From the NCBI RefSeq assembly GCF_003722075.1, contig NZ_RDSK01000009.1:124001-188000 (forward strand): 64,000 nt of DNA, written 5' to 3'. Within the stretch, counting starts at the first letter, position 1; every line of letters starts with the position of its first letter. The notes beneath the pieces are model-generated. The model saw only the letters and a list, made by a program, of their open reading frames with translations. It did no database searches and had not been told where the DNA came from. The position numbers were made by a program, and so were the translations under genes. The stretch is from Methanohalophilus sp. RSK (GTDB taxonomy: Archaea; Halobacteriota; Methanosarcinia; Methanosarcinales; Methanosarcinaceae). Below are positions 1-64,000 of the stretch, piece by piece.

Positions 1-339
1 AAATCCGGTCCCCTGAATTGTGTTGTTTACAAAACCATAAATCAAACCTGCAAAAACAATAGCATCTGCATAACGATCGCATACCGAATCAAGTACCCCT
101 CCAAAAGCCGATGTTGTGCCACTGGCACGTGCAACGGCCCCGTCCAAAACATCAAGTACCCCTCCAAGAATTAAAAAAAGGGCACCGTATAAAAGATCGC
201 CTTTTGCGAATTCAAAAGCTGCCAGAAAACTTACAAAAAGCCCAATATATGTGATGGCATCGGGAGAGAGGGGGATTCTGGACGCAAATGGCAATACAGA
301 ATGACGTATGGAGTTTTTTAAATTACCAAGTATTTCCAT
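1..339 (-). CDS. CDP-alcohol phosphatidyltransferase (archaetidyl-phosphate transferase type), 3' part cut by window edge
   Basis: This membrane enzyme family moves a phospho-alcohol head group onto, or archaetidic acid from, a CDP-activated substrate during polar lipid synthesis. The first 113 residues are present. They contain the complete family signature D-x2-D-G-x2-A-R-x8-G-x3-D-x3-D at about residues 65-90 (DVLDGAVAR, then GGVLDSVCD), whose aspartates bind the divalent metal and CDP group. Hydrophobic segments lie on both sides (ITYIGLFVSFLAAFE before it, AIVFAGLIYGFV after it). The ATG at 337-339 was chosen because it is the first Met of the frame and precedes the conserved LSPDAIT helix. 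In methanogens the likely substrate is inositol phosphate, glycerol phosphate or serine, and the sequence alone does not decide. The family call is firm; the head group is open. Confidence 0.85.
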   Translation of the reverse strand, partial: MEILGNLKNSIRHSVLPFASRIPLSPDAITYIGLFVSFLAAFEFAKGDLLYGALFLILGGVLDVLDGAVARASGTTSAFGGVLDSVCDRYADAIVFAGLIYGFVNNTIQGTGF

Positions 340-418
340 CCCTCTTCATAAATTGGTAGTATGATCGTAGAGATATTGGGATTTCACATATATAAAATTA
401 AACACAAATAATGGGTAC

Positions 419-1045
419 TTAGTAATTGGATGCTTGTTTTTTTTGCTGATTAAGCATGGATATTGCTTTTTTCAGGTAATTTTTTGCTTCTTCACATTCC
501 GGATCAAGATTTAGTACATTAGAAAAGCATCGTGTCGCTTCATCATATGCCCCTTTTAAGAAATGTGATATGCCCCGACAGTTCCACAAAATGGTTTTCT
601 TTTCAGCAGAATCCGTTTCCCTGACGTTTATATGTTCATAACACACAAGGGCTTCTTCATATCTTTCCATAGTACAGAACATCATGCCTTTATTCAGCCA
701 TGCATTATCATAATCTGGATCGATCCCGGTGGACCTGTCAAAGCACTCAATCGCTTTTTCTGGCTATTTCAACTAGGAATAGACTATACCTCTATTGTAC
801 CAGATATCAGGATTATTTCCATCAAGTTCAAGAGCATTATCAAAACAACGGATGGCTTCCTGATATTCTGTCAGGTCACTGTGGGCAATACCTTTATTTG
901 TCCATACAAGGGCAATCGCTTCGTTATCCCATATCAGGGAATCTTTTTCCACTTCGAGAACGCGCGAGTAGCAACGAATCTTGTCTTCAGGATATTCGGC
1001 ATGAAAACCAAGCTGAAACCATTTTTCTGCCGCCATTCCTTCCAT
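419..1045 (-). CDS. TPR-repeat protein with two in-frame UAG codons (pyrrolysine read-through candidate or pseudogene)
   Basis: The frame contains about four tetratricopeptide repeats, starting at VWTNKGIAHSDL, IWYNRGIVYS, AWLNKGMMFC and LWNCRGISHF. Repeat 2 is broken by TAG at 773-775 and again at 764-766, with only Leu-Lys between them. The reading frame never shifts. Read through, S-UAG-L-K-UAG-P-E-K-A-I-E has exactly the length and register of a TPR helix pair (compare the consensus YYKLGDYEEAIE), and the UAGs fall on solvent-facing, non-consensus positions. The gene then ends with TAA. Methanosarcinaceae translate UAG as pyrrolysine, so a full-length protein of about 208 residues is plausible. 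The alternative is a decaying gene. TPR proteins mediate protein-protein contacts; the partner is unknown. The start is uncertain: ATGs at 1066, 1045 and 1036 are all possible. Confidence 0.6.
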
Positions 1046-1310
1046 ATATAGTATGCTCCTGACCATGCCAGATATAAAATATAAGTACAAATATAAGGTA
1101 ACTGGAAGTATAAAATACTTATTATCTATCCTATATCACCCCAAAAAGGACAGCATATAATTCAATTTTGTAGAATTTACAGACATAATAATTAGTGAAA
1201 CATATATTAATTGCAGTCTTTAATCATACTTTTCTGAAATACTGACGTGATGTAACTGGCAAATTTATATTGTGCGACTTTCCTATGGGGATTGTAGGCA
1301 AATAGAAAGC

Positions 1311-1465
1311 TATAAATTTTTTGGCTCCATTATATAGAGCGAAAATGGAATTATGGATAGGCTTCCAATCACTGATTCGACTTTATGGGGGGAAGAATCA
1401 GGATAACAAAAAGCATATTCATAGGTTTATAGGACCAAACATCATCCATAAACGGGGGGTATTAA
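1311..1465 (+). promoter_or_regulatory. Probable gpgS promoter and long 5' leader with a hairpin
   Basis: A TATA-like box (TATAAATTTT) lies at 1311-1320, which predicts a start near 1340 and a leader of about 125 nt before the gpgS ATG at 1466. The leader holds an inverted repeat, CTGATTC at 1372-1378 and GAATCAG at 1395-1401, whose loop contains six consecutive Gs (1387-1392). A second run of six Gs (1454-1459) sits where the ribosome-binding site should be. The rest of the gap back to the TPR gene (1091-1310) is AT-rich with no recognisable gene. All of this is inferred from sequence patterns only. Confidence 0.4.
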
Positions 1466-2689
1466 ATGGATTTCCATCAGGAGGATATTGCTACAATACA
1501 TGATTTTTGCATTGATGTCAATAAACTTGAAGAAAAGATCAAGCAACTTGAAAAAAAACGACCTGCTTGCCTGATTATACCGATATTATACGAGGAAGTC
1601 GAAAAACGACCCCTCCAACAAATCGTGGAGGCATTAAACAGATGCGACTGTGTTAAACAGATAATTATTCCAATGGCAGCGGACAACCCTGAGCAGTACA
1701 GGAAGGCTGCGGAATTTTTCAAGCAACTAAAACCCGATCACATGTTGATATGGTGTAACGGTAAAAGGATTCAAAAGATCATTGATGATATGAAAGAGAT
1801 TGATCTTGACCTTACAGGGTTCAGGGGTAAAGGTATGGATGCCTGGTTGGGACTGGGCGTTGCCAGCCTGAATTCTTATGCAATTGCCCTGCATGACGCG
1901 GATATTGTCAATTACACATCTGCCATTCCGTTAAAACTTCTTTATCCTATAGTCAGTCGCGATCTGAATTTCTTTTTCAACAAAGGTTATTATGCAAGGG
2001 TGAACCTGGACAAAAAAACTATGCATGGACGTGTTTATCGTCTCTTTGTCCATCCCTTGATGGATACCCTGCACAAGGAACTGCAATGTGATTCAGAAAT
2101 TCTGGACTATTTCAGGTCTTTCCGCTACACCCTCTCCGGCGAATTTGCAATGACAAGCGATCTTGCACTCAACATAAGGATTCCGGCCGATTGGGGGCTT
2201 GAAGTCGGATTGCTTGCAGAAGTCTACCGCAATGCCACTTTCAAAAGAGTATGCCAGACAGATCTTGGGTTTTATGATCACAAACACAAAGAACTTGGCC
2301 AAGACCGCACTGAAGGGCTCTGCAAGATGACCGGCGATATTTTTTCAACATTTTTGCGTATAATCACAGAATCATCAACCACTCCTATATCCCATTCCTT
2401 TTTACATAGTGTACAGGTGAAATATAAGAGAAGAGGGCAGGACCTTATAAGGAAATATTATACTGATGCCCTTTTCAATGGCCTCAACTTTAACCGTCAC
2501 GAAGAGGAAACCTATGTGGATATGTTCTCAAAGGTAATCATGAAATCCGGGGAAGAATACCTTGACAAACCCCATGATATGCTGTTGCCAGCCTGGACAA
2601 GGGTGCTCTCCGCAATACCTGATCTCAGGGAACAAATATGTTATGCAGCACGCGAGGATGCCAGGGAATTTAATGGTAATGTTTTTTGA
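1466..2689 (+). CDS. gpgS: Glucosyl-3-phosphoglycerate synthase (GT81-type glycosyltransferase)
   Basis: Predicted to transfer glucose from a nucleotide-sugar to 3-phosphoglycerate, the first step of glucosylglycerate synthesis. This compatible solute is known from Methanococcoides burtonii and from Methanohalophilus. The 407-residue protein has the GT-A layout: an N-terminal Rossmann-like part (ACLIIPILYEE near residue 35), the loop GFRGKGMD (118-125) that contacts the sugar nucleotide in this family, and a metal-binding HDADIV motif at 143-148. The length fits the family (about 390-400). The ATG at 1466 follows a run of Gs that may act as ribosome-binding site. No glucosyl-3-phosphoglycerate phosphatase gene is next to it, so the second step must be encoded elsewhere. 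The mannosyl homologue is the main alternative and is less similar by motif. Confidence 0.75.
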   Translation: MDFHQEDIATIHDFCIDVNKLEEKIKQLEKKRPACLIIPILYEEVEKRPLQQIVEALNRCDCVKQIIIPMAADNPEQYRKAAEFFKQLKPDHMLIWCNGKRIQKIIDDMKEIDLDLTGFRGKGMDAWLGLGVASLNSYAIALHDADIVNYTSAIPLKLLYPIVSRDLNFFFNKGYYARVNLDKKTMHGRVYRLFVHPLMDTLHKELQCDSEILDYFRSFRYTLSGEFAMTSDLALNIRIPADWGLEVGLLAEVYRNATFKRVCQTDLGFYDHKHKELGQDRTEGLCKMTGDIFSTFLRIITESSTTPISHSFLHSVQVKYKRRGQDLIRKYYTDALFNGLNFNRHEEETYVDMFSKVIMKSGEEYLDKPHDMLLPAWTRVLSAIPDLREQICYAAREDAREFNGNVF

Positions 2690-2749
2690 GAATTAGATTA
2701 TAGATTGAAAAGTCAGGTTTAAATAACAAATACAGCGCATATCATTACC

Positions 2750-3895
2750 ATGATATCCCGGAAAGTAGCAGATATACCACCCTTTTATGTGATGGAAGTG
2801 CTGGAAAGAGCACAGCAACTTGAGGCACAGGGCAGGAGTATTATTCATCTGGAGATTGGGGAACCGGATTTTCCCACTGCCCCTCATATATGTGAAGCTG
2901 CCCGTAATGCCCTGGATGGCTGCAATACAACCTACACACATAGTCAGGGGATACCCGAACTAAGAGAGGCAATCGCTGAAGACTACAACACACGTTTTAA
3001 CCTTGATATCGACCCATCACAGGTAGTTGTCACTTCTGGCACCAGTCCGGCCCTTATGTTGAGTTTCATGGCGCTTGTTGATGAAGGGATGAAGGTAGCG
3101 ATGTCCAATCCTCATTATGCATGTTATCCCAATTTCGTCAAAGGCATTGGGGGCAAGGCAGTTCTGGTTCCTACAAAAGAGGAAGAAGGCTATTGCCTGA
3201 ATTCTGATAACCTCTCTACAAATATTGGTGCTGATACAGCTGCTATTCTTATGAATAGTCCCTCCAACCCTGCAGGTTATCTGATGCCTCCAAAAGAGAT
3301 GGAGTCAATTGCGGATCTGGCAGGAGATATCCCGATAATTTCCGATGAGGTTTACCAGGGACTTGTGTACGGCAATGCAGAAGACCACAGCATACTGGAA
3401 TATACGGATAATGCAATCGTATTAAATGGTTTTTCCAAAAAATACTGCATGACAGGCTGGAGACTGGGTTACATGATCGTGCCTCCTAACATGATTCGAT
3501 TGATCCAGAAAATGCAGCAGAATTTCTTCATATGCGCCAACAATTTTGTCCAGCACGCCGGTGTGGCAGCGCTCACAGGTCCACAGGACCATGTGAAATC
3601 AATGGTTGAGACCTATGACAAACGTCGTGTTTACATGCTGGAAAAACTCAAAAGTATCGGGTTTGGCGTTAATTATACTCCAAATAGTGCCTTCTATATT
3701 CTGGCTGATGCAGGTAAATTTACCAGGAATTCACTTGAATTCAGCAGGCAGGTTCTGGAAGAAACCGGAGTGGCCATCACACCTGGAATCGACTTTGGGT
3801 CCGGTGGAGAAGGCCATGTGAGATTCTCGTATGCCAACAGTTTAGGAAATATAGAAAAAGGAATGGAAAGACTTGATTCTTTCCTTAACGGGTAA
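2750..3895 (+). CDS. PLP-dependent class I/II aminotransferase (aspartate aminotransferase family)
   Basis: A fold-type I aminotransferase of 381 residues, a normal length for the family. Visible landmarks are the N-terminal IHLEIGEPDFPTAP, the cofactor loop SGTSPA (96-101), NSPSNPAG (169-176), the aspartate that contacts the pyridine nitrogen in IISDEVYQG (D199), the Schiff-base lysine in NGFSKKY (K230), and the TGWRLGY arginine motif. The substrate is probably an acidic or aromatic amino acid with 2-oxoglutarate, which sequence alone does not settle. A TATA-like TTTAAATA lies about 30 bases before the ATG, suggesting a short or absent leader. The 3' end overlaps the convergent P-type ATPase gene by 11 bp. 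Confidence 0.85.
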   Translation: MISRKVADIPPFYVMEVLERAQQLEAQGRSIIHLEIGEPDFPTAPHICEAARNALDGCNTTYTHSQGIPELREAIAEDYNTRFNLDIDPSQVVVTSGTSPALMLSFMALVDEGMKVAMSNPHYACYPNFVKGIGGKAVLVPTKEEEGYCLNSDNLSTNIGADTAAILMNSPSNPAGYLMPPKEMESIADLAGDIPIISDEVYQGLVYGNAEDHSILEYTDNAIVLNGFSKKYCMTGWRLGYMIVPPNMIRLIQKMQQNFFICANNFVQHAGVAALTGPQDHVKSMVETYDKRRVYMLEKLKSIGFGVNYTPNSAFYILADAGKFTRNSLEFSRQVLEETGVAITPGIDFGSGGEGHVRFSYANSLGNIEKGMERLDSFLNG

Positions 3896-6542
3896 TCTTG
3901 CTTTTCTGGCGCTTACGCAGCATCTTTTCGGTTTCGATCACAAAGAACACAGAACTGGCGATTACTACTATAATTACCCAGTCAACCAACCTTAAAGGTG
4001 CTGTGTCAAGGATACCATTAATCAATGGGTTATAGGTTATCAACAACTGTAGCAGGATTACCACAATCACCCCGGCCAACATTGTCATGTTGGAGAATAG
4101 ACGGCCAAATGTATTTTCATAAATGGATTTTGAACTGAAAAGATAGAAGATCTCAAAGAATACAATGGTATTCAACGCAATGGTCTGTGCTGTAGCTACC
4201 GGGGTTTTCTGGTCATTAATCTCAAAGAAGAACAAAACGAATGCTGCCGTGACCATCAACAGAGCAACCAGGACTATCCTCTGCTTTATTACCGGCAGTA
4301 AAAGCGGCTCTTCAGGCGGACGTGGATGTCTTCTCAATAACAGAGATTCCTTCGGTTCAAAGACGATGGGTACACCCAGACCGATTGCTGTTACAGTATT
4401 AATCCACAATATATGTAAAGGCAAGAGAGGAGGAGTGGTAATTCCCAGCAGCACTGCAGCCATAACAGCAAGTCCCTCGGCGGCATTGGTGGGCAATACC
4501 CATAAAATTACCTTCTGGATTTTGTCGTAAACATCTCTGCCTTCCTCCACAGCATTTACAATGGAAGCAAAATTATCATCTGCAAGTACCATGTCCGAGG
4601 CTTCCTTGGCAACCTCTGTACCGGATTTACCCATTGCAACTCCTATATCTGCCCTTTTGAGGGCTGGTGCATCATTTATTCCGTCTCCCGTGACGGCCAC
4701 AACCTCTCCCTGCTCCTGCAGCAACCTGACAATACGGGATTTATCGTCCGGAGAAGTACGCGCAAAGACAGAAACATTTTTTAATTTTTCATGCAGGTGC
4801 TCATCCGACATGCTGTCAAGTTCTGAACCTGTAAGTACACCTTCTGTGGTTATTCCGAGTTGATTTGCGATACTCTGAGCTGTGAGGCCATGATCCCCCG
4901 TTATCATAATTACACGGATACCGGCTGTTTTGCATTTTTTGATAGCATCCCTGACCTCTTCCCGGGGAGGATCACGCATTCCCTGCAGCCCCAGGAAAAC
5001 AAGATCAGCAATATCCTCTTCCTTTACTTCTTTCCTGTCAGATCCCACTTCCCGGTATGCCATTGCAATAACCCGCAAGCTTTTAGATGCCATATTTGAA
5101 GCAACTTCAAGTATTTCGGTCGGATCAAAAACCTCATCATCTCCGTACGTTGAGGAGCACATCCTGATTATTGTTTCAGGTGAGCCTTTTACAAAAATTA
5201 TATTGGATTTTTCATCCTTTTCGTGAAGGGTGGCCATAAATCGGTTTTCGGATTCAAAGGGTAGGGAATCAATACTGGGTAAATGGAAAGATGATGCTTT
5301 CAAAGCAGATACCAGCAGCGCCCCTTCTGTGGGGTCACCAACCACACCTCCTTCTTCACGCAGATACGCATCGTTACACAGGGAACCTGCCTTAAGAGTC
5401 TCCATCAGGGAACCATAATCATGAGGGGAAACTTGCACTCCTTCGCTGGCAAAGATCCCTTGGGGCGAATAACCTTCACCTGTAACATCAAACCAGCCTT
5501 CAGAGGTGTATATGGTTGTTACGGTCATTTGATTCATAGTCAGCGTGCCTGTCTTATCGGAGCATATGGCAGTAGCTGCTCCCAGTGTTTCCACGGAGGG
5601 CAGGTTTCTTATGATAGCATTCATTGAGGCCATGGATTTTACCCCTATAGCCAGTGATATGGTGATAAGAGCAGGCAGACCCTGGGGTATGGCTGCAACT
5701 GCAAGACTGACTGAGGCCAGGAAGATTTCCAGATACTCAAAGCCTTGCAGACGCCCAATAATAAATGTCAGGACTGAAACAAAAATTATGACAACAAACA
5801 GTAATTTGCTCAGGTGATTGATAGTGCGTATCAGGGGAGTGGAAATACTTTCCGATTCCTTGAGGAGTTCTGAGATCTTGCCTATCTCAGTACGGGGCCC
5901 GGTTGCCACCACCACACCATAGCCAACACCCTGCGTTACAAGAGTGGCTGAGAAAGCCATATTTTTCTGGTCTGCAAGTGGTACGTCCTCACCGGAAATG
6001 GCTGTGGTTTTCTTTTCAACCGCCATGGATTCGCCGGTAAGAGCTGATTCATCGATACGCAGGTTCTTGGCCTGGAAAAGCCTGACATCGGCAGGCACTC
6101 TTGCACCGGCATCAAAGAGCACCGCATCCCCTACCACCAGTTCTCGACTGGGGATGACTTTGCGCTGTCCGTTGCGCAGTACAGTAGCTTCGGGACGCAT
6201 CATCCGGGCAAGGGATTCCAGAGCGTTTTCAGCCTTTTTTTCCTGCACAAAACCAATTATTGCATTAGCCAGCACCACTCCGGCAATCACAGCAGTATCT
6301 GCATATTCCCTTAAGAAGAACGTGACTATTGCAGCAGCGATCAACACATAGATCAATGGGCTTGCAAATTGTCTGGCAAAAAGATACAGTGGACCATGTT
6401 TCTTTTTTGCCTCAACTTCATTGTACCCGTAGGTAGATAAGCGGAAAGATGCTTCATCTTCACTTAAGCCTTCCTTATTGCTTTCAAGGAGAGAAAAGGT
6501 CTCCTCTGTATTAACACGATACCACTTAACCTCCCCATTCAT
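3885..6542 (-). CDS. Cation-transporting P-type ATPase, type II-like
   Basis: An ATP-driven membrane cation pump of 885 residues. It has an N-terminal cation-ATPase domain (about 5-75), actuator motif LTGES (168-172), phosphorylation site CSDKTGTLT with D329, nucleotide-binding KGSPE (452-456), hinge TGDGINDAP (618-626) and about ten membrane helices. The ion-binding helices differ from Ca-ATPase: the usual IPEGLP glutamate is glutamine (IPQGLP, Q287), and the M6 pattern N-x-x-T-D is N715-x-x-T718-A719. The M5 residues N686 and E689 are kept. A classical Ca2+ pump is therefore unlikely; a monovalent cation or proton is possible, but the ion is unknown. The gene is alone on its strand and no clear Shine-Dalgarno sequence precedes the ATG. 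Confidence 0.88.
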   Translation of the reverse strand: MNGEVKWYRVNTEETFSLLESNKEGLSEDEASFRLSTYGYNEVEAKKKHGPLYLFARQFASPLIYVLIAAAIVTFFLREYADTAVIAGVVLANAIIGFVQEKKAENALESLARMMRPEATVLRNGQRKVIPSRELVVGDAVLFDAGARVPADVRLFQAKNLRIDESALTGESMAVEKKTTAISGEDVPLADQKNMAFSATLVTQGVGYGVVVATGPRTEIGKISELLKESESISTPLIRTINHLSKLLFVVIIFVSVLTFIIGRLQGFEYLEIFLASVSLAVAAIPQGLPALITISLAIGVKSMASMNAIIRNLPSVETLGAATAICSDKTGTLTMNQMTVTTIYTSEGWFDVTGEGYSPQGIFASEGVQVSPHDYGSLMETLKAGSLCNDAYLREEGGVVGDPTEGALLVSALKASSFHLPSIDSLPFESENRFMATLHEKDEKSNIIFVKGSPETIIRMCSSTYGDDEVFDPTEILEVASNMASKSLRVIAMAYREVGSDRKEVKEEDIADLVFLGLQGMRDPPREEVRDAIKKCKTAGIRVIMITGDHGLTAQSIANQLGITTEGVLTGSELDSMSDEHLHEKLKNVSVFARTSPDDKSRIVRLLQEQGEVVAVTGDGINDAPALKRADIGVAMGKSGTEVAKEASDMVLADDNFASIVNAVEEGRDVYDKIQKVILWVLPTNAAEGLAVMAAVLLGITTPPLLPLHILWINTVTAIGLGVPIVFEPKESLLLRRHPRPPEEPLLLPVIKQRIVLVALLMVTAAFVLFFFEINDQKTPVATAQTIALNTIVFFEIFYLFSSKSIYENTFGRLFSNMTMLAGVIVVILLQLLITYNPLINGILDTAPLRLVDWVIIVVIASSVFFVIETEKMLRKRQKSKITR

Positions 6543-6720
6543 AAAAAAAGAAGGGAATTATGGAGTTAAAGTTTTTGTGATTGGACTAACACCCCCCACG
6601 AACCTCCATCTGAATAACAGGTGTAACATTGAGACATGTACCAATATGTATATAAATAACTGAAATTATGCACCACGGTGAAATAGAATAGGGACAAATA
6701 TAATCAAACAGGGTGTGAAG

Positions 6721-7215
6721 ATGGCTGAAAGACAAGTTGAAAGTGTACTTATAGAAATTCCAAAGGGAAGTCGAAATAAATATGAGTATGACAAGGAAAA
6801 AGAAATGATAAAGTTTGACAGGATGCTTTTCTCTTCAATGGTTTATCCCTGTGATTATGGTTTCTTTCCCGACACTCTCGCCCTTGACGGGGATCCCTTA
6901 GATGCACTGGTATTGACATGGGAACCTACCTTCCCCGGTTGTTTGATAGACGTGCACCCTGTCGCATTGTTTGATATGATGGACGATAAAGGCAGAGATG
7001 AAAAGATACTATGTGTTCCGGAAAGTGACCCCTTGTGGATACACATAGAAACGATAGATCAAGTACCACCCCATCTTTTAAAGGAAATTACTCATTTTTT
7101 TGAGACGTATAAAAACTTAGAAAATAAAGATGTGGAGATAATAGGATGGAAAAGTCTGGAAAAAGCAATCAATGTAATAAAAGAAGCTAAAAACAGATAC
7201 ATAAACCAAAGGTAA
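6721..7215 (+). CDS. ppa: Soluble inorganic pyrophosphatase, family I
   Basis: Hydrolyses cytoplasmic pyrophosphate to phosphate, pulling biosynthetic reactions forward. The 164-residue protein has the family I signature DGDPLDAL (56-63, metal-binding aspartates), the N-terminal substrate loop EIPKGSRNKYEYDK and VYPCDYGFFP (41-50). The ATG at 6721 was preferred to the in-frame GTG at 6715 because GGTG at 6712-6715 is well spaced for it. A TATA box (TATATAAAT, about 6648-6656) lies some 70 bases upstream. The cell also carries a membrane pyrophosphatase (34496-36514), so pyrophosphate can be either burnt or used for ion pumping. Confidence 0.93.
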   Translation: MAERQVESVLIEIPKGSRNKYEYDKEKEMIKFDRMLFSSMVYPCDYGFFPDTLALDGDPLDALVLTWEPTFPGCLIDVHPVALFDMMDDKGRDEKILCVPESDPLWIHIETIDQVPPHLLKEITHFFETYKNLENKDVEIIGWKSLEKAINVIKEAKNRYINQR

Positions 7216-7266
7216 CTTTCTGCAGGTAATTCCTATTAACTTTTACACTTAGTTAAAAAATAGAGA

Positions 7267-7349
7267 CGCTGAGGGGGAGATTCGAACTCCCGAGGGGTCA
7301 AGCCCCACAAGCTTTCCAGGCTTGCGCCGTACCGCTAGACTACCTCAGC
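7267..7349 (-). tRNA. tRNA-Ser, anticodon GGA
   Basis: An 83-nt class II tRNA reads on the minus strand from 7349. The acceptor stem GCTGAGG pairs with CCTCAGC. The anticodon stem CAAGC/GCTTG closes the loop CTGGAAA, giving anticodon GGA (codons UCC/UCU). A long variable arm (GGGGCTTGACCCC) and a T-arm with loop TTCGAAT follow. The discriminator base is G, as expected for seryl-tRNA, and the CCA end is not encoded. It lies 10 bp after cbf5, whose product makes tRNA and rRNA pseudouridines, and may be co-transcribed with the end of the ribosomal protein superoperon. Confidence 0.95.
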
Positions 7350-7359
7350 AAATATGATT

Positions 7360-8376
7360 TCATGTACGCTGCATACGTTTTGTATTCCAGCGACTCGGAT
7401 AAACATCTGCATCCATTATTACTCTTTCGGTGATAGCAGCAATTCCGCTGGATAAAGCCAGGATTTCAGAGGAGTCCATTGATGCTTTTGCAAGAGCAAC
7501 AACTTCACCTTTCAAACTAAAAACGGCAACATCAGCCTTTTTTTGGACATCCGAATCTAAACCGACAATACCCGGTACGGTAAGTGCTGCCCCATGACAA
7601 ATCGCACTCACGGCGGAATCACGGATTGTGATGTGTGGCAGGTGTACAAGAGCTTCCTCCATTGGCCTGATAATACGACGCAAGTGCTCTTCATCACCAT
7701 TTTCCTGCCAGAATACAAAAGCGTCTTTCAGGTCATGCAGAGTGACAAGCGATGACTCATCAAATGGTCCTGTGCCAACCCTTCTGAGCTGTTGCATATG
7801 GGCCCCACAACCAATCACAAGCCCGATATCATGACAGAGTTTGCGTATATAGGTTCCTGCCTCACATCTAACCCTGAAAAGGACAAGATTGTCTTCAACT
7901 TCCAGCACATCCAGGGAATAGATATTGCGTGTCCTGATAGCACGCTTGACTGCCGAAACTACAGGAGGGGTCTGGTATATAGGACCGGTAAATTCATCGC
8001 AGACCTTCCGCACACGTTCTTCAGGAACATTTTCATGGAGGCGCATAAGACAGATATATTCCTTGGCTGAAAGGCGAAGTGCGGAGACAGCTTTTGTTGC
8101 CTTACCCAGCATAATGGGCAAGACCCCTGTCACCCGTGGATCCAGTGAACCTGAATGGCCTGCCCTGGGAAGTTCAAGCATATCCCTGACCCACGCAGTG
8201 ACCTCATGACTTGTAGGCCCGGCGGGTTTGTCAAGGTTTACCACTCCCATCCTGATGTAAAAAGAGAGAGGACGCTTAAGAGGAGGATAACCATATGACG
8301 GATCTGTATGAGCATCTCCTTTGAGAATATATTCCCTTTGTCGGGTTAAATCGTAATCAAAATTAATATTATTCAT
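7360..8376 (-). CDS. cbf5: H/ACA ribonucleoprotein pseudouridine synthase Cbf5 (TruB family)
   Basis: Catalytic subunit of archaeal box H/ACA RNPs, converting guide-selected uridines in rRNA to pseudouridine; it can also act on tRNA U55. The protein has the archaeal N-terminal extension, the VNLDKPAGPTSHEV strand, the catalytic aspartate D79 in HSGSLDP, the KEYICLMRLH strand, the AGTYIRKLCHDIG motif and a C-terminal PUA domain (about 245-335). The ATG at 8374-8376 was chosen over an upstream start because it leaves only an 8-bp overlap with cmk. It is the last protein gene of the ribosomal cluster and precedes tRNA-Ser. Confidence 0.93.
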   Translation of the reverse strand: MNNINFDYDLTRQREYILKGDAHTDPSYGYPPLKRPLSFYIRMGVVNLDKPAGPTSHEVTAWVRDMLELPRAGHSGSLDPRVTGVLPIMLGKATKAVSALRLSAKEYICLMRLHENVPEERVRKVCDEFTGPIYQTPPVVSAVKRAIRTRNIYSLDVLEVEDNLVLFRVRCEAGTYIRKLCHDIGLVIGCGAHMQQLRRVGTGPFDESSLVTLHDLKDAFVFWQENGDEEHLRRIIRPMEEALVHLPHITIRDSAVSAICHGAALTVPGIVGLDSDVQKKADVAVFSLKGEVVALAKASMDSSEILALSSGIAAITERVIMDADVYPSRWNTKRMQRT

Positions 8377-8908
8377 TAAAAAACCCACCCAGATTATCAA
8401 TTGCAGTCTTTAATAGATCACATATCTGGTATTGGTTCCAACGGGTTGACTCGATCACCAGATCATAGATTGAAAGGTCATTTATATCTATATCATAAAT
8501 TTCGCGATATCTCAAAGCTTCGGAAGATTCCCTTTCTATTGTTTCGTTGAGTTTTGCTTCAAAAGAAGAACCTTCACGCCCAACGATACGTTCAACACGG
8601 ACCTTTCGGGATGCTTTAAGCCATATACACAGTGCTTCATCGCCTGCCATATGACCGGCCAGCCTGCCTTCCAGAATAATGTTATCCCGGCTTAAAGCAA
8701 TATCTTGCTGCCTCTCATCAATCATCCTGTCTATTGCAGGATCGGATTCGGCAAGTTTTCCAAATTCCCCCAGACTCATAGAATGTTCTTTTGCAAGAGT
8801 GCGGAAAACGTCACCTGCTGAAATCATTTCGATGTCGTAATGTGAGGCGAGCATCCGGGATACGGTGGTGGTTCCACTGCCCGGAAGACCGCTTATCGTA
8901 ACAAGCAT
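8369..8908 (-). CDS. cmk: Cytidylate kinase, archaeal type
   Basis: Phosphorylates CMP and dCMP with ATP in pyrimidine nucleotide salvage. The 179-residue protein begins with the P-loop GLPGSGTTT (residues 7-15), followed by ISAGDVFR and EGRLAGHMA, both conserved in archaeal Cmk, and an arginine-containing lid (VERIVGREG). It follows the DUF106 gene without a gap (8909/8908) and overlaps cbf5 by 8 bp, so translation is probably coupled. The adk-DUF106-cmk-cbf5 order after secY is typical of Euryarchaeota. Confidence 0.93.
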   Translation of the reverse strand: MLVTISGLPGSGTTTVSRMLASHYDIEMISAGDVFRTLAKEHSMSLGEFGKLAESDPAIDRMIDERQQDIALSRDNIILEGRLAGHMAGDEALCIWLKASRKVRVERIVGREGSSFEAKLNETIERESSEALRYREIYDIDINDLSIYDLVIESTRWNQYQICDLLKTAIDNLGGFFNE

Positions 8909-9547
8909 TCACACGCCACCGATATCCAGAGCCTTTCGTATAACCTGGCTGATAGCCAGAGAAGCGATAAAATACCAGAATATCCAGTACTGGATAGGTC
9001 CGATTATGGTATTTGTCAAAAGGGTCTCACCCATGAAAGGAAATGTAAGAACAGCATTCCCATGCTGACTTATGTAGTAATAGGCCCACATGAACAGTGG
9101 AATAGATATGATACTAATATAGGCCATTGGTTTGAACTGCTGCTTGGACATTTCCATCTGATCAGACATCATATCCTTACGCTGCTCATCCAGCTTATTG
9201 ATCATGTAATTGTTCTGGGCCAACTGCGCTTCACGATACTCCTTCTGGAAAGCTTTCATACGCTCCTGGGTATTGCGCATCAGTTCCCAGTCAATGGTAT
9301 ATTTCTGGATAAGAGAAGCATAGAGAGCAGTAATGGAAGCCATTATAAACAGCATAACATGGAAATTACCCTCACCAACCAGCATAATAATTGGGTGCAT
9401 AATAATTCCGACAACGGACCCGATTATTTGCCTACCTTCCTGTCCAACCAGAACGATCCCAAGCATAAGAGATATACCTACAGCTAGGACAAATCTTTCA
9501 AGCAGCTGTTTTAATTTTGCATTTTCCAAGGCAACCATCACCGACAT
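8909..9547 (-). CDS. DUF106 membrane protein (Ylp1, YidC/Oxa1/EMC3 superfamily)
   Basis: Archaeal relative of YidC and of eukaryotic EMC3/TMCO1, thought to help insert membrane proteins. The 212-residue protein has an N-terminal membrane segment (FVLAVGISLMLGIVLVG), a second at about 62-80, a charged cytoplasmic coiled-coil hairpin rich in Gln, Lys and Met (about 85-140: NTQERMKAFQKEYREAQ, QMEMSKQQFKP), and two C-terminal membrane segments around PMAYISIISIPLFMWAYY and QYWIFWYFIASLAIS. Its place directly between secY-adk and cmk agrees with a role beside the Sec translocon. Confidence 0.88.
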   Translation of the reverse strand: MSVMVALENAKLKQLLERFVLAVGISLMLGIVLVGQEGRQIIGSVVGIIMHPIIMLVGEGNFHVMLFIMASITALYASLIQKYTIDWELMRNTQERMKAFQKEYREAQLAQNNYMINKLDEQRKDMMSDQMEMSKQQFKPMAYISIISIPLFMWAYYYISQHGNAVLTFPFMGETLLTNTIIGPIQYWIFWYFIASLAISQVIRKALDIGGV

Positions 9548-9559
9548 TTTTCATTTAAT

Positions 9560-10210
9560 TCAATTCACATATTTATCAAGGACATCACGAATATCATCAA
9601 ATACATCCTTTATGCCCTTTTCGCCATTGATGTGCACCACTAAATTCTTGTTAGCATAATAATCTATCAATAGCTGTGTCTTATTTTTATAGGATTCCAA
9701 ACGCTGACGAATTACCTCTTCCTTATCATCATCACGCTGATACAGTTGTCCTCCACAAGAATCACAGATACCTTCAGCTTTTGGGGGATTGAACTTAATA
9801 TGATAACTTTCACCACATTTACACATGTAGCGACCAGAAAGACGTCCTACAAGTTCTTCATCAGGAACATCAATATTCAGCACGACATCCAATGGCATTC
9901 CTATTTCATCAAGAATACCATCCAGGGCATCAGCCTGTGGTATCGTACGAGGATAACCATCTAACAGGTAACCTTTCTTGCAATCAGGTTCAGCCAAACG
10001 ATTTTTAATAATACCAATCAGAACTTCATCAGGCACAAGTTCTCCGCGGTTCATGTAATGCTCCGCTTTTTTGCCCAGTTCGGTTCCTTGATTTACATTG
10101 GCCCTGAGGATATCCCCCGTGGATATATGGGGAATATCATAGTACCTGGAAAGTTCTTTGGCCTGGGTACCTTTTCCGGCACCCGGTGGCCCAAATAAAA
10201 CCACATTCAT
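9560..10210 (-). CDS. adk: Adenylate kinase with zinc-type lid
   Basis: Interconverts ATP, AMP and ADP. The 216-residue protein has the P-loop GPPGAGKGT (7-15), the AMP-site motif HISTGDILR, the LLDGYPRTIPQADAL signature and a LID domain with four cysteines (CKC...CDSC) placed to bind zinc, as in thermophilic and Gram-positive long-form enzymes. It lies 17 bp after secY in the ribosomal superoperon, a conserved position in bacteria and archaea. Confidence 0.95.
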   Translation of the reverse strand: MNVVLFGPPGAGKGTQAKELSRYYDIPHISTGDILRANVNQGTELGKKAEHYMNRGELVPDEVLIGIIKNRLAEPDCKKGYLLDGYPRTIPQADALDGILDEIGMPLDVVLNIDVPDEELVGRLSGRYMCKCGESYHIKFNPPKAEGICDSCGGQLYQRDDDKEEVIRQRLESYKNKTQLLIDYYANKNLVVHINGEKGIKDVFDDIRDVLDKYVN

Positions 10211-10227
10211 ATTTTTCCTTCCTGTAA

Positions 10228-11706
10228 TTATTCCTGTCCGAAGAAAGACCGCATCATAGGATGCATTTCCATCATCTGTTCGGAAGCAATATCTTCATAC
10301 AACCTGTAGACAATACTCACAGTCAACAGAAGCCCTGTACCACTTGTTCCACCAATGGTACCAAGCAAACTGGCAACCAGTGTCAGGACACCGATGAATG
10401 CACCACCTATTATGGTTACCTTTGGTATGTAACGATTCATCACTTTCTCGATGCTGCCGATATTTCTCCTGAAGCCAGGAATCTGCATACCCGAGTTGAA
10501 TACCTTCCTTGCTGTTGGTTTGGCACCCATTCCTGTAGTCTCTATCCAGAACAGTGCAAAGATAATACCACCAGCAATCAGGAAAGATGCATCTATAAAC
10601 ACATGAAGACCTATTTGCCAGAGTGCAGGGGCAGCCACACCATAACCTGTAAACCTTTCCTGTACAAGAGAAGGAATCCACTGATAGGGACTGTGTATAG
10701 GTGCCAGATAATACATTACGCCATTTATGGGATTTGAACCTGAATATTCTCCGAGGAACGTAATACCACGACCTGCAAGCACAAGACCGATAAGTTGTAT
10801 GTTTGCCTGAAGAGCCCTGACAAGGATCATCGGCAGAACTGAAGCATAGATCAGTTTCACAGGGAAACGACCCCTTGCCCCTTTTACGGAACTATGTGCA
10901 AGAGGAATTTCAATACGGGTACTTTCTGCATATACAACCAAAAAGAAGATTGCAACTGTACTGATTAGTGCCAGGATACCTCCCTGTATCAGGATGAACA
11001 TGAAACCATCACCCGAGAAAAGGTAATCTGCCCCTACATTCTGAATGATATAAAGCCATTTGGGAATGATACCGGCAGGTAAACCGGATGAACCAGGCAC
11101 CCAGTTAATTAAACCGGTCACAATCTGCTGCGAAACACCCGCAACAATGAAAAGTCCTACACCTGATCCAATACCCCACTTGGAAACAATTTCGTCCATA
11201 AAGAGGATCAATACTCCACCCACACATATCTGGAGGAATATCAGGAACGTAACTGCTCCCAGACCCACTCCCAGTGACGCAGCAATACCAGCATCGGGCT
11301 GAATGTAACCTCCAAGAATCTGAGGCAACGCCTCCAGAACTATCATAACAAATACCAGGAATTTTTGTGCACCCTGGAAAAAGGCTTGATCCCCTGGGTC
11401 AGACATGTCAAGTTTGATAATATCTGCACCGGTGAGAAGCTGAAGAACAATGGATGCAGTAACAATAGGCCCAATACCAAGAAGCATCAAAGAACCAGAA
11501 GCTCCAGCAAAGAAAGCTCTGTATTGTTCGAATAGGTCAATGGATTGCGGGGAAAGCCCAAACAGAGGTACATTTGCAAGAGCAAAGTACAGCATGAGGA
11601 TCCCCAGAGTCCACAGCAGTTTATTCTTGAAGTGAACATGCCCTTCCGGACTTGCCACAGCAGGTAATCTGTTAAAAAACGGTTCTAAACTTTCCTTAAA
11701 GCTCAT
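10228..11706 (-). CDS. secY: Preprotein translocase subunit SecY (Sec61 alpha)
   Basis: Pore subunit of the Sec translocon, exporting and inserting proteins with SecE and Sec61 beta. The 492-residue protein has about ten membrane helices, the plug-region segment LFGLSPQSIDLFEQYRAF expected for archaeal SecY, the long TM2 (SLMLLGIGPIVTASIVLQLL), and the cytoplasmic loop before TM9 carrying GMQIPGFRRN. The ATG at 11704-11706 was preferred to an immediately preceding TTG because GGTG is correctly spaced for it. It follows L15 after an 87-bp gap that contains no gene. Confidence 0.96.
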   Translation of the reverse strand: MSFKESLEPFFNRLPAVASPEGHVHFKNKLLWTLGILMLYFALANVPLFGLSPQSIDLFEQYRAFFAGASGSLMLLGIGPIVTASIVLQLLTGADIIKLDMSDPGDQAFFQGAQKFLVFVMIVLEALPQILGGYIQPDAGIAASLGVGLGAVTFLIFLQICVGGVLILFMDEIVSKWGIGSGVGLFIVAGVSQQIVTGLINWVPGSSGLPAGIIPKWLYIIQNVGADYLFSGDGFMFILIQGGILALISTVAIFFLVVYAESTRIEIPLAHSSVKGARGRFPVKLIYASVLPMILVRALQANIQLIGLVLAGRGITFLGEYSGSNPINGVMYYLAPIHSPYQWIPSLVQERFTGYGVAAPALWQIGLHVFIDASFLIAGGIIFALFWIETTGMGAKPTARKVFNSGMQIPGFRRNIGSIEKVMNRYIPKVTIIGGAFIGVLTLVASLLGTIGGTSGTGLLLTVSIVYRLYEDIASEQMMEMHPMMRSFFGQE

Positions 11707-11793
11707 CAATTACACCTTTTGCCGAGTTCCAATATTGTAATATATAAATGTAAATATATCGGACAGGTTAATAAGAGTAATGTCATTTAGACA

Positions 11794-12228
11794 TTACTCT
11801 TCTATAGCAACACATGATCCGCCGGCTTCCTCGATCTTTGATCGAGCAGATCCGGAAAAACTGGATGCTGTAATTTCCATTTTTTTGTTAACCTTTCCTG
11901 AACCCAGAACTTTTTCAATTTCCAGGTCTGCAAGATTGATTTTATAGACACCATCCGCAACATTTGCAAGACCATCTACTACAAGCTGGTCTGCAAGTTC
12001 ATCAAGTTCACCCACATTAACAATGGAAACTTCATGAATTGATTTTAAAGGACGTTTGAATCCATACTTCCCGTGGGTGTAACCACCCTGGAGTGCAAGG
12101 ACAAAGTGGTGATTGACTTCACCACATCTGCCACGCCCACCGCGATTTCCGGCACCACGCCTGTTTTTGGTAGTACCGCCCCCACAGGTTCTGGAACCCC
12201 TATACTTCTTTGTTTGATTTTTACCCAT
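11794..12228 (-). CDS. rpl15: 50S ribosomal protein L15 (uL15)
   Basis: Large-subunit assembly protein. The 144-residue protein opens with the Gly/Arg-rich tract [12 protein letters not shown] and [10 protein letters not shown] typical of archaeal uL15, followed by the folded domain with GFKRP and [19 protein letters not shown] Shine-Dalgarno motif lies directly upstream of the ATG. It sits between L30 (4-bp gap) and secY in the standard archaeal spc order. Confidence 0.95.
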
Positions 12229-12232
12229 GATT

Positions 12233-12694
12233 TCACCTCATCTTGTTAAGAAGAACATTGATGTTTTCATCATGGTTACCAAGTACCCCACCATTCTGGG
12301 TAGGTCTCTTGATACCTGAATGACCTTTCCTTGGAGGATGCAACCTGAATACGGGTTTCAGACCCGGAACTGCGGAAAAACTGGCTTTGCCTTCGGAAAC
12401 AGCTTCTGCAAAAGAAGCAATCGAATCAAAATCTGTATTTTCAGCAATGTATTCATCGGTAAGGGAGATCCCACCTTCGATTTTACCACGATTGGCAAGA
12501 ATCTGGGCAAGGGTTTGTGCATCAATCTTACCATAAGCCACGTAGTCCTTCACTTTCTGGATCATACCACTGTTATTGGGTGTCTCATCGAGTATCACAC
12601 AGTGATTTATACGATTCAGGCGAAGCATGGTTAATGTATCAGCAATTGTTTTCCTGACATTAACATTTCCACGCATTCTTATAACCGCATACAT
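12233..12694 (-). CDS. rpl30: 50S ribosomal protein L30 (uL30), archaeal long form
   Basis: Large-subunit protein. At 153 residues it is the long archaeal/eukaryotic (L7-like) form. The ferredoxin-like L30 core is at the N terminus ([20 protein letters not shown] and INHCVILD), and a C-terminal extension contains [16 protein letters not shown]. The start is two bases after the S5 stop and the end is 4 bp before L15, consistent with coupled translation. Confidence 0.95.
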
Positions 12695-12696
12695 TT

Positions 12697-13332
12697 TCAG
12701 GCCTCCTTACATTCCATTTTGAGAGGTTCCCTAATTGTACCGGTATGCTTGAGAGCATTGTAAGTTGCTTTGGCAAAATTCAGGGTAGTTCTGGTCTGAC
12801 CTTCGGTCCTTGTCCAGACATCCTTGATACCAGCCTTTTCAAGCACTTTCCTTGCAGTGTCCCCTGCAGCAAGACCAAGACCCCTGGGAGCTGGTTTGAG
12901 TTCTACATTAACACTGCCTGCTTTGCCATGCACCTCTGAAGGAACAGTGTGTGGAAGTCCACAACCACATTCCCAGGAACCACATCCACGTTTTACACGG
13001 GTAATGTTCATCTTGGCATTGCGAATTGCCTTGCGGATAGCAGGTCCAACCTGTCCGTCTTTGGCCTGACCAAGACCCACATACCCGTCACCATTTCCTA
13101 CAATAACTGTTGCCCTGAACTTTACACGTCTTCCAGAGTCAGTCATCCTCTGAACCATGTTAATATCAAGTACTTCATCTTCAAGACCGGGTAACAGTAT
13201 ATCTACAATATTAGATTCCCTGATTGGTAAACCTGACTCAATAGCTTCATCCATGGAAGTTATCTGTCCTTCAGATACCAGACTGCCAAGTCTTGTGAGG
13301 GGAACCCAATCTTCTTCATATTGATATGCCAT
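12697..13332 (-). CDS. rps5: 30S ribosomal protein S5 (uS5)
   Basis: Small-subunit protein involved in mRNA entry and decoding accuracy. The 211-residue protein has the S5 double-stranded-RNA-binding signature ([29 protein letters not shown]) and the C-terminal domain ([21 protein letters not shown]). A GGTGG motif stands upstream of the ATG. The cysteine-containing loop [11 protein letters not shown] is conserved in archaeal and eukaryotic homologues. Confidence 0.96.
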
Positions 13333-13341
13333 ATAACCACC

Positions 13342-13863
13342 TTAATTGAAATCCGAAAGGATCTTTTCTTTTGTCGCCTCGAAAACCTCTGGCAGATTTG
13401 ATCCTTCAAGATATTCTGCCACATGTTCTCCACTTATGCGCTCATCTGATGGGAATACAGCAGGATTGTGCGGGATATCCATTCCGGAATCCACTACACC
13501 TTTAAGAGCTGCATAGACTTTACAACCGGCAGAGGGAGATTGCAATCCAATATCCAGAACACCTGTTTCATAGCCTTCAGCAAGCGCTTTATTTCCAAAA
13601 AGCAAGCCTGTAAGATAAGCCGCGGTGGTGTTGCTGGTAGATCCCTCATAACCGTATTTGCCCAATTCGCCTGAAATTGCGGAGACAAGAGTTTCGTCTC
13701 CTTCATTATTTGGAATTACCAGCTGTATCCTGACATTCCTAATACTTTTCCTAACAACAAGACGATTTTCTTTTGAAAGGAGCAGTCTCAGACGTTGGTG
13801 ATAATCAGTACGCCCTTCCCTTCGTCTTCTGAAAGGAACTTTATAACGGGGGCCTGTTGCCAT
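13342..13863 (-). CDS. rpl18: 50S ribosomal protein L18 (uL18)
   Basis: Binds 5S rRNA with L5 and forms the central protuberance. The 173-residue protein carries the archaeal N terminus [21 protein letters not shown], the [13 protein letters not shown] strand and [17 protein letters not shown] lies seven bases before the ATG. The spacing to S5 is 9 bp. Confidence 0.95.
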
Positions 13864-13909
13864 GATTTATCCTCCAACATATAATATGTAAATTCATTTT
13901 AATCAATAC

Positions 13910-14356
13910 TCATTCATCTTTTCCGATATCGAGGTGAGCTTCAAGATGAGCAACACTTCTGTATTCCCCACCTTTGGCTTTCCTGTAAACCTTACAATAG
14001 GTGGATCTGTCGAGTGTACCATCATCACGAAGTTCTTTGAGCCTGCGACGAAGTGCACGGATCTTTTTCATCCATTGCTCTTTACGAGGGTTTCTTGCAC
14101 CTTTCTTACCTTTTCTGGATCCATGACCCTTTCTGTGGCCATATTTCCTCTTGGCATCTCTGGCACGAGCCCTGCCGCGACTTACACCTTTTACCGGTGC
14201 AGACTTAATATTACCACTTTCAACAAGTTCACGAATATCTTCCCTTGTGATCGCAGCAGCGATATCCTCCGATGCTTCGGGGTCAAGCCAGACACGGTTT
14301 AAGCCGCATCCTAAGACTTTAGATGCAATCCTGCGCTGGTTGGTGAGGTTTGTCAT
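13910..14356 (-). CDS. rpl19e: 50S ribosomal protein L19e (eL19)
   Basis: Archaea/eukaryote-specific large-subunit protein of 148 residues. The N-terminal domain ([30 protein letters not shown]) is followed by the very basic linker [19 protein letters not shown] and a helical C-terminal region. Its presence between L32e and L18 is a hallmark of the archaeal spc region. One base separates it from the L32e stop. Confidence 0.95.
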
Positions 14357-14357
14357 C

Positions 14358-14783
14358 TCACTGACCCCCTTTGCGATTGAATATCTTTATACCCATTTCA
14401 TCCGCTTTGGATTCAATAAGAGCTCTTTTCCTGCCGCCGACTTTACCAGATATACGGATTGCCTGTATGGAGGCATTGATATCTTCCACATCAGCCGGGT
14501 TGTGCACAAGCACCTCTACAAAGCCGGATGGATGTAATCCCTTTACTGTTTTGGGACTTCCATAACCTGCCTGTGCAATAGCACCCTTGGCAACATAATG
14601 TCTACGCAGTTTGCCCTGTAAACCTCTGGGACGTCTCCAGTTGGAATCAAGACGCTTGAATTTGTGGGAACCCGCTCTTTTGAAAGTGGGTTTTTTACTT
14701 TTCTGGATTCTGCGTGCCTTAAAAAGCCTTTTACATTCAGCATCTTCGAAAAGCCCACATTTTAAATCAGTATTCTCTTCCAT
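14358..14783 (-). CDS. rpl32e: 50S ribosomal protein L32e (eL32)
   Basis: Archaea/eukaryote-specific large-subunit protein. The conserved core [23 protein letters not shown] and [16 protein letters not shown] is present, with a short acidic N-terminal extension ([13 protein letters not shown]). The ATG at 14781-14783 was preferred to an upstream in-frame GTG (14792) because GGTGG is then correctly placed as a ribosome-binding site. The length is 141 residues. Confidence 0.93.
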
Positions 14784-14797
14784 TAAGACCACCTATC

Positions 14798-15328
14798 TCA
14801 ACTCTTCTCAATAAGATATAATCCGTCCTGGAATACACGGGGATCAAAAGTTTTGATGCGGGTAATCTGTTCCATATTGGAAGCAGTTTGTCCTACATCT
14901 TCCCTGTTGATGCCAGTAATCGTCACTTCATCAGAGCTGGTTTTGACTTTGGTTTCACCAATTATCCTGGAAACCCTTGCTCTTTTCTCACCAAGGAAAT
15001 TATTGATAAGCAATTTATCTCCTTCCACTTTAAGCTGCATTGGAAAGTGAGAGTAAACGACTTTCATCTTATACTCAAAACCATTGACAACACCATCCAT
15101 AAGATTGCTTATGTGAGAAGCATAGGTTCCGACCATTGCTTTTTGCCTTTTCCTTACGGACTGACAATCCACAGTTACTTCAGATTCATCAACGGTAATA
15201 GTGATCCCGGGATACCAGAGACGCTTTGTATTGGTTCCTTTTTCTCCTGAGGCGGTGAATACCTTATTTTCATAGGAAACTGTCACACCTTCAGGGATTG
15301 GGATTGCCTTTTTCGTTTCTTTAACCAT
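14798..15328 (-). CDS. rpl6: 50S ribosomal protein L6 (uL6)
   Basis: Large-subunit protein near the sarcin-ricin loop. The 176-residue protein has two tandem alpha/beta L6 domains, with [18 protein letters not shown] at the start and the archaeal/eukaryotic L9-type segment around [16 protein letters not shown]. Located between S8 and L32e as expected. Confidence 0.95.
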
Positions 15329-15346
15329 ATCAACTTCCCCTTATCT

Positions 15347-15739
15347 TCAGTAGACAAACGAAAGGAGCTGACCTCCGACATTTTGCTCACGTGCCTGGTA
15401 CTGGGAAATTACCCCAGCAGGGGTCGTGAGAATTAATGTACCGAAGTTTCTTGCAGGAAGAAATTGCTTTTCCCATTTTTCGAGGTCTTCAGCACCTACT
15501 GAATGTCTGGGTTTGATAGCACCACATTTGTTTATCCTTCCGGCAAGTTCAACCTTATAGAGACCAGCTTTGCCGTCATCTTCAAACTCAAATTCACCGA
15601 TATATCCGGATTCTTTCATTACTTTCAGGACGTTGCCAATCAGTTTTGATGCAGGTTTGACGGTACATTCCTGTTTACCTACGGATTCTGCATTCTTAAT
15701 TACCGACAGAGCATCTGCAAGAGGATCTAATAATACCAT
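15347..15739 (-). CDS. rps8: 30S ribosomal protein S8 (uS8)
   Basis: Primary 16S rRNA-binding protein that in many organisms also autoregulates this operon. The 130-residue protein has [15 protein letters not shown] at the N terminus and the C-terminal signature [20 protein letters not shown]. The ATG at 15737-15739 is preferred over an upstream TTG because GAGGTGA precedes it at good spacing. It follows S14 after a short gap. Confidence 0.95.
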
Positions 15740-15750
15740 AATCAATCACC

Positions 15751-15903
15751 TCATGTATATTTTTCAAAACCCATTTCATGGGCTACTTCCCTGAAACAAT
15801 GCCTGCAAAGGTAGATGCCGTATTTACGGATCAATCCCTGCTTACGACCACATCTTCTGCACTCGCTGGCACCACGTCCAAAACTTTTCTTGGTTTGTAC
15901 CAT
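15751..15903 (-). CDS. rps14: 30S ribosomal protein S14, zinc-binding type (uS14)
   Basis: A 50-residue small-subunit head protein. It begins [19 protein letters not shown] and has four cysteines in two CxxC pairs (CRRC and CRHC), the zinc ribbon of type Z S14. The start codon overlaps the L5 stop by one base (TAATG), and it ends with TGA 11 bp before the S8 start. Length and motif are exactly those of archaeal uS14. Confidence 0.95.
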
Positions 15904-16412
15904 TATACGACCTCCACCGCATATTTCTCCTTGAAGAATGAAATTGAATCATCCTTTGTTATTTTATGTGAACTGGAGATTTTATGTTTTGAAGCACGCC
16001 TTTTCTTGACCCTGTAACCCGGACGATTTACTATGACATTTATGTCCATTCCAAAAATACCGATATTCGGATCGTATCTCATTCCAGGGAAATCAGTGTG
16101 CTCCTCGATTCCGAAAGCCACGTTTCCATCATTATCAAACTGGGAAACAGAAAGTTTTTTCTCAATAATGTTAATCGACGTTGAAAGAAAATCTTCTGCA
16201 TTCTTTCCCCTGAGGGTTACTTTACATCCTATTGGTTCATGTTTTTTGATACCAAAGGAAGGCATGGTTCTTCTGGAATAACATCTGACAACTCCCTGTC
16301 CGGTAATAGTTGACAATATTCCTTCTGCATCCACAAGATGCTGACCACTCTCTCCTACACCCATATGGACAACTACTTTGTCAACTCTGGGATTTTTCAT
16401 GGGATTAGTCAA
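15903..16412 (-). CDS. rpl5: 50S ribosomal protein L5 (uL5)
   Basis: Binds 5S rRNA and the P-site tRNA region. The 169-residue protein has [43 protein letters not shown] and the [18 protein letters not shown] segment of archaeal uL5. The start appears to be TTG at 16410-16412, because Methanosarcina homologues begin M-x-N-x-M and GGTGAG stands at the right distance. The ATG four codons later (16400) is the alternative. The TTG start overlaps the S4e stop by 8 bp. Confidence 0.93.
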
Positions 16413-17115
16413 TCAGCTCACCACCCATTGTTATTTCAGGTTCGTTTTCGCCAATTACAAAAACATAATCCTCAATTGTTTCGAAATTGGTTTCTCCTGA
16501 AATGGAGACCGTATTCTTCTTGGAACTGAGAACGGTGTTTATCTCAGCGATCTTGCCGACCTCTCCGGTGTGGCTACCGCCTACAATAAGGGCAAGATTA
16601 CCTTCTTTGTATTCGATGTGCTTGAGGATCTCTTTGCCTGGAATGGACATCACTACAGAATCCTTCCTGTTGTAATCGTTTGATCCAAGCACATTGGACC
16701 CGTCGTCCAGATTAAGCTGTAACTTGCCACCTTTTATGCAGGTCTTTCCGTCAATTCTGCAAAGTTTCTTTTCCTCAATACCGTCCATTTTCTGGAGGGA
16801 AAGCCTTCCCATTCTGTCAAGCAAAACCCTGTATGAAGTGTTATCGGAAGGTATGGTAATAATATCCATTATCCCTACGGGGAAACGAACATCTTTCCTT
16901 ACTACACCGTCAACCAGAATTTTCCCTTCGGAAAGGACTCTTTTTGCCTCTGCCCTGTTATCCACTATGCCAAGCATATCACGCAGCACTATGGCAAGAG
17001 GTACGCTCTGGTCTTTGCTGTGAGGGCCTGGCCTGGTAGAGGTTATCCATTTTCTAGATTTCTTGGATATCTGCCAGCTCTTCGGGACAGATATTCTCTT
17101 TTGATGTTTGCCCAC
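16405..17115 (-). CDS. rps4e: 30S ribosomal protein S4e (eS4)
   Basis: Archaea/eukaryote-specific small-subunit protein of 236 residues. It has the S4e N terminus ([15 protein letters not shown]), an S4-type RNA-binding segment ([23 protein letters not shown]), and the central and KOW-like C-terminal domain ([16 protein letters not shown]). The start codon is GTG at 17113-17115 with GGTGA upstream. Located between L24 and L5. Confidence 0.95.
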
Positions 17116-17119
17116 ACTA

Positions 17120-17473
17120 TCACCTGCTCTTTAGTAATCTTGATTCTCTCTGCTTATCTTTCAAATCCAGTGATGTAATCATTACATTTGAAGGATAAAG
17201 TGGCCTGGGTACTTCAGTCCCATCTGCCTTGGTGACGTAGACACCCTCCATCACAATCATTCCACTTTTTAGAGAAGCACCTTCTACCAATCCTTTTGTT
17301 CCTACATGGTCACCACGCATTACCTGTACGGTATCGCCTACCGCTACAGTTGCGTTGCGTCCATACTTGGAACGCAGGTCCTTGGAAAGAGGAGCCTTCA
17401 TGTATTTTTGTTTGACGTGGAGAGGGGCAGTGCCACGTGCCTTTCTCTGTTTTCTTGGCTGTTTTGACACCAT
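17120..17473 (-). CDS. rpl24: 50S ribosomal protein L24 (uL24)
   Basis: Large-subunit assembly initiator. The 117-residue protein has the basic N terminus [15 protein letters not shown], the archaeal segment [12 protein letters not shown] and the KOW motif ([16 protein letters not shown]). The ATG at 17471-17473 was chosen because GAGGTAA precedes it and homologues begin there; an upstream in-frame start would overlap L14. Confidence 0.94.
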
Positions 17474-17483
17474 ATTGATTACC

Positions 17484-17882
17484 TCACACAATCATTGATG
17501 CTGTAGTCCCTATCTTGGGAAAACGTTCTGCGACTTCCCTGGCAATAGGGCCCTTAATGTCTGTTCCTTTGGGGAAACCGGTGAGATCTGTAATTACCAC
17601 TGCGTTATCCTCAAAGCTAACCCGGGTTCCATCCGGCCTGCGGAATTCTTTTCTCTGCCTGACAACTACTGCGTGGAGGATCTGTCTTCTCATTTCAGGA
17701 GTTCCTTTCTTGACAGAGACAACACACATATCGCCTAGACCTGCTTTTGGCTGACGGTTTTTCACACCACGGTATTTCTTGACAGAAATAATTTCCACAG
17801 TCCTTGCACCGGTATTGTCGACACAGTCGATACGTGCACCGGCATTAAGGCATTTGGGGACACTGGAACGCATTCCTTTCAT
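17484..17882 (-). CDS. rpl14: 50S ribosomal protein L14 (uL14)
   Basis: Large-subunit interface protein. The 132-residue protein carries [20 protein letters not shown], the [19 protein letters not shown] stretch and [18 protein letters not shown]. Its ATG overlaps the S17 stop codon (ATGA), indicating translational coupling. Confidence 0.96.
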
Positions 17883-18208
17883 ACCTGTGCCTCCGCCTTA
17901 ACAACTACATAAGCTTTGGTCTTGCTCAGGGGACGGCATTCTGCTATTGTTACAATGTCCCCTTCCTTTGCATCAATGCAAGGAGGATTATGAGCATGTA
18001 TCTTTGACTGACGTTTCTCGTACCTCTGGTACTTATTGATGAATTTATCATATTTTCGCTGGATTACAACTGTCCTGTCCATACTGTCACTGACTACCTT
18101 TCCAGACAACACCTGTCCCCTTACGGGAAGAGTGCCATGGAAAGGACAATTTACGTCGTCACATTCTTCGGAAGGCTCAGGAACATCCAATCCAATGTTT
18201 CGTGCCAT
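17879..18208 (-). CDS. rps17: 30S ribosomal protein S17 (uS17)
   Basis: Primary 16S rRNA-binding protein. The 109-residue protein begins [18 protein letters not shown], which is typical of archaeal S17. The OB-fold core has [20 protein letters not shown] and the signature [16 protein letters not shown]. An in-frame extension up to 18310 is rejected, because it would run back into Rnp1 and lacks homology. Confidence 0.95.
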
Positions 18209-18213
18209 GATTA

Positions 18214-18522
18214 TTACCTCATGCGTAATTTCCTGATATTCTTGGTCCTGTTTTCGGGTTGTGAGAGCAAGAGGGTGCCCCCGACCTCTACTGATGTAGC
18301 CGGGGAACATCCAGAACCAACTGGAAGATGAAACACAAATGTGGAACCTTTTTTTGGTACTTGTTTTTCGTACATATCCTCGACCTCGATTACCAATATG
18401 TTCCGTGTCTCATCAACTACTTTTCCATTAATGCCTGCAAGATATTGATTGGTAGAATCAACCACCTCAACCATCAGTCCTATCAATTCGTGATAGATCA
18501 GGTTTTGGGGTGATATATCCAA
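18214..18522 (-). CDS. rnp1: Ribonuclease P protein component 1 (Rnp1, Pop4/Rpp29 homologue)
   Basis: Protein subunit of archaeal RNase P, which trims the 5' leader of pre-tRNAs. The 102-residue Sm-like barrel has [30 protein letters not shown] and a conserved [14 protein letters not shown]-type strand. The start appears to be TTG at 18520-18522 with GGAG upstream, one base after the L29 stop. Its place between L29 and S17 is conserved in Euryarchaeota and allows a shared supply with the ribosome. Confidence 0.92.
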
Positions 18523-18523
18523 T

Positions 18524-18727
18524 TTATATCTCCTTCATTTCCCTCTGGATGGTTTTTATTCTCGCAATCGTCCTTCTGAGTTCCTTTATACGACCGGGAT
18601 TTTCAGGCGCGCCACCTGCAGAGGAAAGGGCACGTTCCTTGATAAGCTCATTCATGAGTTTTTCAAGTTCATCCACTTTTTCATTGGGAGACATATCCCT
18701 GATTTCCTTTACACGAAGGATTGCCAT
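18524..18727 (-). CDS. rpl29: 50S ribosomal protein L29 (uL29)
   Basis: A 67-residue two-helix protein at the exit tunnel. It has [21 protein letters not shown] and [15 protein letters not shown], the classic L29 helices. The ATG overlaps the S3 stop (ATGA). Confidence 0.95.
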
Positions 18728-19671
18728 CAGTTATCCCCCCTATGAACACGTGCCATGGGATGCCAGTAATCATGTTCTTCATGCTTGTGCTGCCATACAC
18801 CTTCAACAAGCCTGCGCTGTTCACCTGGGAGTTGTTCATCTTCTGGTTCCGGGACATTTTCTTCGGAGCCTTCGGTTGATTCAACTTCTTCGGATTCTGC
18901 TTTAACTTCCGGTTCTGCTTCAGGTACTTCTTCAGCAGCTTTTGCTTCTGTTGCTTCTTCTGTGGATTCAATATCCTCAGCTTCTGCAACTTCACCGGTT
19001 GCTTCTGCTTCCACAAGTTCTTCAACACCCGCACTTTCAGCTTCTTCAGGAACAACTTCTGCAACTGCCTCTTCCACAACCTCTTTCAGGTGGTAGGAAT
19101 CTGGCAACACAGCACCCGGATGGATAATTCTCACTTTACAGCCAATTGTACCGAGTTTTTTAACGGCTACCGCGAACCCTTCGTCCACAATATCATCAAC
19201 AGGTTTTCCTGCATGTTTGATATAGCCATTTACCATTTTCTCGACCCTTGACCTTGCACCCGTAACCTTCCCGGAGAGGATGATTTCACACCCAAGAGCA
19301 CCGGAATTCATAATGGCACGCATTGCATTGTGACCTGCTTTCCTGAAATACCAGCCACGTTCAATGGAAGAGGCAAGCCGTGTTGCCATCATCTGGGCAT
19401 TCAGTTCTGGCCTCTTTACTTCCTGTGCATCAATCTGAGGGTTATCAAGATTATAAAGGCGCCCGACATCTCTTGTGAGCCGGCGGATTACCTTTCCGGC
19501 CTTCCCTATAACCATACCGGGTTTTTCGGAATAAACAACAATCTGTGTCCCCATAGGGGTTCGATTGATCTCCATGCCACCATAACCGGCCCGACTCAGC
19601 TGGTTTGCGAAATATTCGTCAAGTGAGGCTTTCACATAGCCGTCCTCAACAAATTTCTTCTCTACTGCCAT
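18727..19671 (-). CDS. rps3: 30S ribosomal protein S3 (uS3) with long acidic C-terminal extension
   Basis: Small-subunit mRNA-entry protein. The KH domain ([21 protein letters not shown], about 48-68) and the S3 C-terminal domain ([20 protein letters not shown]) are intact and fill the first 195 residues or so. A tail of about 115 residues follows. It is rich in Glu, Ala, Val and Ser ([17 protein letters not shown] and similar), and the last residues return to His/Arg-containing sequence ([20 protein letters not shown]). The tail makes the protein 314 residues, against about 210-250 in most archaea. It is low-complexity, probably disordered, and may reflect salt adaptation. It overlaps L29 by one codon-sharing ATGA. 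Confidence 0.95.
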
Positions 19672-19672
19672 T

Positions 19673-20128
19673 TTAGCGCACCTCGCTCAGAATAATTTCG
19701 ATATTTACGGTTTCCGTATTCTTGGGGGTAGCCCTTCCACGAGCCCTGGGGCGCATTCCATGGATAACCCGGCCTTTCTTTGTAGAAACATGGTTTATGT
19801 ACATTTGAGAAGGATCAAGACCCTTGTATTCTGCATTGCTCTCAGCATTCTCTAAAAGTTTGAGAACTTCTGCAGCCACTTTTACAGGATAACGACCTGC
19901 TGCCATTGGACCTTTCTTGTGCCCAAGACTGTCATTGTGCCTCCTGAATGGTACAGCCCTTTTGAAATCAATTACCTCTCCAAGATAATTCTTTGCAGAT
20001 GTCGTACGCATTCCTTTAAGCTCGCGACAGAGTTCACGTGATTTCTTGGGAGATATATGTAGCTCTGAACCCATAGCTCTGGCACTTGTTGCTGGCTCAA
20101 GTTCCGTTGAATAATCAATTCTTGCCAT
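19673..20128 (-). CDS. rpl22: 50S ribosomal protein L22 (uL22)
   Basis: Lines the exit tunnel. The 151-residue archaeal form has [21 protein letters not shown], the tunnel loop region [27 protein letters not shown] and the C-terminal [11 protein letters not shown] beta hairpin. The ATG at 20126-20128 is preferred over a TTG two codons upstream because GGTGA is properly placed. Confidence 0.95.
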
Positions 20129-20139
20129 TAACAATCACC

Positions 20140-20553
20140 TTACTTAAGTGGTACGAATTTACTGGAACGGGTTGCACCAACACCAGCGCTTCCGTGGGAA
20201 ACTCTGCCTCTTGTCTGTGCGAATTCTCCAAACCTGTGACCTACCATCTCAGGCTGTACATCTACACTTACGAATTCTTTACCGTTGTAAACTGCAATTT
20301 GCTTACCTACCATTTCAGGGAAAATTATCATTGACCTGTGGTGGGTTCGCACACTATCCTTTCCAGCCCTGAATTTCTCCAGGACTTTTTTATGCCCATC
20401 GGGAAGCCCACGGCGAATGGTCCTCCTTTCCCTTGCGGGAAGAAGTTCGGCGAATTGCTCAATACTCAATTCCTTGAGCTCATCCACAGATTTGCCCCGA
20501 TAGGTATATTCTCCTTTCCTCTTTGGTAACCTTGATGAAGATTTTTTAGCCAT
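20140..20553 (-). CDS. rps19: 30S ribosomal protein S19 (uS19)
   Basis: Small-subunit head protein of 137 residues, the archaeal/eukaryotic (S15) length. The N terminus is [19 protein letters not shown]; the conserved C-terminal region reads [19 protein letters not shown], followed by the signature [23 protein letters not shown] precedes the ATG. Confidence 0.95.
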
Positions 20554-20566
20554 ATATACACCTCAT

Positions 20567-21280
20567 TTAACGCTTTCCGGTCCTCCGGGCTGCAATCTGT
20601 CCTACCTTCCTGCCAGGTGGGGCGTTCCTGCCTACGGTAGTTGGTTTGCCTGGATGTTGCCTGTTACCTCCACCGAATGGGTGGTCAATAACATTCATTG
20701 CAATACCGGAAACTCTCGGATACTTGGCTGCCCTGGATCTTAACTTGTGATACTTCTTACCGGCCTTCAGGAATGGTTTCTCGGCACGCCCGCCACCAGC
20801 AACAACCCCGATAGAGGCCCTGCATTTTGGATTCAGCCATTTCATTTCACCTGAAGGAAGCTGGACAACTGTCCTATTCCTTTCATGACCCACAAGGGTA
20901 GCATAGGCACCTGATGAACGAGCAAAAGCTCCACCATCGTTTGGTTTGGATTCTATGTTGCAAAGTGGTACACCTTCCGGGATCTCAGCCAGCGGGAGGA
21001 TGTTACCCTGTTTGATCTCTGCAGAGATACCGCATTCAATGCGATCCCCTATACCGATACTTTCCGGAACGAGAATTAAACGTTCTTCGCCACTTTCAAA
21101 GGAAACCCTTGCTATAGGGGCGGATCTTGCTGGATCATGGACAATTTCCACCACATCGGCAAAAATTGTGCTGCCTTCTTCAACTGAAGGATGCTTAAGA
21201 GCAGCTTTATAGCGATGTGAAGGTGCCCTGTATGTAGGTGTGCCACGACCCCTGTTCTGTGATATAATTCGTCTTGCCAT
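20567..21280 (-). CDS. rpl2: 50S ribosomal protein L2 (uL2)
   Basis: Peptidyl-transferase-centre protein of 237 residues. It carries [20 protein letters not shown] at the start, the OB/SH3-like domains, and the signature [20 protein letters not shown]-type loop (here [15 protein letters not shown]) that contains the catalytically important histidine. GAGGTG lies upstream of the ATG. Confidence 0.96.
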
Positions 21281-21291
21281 AAATCAACACC

Positions 21292-21540
21292 TCACATCAA
21301 ACCAATACGTGTAGCAATCTCGTGTGCTGCATCTACTTCATCAAATGTGACAAGAGCCTTTTTTTCTCCCTTCATCGTTGTCGTTATGCAAACGGACTTT
21401 ACGGGGAAACCGTAGATCTTTATCACATCTTCCTTGATCTGGCTCTTGTTGGCACGGGTATCGACAACAAACTGAAGTTTGTTATCCTCCATATGCGTCA
21501 TAGCTTTTTCGGTGATGAACGGGAATTTAATAGCGCTCAT
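21292..21540 (-). CDS. rpl23: 50S ribosomal protein L23 (uL23)
   Basis: Exit-tunnel protein that docks SRP. The 82-residue protein begins [14 protein letters not shown] and contains [23 protein letters not shown], the L23 signature. An upstream in-frame extension to 21582 lies within L4 and is rejected. The start overlaps the L4 stop by 4 bp. Confidence 0.94.
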
Positions 21541-22298
21541 ATGAACATGTCCTCCAGACTGGATATTGCGGATTCTGTCCATACCGTCAGTCGTCCTGCC
21601 TTTGCACCGGGTGCAAGTAATTCAGTATAAAGTGAATCTACTGTTGTAACATCCACACCTGGCAGATTACGTGCCGAGCGGAATATTGGACTTTCTGAAC
21701 CGGCAACGATCAGAACACTCTTTTTGTTTTTGTATTTCCTTCCTCTCATCTTACCTTTACCGGCCCTGATGGAGCGGCTGTTTTTGGCACGCAGGACATC
21801 ATCATAAGCACCTGCTGCTTCGAGGAATTTAATAACTTCTGCTGTTTTCTCAACATCCTGCAGGGCATCTTCTGCTACAAGAGGCAGGGTAGCGTCACAT
21901 ACATGACCTCGTCCTTTCACGAGTTCTGCATTAATTGTAGTTGCTATTGCAGAGCGAACTGCAAGACGTTTCTCTTTTTTGTTAACCTTCTCTGTCCTGT
22001 CAGCTTCAGGTTTTGGTGGATGGGTACGCCTTCCGCCTACTGCCTGGGGAACTCTTGCAACCCGGCTTCCGTTGACAAGCCTTGGAATCTGAGCAACACC
22101 TCTACCGGACCCCCAGGAGACTGCAGAAGTTTCCATTCCGGCATACATCCTGGGACCATAGGGCTGGTACCTTTTAGACTGGGAAGAAAGCACGGTCCTT
22201 TTGATAAGATCCGGCCTGTAAACCTCTTCGAAAACATCGGGCAAGGTTATTTCACCTTTGGAATTACCTGAAATATCAAGAATATTTGCTGTGACCAT
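21537..22298 (-). CDS. rpl4: 50S ribosomal protein L4 (uL4), archaeal L4e form
   Basis: Large-subunit tunnel protein of 253 residues. It shows the archaeal/eukaryotic N terminus ([20 protein letters not shown]), the long internal tunnel loop ([31 protein letters not shown]) and the C-terminal domain [26 protein letters not shown] precedes the ATG, 5 bp after the L3 stop. Confidence 0.95.
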
Positions 22299-22303
22299 TT
22301 ATC

Positions 22304-23317
22304 TCACCCCTGCCTGGACTGTGTGTTTATATGCATAAGCTGAGGTTCTCCAACAGCAGATGTCTTTGGCCTGGTTGGTTCCCTGAGCCTGATAAGTCTC
22401 TTGGATGGACCGGGGACAGTACCCTTTACAAGGATATAATCTCCACCGACAAGGCCGTAGTTAACAAATCCTCCTGCAGGATTTACTTCGTCACCATCAG
22501 AAGATACTTTCAGGATACGTTTGTTATACTCGGTACGCTGATGGTAACCGGCCTGGCCCATTTGTGGAACTCTCCAGCTTACATGTGGCGGATTCCATGG
22601 CCCAAGAGTACCTACCTGACGCAAACTGCTCTGACGAGAGTGTTTGTTCTTTGCCAGCTGGATACCCCATCTTTTTACAGGCCCTTCAGTACCGTAGCCT
22701 CTTGTGATAGCGGCCACATCGATGATATTGCCTTCCGAGAAGATATCAGAGATTCCAACCTTGCTTCCAAGTATATACTTTGCATACTCAAACTTGGCTT
22801 TTACATCAAAACCGCTAATTGCAGTTTCCATAATATCCGCTTTCTTCTTTGGAATCCCATTTACTGAAGACGGGATTGTATATGTGATCACACGAATCTC
22901 GGAAACTTTCCCTTCTTCCACAATGGAAGCCATATTTTCAAGTGATTTTTCCGTATCGTAATTTTTGGGAGTCTTTATCCTGCGTCCAATGTCGCCATCC
23001 AGATTTGCTGACCATGCCTCTGAAATTGTTTTTTCTCCATAAGGAGTGTCCTTATAGGCACGTATTGCTGCAATACCAATCTGCGGTGTTTCGATAACAG
23101 TAACAGGTACGGCAATCTCAGCGCCTTCAGTCAAACTGTTTTTGGCGTCGTCAATCATAATTACATGGGTCATTCCGACCTTGTAACCTGCAAATCCCTG
23201 CAATTTTGGCTCACCTTCAGCCTCAGGCCATGACCTGAACCTTGGGATGTGGCTCTTTGCTCTTTTGCGTGGACTGAACGCTAGAGAACCTCGCCTTGGT
23301 CTGTGTATTGTTGGCAC
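22304..23317 (-). CDS. rpl3: 50S ribosomal protein L3 (uL3)
   Basis: First gene of the superoperon; large-subunit assembly protein of 337 residues. The archaeal N terminus [20 protein letters not shown] is followed by [14 protein letters not shown] and the conserved [25 protein letters not shown] region with its basic thumb. The start codon is GTG (23315-23317) preceded by AAGGAG six bases upstream. The leader upstream is about 300 nt. Confidence 0.95.
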
Positions 23318-23673
23318 TTGTATTCTCCTTGAATTTTTTTATGTTCAATCGCTTACGCAGGTTGAATTAACAAAAGAGTGTGTTGGGCTACCTATCAAGG
23401 TTTGAGCTCAACATGGATATTCTACGTTATGCGGATAGGAGCAGCAATACTGCAACATCATCACAAAAAGATTTACACATCTACCATCCACACATACACA
23501 ACGCGCATGCATGGGGGCTTTCATTGAATTGGCCCACTGATGGTCTATGTTAAATCCTACATTTCCACACTTTTTGCCTACCTGCGAAGTATGTATCATC
23601 TACATACTATATTCTCAGCTTGGGCTGTATGATGTCATATTAGGTATATAAATGCTTTGGAACAAAAACAGTG
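23318..23673. promoter_or_regulatory. Divergent promoter region and long leader of the ribosomal protein operon
   Basis: No credible gene is seen in this 356-bp gap. The sequence TATATAAA at 23644-23651 can act as a TATA box for the methyltransferase gene (about 26 bp before its start, so a leaderless mRNA). Its complement TTTATATA can serve the ribosomal operon on the minus strand, giving a transcript start near 23620 and a leader of about 300 nt before L3. The leader contains the AAGGAG ribosome-binding site at its 3' end. A 63-codon frame inside it (23408-23599) has no family resemblance and was not annotated. Confidence 0.4.
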
Positions 23674-24747
23674 ATGCAGGAAACAACACCTTTAAAAGCA
23701 CCAATCAACCATTGGAATGCAATGAAAAACAAAGACAAATTCACCAAACCGATAAGTTCTGACCATGATGGCTTGCGCTTTGCTACTCCTGAAATTGTAG
23801 CAAAGTACCGGGCCAGGAGACTTAAATGTGACGTTCTGGCGGATATAAGTTGTGGTATCGGCGGACAGACCATTTTCTTTGCAAAGGAGTGCAAAAAAGT
23901 CTATGCCATAGAGATAGACCCTGTAAAGATAGAACATGCCAAAAAGAACTGTCATTTATATGGAGTGGACAATGTCGAATTTATCTGTGGTGACGCCCTT
24001 GACCACGAAATAATACATAAACTTCCTGAACTCGATGTCGTGTTTTCTGATCCTGCAAGGCCCCAAAAAGAGGAGAGGCGCCTACTTTCCAGCATTACAC
24101 CATCCATAGAAGATATGATTAATGCTTATTCATCCCGGACTAAAGGATTCGCCTTTGAAGTGCCTCCCCAGTTAACTCCAGAAAGGATCCCCTTTGATTG
24201 TGAAATGGAATACCTGTCACTAAATGGTAAAATAAATCGCCTTACATTATACTTAAACCATCTCAAAAAATGTAACAGGTCCGCTACTACACTGCCTTCC
24301 GAAGAATCACTGTGTGGCAGCGGGAAAGGAGAAATCCCCGAATCAGAAATAATGAAAAAATTTGCATATGAACCTGAACCATCTGTTGTGAAAGCAGATA
24401 TTCTGCCCGAACTTGCAGAAAAAATGAGCAAGAGAGATAATAAAACATATTTGTTCCGAATTGATTCGAAAAGGGCATTAATGACATCTGATGAAAAATT
24501 GAATTCCCCCTTGCTTAAAAATCAGTATGTTGTGCTGGCAGAGACAAAGGTATCTGTTGAAGATATCAATAGTAAACTTAAAGAACTAAATGCCAAAAAT
24601 GCATTGATAAGAGGAAAAATTGACCCTGACGATTACTGGAATTTCCGTAATCGCATAGAAGACGGATTAAATGGCGATAAAGCAATTCATCTCTATATTA
24701 CTGACAATTCTGCGATTATATGCCAGCCACTTGTTGAAAAAGATTAA
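23674..24747 (+). CDS. Class I SAM-dependent methyltransferase with THUMP-like C-terminal domain
   Basis: A probable RNA methyltransferase. The N-terminal half is a Rossmann methyltransferase: motif I LADISCGIGGQTIFFA (about 53-68), acidic loop AIEIDPVKIEHAKKN, VEFICGDALD, and the catalytic-site-like VVFSDPARP (about 125-133) where many RNA and DNA methyltransferases have NPP-type motifs. The C-terminal half ends with a segment resembling the THUMP-like domain found after such methyltransferases. The start is placed at ATG 23674 (a GTG codon directly precedes it) because a TATA box lies 26 bp upstream. The stop codon is shared through a TTAA palindrome with the convergent receiver gene. The substrate is unknown. 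Confidence 0.75.
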   Translation: MQETTPLKAPINHWNAMKNKDKFTKPISSDHDGLRFATPEIVAKYRARRLKCDVLADISCGIGGQTIFFAKECKKVYAIEIDPVKIEHAKKNCHLYGVDNVEFICGDALDHEIIHKLPELDVVFSDPARPQKEERRLLSSITPSIEDMINAYSSRTKGFAFEVPPQLTPERIPFDCEMEYLSLNGKINRLTLYLNHLKKCNRSATTLPSEESLCGSGKGEIPESEIMKKFAYEPEPSVVKADILPELAEKMSKRDNKTYLFRIDSKRALMTSDEKLNSPLLKNQYVVLAETKVSVEDINSKLKELNAKNALIRGKIDPDDYWNFRNRIEDGLNGDKAIHLYITDNSAIICQPLVEKD

Positions 24748-25115
24748 TCCAGAAGGCTACAAACACATTCTATGAGTTCATCGTTGCCAAAGGGTTTGGT
24801 AATATAATCTTCAGCTTTGAGAATATCCAATCCCATCATTTTGTCAAAATCATGATTCCTGGCAGTCAGAAGAACAACTGGCAAATGTTCGTACTTTTCT
24901 TTAATGCGGTGAAAAACTTCCCACCCATCCATGCCCGGCATCATAACATCAAGAAGGACAAGATCCGGCAGGGATGATTCAAGCATCAAAAGACATTCTT
25001 CCCCGCTGGAAGCACACGATGTAGAAATATTATTCAATTCCAACAAACTTTGAAGAAGGTCACGTAAATGTGCTTCGTCATCCACTACAAGTACTTTCTT
25101 CCCAAAACTACCCAT
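24744..25115 (-). CDS. Single-domain response regulator (CheY-like receiver)
   Basis: A 123-residue stand-alone receiver domain that would accept phosphate from a histidine kinase. Acidic residues D12 and D13, the phosphorylation site D56 (LVLLDVMMPGMDGW), T84 and K107 are all in place, so it should be active. There is no output domain, so it works by protein binding or as a phosphorelay step. No kinase is adjacent; the PAS/GAF kinase at 59370-62153 is a possible but unproven partner. Its stop codon overlaps that of the convergent methyltransferase gene. Confidence 0.9.
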   Translation of the reverse strand: MGSFGKKVLVVDDEAHLRDLLQSLLELNNISTSCASSGEECLLMLESSLPDLVLLDVMMPGMDGWEVFHRIKEKYEHLPVVLLTARNHDFDKMMGLDILKAEDYITKPFGNDELIECVCSLLD

Positions 25116-25149
25116 CCTATATACCCCAAAAATAAATTAATGAGAAAAG

Positions 25150-25683
25150 TCAATTGATTTTAATATCCACTTTCCCGGCTTCTTCCCTAACAGAAAATAT
25201 TACCTCAAGGACACCATTATGGAAAGTTGCTTTTGCACTATTAGGATCTACTTTTAGAGGCATTTCGAGAGTTTCGGAATATGTATAATATTTATTGGAA
25301 GCATTGATCTCCAGGTACTGGTCTGTTGCACAGACAGAAATATCATCTCTGGACATACCTGAAATTTCTGCGGTAACATACACTTCCCCGTCTATTTCAA
25401 GAACGTCTATCAGAGGCTTTTTCCCATCTATGGATATGGGACCATCCAAAGGATCAATTTCTTCTTCAAAATCATTATAATCAGATGGGATATTGCCAAA
25501 TTCCCTGATTTCAGGATCCTCATTAGCACGTTGTGTAATAGAAAAACCATAAATGAAAGGCTCATCAGAGAATTCTTCTATACCTACTCCGAATCTCTGC
25601 ATCATCTGTTCGATCATATCAGTAATATCACTGAAAGAATCATCACTACCAGACGGATTGTTTCCTTTCTTTTTATCTGCCAT
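25150..25683 (-). CDS. Hsp20/alpha-crystallin family protein
   Basis: A small heat-shock-type chaperone of 177 residues. The C-terminal half is an alpha-crystallin domain: KPLIDVLEIDGEVYVTAEISGMSRDDISV (beta strands 2-5 and the typical DI-V turn) and ATFHNGVLEVIFSV, matching the family A-x-x-x-N-G-V-L motif. The N-terminal half is acidic and resembles gas-vesicle-associated GvpH-type Hsp20 proteins more than classical Hsp16, but no other gas vesicle gene is in the window. The ATG at 25681-25683 is preferred over an upstream start because homologous-looking sequence begins there (MADKKKG). Confidence 0.75.
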   Translation of the reverse strand: MADKKKGNNPSGSDDSFSDITDMIEQMMQRFGVGIEEFSDEPFIYGFSITQRANEDPEIREFGNIPSDYNDFEEEIDPLDGPISIDGKKPLIDVLEIDGEVYVTAEISGMSRDDISVCATDQYLEINASNKYYTYSETLEMPLKVDPNSAKATFHNGVLEVIFSVREEAGKVDIKIN

Positions 25684-25758
25684 ATTGACCCGTTCCATAA
25701 ATAAATAAATACTTGTCACTTAGAGATATTTGGCCATAAAGCCGCACATGAGCAAGGA

Positions 25759-25965
25759 TTATTTACCCTTGCGTTTATCGGCAGAAAGTAAATCAGATTC
25801 ATAGTATAATTCAGAAGAGTGTCGGGACAAACCATAATCCCTATTGCATTTCACCTCATCATCCATATTATCCATCTTATGGGATAGGGAAGAAAGGTCT
25901 TCGTGCAACTTTTTTGTTTTTTCTACCATATTCCTGAATTCTGCAATGTCGAGGGTTTTGGGCAT
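25759..25965 (-). CDS. Small charged coiled-coil protein of unknown function
   Basis: A 68-residue protein that I do not recognise. About residues 8-45 form a predicted amphipathic helix (FRNMVEKTKKLHEDLSSLSHKMDNMDDE) with heptad-like spacing. The C-terminal third is polar with the basic ending SADKRKGK. It lies between the HTH/DUF1724 regulator and the Hsp20 gene on the same strand. The ATG at 25963-25965 gives a compact start; an upstream in-frame Met six codons earlier is possible. The call that it is a gene rests on context and composition only. Confidence 0.5.
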   Translation of the reverse strand: MPKTLDIAEFRNMVEKTKKLHEDLSSLSHKMDNMDDEVKCNRDYGLSRHSSELYYESDLLSADKRKGK

Positions 25966-26056
25966 CGAGTCACCACTCTTCAAACTTAAAGTCCACCGTT
26001 ATCATATAAATACTATTTCGTTTCATGTATTAATAATGAACGCAGGACAATAGTAA

Positions 26057-26836
26057 TTATTCCTTCTTTTGTGACTCAAGGCAACAGTATTCAAACAGAT
26101 CATGTCCCCATTTTATAGCTGCTTCACTGGTACTGATAAGTTTAGTGTGATCATATATTCCTTTCTGGTTAAGGAGGGACAACAGGAAAAACCCGTCCGC
26201 ACAGACCATAGTAACTACCGGCAAATTACCCTCGTGGATATATATGTTGGTGTTATCCATTCCAAAAAAAACCTCTGCATCTTCCCCATGATCTTCAACA
26301 ATACGTTCATAGACATCATTGGTGAAAATCAGGTTTATCTCCACACCTTTTCTAGCCAATTCCAAAAAATGCCTGACATAATAAGGATGGAAATAAGAAG
26401 TGATGGCTATAACATGGCGACTTACAAGCAGATGGTCTATTAATTCCTGAGGCGGATCAAATAGAGAATTGATATCCGGTTCAATGACCTTTGAATCACC
26501 CAGATCACCCAGCCGTTCCATAAATTGCATTGGAAGAGCGGAAATATCCCTGGAAAACCAGTATACAGGGTTCTTTTCAAGCGTATTGGTCAGTTTAAAA
26601 ATCGGCAATATATTCTGCACTACAATATTACCAAAAATAGACAGTTCATATTCACCATCTTTCTGCACAAGAATATCATTATCTTTAAGAAGTTTTATCT
26701 GAGGAAGCACACCGGTTGATGTGACATCAAGAGCCTTTTTGATAGCGGCCAGATTCCGGGAGCCATCTTTTAGATAGACAAGCAAGTTTTTCCGTTTTTC
26801 CGAGCGACATACAAGCTCGACTATAGACACACCCAT
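26057..26836 (-). CDS. HTH transcriptional regulator with DUF1724 (methanogen Msr-type)
   Basis: A 259-residue DNA-binding protein. The N-terminal winged helix (about 5-75: KRKNLLVYLKDGSRNLAAIKKALDVTSTGVLPQIKLL) is ArsR-like. The C-terminal region with SRHVIAITSYFHPYYVRHFLEL and VEINLIFTNDVYERI is the DUF1724 effector domain found almost only in Methanosarcinales and halophilic archaea. Family members (Msr proteins of Methanosarcina) regulate methyltransferase and other catabolic genes. The target here is unknown. Its 3' neighbours are the small coiled-coil and Hsp20 genes and its 5' neighbour is the degenerate HD gene, all on the same strand. Confidence 0.85.
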   Translation of the reverse strand: MGVSIVELVCRSEKRKNLLVYLKDGSRNLAAIKKALDVTSTGVLPQIKLLKDNDILVQKDGEYELSIFGNIVVQNILPIFKLTNTLEKNPVYWFSRDISALPMQFMERLGDLGDSKVIEPDINSLFDPPQELIDHLLVSRHVIAITSYFHPYYVRHFLELARKGVEINLIFTNDVYERIVEDHGEDAEVFFGMDNTNIYIHEGNLPVVTMVCADGFFLLSLLNQKGIYDHTKLISTSEAAIKWGHDLFEYCCLESQKKE

Positions 26837-26859
26837 ATTAGTACCACAAAATAAAAAAA

Positions 26860-27747
26860 TCAGGTATCACTGAAGAACTGTTCGACACATCCCTTCAATT
26901 GTTTATACATTGGGCTATCGATAATACTGTGAGGCTGGGATTCAAATGACTTTAGCAATCGGCCATAATACCATTTATGAGATTCTTTTCCTACTATAAA
27001 ATGGTTCCATATTATATTACCATGAATATTTTCCTCATCCCGCATATCCCTGATGCTGGCAAGTTTGTCTGCACAGAAGAGGAGTTTGACATCCCTTCCA
27101 ACATCTTCAAGTGCCTTCAGGCAGGCTTCATTGCGCTCCTTCCACATATTTTTATCAACAGATAACAGGGAGGGATCATCTGTTTGGTCCAGTTCAGATA
27201 CTGCTCTTACAAAATTTACAACCGTCTCACCAAACTGATTCTCCACTTCAACCATATCTATTTTAGACTCTTTTTTGATCGAATTCAACAAACCTGCAAT
27301 TACAACTATATCAGGGGCACTGTTCTTCAAGAGGATTGATGCAACGTCCATTGGATGAGAGATATAGGGCGTCCTGGAAAATCGCCTTGCTGTATCCCGG
27401 TGTGCATTATAGGCAAACTCGAAAGCTTCAGGTACTGAGAGAACGTAATGCCCTGCTCGTGAAGAGGTCTCGTATTTCTCTTCAAGCTCCAGCAGATGGA
27501 TCCGGAAGTTGGCTTTCCTGAGATGTTCGTGTATGATGAGTTGACCATTTTCATGGATCAATACTGACTGATAAGGCTCACTTTTCCATATACGCCTGGA
27601 AGGCACATCCGACCACTCGGCCATGTAGAAAAAGCGATCCGGCAATTCAGGAAGTTCGTCTCCTATTTCTGCACTATGAACTATGACACCTGTTGGCTTT
27701 TTCTTAGAATCGGTACAATAAGTGGCTATATAATTTCTCAGATTCAT
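26860..27747 (-). CDS. HD-domain protein with degenerate metal site (RelA/SpoT-HD-like)
   Basis: A 295-residue protein with an HD-superfamily domain resembling the (p)ppGpp hydrolase region. It keeps H116 (AYNAHRD), R..TPYISHPMDVASIL with H131, and the late aspartate in CADKLASIRDM. The defining His-Asp pair, normally ALLHDVVED, reads AGLLNSIKKE with N155-S156. Loss of HD predicts loss of the bound metal and hence no phosphohydrolase activity; a ligand-sensing role is possible. The N-terminal 100 residues are not recognised. ATG 27745-27747 has GGTG eight bases upstream. It precedes the Msr-type regulator by 24 bp. Confidence 0.7.
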   Translation of the reverse strand: MNLRNYIATYCTDSKKKPTGVIVHSAEIGDELPELPDRFFYMAEWSDVPSRRIWKSEPYQSVLIHENGQLIIHEHLRKANFRIHLLELEEKYETSSRAGHYVLSVPEAFEFAYNAHRDTARRFSRTPYISHPMDVASILLKNSAPDIVVIAGLLNSIKKESKIDMVEVENQFGETVVNFVRAVSELDQTDDPSLLSVDKNMWKERNEACLKALEDVGRDVKLLFCADKLASIRDMRDEENIHGNIIWNHFIVGKESHKWYYGRLLKSFESQPHSIIDSPMYKQLKGCVEQFFSDT

Positions 27748-27786
27748 GGTAAACACCGTTTTTATATTAATATTATAGTGAAGGAA

Positions 27787-28923
27787 TTAAACATTTCTTT
27801 TTACAATCCAGGAAGTAACTCTTACCCAGTTATCAATTATTGATTCTTTCGGCTCCAGCAAATAATCGTAAGGGATATCTACACTCAAATTCAAAACGTT
27901 GTCCAGTTGACCCATCTGGGAAAAAGCTACTTTCTTTGCACTGTTTTCAGGGATCAGACCCCATCTCACTTCATCGACAAGATGGAGAATAGAAGAAATC
28001 AATGCAACCATAGCAGGATTATGTGAAATATTCCTGAGATTGTCATAAAATGGACCTTTTTTGTTATCTCCCTCAAGGGATGTAGAAACTTTCCAGAAGT
28101 ATTTTTCATCAATTCCAAACCTATCAAGCCTTACGAGCATATCCCGCTGGGAAACAGCGGATATACCTGATTGCTGATCCAGGGCTTTTAAAAGGACCTG
28201 GTTTATACATTTGCATATCAGCTCACCAAGTTTGGAATGAGGACCTGCGTCAGTCAATTGCAGATAAGCAGAATCATTGGACACAATTGCCATCATATCA
28301 GTCCCGGTTCCGGTAGCCAATTCTTCTGAAAAACGACTTGGAATCATTAATTGACGCAGAACTGCTGATTTGGCTTCAGTAGCAGTCATCCAGGCCCTGG
28401 TAAGAGCATATGACGGCAAATTTGCATCTATTAGAAGAATCATATTTATTGTTCCGCCAAGAGATTGCCATTTACCATTTTCCTGATAATAGGAAGCAGG
28501 GTCTGCAGGACTGCATGCATTTACTTCTACGCCTGCGGTTGCAATTGCTGTTACTTCAAGACCACGGAAAGAGTGCGTGACAAAAGCAACATTCTCCATA
28601 CTTGCAGCAGTTAGCAATGCAGCTGCATTTGATGCAGAATAGCCAAGTTGCTCCACCACATGGGCGAGATAGCCTTCAACACTTCCTTCCTTAAACTCAT
28701 CCTCACTTCCAACATGTCTTGCTATCCGCTGATTGATAAGGACATTGATATCATCACGGATACCCCCATTGAGCCAGGAATTGGAAATTATTCTCCTGTC
28801 TTTTGGCAGTGTAACTATAACGGAATCTGTGCCTGACCTGAAAACTTTTTCACCGGCAGATGTTTCAAGAAGAGGTTCACAACCCCCATCCCGACGATTT
28901 ACGGTCAACTCATTTTTGGTCAT
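27787..28923 (-). CDS. cbiZ: Adenosylcobinamide amidohydrolase CbiZ
   Basis: Cleaves the aminopropanol side chain of adenosylcobinamide to give adenosylcobyric acid, letting the cell salvage exogenous cobinamide for the corrinoids that methylotrophic methanogenesis needs. The CbiZ core lies at about 85-260: NVAFVTHSFRGLEVTAIATAGVE, GTINMILLIDANLPSYALTRAWMTATEAK and the near-diagnostic ATGTGTDMMAIVS. The protein has 378 residues, longer than the bare domain (about 220), with an extra C-terminal region of unclear role. GGAG stands seven bases before the ATG. No other cobalamin gene is adjacent. Confidence 0.88.
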   Translation of the reverse strand: MTKNELTVNRRDGGCEPLLETSAGEKVFRSGTDSVIVTLPKDRRIISNSWLNGGIRDDINVLINQRIARHVGSEDEFKEGSVEGYLAHVVEQLGYSASNAAALLTAASMENVAFVTHSFRGLEVTAIATAGVEVNACSPADPASYYQENGKWQSLGGTINMILLIDANLPSYALTRAWMTATEAKSAVLRQLMIPSRFSEELATGTGTDMMAIVSNDSAYLQLTDAGPHSKLGELICKCINQVLLKALDQQSGISAVSQRDMLVRLDRFGIDEKYFWKVSTSLEGDNKKGPFYDNLRNISHNPAMVALISSILHLVDEVRWGLIPENSAKKVAFSQMGQLDNVLNLSVDIPYDYLLEPKESIIDNWVRVTSWIVKRNV

Positions 28924-29035
28924 GCACCTTCTCCTGAATATAAATCAACACCGGACCTGAATGTAAAAGTAAAAGCCTCAGAACTCATAGGGCTCATCAC
29001 TATCTCAGAAGAGTATATCATCACTGGCTTTTTCC

Positions 29036-29683
29036 TTAGATACCAATCCCGGTTACAAGTTCCATGGCTGTTTCTTTGGGGTTTTCTGAATTATAAATAC
29101 TTCGACCCACAATAATCCAGTTCGCACCTGCTGCAATCACATCAGATGCTTTACCTCCCTGTGCACCTACACCGGGAGATATAATAGAAAGGCCATCACC
29201 TATTATAGAACGCAGGTGTTTTACCCTTTCCGGCCGGGTAGCAGGTGCGACAATACCGGTAGCACCGAATTCATGCGCCATAGAAGCAATTTCATCGGCT
29301 ATCGGCTGGAAATATTTCGCACCACCCGGGTGGCTCATTTCAGAGACTACATAAATATCCCCATCATAACGTCGGGCCACACCTATACAGGCTTGCAGGC
29401 TATCCTCACCTGTAAAACCATGTACTATTACACCCCTGGCACCTGCCTTGAATACCTGTTCACAGATAAGTTCATCCGTATTTGGAATGTCGGCAACCTT
29501 AAAGTCAGCAATGACAGGAGCATAATCTGCAAGTCGGGATATTACACTTAAACCTTCTGAGAGTACCAGAGGATAGCCCACCTTTATGGCATCCACACAT
29601 TCAGCAACTTCGCTGGCAATCTCGACGGCGCGATCCATACGCGTAACATCCATTGCAACTATAAGGCCGGTATTCCTTTCCAT
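29036..29683 (-). CDS. pyrF: Orotidine 5'-phosphate decarboxylase
   Basis: Final step of UMP synthesis, decarboxylating OMP. The 215-residue TIM-barrel protein has the substrate-binding VAMDVT strand, K in DAIKVGYPL, and the catalytic tetrad motif [10 protein letters not shown] (D-x-K-x2-D). The phosphate-gripping end IVGRSIYNS is present. The ATG at 29681-29683 was chosen because it starts the barrel directly; an in-frame extension to 29749 would overlap the acetyl-CoA synthetase gene. Confidence 0.95.
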
Positions 29684-29711
29684 GAAAATTAAACCTCTAG
29701 CAGTTTGAATG

Positions 29712-31652
29712 TTAATCTGATAGATTAACTTTTCTTTTGAGCTCTTCAACCACTTCAGGATTCTGCAGAGTAGTCACATCCCCGGGATCAGTATTATTTG
29801 TTATTGAGCGCAGGACCCGACGCATAATCTTTCCACTACGTGTCTTTGGCAGATCCTCTGCAAAAACTATCGCCGCCGGACGGGCTATCGGACCGATTTC
29901 ATCTACAACATGACCCTTGAGTTGCTCTTTCAGCTCATCACTGACAGGAACATCGGCTTCAAGCACAACATAACCAACTATTACCTCCCCTTTAATTTCA
30001 TCCTCTTTCCCCTCAACAGCAGCTTCTGCAACGGCCGGATGGGATACAAGGGAACTTTCAATTTCCATTGTACCCAGTCTGTGACCGGAGACTTTGATCA
30101 CATCATCAAGTCTTCCAAGTACCCAGACATAACCATCCCTGCCAGTACGGGCACCATCCCCCGACATATAGGTATCATTACCCCATTTACTCCAGTAAGT
30201 TTCAATGAAGCGTTCTTCATCCCCGTAAATGGTCCGGATCATGCTGGGCCAGGGTTTTTCAATTGCAAGATATCCACCATACCCTTCTGGAACCGCATTT
30301 CCTTCTTCATCGAGAATGGATACCTCGATTCCCGGGAACGGGCGGACAGCACTACCGGGTTTCATCGGAGTAATGCCTGGCAGGGGCGTGATCATTATCA
30401 TACCTGTTTCTGTCTGCCACCAGGTATCAACTATCGGGCATTTCTTGTCCCCGATGTGCTCATAGTACCAGAGCCATGCTTTCGGGTTGATGGGTTCACC
30501 GACACTTCCCAGAAGACGCAACGAGGAAAGGTCATGCTTTGCAGGTAATTGTTCGCCCCATTTCATGAATGTACGAATAGCTGTAGGTGCAGTATAAAAG
30601 ATCGTCACTCCATAATTTTCAATTATACTCCAGAACCTGTCCTTTTCTGGATAATCCGGTGCTCCCTCATACATCAGCACAGTTGCACCGTTCAGCAGGG
30701 GACCATATGTAATATAAGAATGACCCGTAATCCAGCCCACATCTGCAGTACACCAGTAAACATCATCATCTTTCAGATCAAAGACCCATTTAGCAGTGAT
30801 CGCTGTTCCGACAAGATAACCTCCGGTGCTGTGGACCACACCCTTGGGTTTGCCTGTAGTTCCGCTAGTATACATTAAGAAAAGTGTATCTTCAGAATCC
30901 ATATGTTCAGGCGGACATTCATAATCCATCTGTTTTTCAATGTCATGCCACCACACATCCCGTCCCTCTGCGAAAAATACAGAATTTGCCGCATGATTGA
31001 CAACCAGCACATGTTCTATGTCATCTGATTTTTCAAGTGCATTATCGGTTTTTTCCTTCTGGTTAACCAGTTTACCTTTGTGATAGTAACCATCACAGGT
31101 AATTACAAAATTGCTGCCTGCATCCTCAACACGTTGGGCGAGTGCTTCCTGGGAAAATCCGGCAAATACCACACTGTGAGGAGCACCGATTCTGGCACAG
31201 GCAAGCATGGCAATAACAGCTTCAGGTATCATCGGAAGATAGATTGTTACAATATCTCCTTTCTGCACCCCCAATTCTTTCAATGCATTGGCAAAGCGAC
31301 ATGTGGAGTAAAAGAGTTCATTATAGGTAAAGGTGCGATTGTTTCCCATTTCCCCTTCCCATATAATCGCTGTCTTATCGCCCTTTGAAGAAAGATGTCT
31401 GTCCAGGCAATTATATGATGCGTTAAGACTGCCATTAAGGAACCATTCGCTATGCGGAGGTTTCCATTCTAAGACTTTATCCCATTTTTCAAACCAGTCT
31501 ATATCCTCTGCAACTGAAGCCCAAAATCCTTCAAAATCCTCTTCAGCCTTCCTGTAGATGTCGGGGTCATTCATATTGGCCTGGGATTTGAAATCTTCAG
31601 ATGATTCAAAAACACGTTCCTCTGCAAGTGATGATTCTATTGTTTCTTTCAT
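29712..31652 (-). CDS. acs: Acetyl-CoA synthetase (AMP-forming)
   Basis: Activates acetate with ATP and CoA through acetyl-AMP. The 646-residue protein has the ANL-family P-loop-like motif [11 protein letters not shown], the acetate-pocket region [16 protein letters not shown], the hinge and [20 protein letters not shown], and the acetylation-controlled lysine in [11 protein letters not shown] near the C terminus. In a methylotroph it most likely serves assimilation of acetate rather than acetoclastic methanogenesis, but the sequence does not show this. It is separated by 28 bp from pyrF downstream. Confidence 0.96.
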
Positions 31653-31731
31653 AGGTTATGCCATCCCCTAAATACACATGAATCTATAATGATTATTCAT
31701 GTATAAATTTAGTGGTCGCAGGAAAGAATAA

Positions 31732-32718
31732 TCACAAAACTCTATAATACCAGTTTTTGTCTTCCAGGACCGACTCAATCTTTCCCCCATATTCCATATT
31801 CTCAAGAACAGGAATAAGGGTTTCCCTATTAAGGCCAAGGGAGGTAATCACCTGCTCAGTAGTACAGGGACGACGCAGGATTAAGTCATAAACCTCTTCT
31901 TCAATATTCTCATGCTTGATAGTGGAGCGCCCCTTCCTGATACCACGCAGTACCAAGCGCACTTTATCTCTGCCAAGCCTGCTGTCAAAATAACGGGCAA
32001 TTTCCTTCAATCTTATTTCATCGACAGCTCTTAAGGATGATTCAGCGGGCGGACGGGTTATGGTAAGTACTTCGACTTCATCCGGATTAATATATTCCAG
32101 AATGTCAGCAAGACGAGAGATTTCAGAATCCGATGTGTTGTATCCAGATTTATCACTGTCAACAAGCATGACCTCAATGGAAAGCCTGCAAGTGCCCATA
32201 TGGGAAAGAGATGCAAGGCCTTCTATAATATCATCCAGCAGTATACCGGAAGCAGGCCTGTTTATATTTTCAAAGGTCTTACCGTAACCTGAAACCAGGG
32301 TAGCAACAACAAGGTCGGCCTTTGCAAGACTTTGGCGTACATCATCCCTGCCCGCAAGAGAAGAATTGGTTATCACGCATATGGGTACAGAAGATATATG
32401 CCGGATACCCTCGATCATTTTTCCCAGTGCAGGATTAAGTGTCGGTTCGCATGTCCCCGAGAAGGTAATGTAGTCAATATCTTCGATATTACGATGATAA
32501 TGTTTTATCCCTTCAACAATTTCAGGAGATGAGACACATCCAACAACATCCTCTACAGATTGAATCTTGTTTGCAACAGAGCCCAGCTGACAGTAAATAC
32601 AATCAAAATTACAGTTTTTCCGACTGGAAGGATTGCTTATGACATCTATCCCCAATGATCTGCCCAACCTTCGTGAAAGGATTGGTCCATAAATTAACCT
32701 TGATTTGCGTTTGGTCAT
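31732..32718 (-). CDS. Radical SAM protein (COG0731-type Fe-S oxidoreductase)
   Basis: Contains the radical SAM cluster motif CNFDCIYC (C-x3-C-x2-C) at about residues 33-40, the GTCEPTLNP motif (GGE-like, about 88) and the barrel strands. The C-terminal 70 residues form a winged-helix-like domain (CTTEQVITSLGLNRETLIPVLENMEYGGKI). The N terminus RLIYGPILSRRLGRSLGIDVI is typical of COG0731 proteins related to, but shorter than, wyosine synthase Tyw1. The reaction is unknown. It is a single gene with AT-rich flanks. Confidence 0.8.
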   Translation of the reverse strand: MTKRKSRLIYGPILSRRLGRSLGIDVISNPSSRKNCNFDCIYCQLGSVANKIQSVEDVVGCVSSPEIVEGIKHYHRNIEDIDYITFSGTCEPTLNPALGKMIEGIRHISSVPICVITNSSLAGRDDVRQSLAKADLVVATLVSGYGKTFENINRPASGILLDDIIEGLASLSHMGTCRLSIEVMLVDSDKSGYNTSDSEISRLADILEYINPDEVEVLTITRPPAESSLRAVDEIRLKEIARYFDSRLGRDKVRLVLRGIRKGRSTIKHENIEEEVYDLILRRPCTTEQVITSLGLNRETLIPVLENMEYGGKIESVLEDKNWYYRVL

Positions 32719-32871
32719 CTAAAATCCCATCAAAAATTAAAAAGGGACCATTAATCCTCAGATAATGATCCTGTTTCTGTAAGATGTTCTTTCAATTGTT
32801 CTATGCGCTGACAAATCCATTCCTTGTCTTTCCCAAGAGACTTTCAAGTTTCCTTTTTGCAGATGCAAATT

Positions 32872-33105
32872 TTAAAGATGGACTTGTTCCGGATTCATAC
32901 ACGGGTTGTGTGAAGGTCTTCGAGCATAATTTCCCATACCTCTGCCTCGCGAAAAACCACCAAACCTCTGGAATCTTCCTCTGACAGGATTATGAACAAA
33001 TAAACTATTCTGCCATCCGGCCACTTCATTTCCACTGCAGTAACCTGCACCTCTTCCTGTCATAGGCCCCATTCCCCGGGGACCGGTTCTATCTCCACCT
33101 GGCAC
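32872..33105 (-). CDS. DUF5320-type Gly/Arg-rich protein, C-terminal coiled coil probably frameshifted
   Basis: The 77-residue product starts MPGGDRTGPRGMGPMTGRGAG, the hallmark of small proteins often found beside MTH1175-like and DUF134 genes. The start codon is GTG at 33103-33105 with GGAGG ten bases upstream. Relatives end in a charged coiled coil; here translation stops at HNPCMNPEQVHL. A helix-like continuation is visible in other frames downstream (LKFASAKRKLESLLGK, then DKEWICQRIEQLKEHL ending with TAA at 32751-32753). The gene therefore appears to have lost its tail by two frameshifts. The function is unknown. Confidence 0.55.
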   Translation of the reverse strand: MPGGDRTGPRGMGPMTGRGAGYCSGNEVAGWQNSLFVHNPVRGRFQRFGGFSRGRGMGNYARRPSHNPCMNPEQVHL

Positions 33106-33155
33106 ATTAATACAACCTCCTTTCTGTTCTTATACATTGTTTTCAGTCTATAAAT

Positions 33156-33371
33156 TCAACCACGCACCATCTGGGAACCGCATTCAGGACATTTGGCCTG
33201 ACTGCAGGGTACACCCGGCTGGTGTGGTTCAAGATGTCCGCATGAAGGACACCTGCAATTCTGCGGAGCTGCAGCTCCTCGGCCCGGGCGATTTTCACCA
33301 CCCTTGCGACCCTGGCCCCTGGTCCCCATCGGACCACTTCCATCCGGACCTGTGCCATCTCCTCCAGGCAT
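33156..33371 (-). CDS. Possible nested in-frame product: Gly-rich zinc-ribbon protein from internal start
   Basis: Inside the DUF134 fusion gene, GAAGGAGGTGA is followed seven bases later by ATG (33369-33371) in the same frame. This is one of the best Shine-Dalgarno matches in the window. It would give a 71-residue protein that begins MPGGDGTGP, a known protein start in this family, and ends with two Cys pairs. I infer either a recent fusion of two formerly separate genes or true internal initiation yielding both a fused and a free form. Confidence 0.4.
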   Translation of the reverse strand: MPGGDGTGPDGSGPMGTRGQGRKGGENRPGRGAAAPQNCRCPSCGHLEPHQPGVPCSQAKCPECGSQMVRG

Positions 33372-33653
33372 ATTGAGTTCACCTCCTTCTAAAAAGATAC
33401 TTTTTCCATTGACCAGTGCATCCGTAACTTTTTCAAGACCCCTGCGTAGGGTTCTTTGAAATGTAGACTGATGGACTCCCATTTTCTGTGCTGCCTGTTC
33501 CTGAGACAATTTTTCTAAAATATTCAATCTCATGGATTCCAGTTCATCCACACCGACATCCACAACAGGCATACTTTCATTCGTATCATCAGGACTGAAA
33601 CGCCGACACCTGTGACGGTATCCCACCATCCTCTTTTTCTTGGGACGCACCAT
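33156..33653 (-). CDS. DUF134 helix-turn-helix protein fused to a Gly-rich zinc-ribbon domain
   Basis: Residues 1-93 are a DUF134 regulator with a sigma-70-region-4-like helix-turn-helix (LEKLSQEQAAQKMGVHQSTFQRTLRRG, about 46-72). Residues 95-165 begin MPGGDGTGPDGSGPM, match the N terminus of the neighbouring DUF5320 protein, and end in a zinc-ribbon-like segment with CRCPSC and CPEC pairs. The junction carries a strong internal ribosome-binding site, so the second half may also be made alone (see the nested entry). DNA binding is inferred from the family; the target is unknown, possibly the adjacent gene cluster. Confidence 0.8.
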   Translation of the reverse strand: MVRPKKKRMVGYRHRCRRFSPDDTNESMPVVDVGVDELESMRLNILEKLSQEQAAQKMGVHQSTFQRTLRRGLEKVTDALVNGKSIFLEGGELNMPGGDGTGPDGSGPMGTRGQGRKGGENRPGRGAAAPQNCRCPSCGHLEPHQPGVPCSQAKCPECGSQMVRG

Positions 33654-33763
33654 AATAATGCATCATAATGCATAACTATATAAATTTAACTGTCAGACCA
33701 GAGTGGATGCGAAACACAAGTAAAACCGGACATCAAAATTAAACACAATTAATTACTTAGGAG

Positions 33764-34213
33764 TCATTGTTTTTCATAAAACAGATTGGGGATCGAATCC
33801 ACGCTACCCATAGCCTTTGAAGGGCCTGCGGGATAAATAACTACAAGAGAATCAACTTGTCTGCCAAGTTTCTTCTCATCATGAAGGTAGAAATTATCAC
33901 TTTCCCGGGATACATTCTTGAGTAAGAATCTGGAATGGGCCCTTCCGAGTTCTACAACCTTTAATTCTTCAAAATCATAAAAAAAGGCCTCAAACTCAGG
34001 TTTAAGATGGCGACTGCCTAATGCAAAAACATACATGTCCCCAAAAAAATCCAGATCATAGAACAGATCAACTGTCGCATCAGTACCTGAAAATCGAACC
34101 TGCATACTTGAAATATGTATATAATCCCCGCCATCCTCCGCCGCAAGTGCCCCTGCTACAGAGCACGAAAGCAGCAAAATTACGAGTATAAGCCCTGAAA
34201 TCCTCATTGGCAT
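33764..34213 (-). CDS. Secreted or membrane-anchored protein of unknown function
   Basis: A 149-residue protein with a clear N-terminal signal peptide: basic MPMR, hydrophobic ISGLILVILLLSCSVAGA and an AEDGG start of the mature part. The mature region has alternating beta-strand-like segments (HISSMQVRFSGTDATVDLFYDLDFFGDMYVF is too long to be helical) and no cysteines beyond the signal. I do not recognise the family. It is likely extracytoplasmic. It is a single gene between the DUF134 gene and hppA. Confidence 0.6.
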   Translation of the reverse strand: MPMRISGLILVILLLSCSVAGALAAEDGGDYIHISSMQVRFSGTDATVDLFYDLDFFGDMYVFALGSRHLKPEFEAFFYDFEELKVVELGRAHSRFLLKNVSRESDNFYLHDEKKLGRQVDSLVVIYPAGPSKAMGSVDSIPNLFYEKQ

Positions 34214-34495
34214 AGGATAATACGCTATGATTAATATGTCTATTCATATCTGTGGTGTATATAAAAGGTAAAACATTAATACTAACAAAAATATGTTAGG
34301 GCAAATCAAACATGGCACACATCAATCTAAAAATTTTGAAACGTTAATTTATTATTAGGTGTGTTCTATTTCAATCTGCCTTTGTGGCACCACTAAAGAT
34401 TAATAATTATAGGGAAAGGGCAGCTGGAACTTCCATCTGTCTGATAAACCATCATAGCATTATCATAAAAATCAAACAAATTTAGGAGAACAATA

Positions 34496-36514
34496 ATGCA
34501 GGATATAATATACCTCGCCCCTCTGGCAGGTATCGTGAGTCTGATATTTGCTGCATTTTTCGCAACCCATATCCTCAAGGAAGGAACCGGTAACGAAAAA
34601 ATGCAGGAAATTGCCACCGCGATACAGGAAGGGGCCATGGCATATCTGAATCGACAGTACAAGACAATAGCCATAGTTGCTTTAATCCTCGCTTTCTTAA
34701 TCTACGCCCTGCTGGGAGAAAACAGCGGAAAAGTAGCGATAGGATTCATAGTAGGAGCAGCCAGTTCAGCTATTGCCGGATACATTGGAATGAATGTATC
34801 TGTAAGAGCAAATGTCAGGACAACAAACGCCGCATCCAGAGGACTGCATGAAGCCATGCAGGTCGCTGTCCGCGGAGGAGCAGTAACCGGGCTTGCCGTC
34901 GTAGGACTGGCCCTTCTGGGTACCAGTATATTCTACATATTATTCGGCAATGTCGATCAGGTAGTAGGATTCGGATTCGGTGCAAGTCTAATCAGTCTCT
35001 TCGCAAGGGTTGGTGGTGGAATATACACCAAAGCAGCCGATGTGGGAGCAGATCTCGTAGGAAAAATTGAAGCTGGAATACCCGAAGATGACCCCAGAAA
35101 TGCCGGTGTAATTGCTGACAATGTTGGTGATAATGTCGGCGACTGTGCGGGTATGGGTGCAGATCTTTTCGAGACATATGTAGTAACAGTCCTTGCAGCA
35201 ATGCTGCTTGGTGCACAGGTTCTCGAGGCATACCCCAATGCAATAATCTATCCATTAATCCTCGGTGCCGTGGCAATCTTTGCCTCTATCATCTCCATCT
35301 TCTTCGTGCGCGTCGGAAGCGACAACAAAATCATGAAAGCCCTTTACAAGGGAGTCGCTGTAGCCGCATTATTGTGTCTTGTTGCCTTCTACTTCGTAAC
35401 AGACATACTCATTGGAGACATCAACATTTATTATGCATCCCTGGTAGGTGTTGCTATTATGGTGTTGATGGTTGTTTTCACTGAGTATTATACTTCAACG
35501 AGTTACAGACCTGTTAAGAAAGTCGCAGAGGCTTCAGAGACCGGTGCCGGTACAAATGTAATTTCAGGACTTGCAATGGGCTTTGAAAGTACTGCCCTTC
35601 CTGTTGTAACAATCGTTATTGGAATCCTGGCCGCATTCTTCGTTGCAGGTGGGGCTGCAAGCCCTGCAATGGGGTTATATGGTATTGCAATTGCCGCAGC
35701 AGCAATGCTCTCTACCACAGGAATGATCGTTACCCTGGATTCTTACGGACCAATAACAGATAATGCCGGTGGAATAGCCGAGATGGCAGGCCTACCCGCC
35801 GAAGTGCGTGAGATAACAGATGTCCTGGATGCTGTAGGTAACACCACCAAAGCCGTAACAAAAGGATACGCTATCGGATCCGCTGCACTGGGTGCACTGG
35901 CCCTTTTTGCCGATTACAGGCTCAAGGTAAACATTGAAACCGGCGGACTCAGTCTGGACAACCCTGTCGTACTTGTCGGATTGTTCATAGGTGCCCTCCT
36001 GCCATTCATTTTCAGTGCTGTCACAATGCAGGCAGTCGGAAAAGCTGCTTTTGGCATCATCAATGAAGTCAGGCGCCAGTTCAGGGAAATTCCGGGTATC
36101 ATGGAAGGTACCACCAAACCCGAGTATGGAAAATGTGTGGATATCGTAACTGCCGCTGCAATCCGCGAGATGGCAATTCCAGGCATTCTTGCAATCGCAA
36201 CTCCATTGCTTGTAGGCTATATCCTCGGACCACTTGCCCTGGGAGGATTGCTCATAGGAATTATCATATCAGGACTTCTCCTTGCCCTTACAATGGACAA
36301 TGGCGGAGGAGCATGGGATAATGCCAAGAAACTTATCGAGGATGGATACCATGGCGGAAAGGGGTCCGAAGCTCATAAAGCAGCAGTTGTAGGAGATACT
36401 GTCGGTGACCCCTACAAGGACACAGCAGGACCCGCACTGAACTCCCTTATTAAGGTAGTCAACATGATTGCAATCCTGTTCTCCTCCCTGTTTATCGGGG
36501 GAGGAATATTCTGA
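34496..36514 (+). CDS. hppA: Membrane-bound ion-pumping pyrophosphatase, K+-independent type
   Basis: Hydrolyses pyrophosphate and pumps H+ (possibly Na+) out of the cytoplasm. The 672-residue protein has about 16 membrane helices and the catalytic loops [32 protein letters not shown] and, near the end, [17 protein letters not shown]. The position that distinguishes cation dependence reads GNTTKA with K452, the lysine typical of K+-independent pumps (K+-dependent ones have Ala). GGAG precedes the ATG by seven bases, and TATATAAAA at about 34255-34263 may be the promoter, giving a leader over 200 nt. Together with ppa it gives the cell two pyrophosphatases. Confidence 0.95.
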
Positions 36515-36631
36515 AGGTCTCTTGACCTTCATTTTCTTTTTATTATAAGACAAAACAGTATAAACTATTCTACAACTATTTGATACACAAAGGATATAGA
36601 TTACCCTATTGAGAATTACTAATGGGGAAAA

Positions 36632-36705
36632 GCTGACGGGTTTTAAGGGGGGGGTTTAATATTTGGGGAGTGGGGGTTTTAGGAAAAGAAAGACAACCCG
36701 TCAGC
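36632..36705 (-). ncRNA. Candidate small RNA with 11-bp closing stem and C-rich loop
   Basis: Between the convergent genes hppA and the TudS-related gene, a perfect 11-bp inverted repeat (GCTGACGGGTT / AACCCGTCAGC at 36632-36642 and 36695-36705) encloses a 52-nt loop. A strong minus-strand TATA box (TTTATATA, 36737-36730) lies about 26-28 bp before 36705, so transcription should begin almost exactly at the stem. The 3' arm is followed by TTTT, a terminator-like end. The transcript would be about 74-80 nt with C-tracts of 5, 4 and 8. On the other strand the loop is G-rich and could form a quadruplex. Expression is not shown by sequence. Confidence 0.45.
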
Positions 36706-36737
36706 AACCCCCGTGATGACTACATATTATATATAAA

Positions 36738-37199
36738 TTACGGTTTGTGACAATCCTGCATACTATAGCATATTCCACGCCTGACAAGTTCCATCTCGAT
36801 CTCTTCAAAAAAAACACCCCTACCAGCAATATGTTCATGTGTAAAGTTTGACACCCTGCCGGCAGGACCACTCACTGTTGTGAGATCTGCAGCACAGGAG
36901 GGGCTTTTTCCTACCCCCACAAATTCAACTGAAAAACCCCTACGATAAAATTCCTCGAGCATATCTGCAAAAGGAGTGAATAATTGTCTGCAGAATTTCC
37001 TGTAGGCCGAATGAATTAACTGGTCCCTGGTAATTTCCCGGCGACTTGAACCAAAATATATCAGTTCCGGACAGGGGAGTTGGATTACATTATCTTTTCC
37101 AGGAGAAAACTTTCCCGGTTTTTTAATACCTGCAAGACGCGACTCAGGGTTGAGAAGACAGTGGGAAACTACCATGATTTTATCATTTTCGGCATCCAT
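36738..37199 (-). CDS. TudS-related (DUF523-like, CD3072-type) putative desulfidase
   Basis: The 153-residue protein has the family start IMVVSHCLLNPESR, QLPCPELIYFG and VGVGKSPSCAADLTT, giving three conserved cysteines positioned as in TudS, where they hold a [4Fe-4S] cluster that removes sulfur from thiouracil. A desulfidase or sulfur-transfer role is inferred from the family. The ATG at 37197-37199 is chosen because AGGTGA is ideally spaced before it. Its stop codon overlaps the TATA box of the candidate small RNA. Confidence 0.65.
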   Translation of the reverse strand: MDAENDKIMVVSHCLLNPESRLAGIKKPGKFSPGKDNVIQLPCPELIYFGSSRREITRDQLIHSAYRKFCRQLFTPFADMLEEFYRRGFSVEFVGVGKSPSCAADLTTVSGPAGRVSNFTHEHIAGRGVFFEEIEMELVRRGICYSMQDCHKP

Positions 37200-37314
37200 T
37201 GAATCACCTGCATGAGAATCTTTATACAATAAGAAGACTTATGGGAACGCAGTTATATCCATAGGGAAACTTCCATATAACTATCACGACATGGTAATCG
37301 GGAGATAATATTTA

Positions 37315-38223
37315 ATGGAAAATATAAATACGGTTCTGAGAAAAGGTTTTCAGACCTGGACACACAATCTCAATATTTGCATCCCCTTCTTTTTGAACAT
37401 ATTTACAGGCATATTTGCAATGTTTGTTACTTTCATGGTTGCGGTCATAATATTTGTTATGCCTGCAATGCAGGATATTACAACAGACCCCACAAATATC
37501 AATCCTGAAATGGCATTTGGAGTCCTCACAGCTGCCTTTTATGATAATATGGGATTGTTCATACTCCTGTTTATCACAGCCTTTGTAGTATCCACCCTGA
37601 TAAGTTCCTATTTTTACGGCGGAGCCATAGGAATGGCAAAAAAAGCACTTGAAGACGGATCCACCAGCATCAATGAGATGTTTACATCCGGAAAAAAGAA
37701 CCTGATCAACCTCTTCCTTACCAGGTTCATAGTAATGCTGATTATCCTCGCAGGAATAATCTTCATGGTACCCGGAATACTGGCAATCGGGGATCTGAGC
37801 ATATTGATACAAAACCCTGAAGAAGCACTCTCGGGAACATTAATCCTTGTTTTTGGAATATTTGTCTGGATATTCTATGCTATTGTGGTCAAACTGATCT
37901 TTACTTTTGCAGAATATGCACTGGTTGTTGGTGGACTGGAACCCCTGGAAGCCCTGGATGAAGGGTTCTCCTTTTTCATGAACAATAAACTTGATACAGT
38001 CGTCCTCTGGCTGATTCTGATTGGCCTGTCAATACTCACAGGAGTAGCAGGGGAAGTCCTCAGTTCCATAGAAATACTCAGCACATTCTGGTCCTTTGCA
38101 GATTTTGTCCTGTCCTTTGCAGTAATCCAGCCCCTGACAGTACTGTGGTGGACAAGGATGTATTTAAGCGGTAAAAGCACACAATTTTATGATATTGATG
38201 ACTATCTGAAATTTCAGCGTTGA
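37315..38223 (+). CDS. Polytopic membrane protein, DUF7847-like
   Basis: A 302-residue protein with about six membrane helices (for example FFLNIFTGIFAMFVTFMVAV, LFILLFITAFVVSTLIS, FIVMLIILAGIIFMVPGIL, TLILVFGIFVWIFYAIVVKL). Short conserved-looking polar segments GGAIGMAKKALEDGSTS and LEPLEALDEGFSFF recur in archaeal proteins of this type (glycerophosphodiester phosphodiesterase membrane-domain-like). The function is unknown. It abuts the convergent thiolase gene with no spacer (38223/38224). Confidence 0.65.
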   Translation: MENINTVLRKGFQTWTHNLNICIPFFLNIFTGIFAMFVTFMVAVIIFVMPAMQDITTDPTNINPEMAFGVLTAAFYDNMGLFILLFITAFVVSTLISSYFYGGAIGMAKKALEDGSTSINEMFTSGKKNLINLFLTRFIVMLIILAGIIFMVPGILAIGDLSILIQNPEEALSGTLILVFGIFVWIFYAIVVKLIFTFAEYALVVGGLEPLEALDEGFSFFMNNKLDTVVLWLILIGLSILTGVAGEVLSSIEILSTFWSFADFVLSFAVIQPLTVLWWTRMYLSGKSTQFYDIDDYLKFQR

Positions 38224-39141
38224 TTAGGTCTTGCCAAGAAGCCGGCAGGCCTGACAGACATCGGCAGTACAGGCCTGTCCGCAAATTGTGCACTTTTTAA
38301 GTTCCGCCTGAGGCAATTCCTTTGCAAGTATTCCTATCATTTTATCAAAACCCTTCTGGAGTGAATATTTCGTACCAGGATGTTTTTGCTCAAAATCATC
38401 AAGCATCAGTCTTACTTCGTTACGCAGGGCCTCATGTTTGTAAGGACACAGGCTTATATCTACAGGAATATCATTGACCTTTGCATACAATTCCACTTCA
38501 TTTTCAGGGATCTTGCGTAAGGGTTTGGCACGCAGGACCAGCCCTTCGAGTTCTCTTGGTGGAGAAAGACGTATCATCCGCTCCACATCACCCCCCAGAT
38601 GATTCATCATTATCGTCTGGGCTTCATCATCAAGGTTATGCCCCGTCACAAGTCGTTTTGCCCCGATCTCAAGAGCTATCCTGTTCACCAGGGATTTGCG
38701 CAGCACACCACAATAACTGCATGCACCATGTACCCTTTCCTTTGCTGCCAGTTCATCAAGTGAGGTATCGTATTCATCACCAAAACTGTAGATCAGATGC
38801 TTTACACCAATCTCAGAAGTCAGCTTTTTGGCATAGCCTATTGAGCGTTCCCTGTAAACAGAAATACCTTCATCTACTGTAATTGCAACCAGTTCCAGGT
38901 CCCTACGTTTGCCAAAAATCTTGTTCAAAATATACAGGGCCACACAGCTATCCTTACCACCACTCAAGGCAACTGCAATCTTTTCGTTTTTACCTATATT
39001 GTACTTCTTGCGAATCGTAAGCTTGACCTTGCGCTCTACATCTTCTGTAAAATGTTTTTTGCACAGGTGCATACCGGAATATGGCTGGTAAATGATAGCT
39101 TCATGATTGCATTTCATACACCTGGTTTTTTCTTCGGGCAT
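38224..39141 (-). CDS. tRNA 2-thiolation enzyme of the TtuA/NcsA (TIGR00269) family
   Basis: An adenylating sulfurtransferase that thiolates a tRNA uridine, U54 (TtuA) or wobble U34 (NcsA/Ncs6). The 305-residue protein has an N-terminal zinc finger (CMKCNHEA...HLCKKH), the PP-loop SGGKDS (about 60-65), the catalytic-cluster motif ACSYCGVLRK, GHNLDDEAQT with the third cluster cysteine expected around SLCPYK, and a C-terminal zinc ribbon (CTICGQACTADVCQAC). These fit the [4Fe-4S]-dependent group. Which uridine is modified cannot be told from sequence. Confidence 0.88.
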   Translation of the reverse strand: MPEEKTRCMKCNHEAIIYQPYSGMHLCKKHFTEDVERKVKLTIRKKYNIGKNEKIAVALSGGKDSCVALYILNKIFGKRRDLELVAITVDEGISVYRERSIGYAKKLTSEIGVKHLIYSFGDEYDTSLDELAAKERVHGACSYCGVLRKSLVNRIALEIGAKRLVTGHNLDDEAQTIMMNHLGGDVERMIRLSPPRELEGLVLRAKPLRKIPENEVELYAKVNDIPVDISLCPYKHEALRNEVRLMLDDFEQKHPGTKYSLQKGFDKMIGILAKELPQAELKKCTICGQACTADVCQACRLLGKT

Positions 39142-39271
39142 GTGACCACATTCAATTTGATCTCGTATAAATACTTACGTTACACATTGAATACAAATAA
39201 AAATAGCAAACGAACAATATATTATCATAAACAAAAATATAAATATTGTTATGAATGAATAACGGGCAATC

Positions 39272-40588
39272 ATGACAGTTGAAATATCCCTGATACTGTT
39301 GTCAATCCTGGCAGGCTTTCTGCTGGGTATTGTTTCCGGCCTTATCCCGGGCATCCATACAAACAATTTTGCCCTGATACTGGTAGGATTAAGTCCCATT
39401 CTTTTGAATCAGGGAATCGAACCTCTTTATGTAGCAATAATTGTATTATCCAACTCCATATCTCACACTTTTCATGATATAATACCTGCCATCTTTCTGG
39501 GCGCACCCAACGATGACATGGCCCTTGCAGTCCTGCCCGGCCACAGGTTGCTCCTGGATGGGTATGGGGCTGAAGCTGTCAGACTTTCTGCCCTGGGAAG
39601 TGCAGGTTCTGTTGCCTTCGCCCTGATAATGGCATATCCCCTGGTATTTTTCTTCACAAACGCCTATGATACCATACAGGAAAATATGGCCTGGATACTC
39701 ATAGCCATATCAGCCATACTTATCCTGACCGAGAAAGGAGAATATGTAACAGGACAGGGATCACTTGCTTCATTTAGATACAAAGGTTATGCTCTTTGTC
39801 TCTTTATACTAAGCGGATTGCTGGGATATTTTGCATTTGAAATGGAATACCTGGCAACACCAATCTTAAAATTTGGTGAAACTTCCGTCCTGTTACCTAT
39901 TTTGAGCGGATTATTCGGTGCCTCCCAACTAGCAATCAGCCTGATGTCAGACTCGCACATCCCTTCTGAAAATATATCCCGCATGCAACTTTCAGCAAAG
40001 AGAATATTACGTGGCATAATATCCGGCAGTTTTGCTGGCTCGATTGTTGCGTGGCTGCCCGGGATCTCGGCTTCAATTGCCACAGTGGTTGCAAGATTTA
40101 CTATTCCAAAAGAAATTGACAGGGATGATATTGAAGATGAACTGGAAGATTCAAAGGAGTTTATAGTATCCATATCCGGAGTTAATACAGCAAACTCTAT
40201 TTTTGGCCTTTTTGCCCTGGCGATGATCGGTAAAACAAGAAGCGGTGCTATGGTAGCAGTCAACCGTTTGCTTGATACTGCAACCATTGATAGCCGCTCA
40301 ATAATTCTTTTCCTGATAGCAATCGTTGCAGCAGCCCTGCTATCCTACCTATCCACCATCACTATTGGAAACAATGTCCATCATGTCCTGAAGCGAATAG
40401 AATACAGGAAACTCTGTTTTGCTGTCATAGCCGGACTCACTATAATGGTAGCCCTTTTCACGGGGATTTTCGGAATACTGCTCTTTTTGACAGCCACCAC
40501 AATAGGCATGCTTCCGCCTTTCATGAAAGTCCGGAGGAGCCATCTTATGGGAGTGATTTTGCTGCCTGTGATCCTTTACTTCATTTAA
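39272..40588 (+). CDS. TctA-like membrane protein (DUF112 / tripartite tricarboxylate permease family, archaeal)
   Basis: A 438-residue polytopic protein related to the large permease subunit TctA. Recognisable motifs are GIVSGLIPGIHTNNFALIL (about 19-37), SISHTFHDIIPAIFLGAPNDD and LPGISASIATVVARFT, the repeated P-G-I/L motif that marks the two halves of the family. About ten or more membrane helices are visible. No TctB or periplasmic TctC gene is nearby, so it may act alone, as the archaeal members seem to. The substrate is unknown. Its stop shares a TTAA palindrome with cooC. Confidence 0.75.
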   Translation: MTVEISLILLSILAGFLLGIVSGLIPGIHTNNFALILVGLSPILLNQGIEPLYVAIIVLSNSISHTFHDIIPAIFLGAPNDDMALAVLPGHRLLLDGYGAEAVRLSALGSAGSVAFALIMAYPLVFFFTNAYDTIQENMAWILIAISAILILTEKGEYVTGQGSLASFRYKGYALCLFILSGLLGYFAFEMEYLATPILKFGETSVLLPILSGLFGASQLAISLMSDSHIPSENISRMQLSAKRILRGIISGSFAGSIVAWLPGISASIATVVARFTIPKEIDRDDIEDELEDSKEFIVSISGVNTANSIFGLFALAMIGKTRSGAMVAVNRLLDTATIDSRSIILFLIAIVAAALLSYLSTITIGNNVHHVLKRIEYRKLCFAVIAGLTIMVALFTGIFGILLFLTATTIGMLPPFMKVRRSHLMGVILLPVILYFI

Positions 40589-41352
40589 TCATCATGAAAA
40601 GATGAGATCATATCCACCATATTGTCCCTGACATTTTTGATAGATTCCAATGCATCCCCACCCAGATCAATGGGTGACAGACCCTGCAGATCGGCTTCTA
40701 TAAAATCCGATGAAAAAGGAATCTCGCCAATTACCGGGACATCGATGTCCTCCAGCACAGCGGACATGTCGGCTTCATTGCTCTTGTTAATAACCGCAGC
40801 AATATGCCTGATACCTATCTCGTCAGAAAGTTTCTTTATGCGTGATGCGGTTTCAATGGAACGTCTGCCCGGCTCAACAACAATCAGCATTAAATCAATA
40901 CCCTTTGTGGTCCCCCTACCCAGATGTTCTATGCCGGCTTCCATATCCATTATGACAGCACTGCTGTCCTTGAGTACCACATGTCGCAGCAGGGCGCGCA
41001 AAAATGCTGATGCAGGGCACATACAGCCACTTCCACCTCTTTCCACCGTACCCATGACAAGCATTTTTACATTATCCGGACCCACTGCCCCGTATTTCTC
41101 AACTACATCATCCACTTTAGGATTGTATTTGAACATGCCACCTGTCTGCCCCGCACGCTCCTCGATCATTTCCCTGTATTCGGTCAATGGTTTGGGAGGA
41201 GCGGTTATACCCAGTGAGGAAGCCAGATTCATGTCCGGGTCCGCATCTATTGCCAGTACATCATACCCGTCTCTGGCAAGCAAACGTGCAATTGTACCTG
41301 AAATGGTGGTTTTTCCCACACCGCCTTTGCCTGTAATCGCAACTTTGAACAT
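40585..41352 (-). CDS. cooC: CooC-type nickel-insertion ATPase (CO dehydrogenase maturation)
   Basis: A MinD/SIMIBI ATPase of 255 residues that helps load nickel into CO dehydrogenase. It has the deviant Walker A GKGGVGKTT (8-16), Walker A' AIDADPDMNLASSLG, the nickel-binding C110-M-C112 pair in GSGCMCPASAF, and VIMDMEAGIEHLGRGT. The ATG at 41350-41352 follows GGGTGA; the in-frame extension upstream is rejected. CODH genes are not in the window, so the client (acetyl-CoA decarbonylase/synthase or a stand-alone CODH) is elsewhere. Confidence 0.88.
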   Translation of the reverse strand: MFKVAITGKGGVGKTTISGTIARLLARDGYDVLAIDADPDMNLASSLGITAPPKPLTEYREMIEERAGQTGGMFKYNPKVDDVVEKYGAVGPDNVKMLVMGTVERGGSGCMCPASAFLRALLRHVVLKDSSAVIMDMEAGIEHLGRGTTKGIDLMLIVVEPGRRSIETASRIKKLSDEIGIRHIAAVINKSNEADMSAVLEDIDVPVIGEIPFSSDFIEADLQGLSPIDLGGDALESIKNVRDNMVDMISSFHDD

Positions 41353-41442
41353 CTTAGTCACCCTGTTAACGAAATAACGGAAAGCCAATATACACCTTCA
41401 TTAAAGTAGTATCTAAATATAACAAACAGGATTTAAATTATT

Positions 41443-42324
41443 ATGATGGATTCCCCTACAGATAAATACCGGATAATAAGATCGATACTTGTTAAGATAC
41501 TTGTACTTAACCTGATAGTATCCTTTGCTAAAATCGGCTATGGTGGTTTTACTAACACCTTAAGTATGGAATCCGACGGTTATCATTCCCTTTTTGATGG
41601 TATTTCGAACATAATAGGTATTCTCGGAATCCAAATCGCAGCAAGGCCGCCTGACCGCAAGCATCCTTACGGACACCAAAAATATGAATCCTTGGCTTCG
41701 GTTTTTATTGCAGTATTGCTGTTCATAGTGGCGGTGCAAATAATCTCCAAATCAGTTGATCGTTTTTTCTCACCATCCACTCCTGAAATCACCTTTTTAA
41801 GTTTTGTTGTAATGCTACTTACCATTGCAATCAACCTCTTTGTAACAATATACGAAAAAAGGGAAGGGGATAAACTGAAAAGTGACATCCTGATTGCAGA
41901 TTCCATGCATACGAGAAGTGATATCTACGTATCGGTATCAGTCATCGCAGGCCTGCTTGCTGTAAAAGGTGGATACCCTCTTATCGATCCGGTAATAGCT
42001 GTCATTATTTCCCTGTTCATAATACGTGCGGCTATAAATATACTCAAAAGCAACAGCAAAACCCTATGTGACGAATCAAGACTTGATGAGGATACAGTAT
42101 GTAACATCGCTTTTGAAGTAGAGGGGGTCATGGAATGCCACCGGATACGCACAAGAGGAACAAAAGGAGAATACTATATCGATCTGCATATAGAGGTGGA
42201 CCCAAAAATGCCGGTTGATCAGGCACATGACATATCCCATCAGGTGGGCGATAAAATCAAACATTGTATAGAGGGTGTAAAGGATGTGGTTGTACACATG
42301 GAGCCACATGAAAAGCAGGATTGA
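41443..42324 (+). CDS. Cation diffusion facilitator family metal transporter
   Basis: Exports divalent metal ions (Zn, Fe, Mn, Co or Ni) in exchange for protons. The 293-residue protein has six membrane helices, the metal site SDGYHSLFD in helix 2 (usually ADAxHSLxD), the partner site DSMHTRSDIYVS in helix 5, the cytoplasmic signature KHPYGHQKYE, and a C-terminal domain with HIEVDPKMPVDQAHDISHQV. A TATA-like box about 26 bp before the ATG suggests a leaderless mRNA. The specificity is unknown. Confidence 0.92.
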   Translation: MMDSPTDKYRIIRSILVKILVLNLIVSFAKIGYGGFTNTLSMESDGYHSLFDGISNIIGILGIQIAARPPDRKHPYGHQKYESLASVFIAVLLFIVAVQIISKSVDRFFSPSTPEITFLSFVVMLLTIAINLFVTIYEKREGDKLKSDILIADSMHTRSDIYVSVSVIAGLLAVKGGYPLIDPVIAVIISLFIIRAAINILKSNSKTLCDESRLDEDTVCNIAFEVEGVMECHRIRTRGTKGEYYIDLHIEVDPKMPVDQAHDISHQVGDKIKHCIEGVKDVVVHMEPHEKQD

Positions 42325-42362
42325 AGCAAATTGATAAATAACGGAGTGTGTAACATATTAGC

Positions 42363-43493
42363 ATGGCAGGAAACACGTTTGGCCATTCATTCAGGATAAC
42401 CACCTGGGGAGAATCCCATGGAAAAGCCCTGGGAGCAGTTGTTGACGGGACGCCTGCGGGGTTGCCCCTTGATGAAGCAGATATACAGAAGGAACTGGAT
42501 CGCCGCCGACCGGGGCAAAGTGCCGCTGCAACACCCCGCAAAGAAAAGGATCGGGTCGAAATTCTGTCGGGAGTTTTTGAAGGTATTACAACAGGCACCC
42601 CGATATCACTGATAGTTTACAACAAGGATGCAAATTCCAGTTCCTATGACAAATTACGCAATAAACCCAGACCCGGTCATGCGGATTTTGGCTATATGGA
42701 AAAATACGGCCACAGAGACCACAGGGGAGGAGGACGCTCGTCGGGCCGTGAGACCCTTGGCAGGGTAGCAGCCGGCGCAATTGCAAAAAAATTACTTGTA
42801 GCATTCGGTATCGAAGTAGTTGCACATGTAATCGAACTCGGAGGAATCCGGGCAGAAAATATCGAGCCGGATATCAAAACTGCAATCGAAAAAAATCCTG
42901 TACGCTGCGCAGACCCTTCAGCTGCAACAAAAATGCTTGAGATGGTTGAGAAAATGCGCAGCCGCGGAGAAAGCACCGGAGGAATCGTGGAAATCCTTAC
43001 CACAGGTGTACCTGCAGGACTTGGTGAACCGGTATTCAATAAGATCGATGCAGATATTGCGGCTGCAATGATGGGTATCGGTGCAGTCAAGGGGATTGAA
43101 TTTGGTGCAGGATTCAAGGCAGCCCGAATGAGGGGCAGTGAGATGAACGATGCCTTTGAAGTTGACAATGAAACAATAAAGCCTCTTACCAACAACGCAG
43201 GCGGGGTGCTCGGAGGACTTACCACAGGCATGCCAATAGTTTGCCGCTGTGCTGTAAAACCCACCCCATCAATCTCATTACCCCAGCATACGGCAGATAT
43301 GTTGACAAAAAAAGAAGAAATTATAGAAATTAAGGGGCGACATGATCCGACTATCCCGCCGAGAATGGTACCTGTCGCCGAAGCCATGATGGCAATTGTA
43401 CTGGCCGATCATATGATACAGAGCGGCCGCATAGATCCGGATAGCATACTGCCTGAAAATGAAAAAGAAAAGAAAAAGAAAGGAAAGGATTAA
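42363..43493 (+). CDS. aroC: Chorismate synthase
   Basis: FMN-dependent last step of the shikimate pathway, making chorismate from EPSP. The 376-residue protein begins [22 protein letters not shown] (first signature) and has [28 protein letters not shown] (second signature) and [17 protein letters not shown] (third). It ends in a Lys/Glu-rich tail ([12 protein letters not shown]), unusual but not disruptive. The stop is shared through TTAA with the convergent dapL. Confidence 0.96.
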
Positions 43494-44647
43494 AAATCCA
43501 GTTTTTCCATTCTTCCTACGGCTTCTTCTATACGTTCAACTGTCTGGGTAAGAGCAAACCTGATATAGCCTTCACCATAGTCGCCAAAGCCTACACCCGG
43601 AGTTGCGACAATTCCGGGTTCTTCAAGCAGGAGGGAAGAAAAGTCAATTGAACTGTATTTCTCAGGAACCCGAGCCCATACGTAGAAGGTGGCCTTTGGT
43701 GGATTCACATCAAGACCCATTGCATCAAGCCCTTTCAGGAGCGCATCCCGCCTTTCTTTGTAGACATTATTCATATCTGTGACACACTGCTGGGAACTGT
43801 CCAGTGCAGTAATTCCTGCCTTCTGGACCGCCTCGAATGCGCCTGAGTCTATATTGGACTTGACCTTTCCAAAACCGGTGATTAGATCTTTGTTACCCAC
43901 GGCAAAGGCAATCCTCCAGCCTGTCATATTGTAAGTTTTGGAAAGGGAATAGAATTCAACACCAACATCCATCGCACCATCAACACTCAGGAAACTGGGA
44001 GCCTTGTAACCGTCATACACCATGTCAGAATATGCATTATCATGGACGATCACAACATCATTTTCCCGGGCAAAATCCACAACCTCTTCAAAGAACTTGA
44101 GGCTTGCCGTGGCTGAAGTCGGATTGTTGGGGTAATTCATGAACATGAGTTTGGTTTTCTCAAGTACATCCTTTGGAATCGAATCCAGATCCGGAAGGAA
44201 ATTATTTTCCTCAAGCAGAGGCATAATATGAGGTACCCCACCTGCAAATTGGGTGCCTATCTTGTACACCGGGTATGCGGGATCAGGCACAAGGGCTACA
44301 TCTCCCGGATTGAGGAAAGCAAGAGGGATGTGTGCTACACCTTCCTTGGAACCGATCATTGTGAGGGCTTCAGTGGCCGGATCGATGTCAATTCCCTTTG
44401 TCTCCTTACACCAACGGGCTGCTGCCTCCCTGAAATCCGGCATGCCAGAATAGGATGGGTACCTGTGGGTTGAGGGGTCGCGGACTGCCTCGCACATGGA
44501 ATCGACGATATGCTGATGAGTAGGTTGATCAGGGTCACCCACACCAAGGTCTATTACATCCACACCTTTTTCCTTGACCCTGGCTTTGGCTTCATCTATC
44601 GTTGCAAACAAATACGGTGGTAGTGCATTTATTCTGTCTGAGTACAT
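43490..44647 (-). CDS. dapL: LL-diaminopimelate aminotransferase
   Basis: Converts tetrahydrodipicolinate directly to LL-diaminopimelate in lysine synthesis, as in many methanogens. The 385-residue fold-type I aminotransferase has [11 protein letters not shown], the substrate-site segment [38 protein letters not shown] and the Schiff-base lysine K237 in [17 protein letters not shown] precedes the ATG. A general aspartate aminotransferase is the alternative, but GSKEG and YPNNPT fit DapL. The accessory island begins about 94 bp upstream of its start. Confidence 0.88.
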
Positions 44648-44745
44648 TGCTTCACCTGAATTACAATCAAAAATTTCGATATATCAGTATCGGTAGTCAT
44701 ATTGTAATGAAGCTATTTAAGAATCATGGGTGGTAAAAAAGGGGT

Positions 44746-44976
44746 TTGCCTCTAAAGTCCACTTGACCACAAACTCGGCTATTTGACCATAAAGTACACC
44801 CTTTGACTATAAAGTAATATTTTCGATAGCAATAGATACGTACAGATTGGTGAAAAATGTTAACAATTATCGATTTGTTTAAATACGGAAGTCGGATTCT
44901 GTGTTAGGGCACATGGTGAAAATCCATTTGCTACGCTTGGTTTATTGACTATAAAGTCGCATTTTGACTCTAAATA
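44746..44976. repeat. Left-end repeat cluster (TTGACYATAAAGT units)
   Basis: Units begin at 44746 (TTGCCTCTAAAGT), 44763 (TTGACCACAAACT), 44783 (TTGACCATAAAGT) and 44803 (TTGACTATAAAGT), the last three spaced 20 bp. Two more lie at 44945 (TTGACTATAAAGT) and 44964 (TTGACTCTAAATA). The same unit occurs at the right end of the island. The 453-bp gap between dapL and the 874-residue gene contains this cluster, a TATA-like AATTTATAT near 45030 and no gene. Confidence 0.75.
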
Positions 44977-45100
44977 TGTCAAATAACATTATGTTTAGTC
45001 TAGATGGGTGCGGGAGTAGTGGCACAATAAATTTATATCGTGTATTATATTATTACATTAGATATTAATTAATATTATCTCAAATTAATAGTGAATATTT

Positions 45101-47725
45101 ATGAAAAATGATCAACTAACATCCATTGAATCAGTAAGATCAAAAGCTGATGAATTTAAAACACATGTTGATGAACATAAAAAAGAGATTGAATATGAGT
45201 ACAAATCTTTAATGGATTTAATTAAACAATCTATAAATGATGTAGATGAAAAAGTATCTGAAGATGTAAAATGGCTAAATGATGAACGAAATCATATACA
45301 AGCAGTTTATAACAACAAGTTGGGTTCCACAAGATCCAATCTAGAAATGTTGGGTAAAACAGTGGAAAAGTTGTCCTTTTCAGTCAAGTCTGCACTGGAA
45401 GAAAGTAATAAAGTATTAACTGTATTGTATTTTGTTATATTATTGTTGACATTTTTAATACTTGTGTATCCTGATTTAAACTTAGTTATTAAGATACCCA
45501 TTATACCACTTGAGATACCTGTTATACTACTATTATTAAATTTATCTGTAATAAGTGCGCTTCTTTATCAATTTCATATTTATAATCAATTAAAAAATAA
45601 ATTCGAATCTAATTTGGATGAATTTTATAATCACACAAATGATTTACAGCAATTAAAATTACCAGAAATCAAAAATAGACCCCCTATTCAAGAAGATGGT
45701 CAATTAAAAAACAAAGTTTCATCTATAAAACAAGTGACAAAAGGTGTATTTCAAACCGTAGGGGATTTTGTTCCATTTGTAGATAGTGCATATAATTTTA
45801 TGCAAAATAAAGCGGATTATAAATATCAAGTAGATTTATTCATATCGGCTGTGGAATATTATGGCATAACAAATGATATTGAGAAACTAAATGGAATCCT
45901 CCACAAACCAGATTCTATTATATTCGCACAAAACAATAAAATTCGTGATTATGAACAAATTATATCTGAAAAAATATCATATGGATTGAAACAAGATAAT
46001 CAAAAAGTATCCAGTAAGGTCATTATGTTATTATATCAAGAACATAATGGAATTGATACATCCAGTATATTTAGAGAAATAAAAGAAAGTAATCAAGAAT
46101 TGGTTCAATTATCGGATATATTGTTACATAATAATCGTTTACACACTACCAAATTAGGACGATATAAAAATAAAGATGTTATAACAATTTTAAAAACACT
46201 AGATAGTTTTGATTTATCACAAATCAATGAAATTCTATTTAGTGCAAGTAGGCTTTTGTCATACCTAAATTCCTACAAAGAGTTCTTACAGAAAAATGGA
46301 ATTAGTGTACAAAAAATACCAGATTTAGATTTTGTAATAGGTGAAGCAGCAAATCACACAGATGATATATTTGAAACAAAAGTAATAAGGTTATCTTATC
46401 GGTTAGGAAAGGAAACATTGCCAAAAAATGCTGATTTGGGAACATTATCAAATGCTTTTGTTCGGGCATCGATATCATTAAAGTTCCATGATGATATCAT
46501 GTTGCGTGAAATTGCTTGTAAATGCTCTGGTAATGATGAATCAACAGCAATCATTAGATCATATCTTGATAAAATGAAGGAACAAGATGGACAATCTATT
46601 GTATATCTTAAGGATTTAATGGATGACATCGAACTAATTAAAAAACATCTAATGGATCGCAATCGTAATGATTTTAAATTTCTAAAGGAACAATTAAAAA
46701 AAGGGACTTGGGAAGATAGTCTTGCTTCTTTGATGATGGAATATATCAAAACACTATCTAGCGAAATTGAAGATAAACTGTCTCAAATAGATAATTACAA
46801 AACAATCAATAATATTATTAAAAAAACGTTTAGTAAAATTAAAATTGGAACAGTTGATAAAGCAATTGATTCCCAAGTATTTGGTGCATATATCATAATG
46901 GGCAAATCAAAGGAAGGCAGACTACTCAAATATGTAGACGAATTATCCATACGAACTTCTAGTCCTGATAAAAATAAGAAATGGGAAAAAAAGACTCCTA
47001 ATGAAATAGAACTAATTAAAAACAACTATAAAGTAAATGCAGTGTATGATTTTGTCAAATTCTCAGATAGTACGCGCATTGGAATTTTACCAAAAGGCAA
47101 ATCATTTCTCGAATTCAAATCCGAATTTTTTAGTGACTTGGGTTCAATGTTTAATGAAATAGATTCAGAAGAGGAATTTAAGAGTGGTCTAATTATCCAG
47201 CGCATATCCCCTTCCAATTATAGCTTTGGTGTTCTTGATGGTGAAAACCTTCCAAACAATATTAAAATTGAAGAATTAGACATTGCTGAATATATTACAA
47301 AACTCGCTTCTGGTTATGTCTCCACAGAAGAACAAATGGCAATTAGTTCATTAGAAAAAGACATTAATTTATTTGATTTTGTTAATGAGAAAAGTATACT
47401 TGAATTAATCCAACAAGAGAACGATGACTTAAACGATGAGGAAATAAAACTACTGAGTAAAAACAAATTTAAAAATGATTTAATGAATCAGATTGAAAAT
47501 GAAATCGGTAATGCTTCTTTATATTCCTTGGCTATAGATTTGTATAAAGAACATCTTGAAGAAGATCAGGTATCACAAATTTTTACAGATGTCATTAAGA
47601 AGTATTATGCAGAAACACCTTCCCTCAAAAGAAAAGCAAAAACACAAAGACCAGTAGTTTTGTCAAAACGATTTACGACAGTTATCAAAGGCGTAGGGAT
47701 GATTAATGATTGGTATTCACAGTAA
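45101..47725 (+). CDS. 874-residue membrane-anchored coiled-coil protein of unknown function, next to hsdR
   Basis: I do not recognise this protein. Residues 1-100 are highly charged coiled coil (VRSKADEFKTHVDEHKKEIE, EDVKWLNDERNHIQ). Two closely spaced membrane segments follow at about 104-123 (VLTVLYFVILLLTFLILVYP) and 135-158, then about 700 cytoplasmic-looking, largely helical residues with KQVTKGVFQTVGDFVPFVD at about 210-228. No nucleotide-binding or nuclease motif is evident to me. Base composition is very AT-rich (many AAA, AAT and ATT codons), unlike the core genes. It ends 64 bp before hsdR on the same strand, so a role in the defence locus is inferred from context. A TATA-like box lies about 65 bp before the ATG. 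Confidence 0.7.
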   Translation: MKNDQLTSIESVRSKADEFKTHVDEHKKEIEYEYKSLMDLIKQSINDVDEKVSEDVKWLNDERNHIQAVYNNKLGSTRSNLEMLGKTVEKLSFSVKSALEESNKVLTVLYFVILLLTFLILVYPDLNLVIKIPIIPLEIPVILLLLNLSVISALLYQFHIYNQLKNKFESNLDEFYNHTNDLQQLKLPEIKNRPPIQEDGQLKNKVSSIKQVTKGVFQTVGDFVPFVDSAYNFMQNKADYKYQVDLFISAVEYYGITNDIEKLNGILHKPDSIIFAQNNKIRDYEQIISEKISYGLKQDNQKVSSKVIMLLYQEHNGIDTSSIFREIKESNQELVQLSDILLHNNRLHTTKLGRYKNKDVITILKTLDSFDLSQINEILFSASRLLSYLNSYKEFLQKNGISVQKIPDLDFVIGEAANHTDDIFETKVIRLSYRLGKETLPKNADLGTLSNAFVRASISLKFHDDIMLREIACKCSGNDESTAIIRSYLDKMKEQDGQSIVYLKDLMDDIELIKKHLMDRNRNDFKFLKEQLKKGTWEDSLASLMMEYIKTLSSEIEDKLSQIDNYKTINNIIKKTFSKIKIGTVDKAIDSQVFGAYIIMGKSKEGRLLKYVDELSIRTSSPDKNKKWEKKTPNEIELIKNNYKVNAVYDFVKFSDSTRIGILPKGKSFLEFKSEFFSDLGSMFNEIDSEEEFKSGLIIQRISPSNYSFGVLDGENLPNNIKIEELDIAEYITKLASGYVSTEEQMAISSLEKDINLFDFVNEKSILELIQQENDDLNDEEIKLLSKNKFKNDLMNQIENEIGNASLYSLAIDLYKEHLEEDQVSQIFTDVIKKYYAETPSLKRKAKTQRPVVLSKRFTTVIKGVGMINDWYSQ

Positions 47726-47789
47726 TATGTCTTACAATCGAAAATCAATTCAATAGTTATATATATCTCCCAAACGGTAATTATTTTTA

Positions 47790-50537
47790 ATGAATGCCAC
47801 AAATTATAGTGAAGAAGCAACACGTCTAAAATTGATAGATTCTGAGTTGGAAAAATGGTGGTTGCCTATATCTAAATACATCCGCACAGAAGTAAACACA
47901 GTTCAGTCTGATTTCAAAAATTACACCTATGTATTGGATGATGGTACTTACAAAAAAGGCGATAAATTCATTGACTATCTTCTTCTGGCAGACGATAACT
48001 CACCACTTGCTATTATCGAAGCAAAGAAATATTCCAAAGACCCAGATAAAGGCAGAATTCAGGCACGAACTTATGCCAAAGATATTGAGGCACAGACTAA
48101 CAGACCCATACCAATTTTTCTGACCAATGGTTTAGAGTGGAGATTTATAGACCATAATGGGTATGAACGTGAAGTAAGCGGTCCATTCAGTCAGGATGAT
48201 CTCTGGAGAAGATTGCGGTTATATCTTGAACAAAAGGACACCGTTCAATATGGCGTCAACCCGAAAATAGTCGACAGAAAGAAAAGTGTTGATATTGTAA
48301 AAATCCTAAATCAGCATTTTTCAAATGGATATCGTTCTGCTCTTATACAGATGGCTACTGGAACTGGTAAAACAAGAGTGGCAATGGCAGGATGTGATGG
48401 TCTCATCCAGTCCAGATATGTTCAGAATATTTTGTTTGTGGCAGATCGTTCAGTACTGGTAACGCAGGCAAATACACAGGGATTCCAGAAATTCTTTAAG
48501 GAACCGATAGCGGATCTACGGAATGGATTTACCAACTCATCCAGATTATACACTTCCACCGTTCAAACACTTATGACAAAGCCAGATGATGCTGATTTCA
48601 GGATGTATCAGAAGTTCAGTCCTGGATTTTTTGATCTTATTATATATGACGAAGCTCACCGATCCTATTATGACAAAAATAATGTTGTAATGGGATACTT
48701 CGACTCGATGAAACTGGGTCTTACTGCTACACCAAAATCAAATGAATCCAAGAATACATATCAACTGTTTGGATGTGATATTGGTGTACCTACTGCAGAA
48801 TATCCTTATGAAGATGCGGTTTATGATGGTGTTCTAGTACCCTACAGCACAAAGGTAGTGGAAACAGAAGTATTGACAAAAGGTATTGATGGTAGTGGGT
48901 TATCAGAAGAACTCAAAGATCAACTTCGAAGACAGGAAGAAAATCCCGATGATTTGAAATTTGAAGGGAACGAATTTGATGTTGTTTTCATGGATAATGA
49001 AACCAATAAGATCATTATTCAAACTTTCCTGGATACATGCTATAAATCCGACGACGGTCTGCCATGTAAAACAATATTTTTCTGTTCAAGTATTGATCAT
49101 GCTGACCATATGAAGAAAATGTTTGACGAAGTGGTACCTAAAATAGGAAGATATGTTGAGGTAATCACTTCCGATAAGTATCGTTATGAAGATGAAGTCG
49201 GGAGGTTTAAGACAAAATCAGATCCAAGGATTGCTCTTTCTGTTGGTGTGCTTGACACGGGTGTAGATATCCCTGAAATCTGTAATCTTGTTTTCATAAA
49301 ACCAGTTCGTTCAAGTGTACGTTTCTGGCAGATGTTTGGCAGGGGAACACGTAATCAGGAATCATGTAATCATCTTGAGTGGGTACCAAACAGAGAAAAG
49401 AACAATTTTTTCATTCTGGATTTCAAAGTTGGCGATCATTCAAATGTTGAATATCATCTTGGAGGCCAGTCCGAAGATGAAGAACGAAAACGTATTGGTC
49501 TGCCTGAACAGATATTCATTAAAAGAGTGACTCTATTGACCAAGGATCTCAATGAGGAACAACAGGAGGTTATTGGGGCACATATAATCGAGACGGTCAA
49601 TAGTCTTGATACTAATTCCCATATAATCAGGAAAAAACTACCAGCGATTGAAAAGATTAAGAATTCCAGCCCGTTTGAACTTTCTCAATACATCAACGAT
49701 CTGAATAATGAAATTGTACCACTGATAATGTACAATAGTGGAAATGATCCCAATATAATGCGTTTCATCCTCGAAATTGAAGAGTTGTATATACACATCT
49801 TGAATGAAGATGGGGAAGCAATCAAGGAGTTAAAGAACTACTTCGAAATATATGCAACCAATATACTTCAGAAGGATAATCTCCAGGAAGTCAAGAACAA
49901 TAAGTCCCTGATATTATCAATGTTACAGGACAAGTTCTGGGATGACCTTACTTTTGCTAGAGTTGATCAGATTGTACGTGAATTTGCTCCACTTGTGAAA
50001 TATTATGAACCCGAACGAGGCAAAAAGTATCAAATCGATGCACCTGACCACATCTTAATGGAAAAGGACATTGAGTTTGAAATAAAGGATGATCCTGATA
50101 TAGGCAATTTACTGGATAACAATCCTATTGCAGATAAAATTCGCCAGGGTACGGGAGTTACTTCCGCTGAACTAAAAGAACTAGAATCATTGCTTGAAGA
50201 CCTTGACAGGAGACTTACTATAGATCGTATCCAATGGCTACGTGAGATTGATTACCTTCAATTCCTGCGGGATATTCTGGAAATCGATTTTGATGACACT
50301 CCTGAAGAAGTTATCAAGGCAGAGTTTGAAGCCAAGGTTCTTGATGGACATGATTATTCCACAGAACAGAAACGCTTGTTGAACGTTGCTCTGAGTCAGT
50401 TCATTATGAACAAATATATTGAACTTTCAGATTTCAGTCATGATCCAATTGCACAATACCGTCCGCTTGATATTTTCGATGACGTAAATGAACTGAAAGA
50501 AATTGTTGATAACTTTTCTAGAATTCAGATGTACTGA
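47790..50537 (+). CDS. hsdR: Type I restriction enzyme R subunit (HsdR)
   Basis: DNA-translocating and cleaving subunit of a type I restriction system. It has 915 residues. The N-terminal PD-(D/E)xK nuclease shows D62, E77-A-K79 (LAIIEAKKY) and the QxxxY motif (QARTY, 91-95). The SF2 motor follows with Walker A ATGTGKTRVAMAG (189-201), DEAH at 287-290, LTATP and the motif VI-like QMFGRGTRNQ. A C-terminal helical domain completes the usual layout. A TATA box (TTATATATAT, about 47757-47766) about 28 bp before the ATG points to a leaderless mRNA separate from the upstream gene. The matching S and M subunits lie 2 kb downstream. Confidence 0.95.
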   Translation: MNATNYSEEATRLKLIDSELEKWWLPISKYIRTEVNTVQSDFKNYTYVLDDGTYKKGDKFIDYLLLADDNSPLAIIEAKKYSKDPDKGRIQARTYAKDIEAQTNRPIPIFLTNGLEWRFIDHNGYEREVSGPFSQDDLWRRLRLYLEQKDTVQYGVNPKIVDRKKSVDIVKILNQHFSNGYRSALIQMATGTGKTRVAMAGCDGLIQSRYVQNILFVADRSVLVTQANTQGFQKFFKEPIADLRNGFTNSSRLYTSTVQTLMTKPDDADFRMYQKFSPGFFDLIIYDEAHRSYYDKNNVVMGYFDSMKLGLTATPKSNESKNTYQLFGCDIGVPTAEYPYEDAVYDGVLVPYSTKVVETEVLTKGIDGSGLSEELKDQLRRQEENPDDLKFEGNEFDVVFMDNETNKIIIQTFLDTCYKSDDGLPCKTIFFCSSIDHADHMKKMFDEVVPKIGRYVEVITSDKYRYEDEVGRFKTKSDPRIALSVGVLDTGVDIPEICNLVFIKPVRSSVRFWQMFGRGTRNQESCNHLEWVPNREKNNFFILDFKVGDHSNVEYHLGGQSEDEERKRIGLPEQIFIKRVTLLTKDLNEEQQEVIGAHIIETVNSLDTNSHIIRKKLPAIEKIKNSSPFELSQYINDLNNEIVPLIMYNSGNDPNIMRFILEIEELYIHILNEDGEAIKELKNYFEIYATNILQKDNLQEVKNNKSLILSMLQDKFWDDLTFARVDQIVREFAPLVKYYEPERGKKYQIDAPDHILMEKDIEFEIKDDPDIGNLLDNNPIADKIRQGTGVTSAELKELESLLEDLDRRLTIDRIQWLREIDYLQFLRDILEIDFDDTPEEVIKAEFEAKVLDGHDYSTEQKRLLNVALSQFIMNKYIELSDFSHDPIAQYRPLDIFDDVNELKEIVDNFSRIQMY

Positions 50538-50562
50538 AAATGGGTATAAAAGAGGGATTATT

Positions 50563-51012
50563 ATGTCATATCAGGTGAAATCAATCTTATCTTTATTTTT
50601 TGTTTTGATGTTAATTATATCGTTGCCAATATGTGCAGCAGATCCACCAGAGGACGATTCTCCCACTGAAACTCAAACAGTTGATGATTCAACCAGTGAA
50701 AGCTATAAAGTCCTATTCGAAGAATCTCAAAATGAAACAGCATACTACAAAGAGCAGTATGAAGAATTATATGAAAACGGGTCCACGAATATTTCTAACA
50801 AATATATTACGAACATAAAAAATGAACTTACTATTGCCAATGAAAAAATTACTGTACTTAATCAAAGTATAACCAAATTACAGAGTACCATTAATTATCT
50901 GTCTATTGGAATTTTCTTTACATTTGGGATTACATTAATTGAATTTTTGTATGTTCTAAGAATGAAAATAAATAATGGAAAACACGCAAATGACGATGAT
51001 TCCAGTAAATAA
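50563..51012 (+). CDS. Small membrane protein with signal peptide, coiled coil and C-terminal membrane helix
   Basis: A 149-residue protein not recognised as a known family. Residues 7-25 look like a signal peptide (ILSLFFVLMLIISLPICAA), followed by an acidic Thr/Ser-rich stretch (about 27-47), a coiled coil with many Asn (about 80-112) and a membrane helix at 112-133 (YLSIGIFFTFGITLIEFLYVL) with a short basic-acidic tail. The domain between would lie outside the cell. It starts 25 bp after hsdR and ends 9 bp before the transglutaminase-like gene, suggesting an operon. The ATG at 50563 was chosen because the signal peptide begins there. Confidence 0.6.
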   Translation: MSYQVKSILSLFFVLMLIISLPICAADPPEDDSPTETQTVDDSTSESYKVLFEESQNETAYYKEQYEELYENGSTNISNKYITNIKNELTIANEKITVLNQSITKLQSTINYLSIGIFFTFGITLIEFLYVLRMKINNGKHANDDDSSK

Positions 51013-51021
51013 TTGATTTCC

Positions 51022-51987
51022 ATGAACTTCGACCTCAAGTCTGTGTTTAACAATATGAAATATAGTTTTACACAGGCATTCAACAAAAAAACAATAGCAA
51101 TATCCTTGATAATTCTTTTAACCATATTTTTATTACCGAAGACGAGTCTTGTATTTTTCGATTATGTATATGGTGAAACTGTGATGGATGAAACATCTTC
51201 AATGGTTATTGGTAATTCTAGTGACCCAAATGAAATGGCTATATCAATAATGTCATGGGAATCACGTCATTTTTATAATCCGTATAATAATTTTGATAAA
51301 GATAGTAAGTTGCAGGAATTTGGCTTATACAACTATTCTGGAAGTATCGAGGAGATTAAGTTATTTTGGCGAGATGCTCCTGTTCCATGGATAATTCATT
51401 TCGGGACTGCTAATTGTGAAGAATATTCAAGAGTTTTTGTCGAATTAATGAGGCATAATGGAGCAGAAGCCAGATTTATTCATAGTCCTGCAGGTGATCA
51501 TTGTTGGGCAGAATACAAAAATGAAAATGGAAATTGGATTGTTGTGGATCCGTCATGTAATCGTGTAATTGGAACTGCTAGGTTTGAGTTTGCAAAACAC
51601 TGGAACAGAGACCTATGTTACATAGAAGTCATCGATGAAAATAGCAACTGGATAGATGTATCAGACCAATATATCAATCGTTCAGATGTTTATGTAGAAA
51701 TTCATGAAAATGGTAAACCCGTTGATAAATACGATCTCTACGTTTACAATCACTATTTGAAGGACACAAAAGGTGGAAAATATGACAAACCGATAATTGC
51801 AACCAGAAAGCAATCTTTCAATAAGTCAGGGATTTCTACTTTTAAGCTGGGGACAGGGAACTATACCTTTACATTGATGAATCCGCATCTTCCGTTTTTC
51901 AAGTATCAATTACCTGTTAACATTACTGAAAACAAACCAAAACATCTCGTTTATAATTTGGATGAAGAAAAGCATTTATTTTTATGA
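51022..51987 (+). CDS. Membrane-anchored transglutaminase-like (papain-fold) protein
   Basis: A 321-residue protein with one N-terminal membrane anchor (about 24-41, TIAISLIILLTIFLLPK), which places the rest outside the cell. The transglutaminase-like core has the full triad: C132 in GTANCEEYSRVF, H160 in AGDHCWAEY and D176 in WIVVDPSCN. Most archaeal and bacterial members are proteases or peptide-modifying enzymes. The C-terminal 120 residues look beta-rich (SDVYVEIHENGKPVDKYDL, STFKLGTGNYTFTL), like a carboxypeptidase-regulatory-type domain. The ATG at 51022 is preferred to an upstream TTG. An extracytoplasmic hydrolase inside a type I restriction locus is unexpected. Confidence 0.75.
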   Translation: MNFDLKSVFNNMKYSFTQAFNKKTIAISLIILLTIFLLPKTSLVFFDYVYGETVMDETSSMVIGNSSDPNEMAISIMSWESRHFYNPYNNFDKDSKLQEFGLYNYSGSIEEIKLFWRDAPVPWIIHFGTANCEEYSRVFVELMRHNGAEARFIHSPAGDHCWAEYKNENGNWIVVDPSCNRVIGTARFEFAKHWNRDLCYIEVIDENSNWIDVSDQYINRSDVYVEIHENGKPVDKYDLYVYNHYLKDTKGGKYDKPIIATRKQSFNKSGISTFKLGTGNYTFTLMNPHLPFFKYQLPVNITENKPKHLVYNLDEEKHLFL

Positions 51988-52115
51988 TGATTTTTGGATC
52001 ATGCGGTTTATTTCATGTTTTAGCATAAACTAAACATTGCTAATTACGATATACATCGAGAAAATCATACTAAGTTGATTTTAAAACAGAAATTTGGTAA
52101 AAATTAGAAAAATAG

Positions 52116-52133
52116 GGTAAACATTGGTTTACC
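52116..52133. promoter_or_regulatory. Palindromic operator-like site before the RHH-hsdS-hsdM operon
   Basis: GGTAAAC (52116-52122), a 4-bp spacer ATTG and GTTTACC (52127-52133) form a perfect two-fold repeat. It lies directly upstream of the TATA box TTTATATA (52141-52148), where a bound protein would block TBP/TFB. The predicted transcript start is at or next to the ATG at 52171. The first gene of the operon encodes a probable ribbon-helix-helix protein, so autorepression is the natural inference. Confidence 0.5.
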
Positions 52134-52170
52134 TAATTAATTTATATACTATTACTGCGTATTCCCATGT

Positions 52171-52545
52171 ATGGAATACAAAACCCTGGCTACAAAGCTA
52201 CGACAGGATGATTTTTCCAAGTTCAAATATATCTGTGATAAGAAGGGATTATCGCAGTCTGCATACATGCGGGAGTTGATTCTTTTTGAAATTAACAATC
52301 CGATGCATCAATTTGTTGCAGGAAAAAATGTATTTGAATACATTCCAGATAAGGATCTTTTTTCATGGTATGTGACTACAGATCATGGGGAAAGTCATGC
52401 TGTGATTGAAAATATCTCTGCTGAATTTCTGAGAGATCTCCAGGATGCCATTAACGAAGGTATGGAACGGAGATCGTCATTAATTGGACAGATGAAAGAG
52501 GATTCTGTTGCTATTTCTGAAAAATTCATGAGGAACGATATATGA
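52171..52545 (+). CDS. Probable ribbon-helix-helix (CopG/MetJ-like) regulator
   Basis: A 124-residue protein whose first 45 residues fit a ribbon-helix-helix DNA-binding fold: a short basic strand (YKTLATKLRQDD), helix 1 (FSKFKYICDKKG) and helix 2 after a turn (SQSAYMRELILFEI). The C-terminal 80 residues are not recognised and may bind an effector or partner. A palindromic site and TATA box lie just upstream. The transcript is probably leaderless (TATA about 26 bp from the ATG). Its stop overlaps the hsdS start (ATGA), so regulator and modification genes are coupled. Likely role: control of hsdS-hsdM expression. Confidence 0.6.
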   Translation: MEYKTLATKLRQDDFSKFKYICDKKGLSQSAYMRELILFEINNPMHQFVAGKNVFEYIPDKDLFSWYVTTDHGESHAVIENISAEFLRDLQDAINEGMERRSSLIGQMKEDSVAISEKFMRNDI

Positions 52546-53687
52546 AAACTGATAGAAACCTACCTGATGGATGGGAGTGGAAGCAACTTGACGAGGTATG
52601 TGAAATTCGCAAAGGGAGCAGTATCACTAAAAAGAAAATCGGCGAAGGAGACATTCCCGTAGTTGCTGGTGGAAAGGAACCTGCTTACTTCCATGATAAA
52701 TCCAATAGAAATGGGGAAACGATTACAGTAAGTGCTTCAGGTGCATATGCAGGCTATGTAAATTATTTTATCCAGCCAATTTTTGCATCAGATTGTAGTA
52801 CAATTAAACCAATCAATTGCGGAGACTTACTACCAAGTTTTGTTTATAAAATGTTAAAATCTCGTCAAAATGAAATTTATAATTTACAGAAAGGCGGTGG
52901 CCAACCACACGTATATCCCAAAGATTTAAAAGGATTTAAAATTCCTGTCCCCCCTGTTGATACTCAGCGAAAGATAATTGATATCCTCGATTCCATGGAA
53001 GAACTTCAACACCTGCGTAAAGAAACACTTGGTATTTCCGATCAATTGATTCAGAGTGTATTTCTGGAGATGTTTGGAGATCCTAAGAAAAATCCAAAAG
53101 GATGGGTTACAATTTTGTTAAAAGAATGTATTGAAAATGTTAGATATGGAACAAGTAGCCCACCTACCTTCTCTGAAAGTGGAATTCCATTTATCAGAGC
53201 TACTAACATTAAGAAAGGTCGGATATTAGAAAAAAATATGAAATATATTCCCGAATCAGAATCACACAAAATTGAAAAATGTAAGCTAGACCAAAATGAT
53301 ATTTTAATTGTTCGAAGTGGTGTAAACACAGGTGATTGTGCACTGGTTGGTGAAAAATATAGTTCTGCATATGCAGGATATGATCTCATTTTGAATCCAA
53401 ATAGTAATAAACTGAATGAATTTTACTTAGTACAACTATTATATTCTCAGTATTATCAAAAAATACTATTAATGTTGTCAAGACGAGCAGGTCAACCACA
53501 CATAAATTCCAAGCAAGTTAAAGAACTCCAAATACCCCTCCCACCCGTGCACCTACAACAACAATTCGCTGATTTTGTACAGTCCGTTGAAGACATGAAA
53601 TCCAGTCAGTTAAAATCTGCCGAGACAATGGATGAAATGTTCAATTCTTTCCTTGATAAAGCCTTCAGAGGTGAACTTGTATGCTAA
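52542..53687 (+). CDS. hsdS: Type I restriction-modification specificity subunit (HsdS)
   Basis: Chooses the DNA target for both modification and restriction. The 381-residue protein has two target-recognition domains, each followed by a conserved helix region: first GGQPHVYPKDLKGFKIPVPP (about 122-141) with RKIIDILDSMEEL, and second RAGQPHINSKQVKELQIPLPP (about 311-331) with QQFADFVQSVEDM. The two halves are clearly internal repeats, as expected. It overlaps the upstream regulator gene by 4 bp and hsdM by 7 bp. Confidence 0.93.
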   Translation: MKTDRNLPDGWEWKQLDEVCEIRKGSSITKKKIGEGDIPVVAGGKEPAYFHDKSNRNGETITVSASGAYAGYVNYFIQPIFASDCSTIKPINCGDLLPSFVYKMLKSRQNEIYNLQKGGGQPHVYPKDLKGFKIPVPPVDTQRKIIDILDSMEELQHLRKETLGISDQLIQSVFLEMFGDPKKNPKGWVTILLKECIENVRYGTSSPPTFSESGIPFIRATNIKKGRILEKNMKYIPESESHKIEKCKLDQNDILIVRSGVNTGDCALVGEKYSSAYAGYDLILNPNSNKLNEFYLVQLLYSQYYQKILLMLSRRAGQPHINSKQVKELQIPLPPVHLQQQFADFVQSVEDMKSSQLKSAETMDEMFNSFLDKAFRGELVC

Positions 53688-55195
53688 GTCCTGAGATGAA
53701 ATCCAATATAAACAAACTTTGGGACCGATTCTGGAGTAACGGAATCTCCAATCCCCTGACAGCCATAGAACAGATATCCTACCTGATCTTCATGAAAAGG
53801 TTGGAAGATGAAGATAACAAGAACAAGAACAATGCCCGACTAAGAAACGAGATCTATAACTCTATTTTTGCGGGAAATGAAGATTGCAAATGGTCTGTTT
53901 GGACGAAATATGAGTCCAATAAAATGCTTGAACATGTACGGAATGAAGTTTTCCCATTCCTGAAAACAATCGATGGGAAAAAATCCCTATATTCAAAGTA
54001 CATGGATGATGCGGTTTTCGTAATAACTTCAGGTTCATTGTTATCCGAATCTGTAAAGATTATCAATGACCTTCATATCACCGAACAGAACAGGGATGCA
54101 CAGGGCGACATCTATGAGTATATCCTGAGTGAGCTCAGAACTTCAGGAAAGAATGGCCAGTTCAGGACACCAAACCATATTCGGAAATTGATGGCAGCAT
54201 TGACACAACCAAAAGTTGGAGATATGATCTGTGATCCTGCATGTGGTACTGCAGGTTTCATTGTCTCTGCAATGATGCATATCCTGAAAGAACATACATC
54301 TGACAAGTTCATTGAGACCGATGGACAGGGATTTAAGCATAATTTTGTCGGGGATCAATTAAGCAAAGAAGATTACGAAACCCTGCTCAATGATACATTC
54401 TATGGCTCAGATATCGATCAGACAATGGTACGCATTGCAATGATGAATCTGATGATGCATGGAATCAGAAATCCACATATAACCCACAGAAACAGCCTAG
54501 TGGAATGTGAAAAAGAGAAAGGAAAATACACACTTGTCCTTGCAAATCCACCCTTCAAAGGGAGCATCAACAAGGAAGAAATCAAAGGCAAATTCAGTAT
54601 TACTACGACAAAAACTGAATTGTTGTATCTGGACTTAATGTGTGACCTATTACAGACAGGTGGTAGATGTGCTGTAATCGTTCCCGATGGTGTATTATTT
54701 GGCAGTAGCAATGCCCATAAAAAAATTCGTGAGAGGATAGTAGACGAATGCAGTTTGAGTGGAGTTATTTCAATGCCATCGGGAGTGTTCAAACCATATG
54801 CAGGTGTATCGACAGGAATCCTTGTCTTCACCAAAGGTGAACCAACCGAAAAAGTCTGGTTCTACAATATGGAAGCAGATGGCTTCACATTGGACGATAA
54901 GCGGACTTTCATCGATGGGAAGGGTGACATTCCCGACATCATCGAAAAGTTCCATGACAGGGAAAATCAGGACTTTTCTGACCGTACAGGGAAATGTTTC
55001 TTTGTGCCTGCAGATGAGATTCGGGAAAACGATTACGATCTAAGTATTTCCAAGTACAAGGAAATTGAATATGAGGAAATCGAATACGAACCACCCGAAG
55101 TACTCTATAACAGGCTACAATCCAATGAAGATGACATTTTGTCAAAAATGAAGGAGGTACAGGAGAAGTTAGGCGAATGTGTTGCAGATAAATGA
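53681..55195 (+). CDS. hsdM: Type I restriction-modification DNA adenine methyltransferase (HsdM)
   Basis: N6-adenine methyltransferase subunit. The 504-residue protein has the HsdM N-terminal helical domain (about 5-130), QFRTPNHIRKLMAAL (160-174), SAM motif I CDPACGTAGF (184-193) and the catalytic motif IV NPPF (289-292). The C-terminal helical tail for HsdS contact ends the protein. Translation probably re-initiates within the 7-bp overlap with hsdS. A hairpin terminator follows immediately. Confidence 0.95.
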   Translation: MLSPEMKSNINKLWDRFWSNGISNPLTAIEQISYLIFMKRLEDEDNKNKNNARLRNEIYNSIFAGNEDCKWSVWTKYESNKMLEHVRNEVFPFLKTIDGKKSLYSKYMDDAVFVITSGSLLSESVKIINDLHITEQNRDAQGDIYEYILSELRTSGKNGQFRTPNHIRKLMAALTQPKVGDMICDPACGTAGFIVSAMMHILKEHTSDKFIETDGQGFKHNFVGDQLSKEDYETLLNDTFYGSDIDQTMVRIAMMNLMMHGIRNPHITHRNSLVECEKEKGKYTLVLANPPFKGSINKEEIKGKFSITTTKTELLYLDLMCDLLQTGGRCAVIVPDGVLFGSSNAHKKIRERIVDECSLSGVISMPSGVFKPYAGVSTGILVFTKGEPTEKVWFYNMEADGFTLDDKRTFIDGKGDIPDIIEKFHDRENQDFSDRTGKCFFVPADEIRENDYDLSISKYKEIEYEEIEYEPPEVLYNRLQSNEDDILSKMKEVQEKLGECVADK

Positions 55196-55220
55196 TGGAG
55201 GCTTTCGGCCTCCATTTTTA
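55195..55220 (+). terminator. Hairpin terminator after hsdM
   Basis: ATGGAGGC (55195-55202), loop TTTCG, GCCTCCAT (55208-55215), then TTTTTAT. The 8-bp stem with a T-rich tail directly follows the hsdM stop codon (its final A is shared). It looks like an intrinsic terminator of bacterial style, which may point to the origin of the island. Confidence 0.6.
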
Positions 55221-55465
55221 TGGGATTTTTGGATTGAGGTCGAACGATCCAATTAATCTTGGTATCAATATGCAGTCCTTTAGAAATTGAGGTCTATTGG
55301 ATTGTAACAATATAAAATTCATGAGAATTTGTTGAAAATTGGAGGTATCAACAATGTATAGGAATGATGATTTATGGAGAAAATTGAGAATGCACATAAA
55401 CTCATTAGATGGAATGAGAAAAAGGAACATAACAATTCCACTAAAGATGATGGAATCGAACTAAC

Positions 55466-55598
55466 AGAGATTGTCGGAAAAGCCCATATTCAAGAAAATT
55501 ATGACATATCCATTAAATACAGTGCAACCCAGCATAGCGTTTTACTTTCAGTCATTGCTTGAAATGTTTCGATTTTACCACTTTTCCGACAGTCTCTT
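55466..55598. repeat. 17-bp imperfect inverted repeat in the gap after hsdM
   Basis: AGAGATTGTCGGAAAAG (55466-55482) and CTTTTCCGACAGTCTCT (55581-55597) are inverted copies with one mismatch, 98 bp apart. The 594-bp gap between hsdM and the budA-like gene otherwise holds the hsdM terminator, AT-rich sequence and the right-end repeat cluster. A 62-codon frame (55374-55562) here shows no family resemblance and is not annotated. The repeat could be a small element remnant or a large hairpin. Confidence 0.5.
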
Positions 55599-55693
55599 TA
55601 ATTCTAATAGTTTGAGTTTTTGATATTGCAATTGTACATCATTTCTGATTTTCGTATCTAATATAACCAGCAAACGTTTTCCGAGTTAGTGTT

Positions 55694-55765
55694 TTGACCA
55701 TAAAATAGGTGTTCTGACTATAAAGTAGGCGTTTTGACTATAAAGTGGGGCACTTTAGAGGCAAG
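55694..55765. repeat. Right-end repeat cluster (TTGACYATAAAGT units plus inverted outer copy)
   Basis: Units start at 55694 (TTGACCATAAAAT), 55714 (CTGACTATAAAGT) and 55734 (TTGACTATAAAGT), exactly 20 bp apart and in the same direction as those of the left end. ACTTTAGAGGCAA at 55753-55765 is the inverted counterpart of the left outermost unit at 44746-44758. Confidence 0.75.
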
Positions 55766-55789
55766 CCCGTAAAAAAGAAAAAAGGTCAC

Positions 55790-56587
55790 TTATTGCTCAA
55801 TGGCTTCAAGGGCATCTTTATCCCCGGGTAATGTTTCAGATAAAGACGAAGATTCAGGAATGGACAGGGTGAAATCATATGTATAATCCACCTCAACTGA
55901 ACCAGAGGTCAGATTACATGCAAGCACATGTCCACCGATTGTTTTGTTTGCATCTATGAAGTGGAAATGATAACCCGGCACATTGATATTTTCAATATAA
56001 TAAGGAAGCAGGAAACCAACCATTGTACCATTTATATTTTCATGATGATACACAGCTTCCTCTTCTGCCACCACATCAAGTAGAGGGCGATAGGGTTTAT
56101 TTTGCGCAGGTACGCTTCGTATACTTATGTTTTCAAATTCCCCTTCGATTCTCAATGCATACATGAGATTTGGGCCGGGAACCGTTTCTTTAATGGTGGA
56201 TTGGAGAGACGCATAATCTGTACCTGATCCAATTGTAATAGTATCATCTGCTTCGAAAAAAGTCACTGCAGCAAAAGGAGTGGTAGTCGTATCGTTTACC
56301 TGATAAATATGTCCATCTGCTTTTGCCTGGTAAACTTCACCGTCCATAACGATCATTTCACCATCCAGGCGGTCAAAGGTACCCAGGCCCAGATCACCCT
56401 GTTCTTTAAGGTCGCAAACCGGCATAGCCCCATCATAGGAACCGGCAATTAAAGAATCAATTGTAGATATCTGGAAAAGAACATCATTGTTGGAGACGGA
56501 AGTTTCATCTGTTGTTGCGGTGCAACCTGAAAAAGCAAGGAATAGCAGAATGCTCAACAGGGCAATGCGCCAGACATTATCAATCAT
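55790..56587 (-). CDS. budA: Acetolactate decarboxylase family lipoprotein
   Basis: Family members convert acetolactate to acetoin using a zinc ion. The mature protein shows GTFDRLDGEMIVMDGEVYQ, TPFAAVTFFE and the zinc-ligand pattern H-x-H in YHFHFIDANKTIGGHVL, all conserved. Unlike the usual cytoplasmic enzyme it begins with a lipoprotein signal (IALLSILLFLAFSGC, Cys22), so it should sit outside the membrane. This is odd for an enzyme of pyruvate metabolism, so the physiological reaction is uncertain. The ATG at 56585-56587 gives a proper signal peptide; an upstream Met seven codons earlier is less likely. It lies immediately beyond the right end of the island. Confidence 0.8.
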   Translation of the reverse strand: MIDNVWRIALLSILLFLAFSGCTATTDETSVSNNDVLFQISTIDSLIAGSYDGAMPVCDLKEQGDLGLGTFDRLDGEMIVMDGEVYQAKADGHIYQVNDTTTTPFAAVTFFEADDTITIGSGTDYASLQSTIKETVPGPNLMYALRIEGEFENISIRSVPAQNKPYRPLLDVVAEEEAVYHHENINGTMVGFLLPYYIENINVPGYHFHFIDANKTIGGHVLACNLTSGSVEVDYTYDFTLSIPESSSLSETLPGDKDALEAIEQ

Positions 56588-56781
56588 AGTAAAGAGTATA
56601 ACAACCAATATATTAATATTTTTTTTGTGTTTAAATGGTATTGATAGTTATTTTCCCGAATATTGCAACCATGAATGTGGCGGTGCATCCATAGCAATTT
56701 ACAAATTCAGTTTTGAGTAGTACCAAAAATGCCCAAATGATTTAAACCTGAAACACATCATACGAGTGGAAAAACGAAAAT

Positions 56782-56795
56782 GTTTATATGTAAAC
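56782..56795. promoter_or_regulatory. TATA box with overlapping palindrome before the metal ABC transporter operon
   Basis: TTTATATG (56783-56790) is a TATA-like box about 25 bp before the ATG at 56812, so the mRNA is probably leaderless. It is embedded in the two-fold repeat GTTTA-TATG-TAAAC (56782-56795), which a metal-sensing repressor could occupy to block TBP. No such regulator gene is adjacent. Confidence 0.4.
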
Positions 56796-56811
56796 TATAT
56801 CAAATGAGAGA

Positions 56812-57711
56812 ATGAGTATGAGAAAGATATATGGAAATGATTATTTTTGGCCGAATGCCAAAAATGCGTTTTTCCTTCTACTAATAATAGTCATAATTGC
56901 CACTTCCGGTTGTATGGAAGAAAACAATTCAGACCGGCAGGAAAAAACAACCGTTGTTGTAAGCATACTTCCCCAGGCCGAGTTTGTGGAAAAGGTAGGG
57001 GGAGAGCATGTTAAAACAATTGTGATGATCCCCCCGGGTGCAAGTCCTGCAACCTATGAACCAACTTCAGGTAAGCTGAAAGAACTCAGCAAAGCGGAAA
57101 TATACGTTAAAGTTGGTTCCGGATTACCTTTTGAAAAAGTATGGCTGAAAAAAATAAAGGGCATAAATGAAGATATCTTACTCGTGAATTCTTCCAAAGG
57201 CATCGACCTGAGGCCCATGGGAGAAGGAATGGACCCTCATGTATGGAATGACCCCAATAATGCAATTATAATGGTCGATAACATATACAAAGCCCTGATT
57301 GAAGTCGATCCATCCAACGAAGAAACATACACACAAAACCGGGATTCCTACATCGGGGAACTTAAATCGCTTGACATGGAGATCCAGGAAACACTTGAAA
57401 ATAAGTCAGAGAATAGTTTCATGGTCTATCATCCTGCATGGGGATACTTTGCAGAAAGATACGACCTTAATATGGTACCCATCGAAACCGAAGGGAAGGA
57501 AGCAAGTGCCAGACAGCTCAGCAAGATCATAACTTTTGCAAAGCAGGAAAACATAACTGTTATCTTTGTGCAGTCCCAATTCAGTACACAGAGTGCAGAA
57601 GCCGTTGCAGAAGAAATTGATGGCAAAGTTGTGAAAGTGGATCCCCTTGCCCGCAATTATACAGACAATATGTATAAAGTAACAGAGGCTTTCCGTGAAG
57701 GACTTAAATAA
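56812..57711 (+). CDS. znuA: Zinc/manganese-type ABC transporter substrate-binding lipoprotein
   Basis: Captures a divalent metal outside the cell for import. The 299-residue protein has a lipoprotein signal (FFLLLIIVIIATSGC, Cys34), VVVSILPQAEFVEKVGG, the family segment PPGASPATYEPTSGKLKELSKA (with Y or T where the first ZnuA histidine is often found), HVWNDPNNA with a ligand histidine, YHPAWGYFAERY with another, and a C-terminal acidic residue region. It is the first gene of an operon with the ATPase and permease, which it overlaps by 17 bp. Confidence 0.85.
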   Translation: MSMRKIYGNDYFWPNAKNAFFLLLIIVIIATSGCMEENNSDRQEKTTVVVSILPQAEFVEKVGGEHVKTIVMIPPGASPATYEPTSGKLKELSKAEIYVKVGSGLPFEKVWLKKIKGINEDILLVNSSKGIDLRPMGEGMDPHVWNDPNNAIIMVDNIYKALIEVDPSNEETYTQNRDSYIGELKSLDMEIQETLENKSENSFMVYHPAWGYFAERYDLNMVPIETEGKEASARQLSKIITFAKQENITVIFVQSQFSTQSAEAVAEEIDGKVVKVDPLARNYTDNMYKVTEAFREGLK

Positions 57712-58462
57712 CCACCAGCATGCAGTGGAAATAAAAAATGTGTGGTCGTACTACCACGATGTACCCGCCCTCAAAGAAATAAATCTTGACGTGCAGGAAG
57801 GAACATTCCTGGGAATCATTGGACCTAACGGAGGAGGAAAAAGTACTTTATTAAAAGTAATTCTCGGCCTGATAGAACCAGACAGGGGCGATGTGCGTAT
57901 ATTCGGTAAAAAACCGAAGGAAGGGAGGAATATTGTAGGTTATGTACCCCAGCACAGTGCATCAAGATTGGATTTTCCGATCAATGTATGGGAAGTTGTT
58001 ATGATGGGACGTATTGGAAAGACATCCCTTTTCAGGAAATACAATCCCAATGACAGGAAAGTAGTGAAAGAAGCCCTAGAAAAGGTCAAAATGTATGAAT
58101 ACAGGGATCGTCATATTGCCAAACTTTCCGGTGGGCAGAGGCAAAGGGTTTTCATAGCCCGGGCGCTCGCATCGGAGCCAAAACTGTTACTTCTCGATGA
58201 ACCTGTGGCCGGAATAGATACAACTATGCAAAAAGAGTTCTATGAAATACTTGAAGAACTCAAATCCCGTGTAACAATCATTATGGTCACCCATGATATA
58301 AGTGCGATTTCTGTTTATGTAGACAAAGTGGCTTGCCTGAACCAGAAACTCTACTACCATGGTACTAAAGAATTGAAACCAGAAGACCTGGAAGAAGCCT
58401 ATAAGTGCCCCGTAGAAATGATAGCACATGGTGTACCCCACAGGATATTGAAAGCCCATTAA
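57695..58462 (+). CDS. znuC: Metal ABC transporter ATP-binding protein
   Basis: ATPase that powers import through the adjacent permease. The 255-residue protein has Walker A GPNGGGKST (about 43-51), the Q-loop VGYVPQHS, signature LSGGQRQRVFIARAL, Walker B LLLLDEP, and the switch histidine in IMVTHDIS. The start is GTG at 57695, inside the end of the binding-protein gene, implying coupled translation. The pattern of motifs and the neighbours place it with the Zn/Mn (ZnuC/MntB) group. Confidence 0.92.
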   Translation: MKDLNNHQHAVEIKNVWSYYHDVPALKEINLDVQEGTFLGIIGPNGGGKSTLLKVILGLIEPDRGDVRIFGKKPKEGRNIVGYVPQHSASRLDFPINVWEVVMMGRIGKTSLFRKYNPNDRKVVKEALEKVKMYEYRDRHIAKLSGGQRQRVFIARALASEPKLLLLDEPVAGIDTTMQKEFYEILEELKSRVTIIMVTHDISAISVYVDKVACLNQKLYYHGTKELKPEDLEEAYKCPVEMIAHGVPHRILKAH

Positions 58463-58473
58463 GGAGATTGAAC

Positions 58474-59286
58474 ATGCTGGATATCTTACAATACACATTC
58501 ATGCAAAATGCTATCGTTGCAGGCCTGCTGGCCAGCATAGCGTGCGGGATTATCGGGGTATATGTGGTTGTCAGGAAAATCGTTTTCATAAGCGGAGGGA
58601 TCGCACATGCCTCTTTCGGAGGAATTGGCCTGGGTTATTACCTGGGAATGAATCCCCTTTTCAGTGTCCTGCCCTTCAGCCTGCTTTCTGCACTGGTAAT
58701 AGGTCTTGTCAACAGACGTACCAATATAGCCGAAGATACAGCAATCGGAATACTGTGGTCTGTAGGTATGGCACTGGGAGTCTTATTCATAGGCCTTACA
58801 CCGGGATATGCACCGGATCTTATGAGCTACCTTTTTGGTAATATACTGACAGTTCCTATAAATGACCTCTATTTGATGATATTAATTGATACCCTGATCA
58901 TTGCAAGTGTCTATCTACTCTACAAAGAATTCATGGCCATAAGTTTTGATGAAGAGTTTGCACAGGTCTCAGGACTACCGGTTGAAAAGCTGAGTCTGTA
59001 CATGCTTTGCCTGATAGCCCTTACTATAATAGTCATGTTCAAAGTTGTAGGATTGATCCTTGTGATCGCCCTGTTAACAATACCGGCATCATTGAGCCGT
59101 GAGTTTACAGACAGACTTGACAGGATGATGATGCTTGCCGTTATATTCGGCACGGTATTTACTTTTACAGGCCTGTTTTTATCCTACTACTTAAATGTAC
59201 CTTCCGGAGCCACGATTATACTAACAATGGCAGCCGGTTATATGCTGCATTTCCCATTCAAGGGAAAAAATAAAAAAACAGCATGA
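58474..59286 (+). CDS. znuB: Metal ABC transporter permease (ABC-3 family)
   Basis: Membrane channel for divalent metal import. The 270-residue protein has about eight or nine hydrophobic helices, with ISGGIAHASFGGIGLGYYLG and EFAQVSGLPVEKL near the ATPase-coupling loop, both typical of the ZnuB/MntC family. The ATG at 58474 has GGAG at good spacing; an upstream in-frame start would overlap the ATPase gene. Confidence 0.92.
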   Translation: MLDILQYTFMQNAIVAGLLASIACGIIGVYVVVRKIVFISGGIAHASFGGIGLGYYLGMNPLFSVLPFSLLSALVIGLVNRRTNIAEDTAIGILWSVGMALGVLFIGLTPGYAPDLMSYLFGNILTVPINDLYLMILIDTLIIASVYLLYKEFMAISFDEEFAQVSGLPVEKLSLYMLCLIALTIIVMFKVVGLILVIALLTIPASLSREFTDRLDRMMMLAVIFGTVFTFTGLFLSYYLNVPSGATIILTMAAGYMLHFPFKGKNKKTA

Positions 59287-59369
59287 AATTAATGATAAAA
59301 TATTAATTGAATCAGCCAGATATCAATTATTGTAATCTTTTTATGGGCGAGATAACAAAGGGTACTACT

Positions 59370-62153
59370 ATGCAAAATCTTCTGGAAAGAATACTTGACA
59401 CTATTTGCAAAGGCACATGGGCCGTTGACAAGGACGAAGTTTTCATCTACTTTGACAAGGGAATGGAAGAAATCACCGGCATCAAAAGCAAAGAAGTGGT
59501 GGGCAAAAAACTGGAACCATATATGTCTGCTTCCCGCCACAGCGTTGGTGATGAAGCCCATTTCAGGGAAATGTTCCTGAGAGCGAGAGATTCTCTGAAA
59601 CCCATTCCCTACAAAACCATGCCAATCGTTACAAAGAGCGGCAACTTAAGTTTCCAGACAGGCAGATTGATACCTTTGCTCAACAGGAAAGGAAATTATG
59701 ACGGGATGATCTGTACTGTAGAAAGCGTTAGCGAGCAGAAGATAAGCCAGAAAACCTTACGTAAAAGACTCCGTTCGGACAGGAAACTCGAAGAAATCTA
59801 TAAAAACAGTCCTGTCGTGGCTTTCCTGTGGACCGCAGAGAAAGACTGGCCCGTGGAATTCGTATCCGGAAACATATCCCAGTTTGGTTATACCCCCGAA
59901 GATTTCACTTCCGGCAAACTTATTTATGGAGACATGATCTTCCCAGAGGACCTTGACATGGTACGCAGCGAGGTCAACAAAATTGAAATTGAAGGCAAAA
60001 TCTTTTTTTCCAAGGAATACCGCATTCTTACCAAATCCGGAGAAGTGCGCTGGGTGATTGAGAGATCATTCCTCGGGAGGAGTGAAGTTGGGGAACCTTC
60101 GTACTACCAGGGCATCATAATTGATATCACAGAACGTAAATTGGCCGAAGAGGCCATGCGAGAATCTGAAAAGAAATACAGATTGATCTTTGAGAATTCA
60201 CCCCTGGGAATATTCCATTTCGATGAAAATGGGGTGGTAACCCACTGCAATGAGAATATAATGCAAATACTCGAGGTGACCAGAGACCAAATAATCGGTT
60301 TCAACATACTCAAAGACTTAAAAGACAAAAAGATGTATGAAGCCGTAAAAGCTGTATTCCAGAGACGCTCCGGTCATTATGAGGGAAAGTATCATTCCAC
60401 CACAGGCAAAAAGGCAACACCCATAAAAGCAGACTACAGCCCATACATATCAGAAGATGGCGAGTTGCTGGGAGGGGTCGGGATTGTTGAAGATATCAGT
60501 GACCGCATGAAAGCCGAAGAAGCCCTCCACCTGGATGAATCGCGCCTGGAAACCCTTGTAAAGCTTAACCATATGACAGAAGCCTCCCTGGAAGAACTCA
60601 TCGATTTTGCACGAGCTGAAGGAGTGCGACTTACAGAAAGCAAGATTGGCTATCTTGCATTTGTGGATGAAGACATAGGTAGCATACAACTGAAATCCTG
60701 GTCCGACACCCCGATGAATCGTTGTAAAATTAAGGACAAGAAGATAGAATACAAGATCGAAGATGTGGGACTCTGGGGAGAAAGTATACGACAAAGGCGG
60801 CCATTTATAAATAATGATTACAAAAAACCACATCCCAGGAAGGGCGGATACCCAAAGGAACATGTGGAACTGATTCGCCATATGGATGTACCCATTTTTG
60901 AGCAGGGCAAGATTGTAGCCCTTGCCGGCGTGGGGAATAAGAATGAAAATTATGACAGTTCTGATGTAAGACAGCTTACCCTCCTCATGCAGGGAATGTG
61001 GAGAATCGTACAGCGCCGCAAAACTGAAAAGGAACTTGAAAAATCAGAAGATAAGTTCCGCACAATTTTTGCCAGCACCAATGATGCAATCTTTGTGCAT
61101 GACCTTAAAGGCAACATCATGGAAGTTAATAAGGCGGCCTGTGAAACCACGGGTTACAGCAGGGATGAATTGCTCCGCATGAAGACAAAGAACATAAACA
61201 CTGGCCTTTCTATGGAAGAGATACCCCAAAGGATCAAAGAGGTCAAAGAAAAGGGGCATGCCATCTTTGAGGCTACATACAGACACAAGGATGACACTAC
61301 AATTCCTGTGGAAATCAGTGCCCGTGTGATAGAATATAATGATAAACCTACAATCCTGATTGTGGCCCGTGATATTACCGAACGTAAAAAGGCCGAAGAA
61401 GAGCTCAGGAAATATGCAGAAGACCTGGCAAAGGCAAATGAGGAATTGAAGTCACTGGATAAAATGAAAGATGAATTCCTTTCAAATGTGAGTCATGAAT
61501 TGAAAACACCTCTAACATCGATCATAGGTTATACAGAACTTCTAAATGACGGCAGCCTCGGTGAACTGGGAGAAGAACAGAAACATGCAGAAGAAACCGT
61601 GATGCGTAATACAAAAAGGTTGCAGAGACTTGTGGATTCATTGCTATACCTCAGTCGCACACAGGCAGGCACTGTTCAGTATGATTTTGAAACCTTGAAT
61701 ATATCCGAACTGACAGATCAGATTATAGAGGACCTGCAGATCCAGACAGAAGTGAAAAATCTGGAAATGATTAAGAAAATCGAACCGGACCTTCCTTCAA
61801 TAAAAGGAGATCGGGACAAACTTACTGATATGTTTACCAATATAATAGATAATTCTATCAAATTCACTCCAAAGGGCGGTTCAATTACTATCTTTGCAAA
61901 CAAAGAAGATGAATACATACATATAAATATCAAAGATACGGGAATCGGCATACCGAAAGATATGATAGACAATTTATTCCAGAGATTTTATCAGATAGAT
62001 TCGTCACAGAAACGTAAATATGGCGGCACCGGGCTTGGCCTCTATATAGCCAAGACCATAGTAGAGGCACACAATGGAGAAATCTGGGTGGAAAGTGAAG
62101 GTAAAGGAAAAGGAACAGAAGTGCATATTAAACTTCCCGTAGCCGAAAAATAA
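59370..62153 (+). CDS. Multi-PAS/GAF sensor histidine kinase
   Basis: A cytoplasmic, probably soluble sensor kinase of 927 residues. Domain order: PAS (about 1-125), PAS with PAC (about 140-265), PAS (about 280-395), GAF (about 415-570), PAS (about 575-700), HisKA with phospho-acceptor H709 in NVSHELKTPLTSI, and HATPase with the N box (NIIDNSIKF), DTGIGIP and GGTGLGLYIAK. No membrane segment is seen, so the signal is intracellular (a redox, small-molecule or gas cue is possible). The start is uncertain: ATG 59343 is the alternative. No response regulator is adjacent; the orphan receiver at 24744-25115 is a possible partner. Confidence 0.9.
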   Translation: MQNLLERILDTICKGTWAVDKDEVFIYFDKGMEEITGIKSKEVVGKKLEPYMSASRHSVGDEAHFREMFLRARDSLKPIPYKTMPIVTKSGNLSFQTGRLIPLLNRKGNYDGMICTVESVSEQKISQKTLRKRLRSDRKLEEIYKNSPVVAFLWTAEKDWPVEFVSGNISQFGYTPEDFTSGKLIYGDMIFPEDLDMVRSEVNKIEIEGKIFFSKEYRILTKSGEVRWVIERSFLGRSEVGEPSYYQGIIIDITERKLAEEAMRESEKKYRLIFENSPLGIFHFDENGVVTHCNENIMQILEVTRDQIIGFNILKDLKDKKMYEAVKAVFQRRSGHYEGKYHSTTGKKATPIKADYSPYISEDGELLGGVGIVEDISDRMKAEEALHLDESRLETLVKLNHMTEASLEELIDFARAEGVRLTESKIGYLAFVDEDIGSIQLKSWSDTPMNRCKIKDKKIEYKIEDVGLWGESIRQRRPFINNDYKKPHPRKGGYPKEHVELIRHMDVPIFEQGKIVALAGVGNKNENYDSSDVRQLTLLMQGMWRIVQRRKTEKELEKSEDKFRTIFASTNDAIFVHDLKGNIMEVNKAACETTGYSRDELLRMKTKNINTGLSMEEIPQRIKEVKEKGHAIFEATYRHKDDTTIPVEISARVIEYNDKPTILIVARDITERKKAEEELRKYAEDLAKANEELKSLDKMKDEFLSNVSHELKTPLTSIIGYTELLNDGSLGELGEEQKHAEETVMRNTKRLQRLVDSLLYLSRTQAGTVQYDFETLNISELTDQIIEDLQIQTEVKNLEMIKKIEPDLPSIKGDRDKLTDMFTNIIDNSIKFTPKGGSITIFANKEDEYIHINIKDTGIGIPKDMIDNLFQRFYQIDSSQKRKYGGTGLGLYIAKTIVEAHNGEIWVESEGKGKGTEVHIKLPVAEK

Positions 62154-62281
62154 AGAATTACAGTTCTCAGAACAGCTACTTTTATTTGATAAGACCTTAA
62201 ATAGAAGGGCATTCAGAAAGTTCCGCTAAACCACTTTTCATGTGGGCAGACCCTTTAAACTTGTTCATTTGAGGAATAATC

Positions 62282-63760
62282 ATGAGTGATATTTTAAGAA
62301 GAGGACGCCTTGATTCTCTCCCGGACGAGGAAATACTGCGTTATACTTCATCCATGGAAGACGATAAATGGATATTTGATTCTGATGTCCTAGTGGATTT
62401 TGCCCACACGGCCATGCTGAAAGAGCAGGGAATCATCCCCGCAGATGATTGTGCCAAAATCCTGGATGGGTTGAAACGCATCCGCGAAGAGGGTATCGAT
62501 TCCCTAGATCATAGTTACGAAGATATACACATATCCCTGGAAGCCAGACTTATTGACCTGGCAGGAGAAGACGTAGGTGGAAGGATGCATTCCGGCCGCT
62601 CCCGCAATGATGAAGTGGCCACCTGTATCCGCCTGAGACTGCGCAAAGAAGTACTGGAACTGGCAGAAGAGATGTTGCAACTTGTTAATACAATGGCAAA
62701 AATTGCATCTGAGAACCATGATACCATCATGCCGGGATATACACACCTGCAGCATGCCCAACCTACCACACTGGCCCACCATATCATGAGCCACGCGGAG
62801 AGCCTGGGAAGAGACATGGAAAGAATACTTGGATGTCTTGACAGGATCAATCGCTGCCCTCTCGGAGCTGCGGCTTTTGCTTCCACGGGGTTTCCAATTG
62901 ACAGAAGCAGGACTGCAGAGTTGCTTGGATTTGAAGAAGTAATGCAAAACTCCATGGATGCGGTCAGTGGCCGGGATTTCCTGCTGGAAACGGCTTCGGT
63001 ACTTGCAAATATTATGATCGAGATGAGCAGGATATCAGAGGAACTGGTCCTGTGGTCTTCTACGGAGTTTGGTTTTATTGAATTATCCGACCAATATGCA
63101 TCCACCTCATCAATAATGCCACAGAAAAAGAATCCTGATACTGCAGAGCTTGTGAGAGGGAAAAGCGGGATTGCTGTGGGAAGCCTGATGTCATTACTCA
63201 CGGTCTGCAAATCCCTGCCAATGAGTTATAACAGGGATATGCAGGATGCCAGTCCCCATATCTGGAGATCCGTGGAAACCACACGTGCGTCAGTAAGGAT
63301 CATGGCAGGCATGCTGGATAGTATGAAGGTTAACACTAATACTATGAAATGGCAGGCTTCAACCGGATTTACTACCGCCACCGAGCTTGCCGATACCCTG
63401 GTCAGGGAATGCGGGATTCCTTTCAGGACCGCACACCAGATTGTGGGTATCCTGGCAAAAGGAGATAATGAGCCGACCCTGGAAGATGTAGAAGCCGTGG
63501 GGCGCACAGTCCTCGGGGAAAGTCTTGTAGAAAAGGGGTTGAATGAGGATATGGTAAAACAGGCCCTGGACCCAATGCTCAACATACAGAAGAGAAAGGT
63601 CATTGGAGGACCTGCACCCGAGGCCATGAAAACAGCAATAGACAACTTTGGTACGAAAACGGGAATGTGGACCGAAGAAGTTGAAAGGATCAGGGACCAT
63701 ACCGGAAATTCCATTGAAAAGCTGATGCAGGTTGTTGAAGATTACATACAGCAAAAATAA
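62282..63760 (+). CDS. argH: Argininosuccinate lyase
   Basis: Last step of arginine synthesis, splitting argininosuccinate to arginine and fumarate. The 492-residue protein of the fumarase/aspartase superfamily has GGRMHSGRSRNDEVAT, HLQHAQPTTLAHH with the catalytic histidine, and the flexible-loop signature SSIMPQKKNPD. A T/A-rich promoter region of 128 bp separates it from the kinase gene. gatD follows 27 bp later. Confidence 0.96.
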   Translation: MSDILRRGRLDSLPDEEILRYTSSMEDDKWIFDSDVLVDFAHTAMLKEQGIIPADDCAKILDGLKRIREEGIDSLDHSYEDIHISLEARLIDLAGEDVGGRMHSGRSRNDEVATCIRLRLRKEVLELAEEMLQLVNTMAKIASENHDTIMPGYTHLQHAQPTTLAHHIMSHAESLGRDMERILGCLDRINRCPLGAAAFASTGFPIDRSRTAELLGFEEVMQNSMDAVSGRDFLLETASVLANIMIEMSRISEELVLWSSTEFGFIELSDQYASTSSIMPQKKNPDTAELVRGKSGIAVGSLMSLLTVCKSLPMSYNRDMQDASPHIWRSVETTRASVRIMAGMLDSMKVNTNTMKWQASTGFTTATELADTLVRECGIPFRTAHQIVGILAKGDNEPTLEDVEAVGRTVLGESLVEKGLNEDMVKQALDPMLNIQKRKVIGGPAPEAMKTAIDNFGTKTGMWTEEVERIRDHTGNSIEKLMQVVEDYIQQK

Positions 63761-63787
63761 GATAATAAATTCGTTGCAGGGATAATT

Positions 63788-64000
63788 ATGGATTACAAGG
63801 AAGGAGACAGGATAAGGGCCGAGAAGGGCGGAACAGCCTATGAGGGGGTTGTGATGCCCAGTGTCACCGGCCATATTGTGCTGAAGATGGTCAGTGGATA
63901 CAATGTAGGAATAGAGCCGGATGGTGCACAGATCACTTTCCTGGAGCCTAAAAAAGAAATGCAAAAGCCCGAGAAGCAAGCCAAGGTTACCAAAAATAAA
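63788..64000 (+). CDS. gatD: Glutamyl-tRNA(Gln) amidotransferase subunit D, 5' part cut by window edge
   Basis: Together with GatE it converts Glu-tRNA(Gln) to Gln-tRNA(Gln); GatD is the asparaginase-like subunit that releases ammonia from glutamine. Only the first 71 residues are present: the N-terminal SH3-like barrel with [35 protein letters not shown] and a charged linker. This arrangement is specific to archaeal GatD. The catalytic domain lies beyond the window. Confidence 0.85.

Follow-up and report, generated by a model that had tools for sequence, protein, structure and literature searches.

A hairpin beside hppA in Methanohalophilus is very probably one copy of a small RNA gene family of the Methanosarcinia

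Does the inverted repeat that lies beside hppA in Methanohalophilus sp. RSK belong to a gene for a small RNA and, if so, what kind of RNA would it be? We addressed this question in a window of 64,000 nt, the whole stretch of DNA that was analysed. In this window, hppA, encoding the membrane pyrophosphatase (Pfam H_PPase, E 3.6e-270), lies on the plus strand at 34496–36514, and a TudS-like gene (2-thiouracil desulfurase by a likeness that falls short of the Pfam cut-off) lies on the minus strand at 36738–37229. As a preliminary description of the locus had pointed out, a perfect 11-bp inverted repeat, GCTGACGGGTT at 36632–36642 and AACCCGTCAGC at 36695–36705, stands between the two genes with 52 nt in between. 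On the minus strand, the TATA box TTTATATA (36737–36730), found directly after the TudS-like stop codon, starts 32 nt and ends 25 nt before the stem; the loop carries C-tracts of 5 (36676–36672), 4 (36668–36665) and 8 (36654–36647), and TTTT (36631–36628) directly follows the 3′ arm. The TudS-like gene is thus upstream of the putative RNA gene, and hppA, which is convergent with it, provides a synteny anchor. The inverted repeat by itself is weak proof, since one repeat of this 11-bp/52-nt type occurs in the window versus 0.33 per dinucleotide shuffle (40 shuffles). The RNA that the locus would encode has a predicted fold of -26.2 kcal/mol (z -4.6), and 0/200 shuffles were as good.

What places the hairpin beyond chance is the combination of its conservation throughout the genus, the covariation of its stem and its recovery by an independent model. 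The 246-bp intergenic stretch was matched in 8/8 Methanohalophilus genomes (own included) and in one genome of another genus, out of 40 searched. The two most distant Methanohalophilus carry the stems GCTGGTGGG/CCCACCAGC and GCTAGCGGG/CCCGCTAGC, the stem being GCTGACGGG/CCCGTCAGC elsewhere, and despite these changes their loop CCCCACTCCCCAAATA is unchanged; in the genus-level set, 3/11 stem pairs covary. Beyond the genus, hppA adjoins the hairpin not only in Methanohalophilus (L009–L016) but also in Methanolobus (9/10 of L017–L026, plus L072), in genus g4 (L028 and L032), in Methanohalobium (L066) and in Methanosarcina (L107–L110), where the genus assignment is a probable one for L066, L072 and L107–L110. 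Outside Methanohalophilus, L028 and L032 are the only loci, among those compared, at which the TudS-like gene neighbours the hairpin. We then aligned 26 hppA orthologs (20 distinct sequences), including L019, whose fetched stretch is without hppA but which has the same loop and the same other neighbour. The stem pairs in 98.3% of cells, both-sided changes occur in 6/9 pairs (45 cells), and the covariation score was reached by 0/500 shuffles; when the partner column was slid by one, pairing fell to 33–38%. On the minus strand, the 3′ arm of the stem is AACCCGTCAGC at 36632–36642. The loop of these orthologs keeps a U-run, then AACCCCCACUCCCC. The check that the preliminary description had proposed, namely a survey of relatives for stem covariation and conserved C-tracts, has in this way been run, and the small-RNA reading passed it. 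A quadruplex formed in the 3′ end of hppA by the G-runs opposite the loop had also been suggested. These runs are present on the plus strand but lie 133–162 nt past the hppA stop codon, outside the gene, and the C8 tract argues against a conserved quadruplex: its length varies from 5 to 8 among close relatives, and the Methanolobus orthologs have CCCCCACTCCC in its place.

To follow the hairpin further, we built a covariance model (R1) from the 8 Methanohalophilus hppA-locus sequences. At E<=0.1, R1 matched 74/111 genomes of the archaeal family, three low-scoring matches (L048, L052, L054) being judged false by eye, and it revealed further copies in Methanohalophilus sp. RSK itself, at C12 and C15. 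For a second model (R2) we picked 34 copies by hand and included none of the window's own type; the corresponding alignment (A5) was hand-picked from matches, and covariation on it is not counted as evidence. Though built without that type, R2 recovers the window copy at E 7e-5 in 464 kb, the E-values of both models being rough. R2 matched 101/111 genomes of the archaeal family, 174/185 genomes of the order at E<=1e-3 and 216/237 genomes of the class Methanosarcinia at E<=1e-6 (146/150 among good genomes), with 1–14 copies of the hairpin RNA per genome. In a sample of the phylum, 82/392 genomes were matched, every match falling within the class; for the 290 genomes with no match, kinship was inferred from sort order. 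Genera among the matches listed comprise Methanohalophilus, Methanolobus, Methanococcoides, Methanomethylovorans, Methanohalobium, Methanothrix/Methanosaeta, Methanoperedens and ANME-2. Sequence matches occur in at least 118 stretches; 77 of the 80 listed are Methanosarcinia or archaea by record title, and the other three come from Argonema, Verrucomicrobia and a Desulfuromonadales MAG. The matches in Argonema (L146:7027-7095) and in the Verrucomicrobia MAG (L165:5095-5161) resemble simple repeats and not the RNA, while the one in the Desulfuromonadales MAG (L186:2502-2569) resembles a misbinned ANME-2 contig holding a genuine copy. Searches of Rfam 15 with the window at the gathering threshold, and with 8 loci containing copies at E<=1, matched only a tRNA elsewhere.

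Two genera of the same archaeal family, g9 and g10, gave no match to the RNA model. Their genomes are small (1.3–1.8 Mb), and the loss could point, via gene content, to a partner lost along with the RNA. A separate R1 match (L027:1060-1127), with a GCAGGCGGG stem and a C-rich loop, lies between halves resembling an intron-containing tRNA gene; ARAGORN reported no tRNA on L027, and this match is probably a chance likeness of a tRNA intron.

A common plan can be read across the copies: a TATA box, a stem that is mostly TGAGCGGGT/ACCCGCTCA, a U-run, ACCCCCACTCCCC and the closing stem, the stems of R2-type copies being mostly TGAGCGGG/CCCGCTCA. A TATA-like box stands 28–38 nt before the stem in 101/113 distinct upstreams versus 21.2 after shuffling, and this family-wide spacing agrees with the box at 36730–36737. 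The distance would place the transcription start at, or immediately upstream of, the 5′ arm of the stem, GCTGACGGGTT (36695–36705, minus strand). Base composition was analysed in 128 copies, non-redundant by flanks, a set from which L027, L083, L146, L165 and the duplicate loci L001–L008 and L013 were left out. The G content of the loop is 2%, and TTTT is found in the loop of 123/128 copies, the window having the U-rich tract TTTCTTTT (36684–36691, minus strand). The conserved C-box, AACCCCCACTCCCC in the ortholog alignment (36665–36678, minus strand), contains the 11-mer CCCCACTCCCC, which occurs at 3 places in the whole own genome, all inside family hairpins; in 9 genomes, 31/35 places with the exact C-box 11-mer lie in such hairpins. 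Doubled C-boxes occur in several lineages, and the second C-tract of the window (C8, 36647–36654, minus strand) takes the position of the second C-box in the Methanolobus orthologs. Variants of the C-box occur in Methanosarcina (CCCCAACCCCCC...), and its conservation is therefore not absolute.

In the same 128 copies, G makes up 51/1280 of the first 10 nt after the stem versus 1066/6400 of the next 50 nt (p 7e-40), and the step falls exactly at nt 10 past the stem. The simplest reading of so sharp a tail is that the RNA ends there, and for the hppA copy this would make the tail TTTTCCCCAT, without G, at 36622–36631 on the minus strand the probable 3′ end. The TTTT that had been proposed as the end does adjoin the 3′ arm, but in most copies the stem is not followed immediately by a T-run, and the shared feature is the 10-nt G-poor tail. 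From the promoter spacing and this tail we infer that the locus is transcribed and where its RNA begins and ends: very probably, the RNA begins with the stem, ends about 10 nt past it and shows an unpaired C-rich segment, and at the hppA locus it would be about 84 nt long.

Judged from these genome comparisons, the existence of a small RNA gene family in the Methanosarcinia appears nearly certain, and the hairpin beside hppA very probably represents a genuine gene of this kind, as one family copy among several. Of the 'orphan small RNA' of the preliminary description, the independent minus-strand gene with its own promoter and structured hairpin stands, but the orphan does not, since the family is multi-copy and class-wide.

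Other copies adjoin an RfcL-like gene or an MnhG-like gene or, in Methanothrix, follow a LarB-like gene at a distance of about 47 nt (the names LarB and RfcL were read from sequence; Pfam gives AIRC and AAA). Each Methanosarcina genome read has 4 copies. In Methanococcoides, two (L073:2009-2726) and three (L074:2002-3449) RNA gene copies are arranged in tandem, about 670–720 bp apart; the stretches between them resemble the neighbour gene (CofD-like by eye), which looks like a recent duplication of the gene together with its neighbour.

We next considered what such an RNA might bind. Tentatively, and at a little under an even chance, we propose a Methanosarcinia-wide small RNA family in which the C-box is bound by a single conserved partner, and this partner is most likely a protein that binds RNA. 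TBP-dependent transcription would start at the stem, the stem would bring the two RNA ends together as a stable handle, and the absence of G would keep the C-box single-stranded for binding. The RNAs would hold the protein, guide it or titrate it, and archaeal Lsm may bind at the U-run. A single conserved partner is suggested by two observations: the C-box is near-identical among paralogs that vary in stem, position and copy number, and it does not favour gene starts. C-rich loops are usual seeds of base-pairing sRNAs, which counts against the protein reading, as does the reported masking of ribosome-binding sites by the characterised sRNAs of Methanosarcina mazei.

The main rival, a real possibility but one that we hold at below an even chance, is a base-pairing regulator: the C-box, with the C-rich tail, would pair with G-rich ribosome-binding sites in a restricted group of mRNAs, blocking their translation, perhaps with the help of Lsm at the U-run. 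The C-rich segment is indeed unpaired, some tails (L104, L120) carry CCCACCTCC, like the 3′ end of 16S rRNA, and M. mazei offers reported precedents in sRNA154, sRNA162 and sRNA41. Against this stand the pairing tests, for which gene starts were taken from a crude ORF caller. In 395 genes of the own genome, the C-box paired strongly with 17.5% of starts and with 16.7% of interiors, while for the anti-SD control in the same genes the figures were 28.1% of starts and 12.4% of interiors; 24/60 permuted motifs paired as well as the C-box at these starts, and 46/80 permutations were as good in 886 genes of many genomes. Exact 8-mer complements of the C-box number 61 in 464 kb versus 68.9 for shuffled motifs, with 2/61 near gene starts, and an exact 11-mer complement occurs nowhere in the own genome beyond the three hairpins. 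Pairing with ribosome-binding sites, for which the preliminary description had thought the C-tracts suited, is thus not supported as a general mode. These tests address a general preference and are blind to a handful of specific targets, and a few specific mRNA targets for the C-box are possible. Together with the absence of Ro60 described below, the null results favour a protein partner over mRNA pairing with modest confidence. Pairing with another stable RNA (rRNA, SRP RNA or RNase P RNA) instead of mRNA would explain the fixed motif by a single fixed partner in all genomes, and the own 16S rRNA does contain one 8-mer complement, about 46 nt from its 3′ end; chance alone would give roughly one 8-mer in 5.1 kb, the rRNA contig contained no 9-mer complement and pairing with 23S rRNA was no better than for shuffled motifs. 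We hold this reading to be improbable. More improbable still is a DNA element without any RNA gene, be it a miniature inverted-repeat element, a protein-binding palindrome or a terminator: the hairpin is a multi-copy inverted repeat with tandem copies in Methanococcoides (L073, L074), but its places are stable in synteny, the TATA spacing is strand-specific, stem changes are compensatory, the G depletion of loop and tail is strand-asymmetric and most stems are without a T-run directly at their end.

Several further candidates were rejected. A mobile inverted-repeat element disagrees with the synteny at the hppA, RfcL-like and MnhG-like loci, where stems have diverged; an mRNA leader disagrees with the window locus, where the downstream hppA is convergent. 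Some stems begin ATGAGCGGG, as a small ORF might, but the window stem is without ATG by reading. For a C/D box RNA, the GTGATGA on the plus strand (36713–36719) is unfit in strand and order, and no Rfam C/D family matched.

The family was also compared with known RNAs. Bacterial C-rich anti-Shine-Dalgarno sRNAs, such as the CCUCC 'cuckoo' RNAs, the staphylococcal UCCC sRNAs and Helicobacter RepG, are hairpins with an unpaired C-rich segment, sometimes multi-copy. The present RNAs likewise are hairpins showing such a segment, but unlike in the bacterial ones the motif prefers gene starts no more than permuted motifs do, and they belong to another domain of life, with no evident homology. In Y RNAs and YrlA, the partners of Ro60, the 5′ and 3′ ends form a stem that encloses a loop rich in pyrimidines, as they would here. 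A Ro60 (TROVE) gene was found in 0/11 Methanosarcinia genomes tested, the control being positive in Deinobacterium chartae, and a Y RNA was rejected for want of this partner in 11/11 class genomes tested. Genome G065, which we assume may be Methanolobus psychrophilus R15, has 7 family copies, three of which (L085, L086, L087) share a conserved upstream stretch beyond the TATA box. According to the R15 dRNA-seq report, nine highly conserved cold-induced sRNAs share an upstream 'cold box' (PMC5378194); like the present family they are conserved, multi-copy and intergenic, in a Methanolobus. The shared stretch of L085–L087 is a candidate regulatory box, and a lead toward the 'cold box' sRNAs rather than proof. 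Among M. mazei sRNAs, sRNA41 and sRNA154 resemble the present family as intergenic archaeal sRNAs of the same class, and masking of ribosome-binding sites by unpaired loops is reported; sRNA154 is reported with two loops and the present family has one hairpin, the two being compared by description only. sRNA162, also of the same class, has an unpaired linker that binds a ribosome-binding site; it is reported to have three stem-loops, a 39-nt linker and homologs only in three Methanosarcina species (PMC3510493), and identity with it was rejected, the present family being one hairpin and class-wide. We found no description of this hairpin family in the literature searched; published sRNA lists may already hold single copies.

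The small-RNA reading is thus supported far beyond the original claim. The family is absent from Rfam, and we found no description of it in the literature searched. The covariance model and the predicted ends (the stem start and about 10 nt past the stem) are comparable with existing RNA-seq. M. mazei is an established genetic system, and with 4 copies at known places in Methanosarcina, deletion and pull-down are directly possible. It is conceivable, though less likely than not, that the family would prove to be a class-defining ribonucleoprotein: in almost all Methanosarcinia, ANME-2 and Methanoperedens among them, RNAs of about 55–95 nt would show one conserved G-free C-box to a dedicated putative RNA-binding protein and, being multi-copy, would serve as a sponge or scaffold in regulation, comparable to CsrB or 6S RNA in bacteria. 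The class comprises makers and consumers of methane, and since 146/150 good genomes keep the hairpin RNA, in up to 14 copies, it likely does something important in them.
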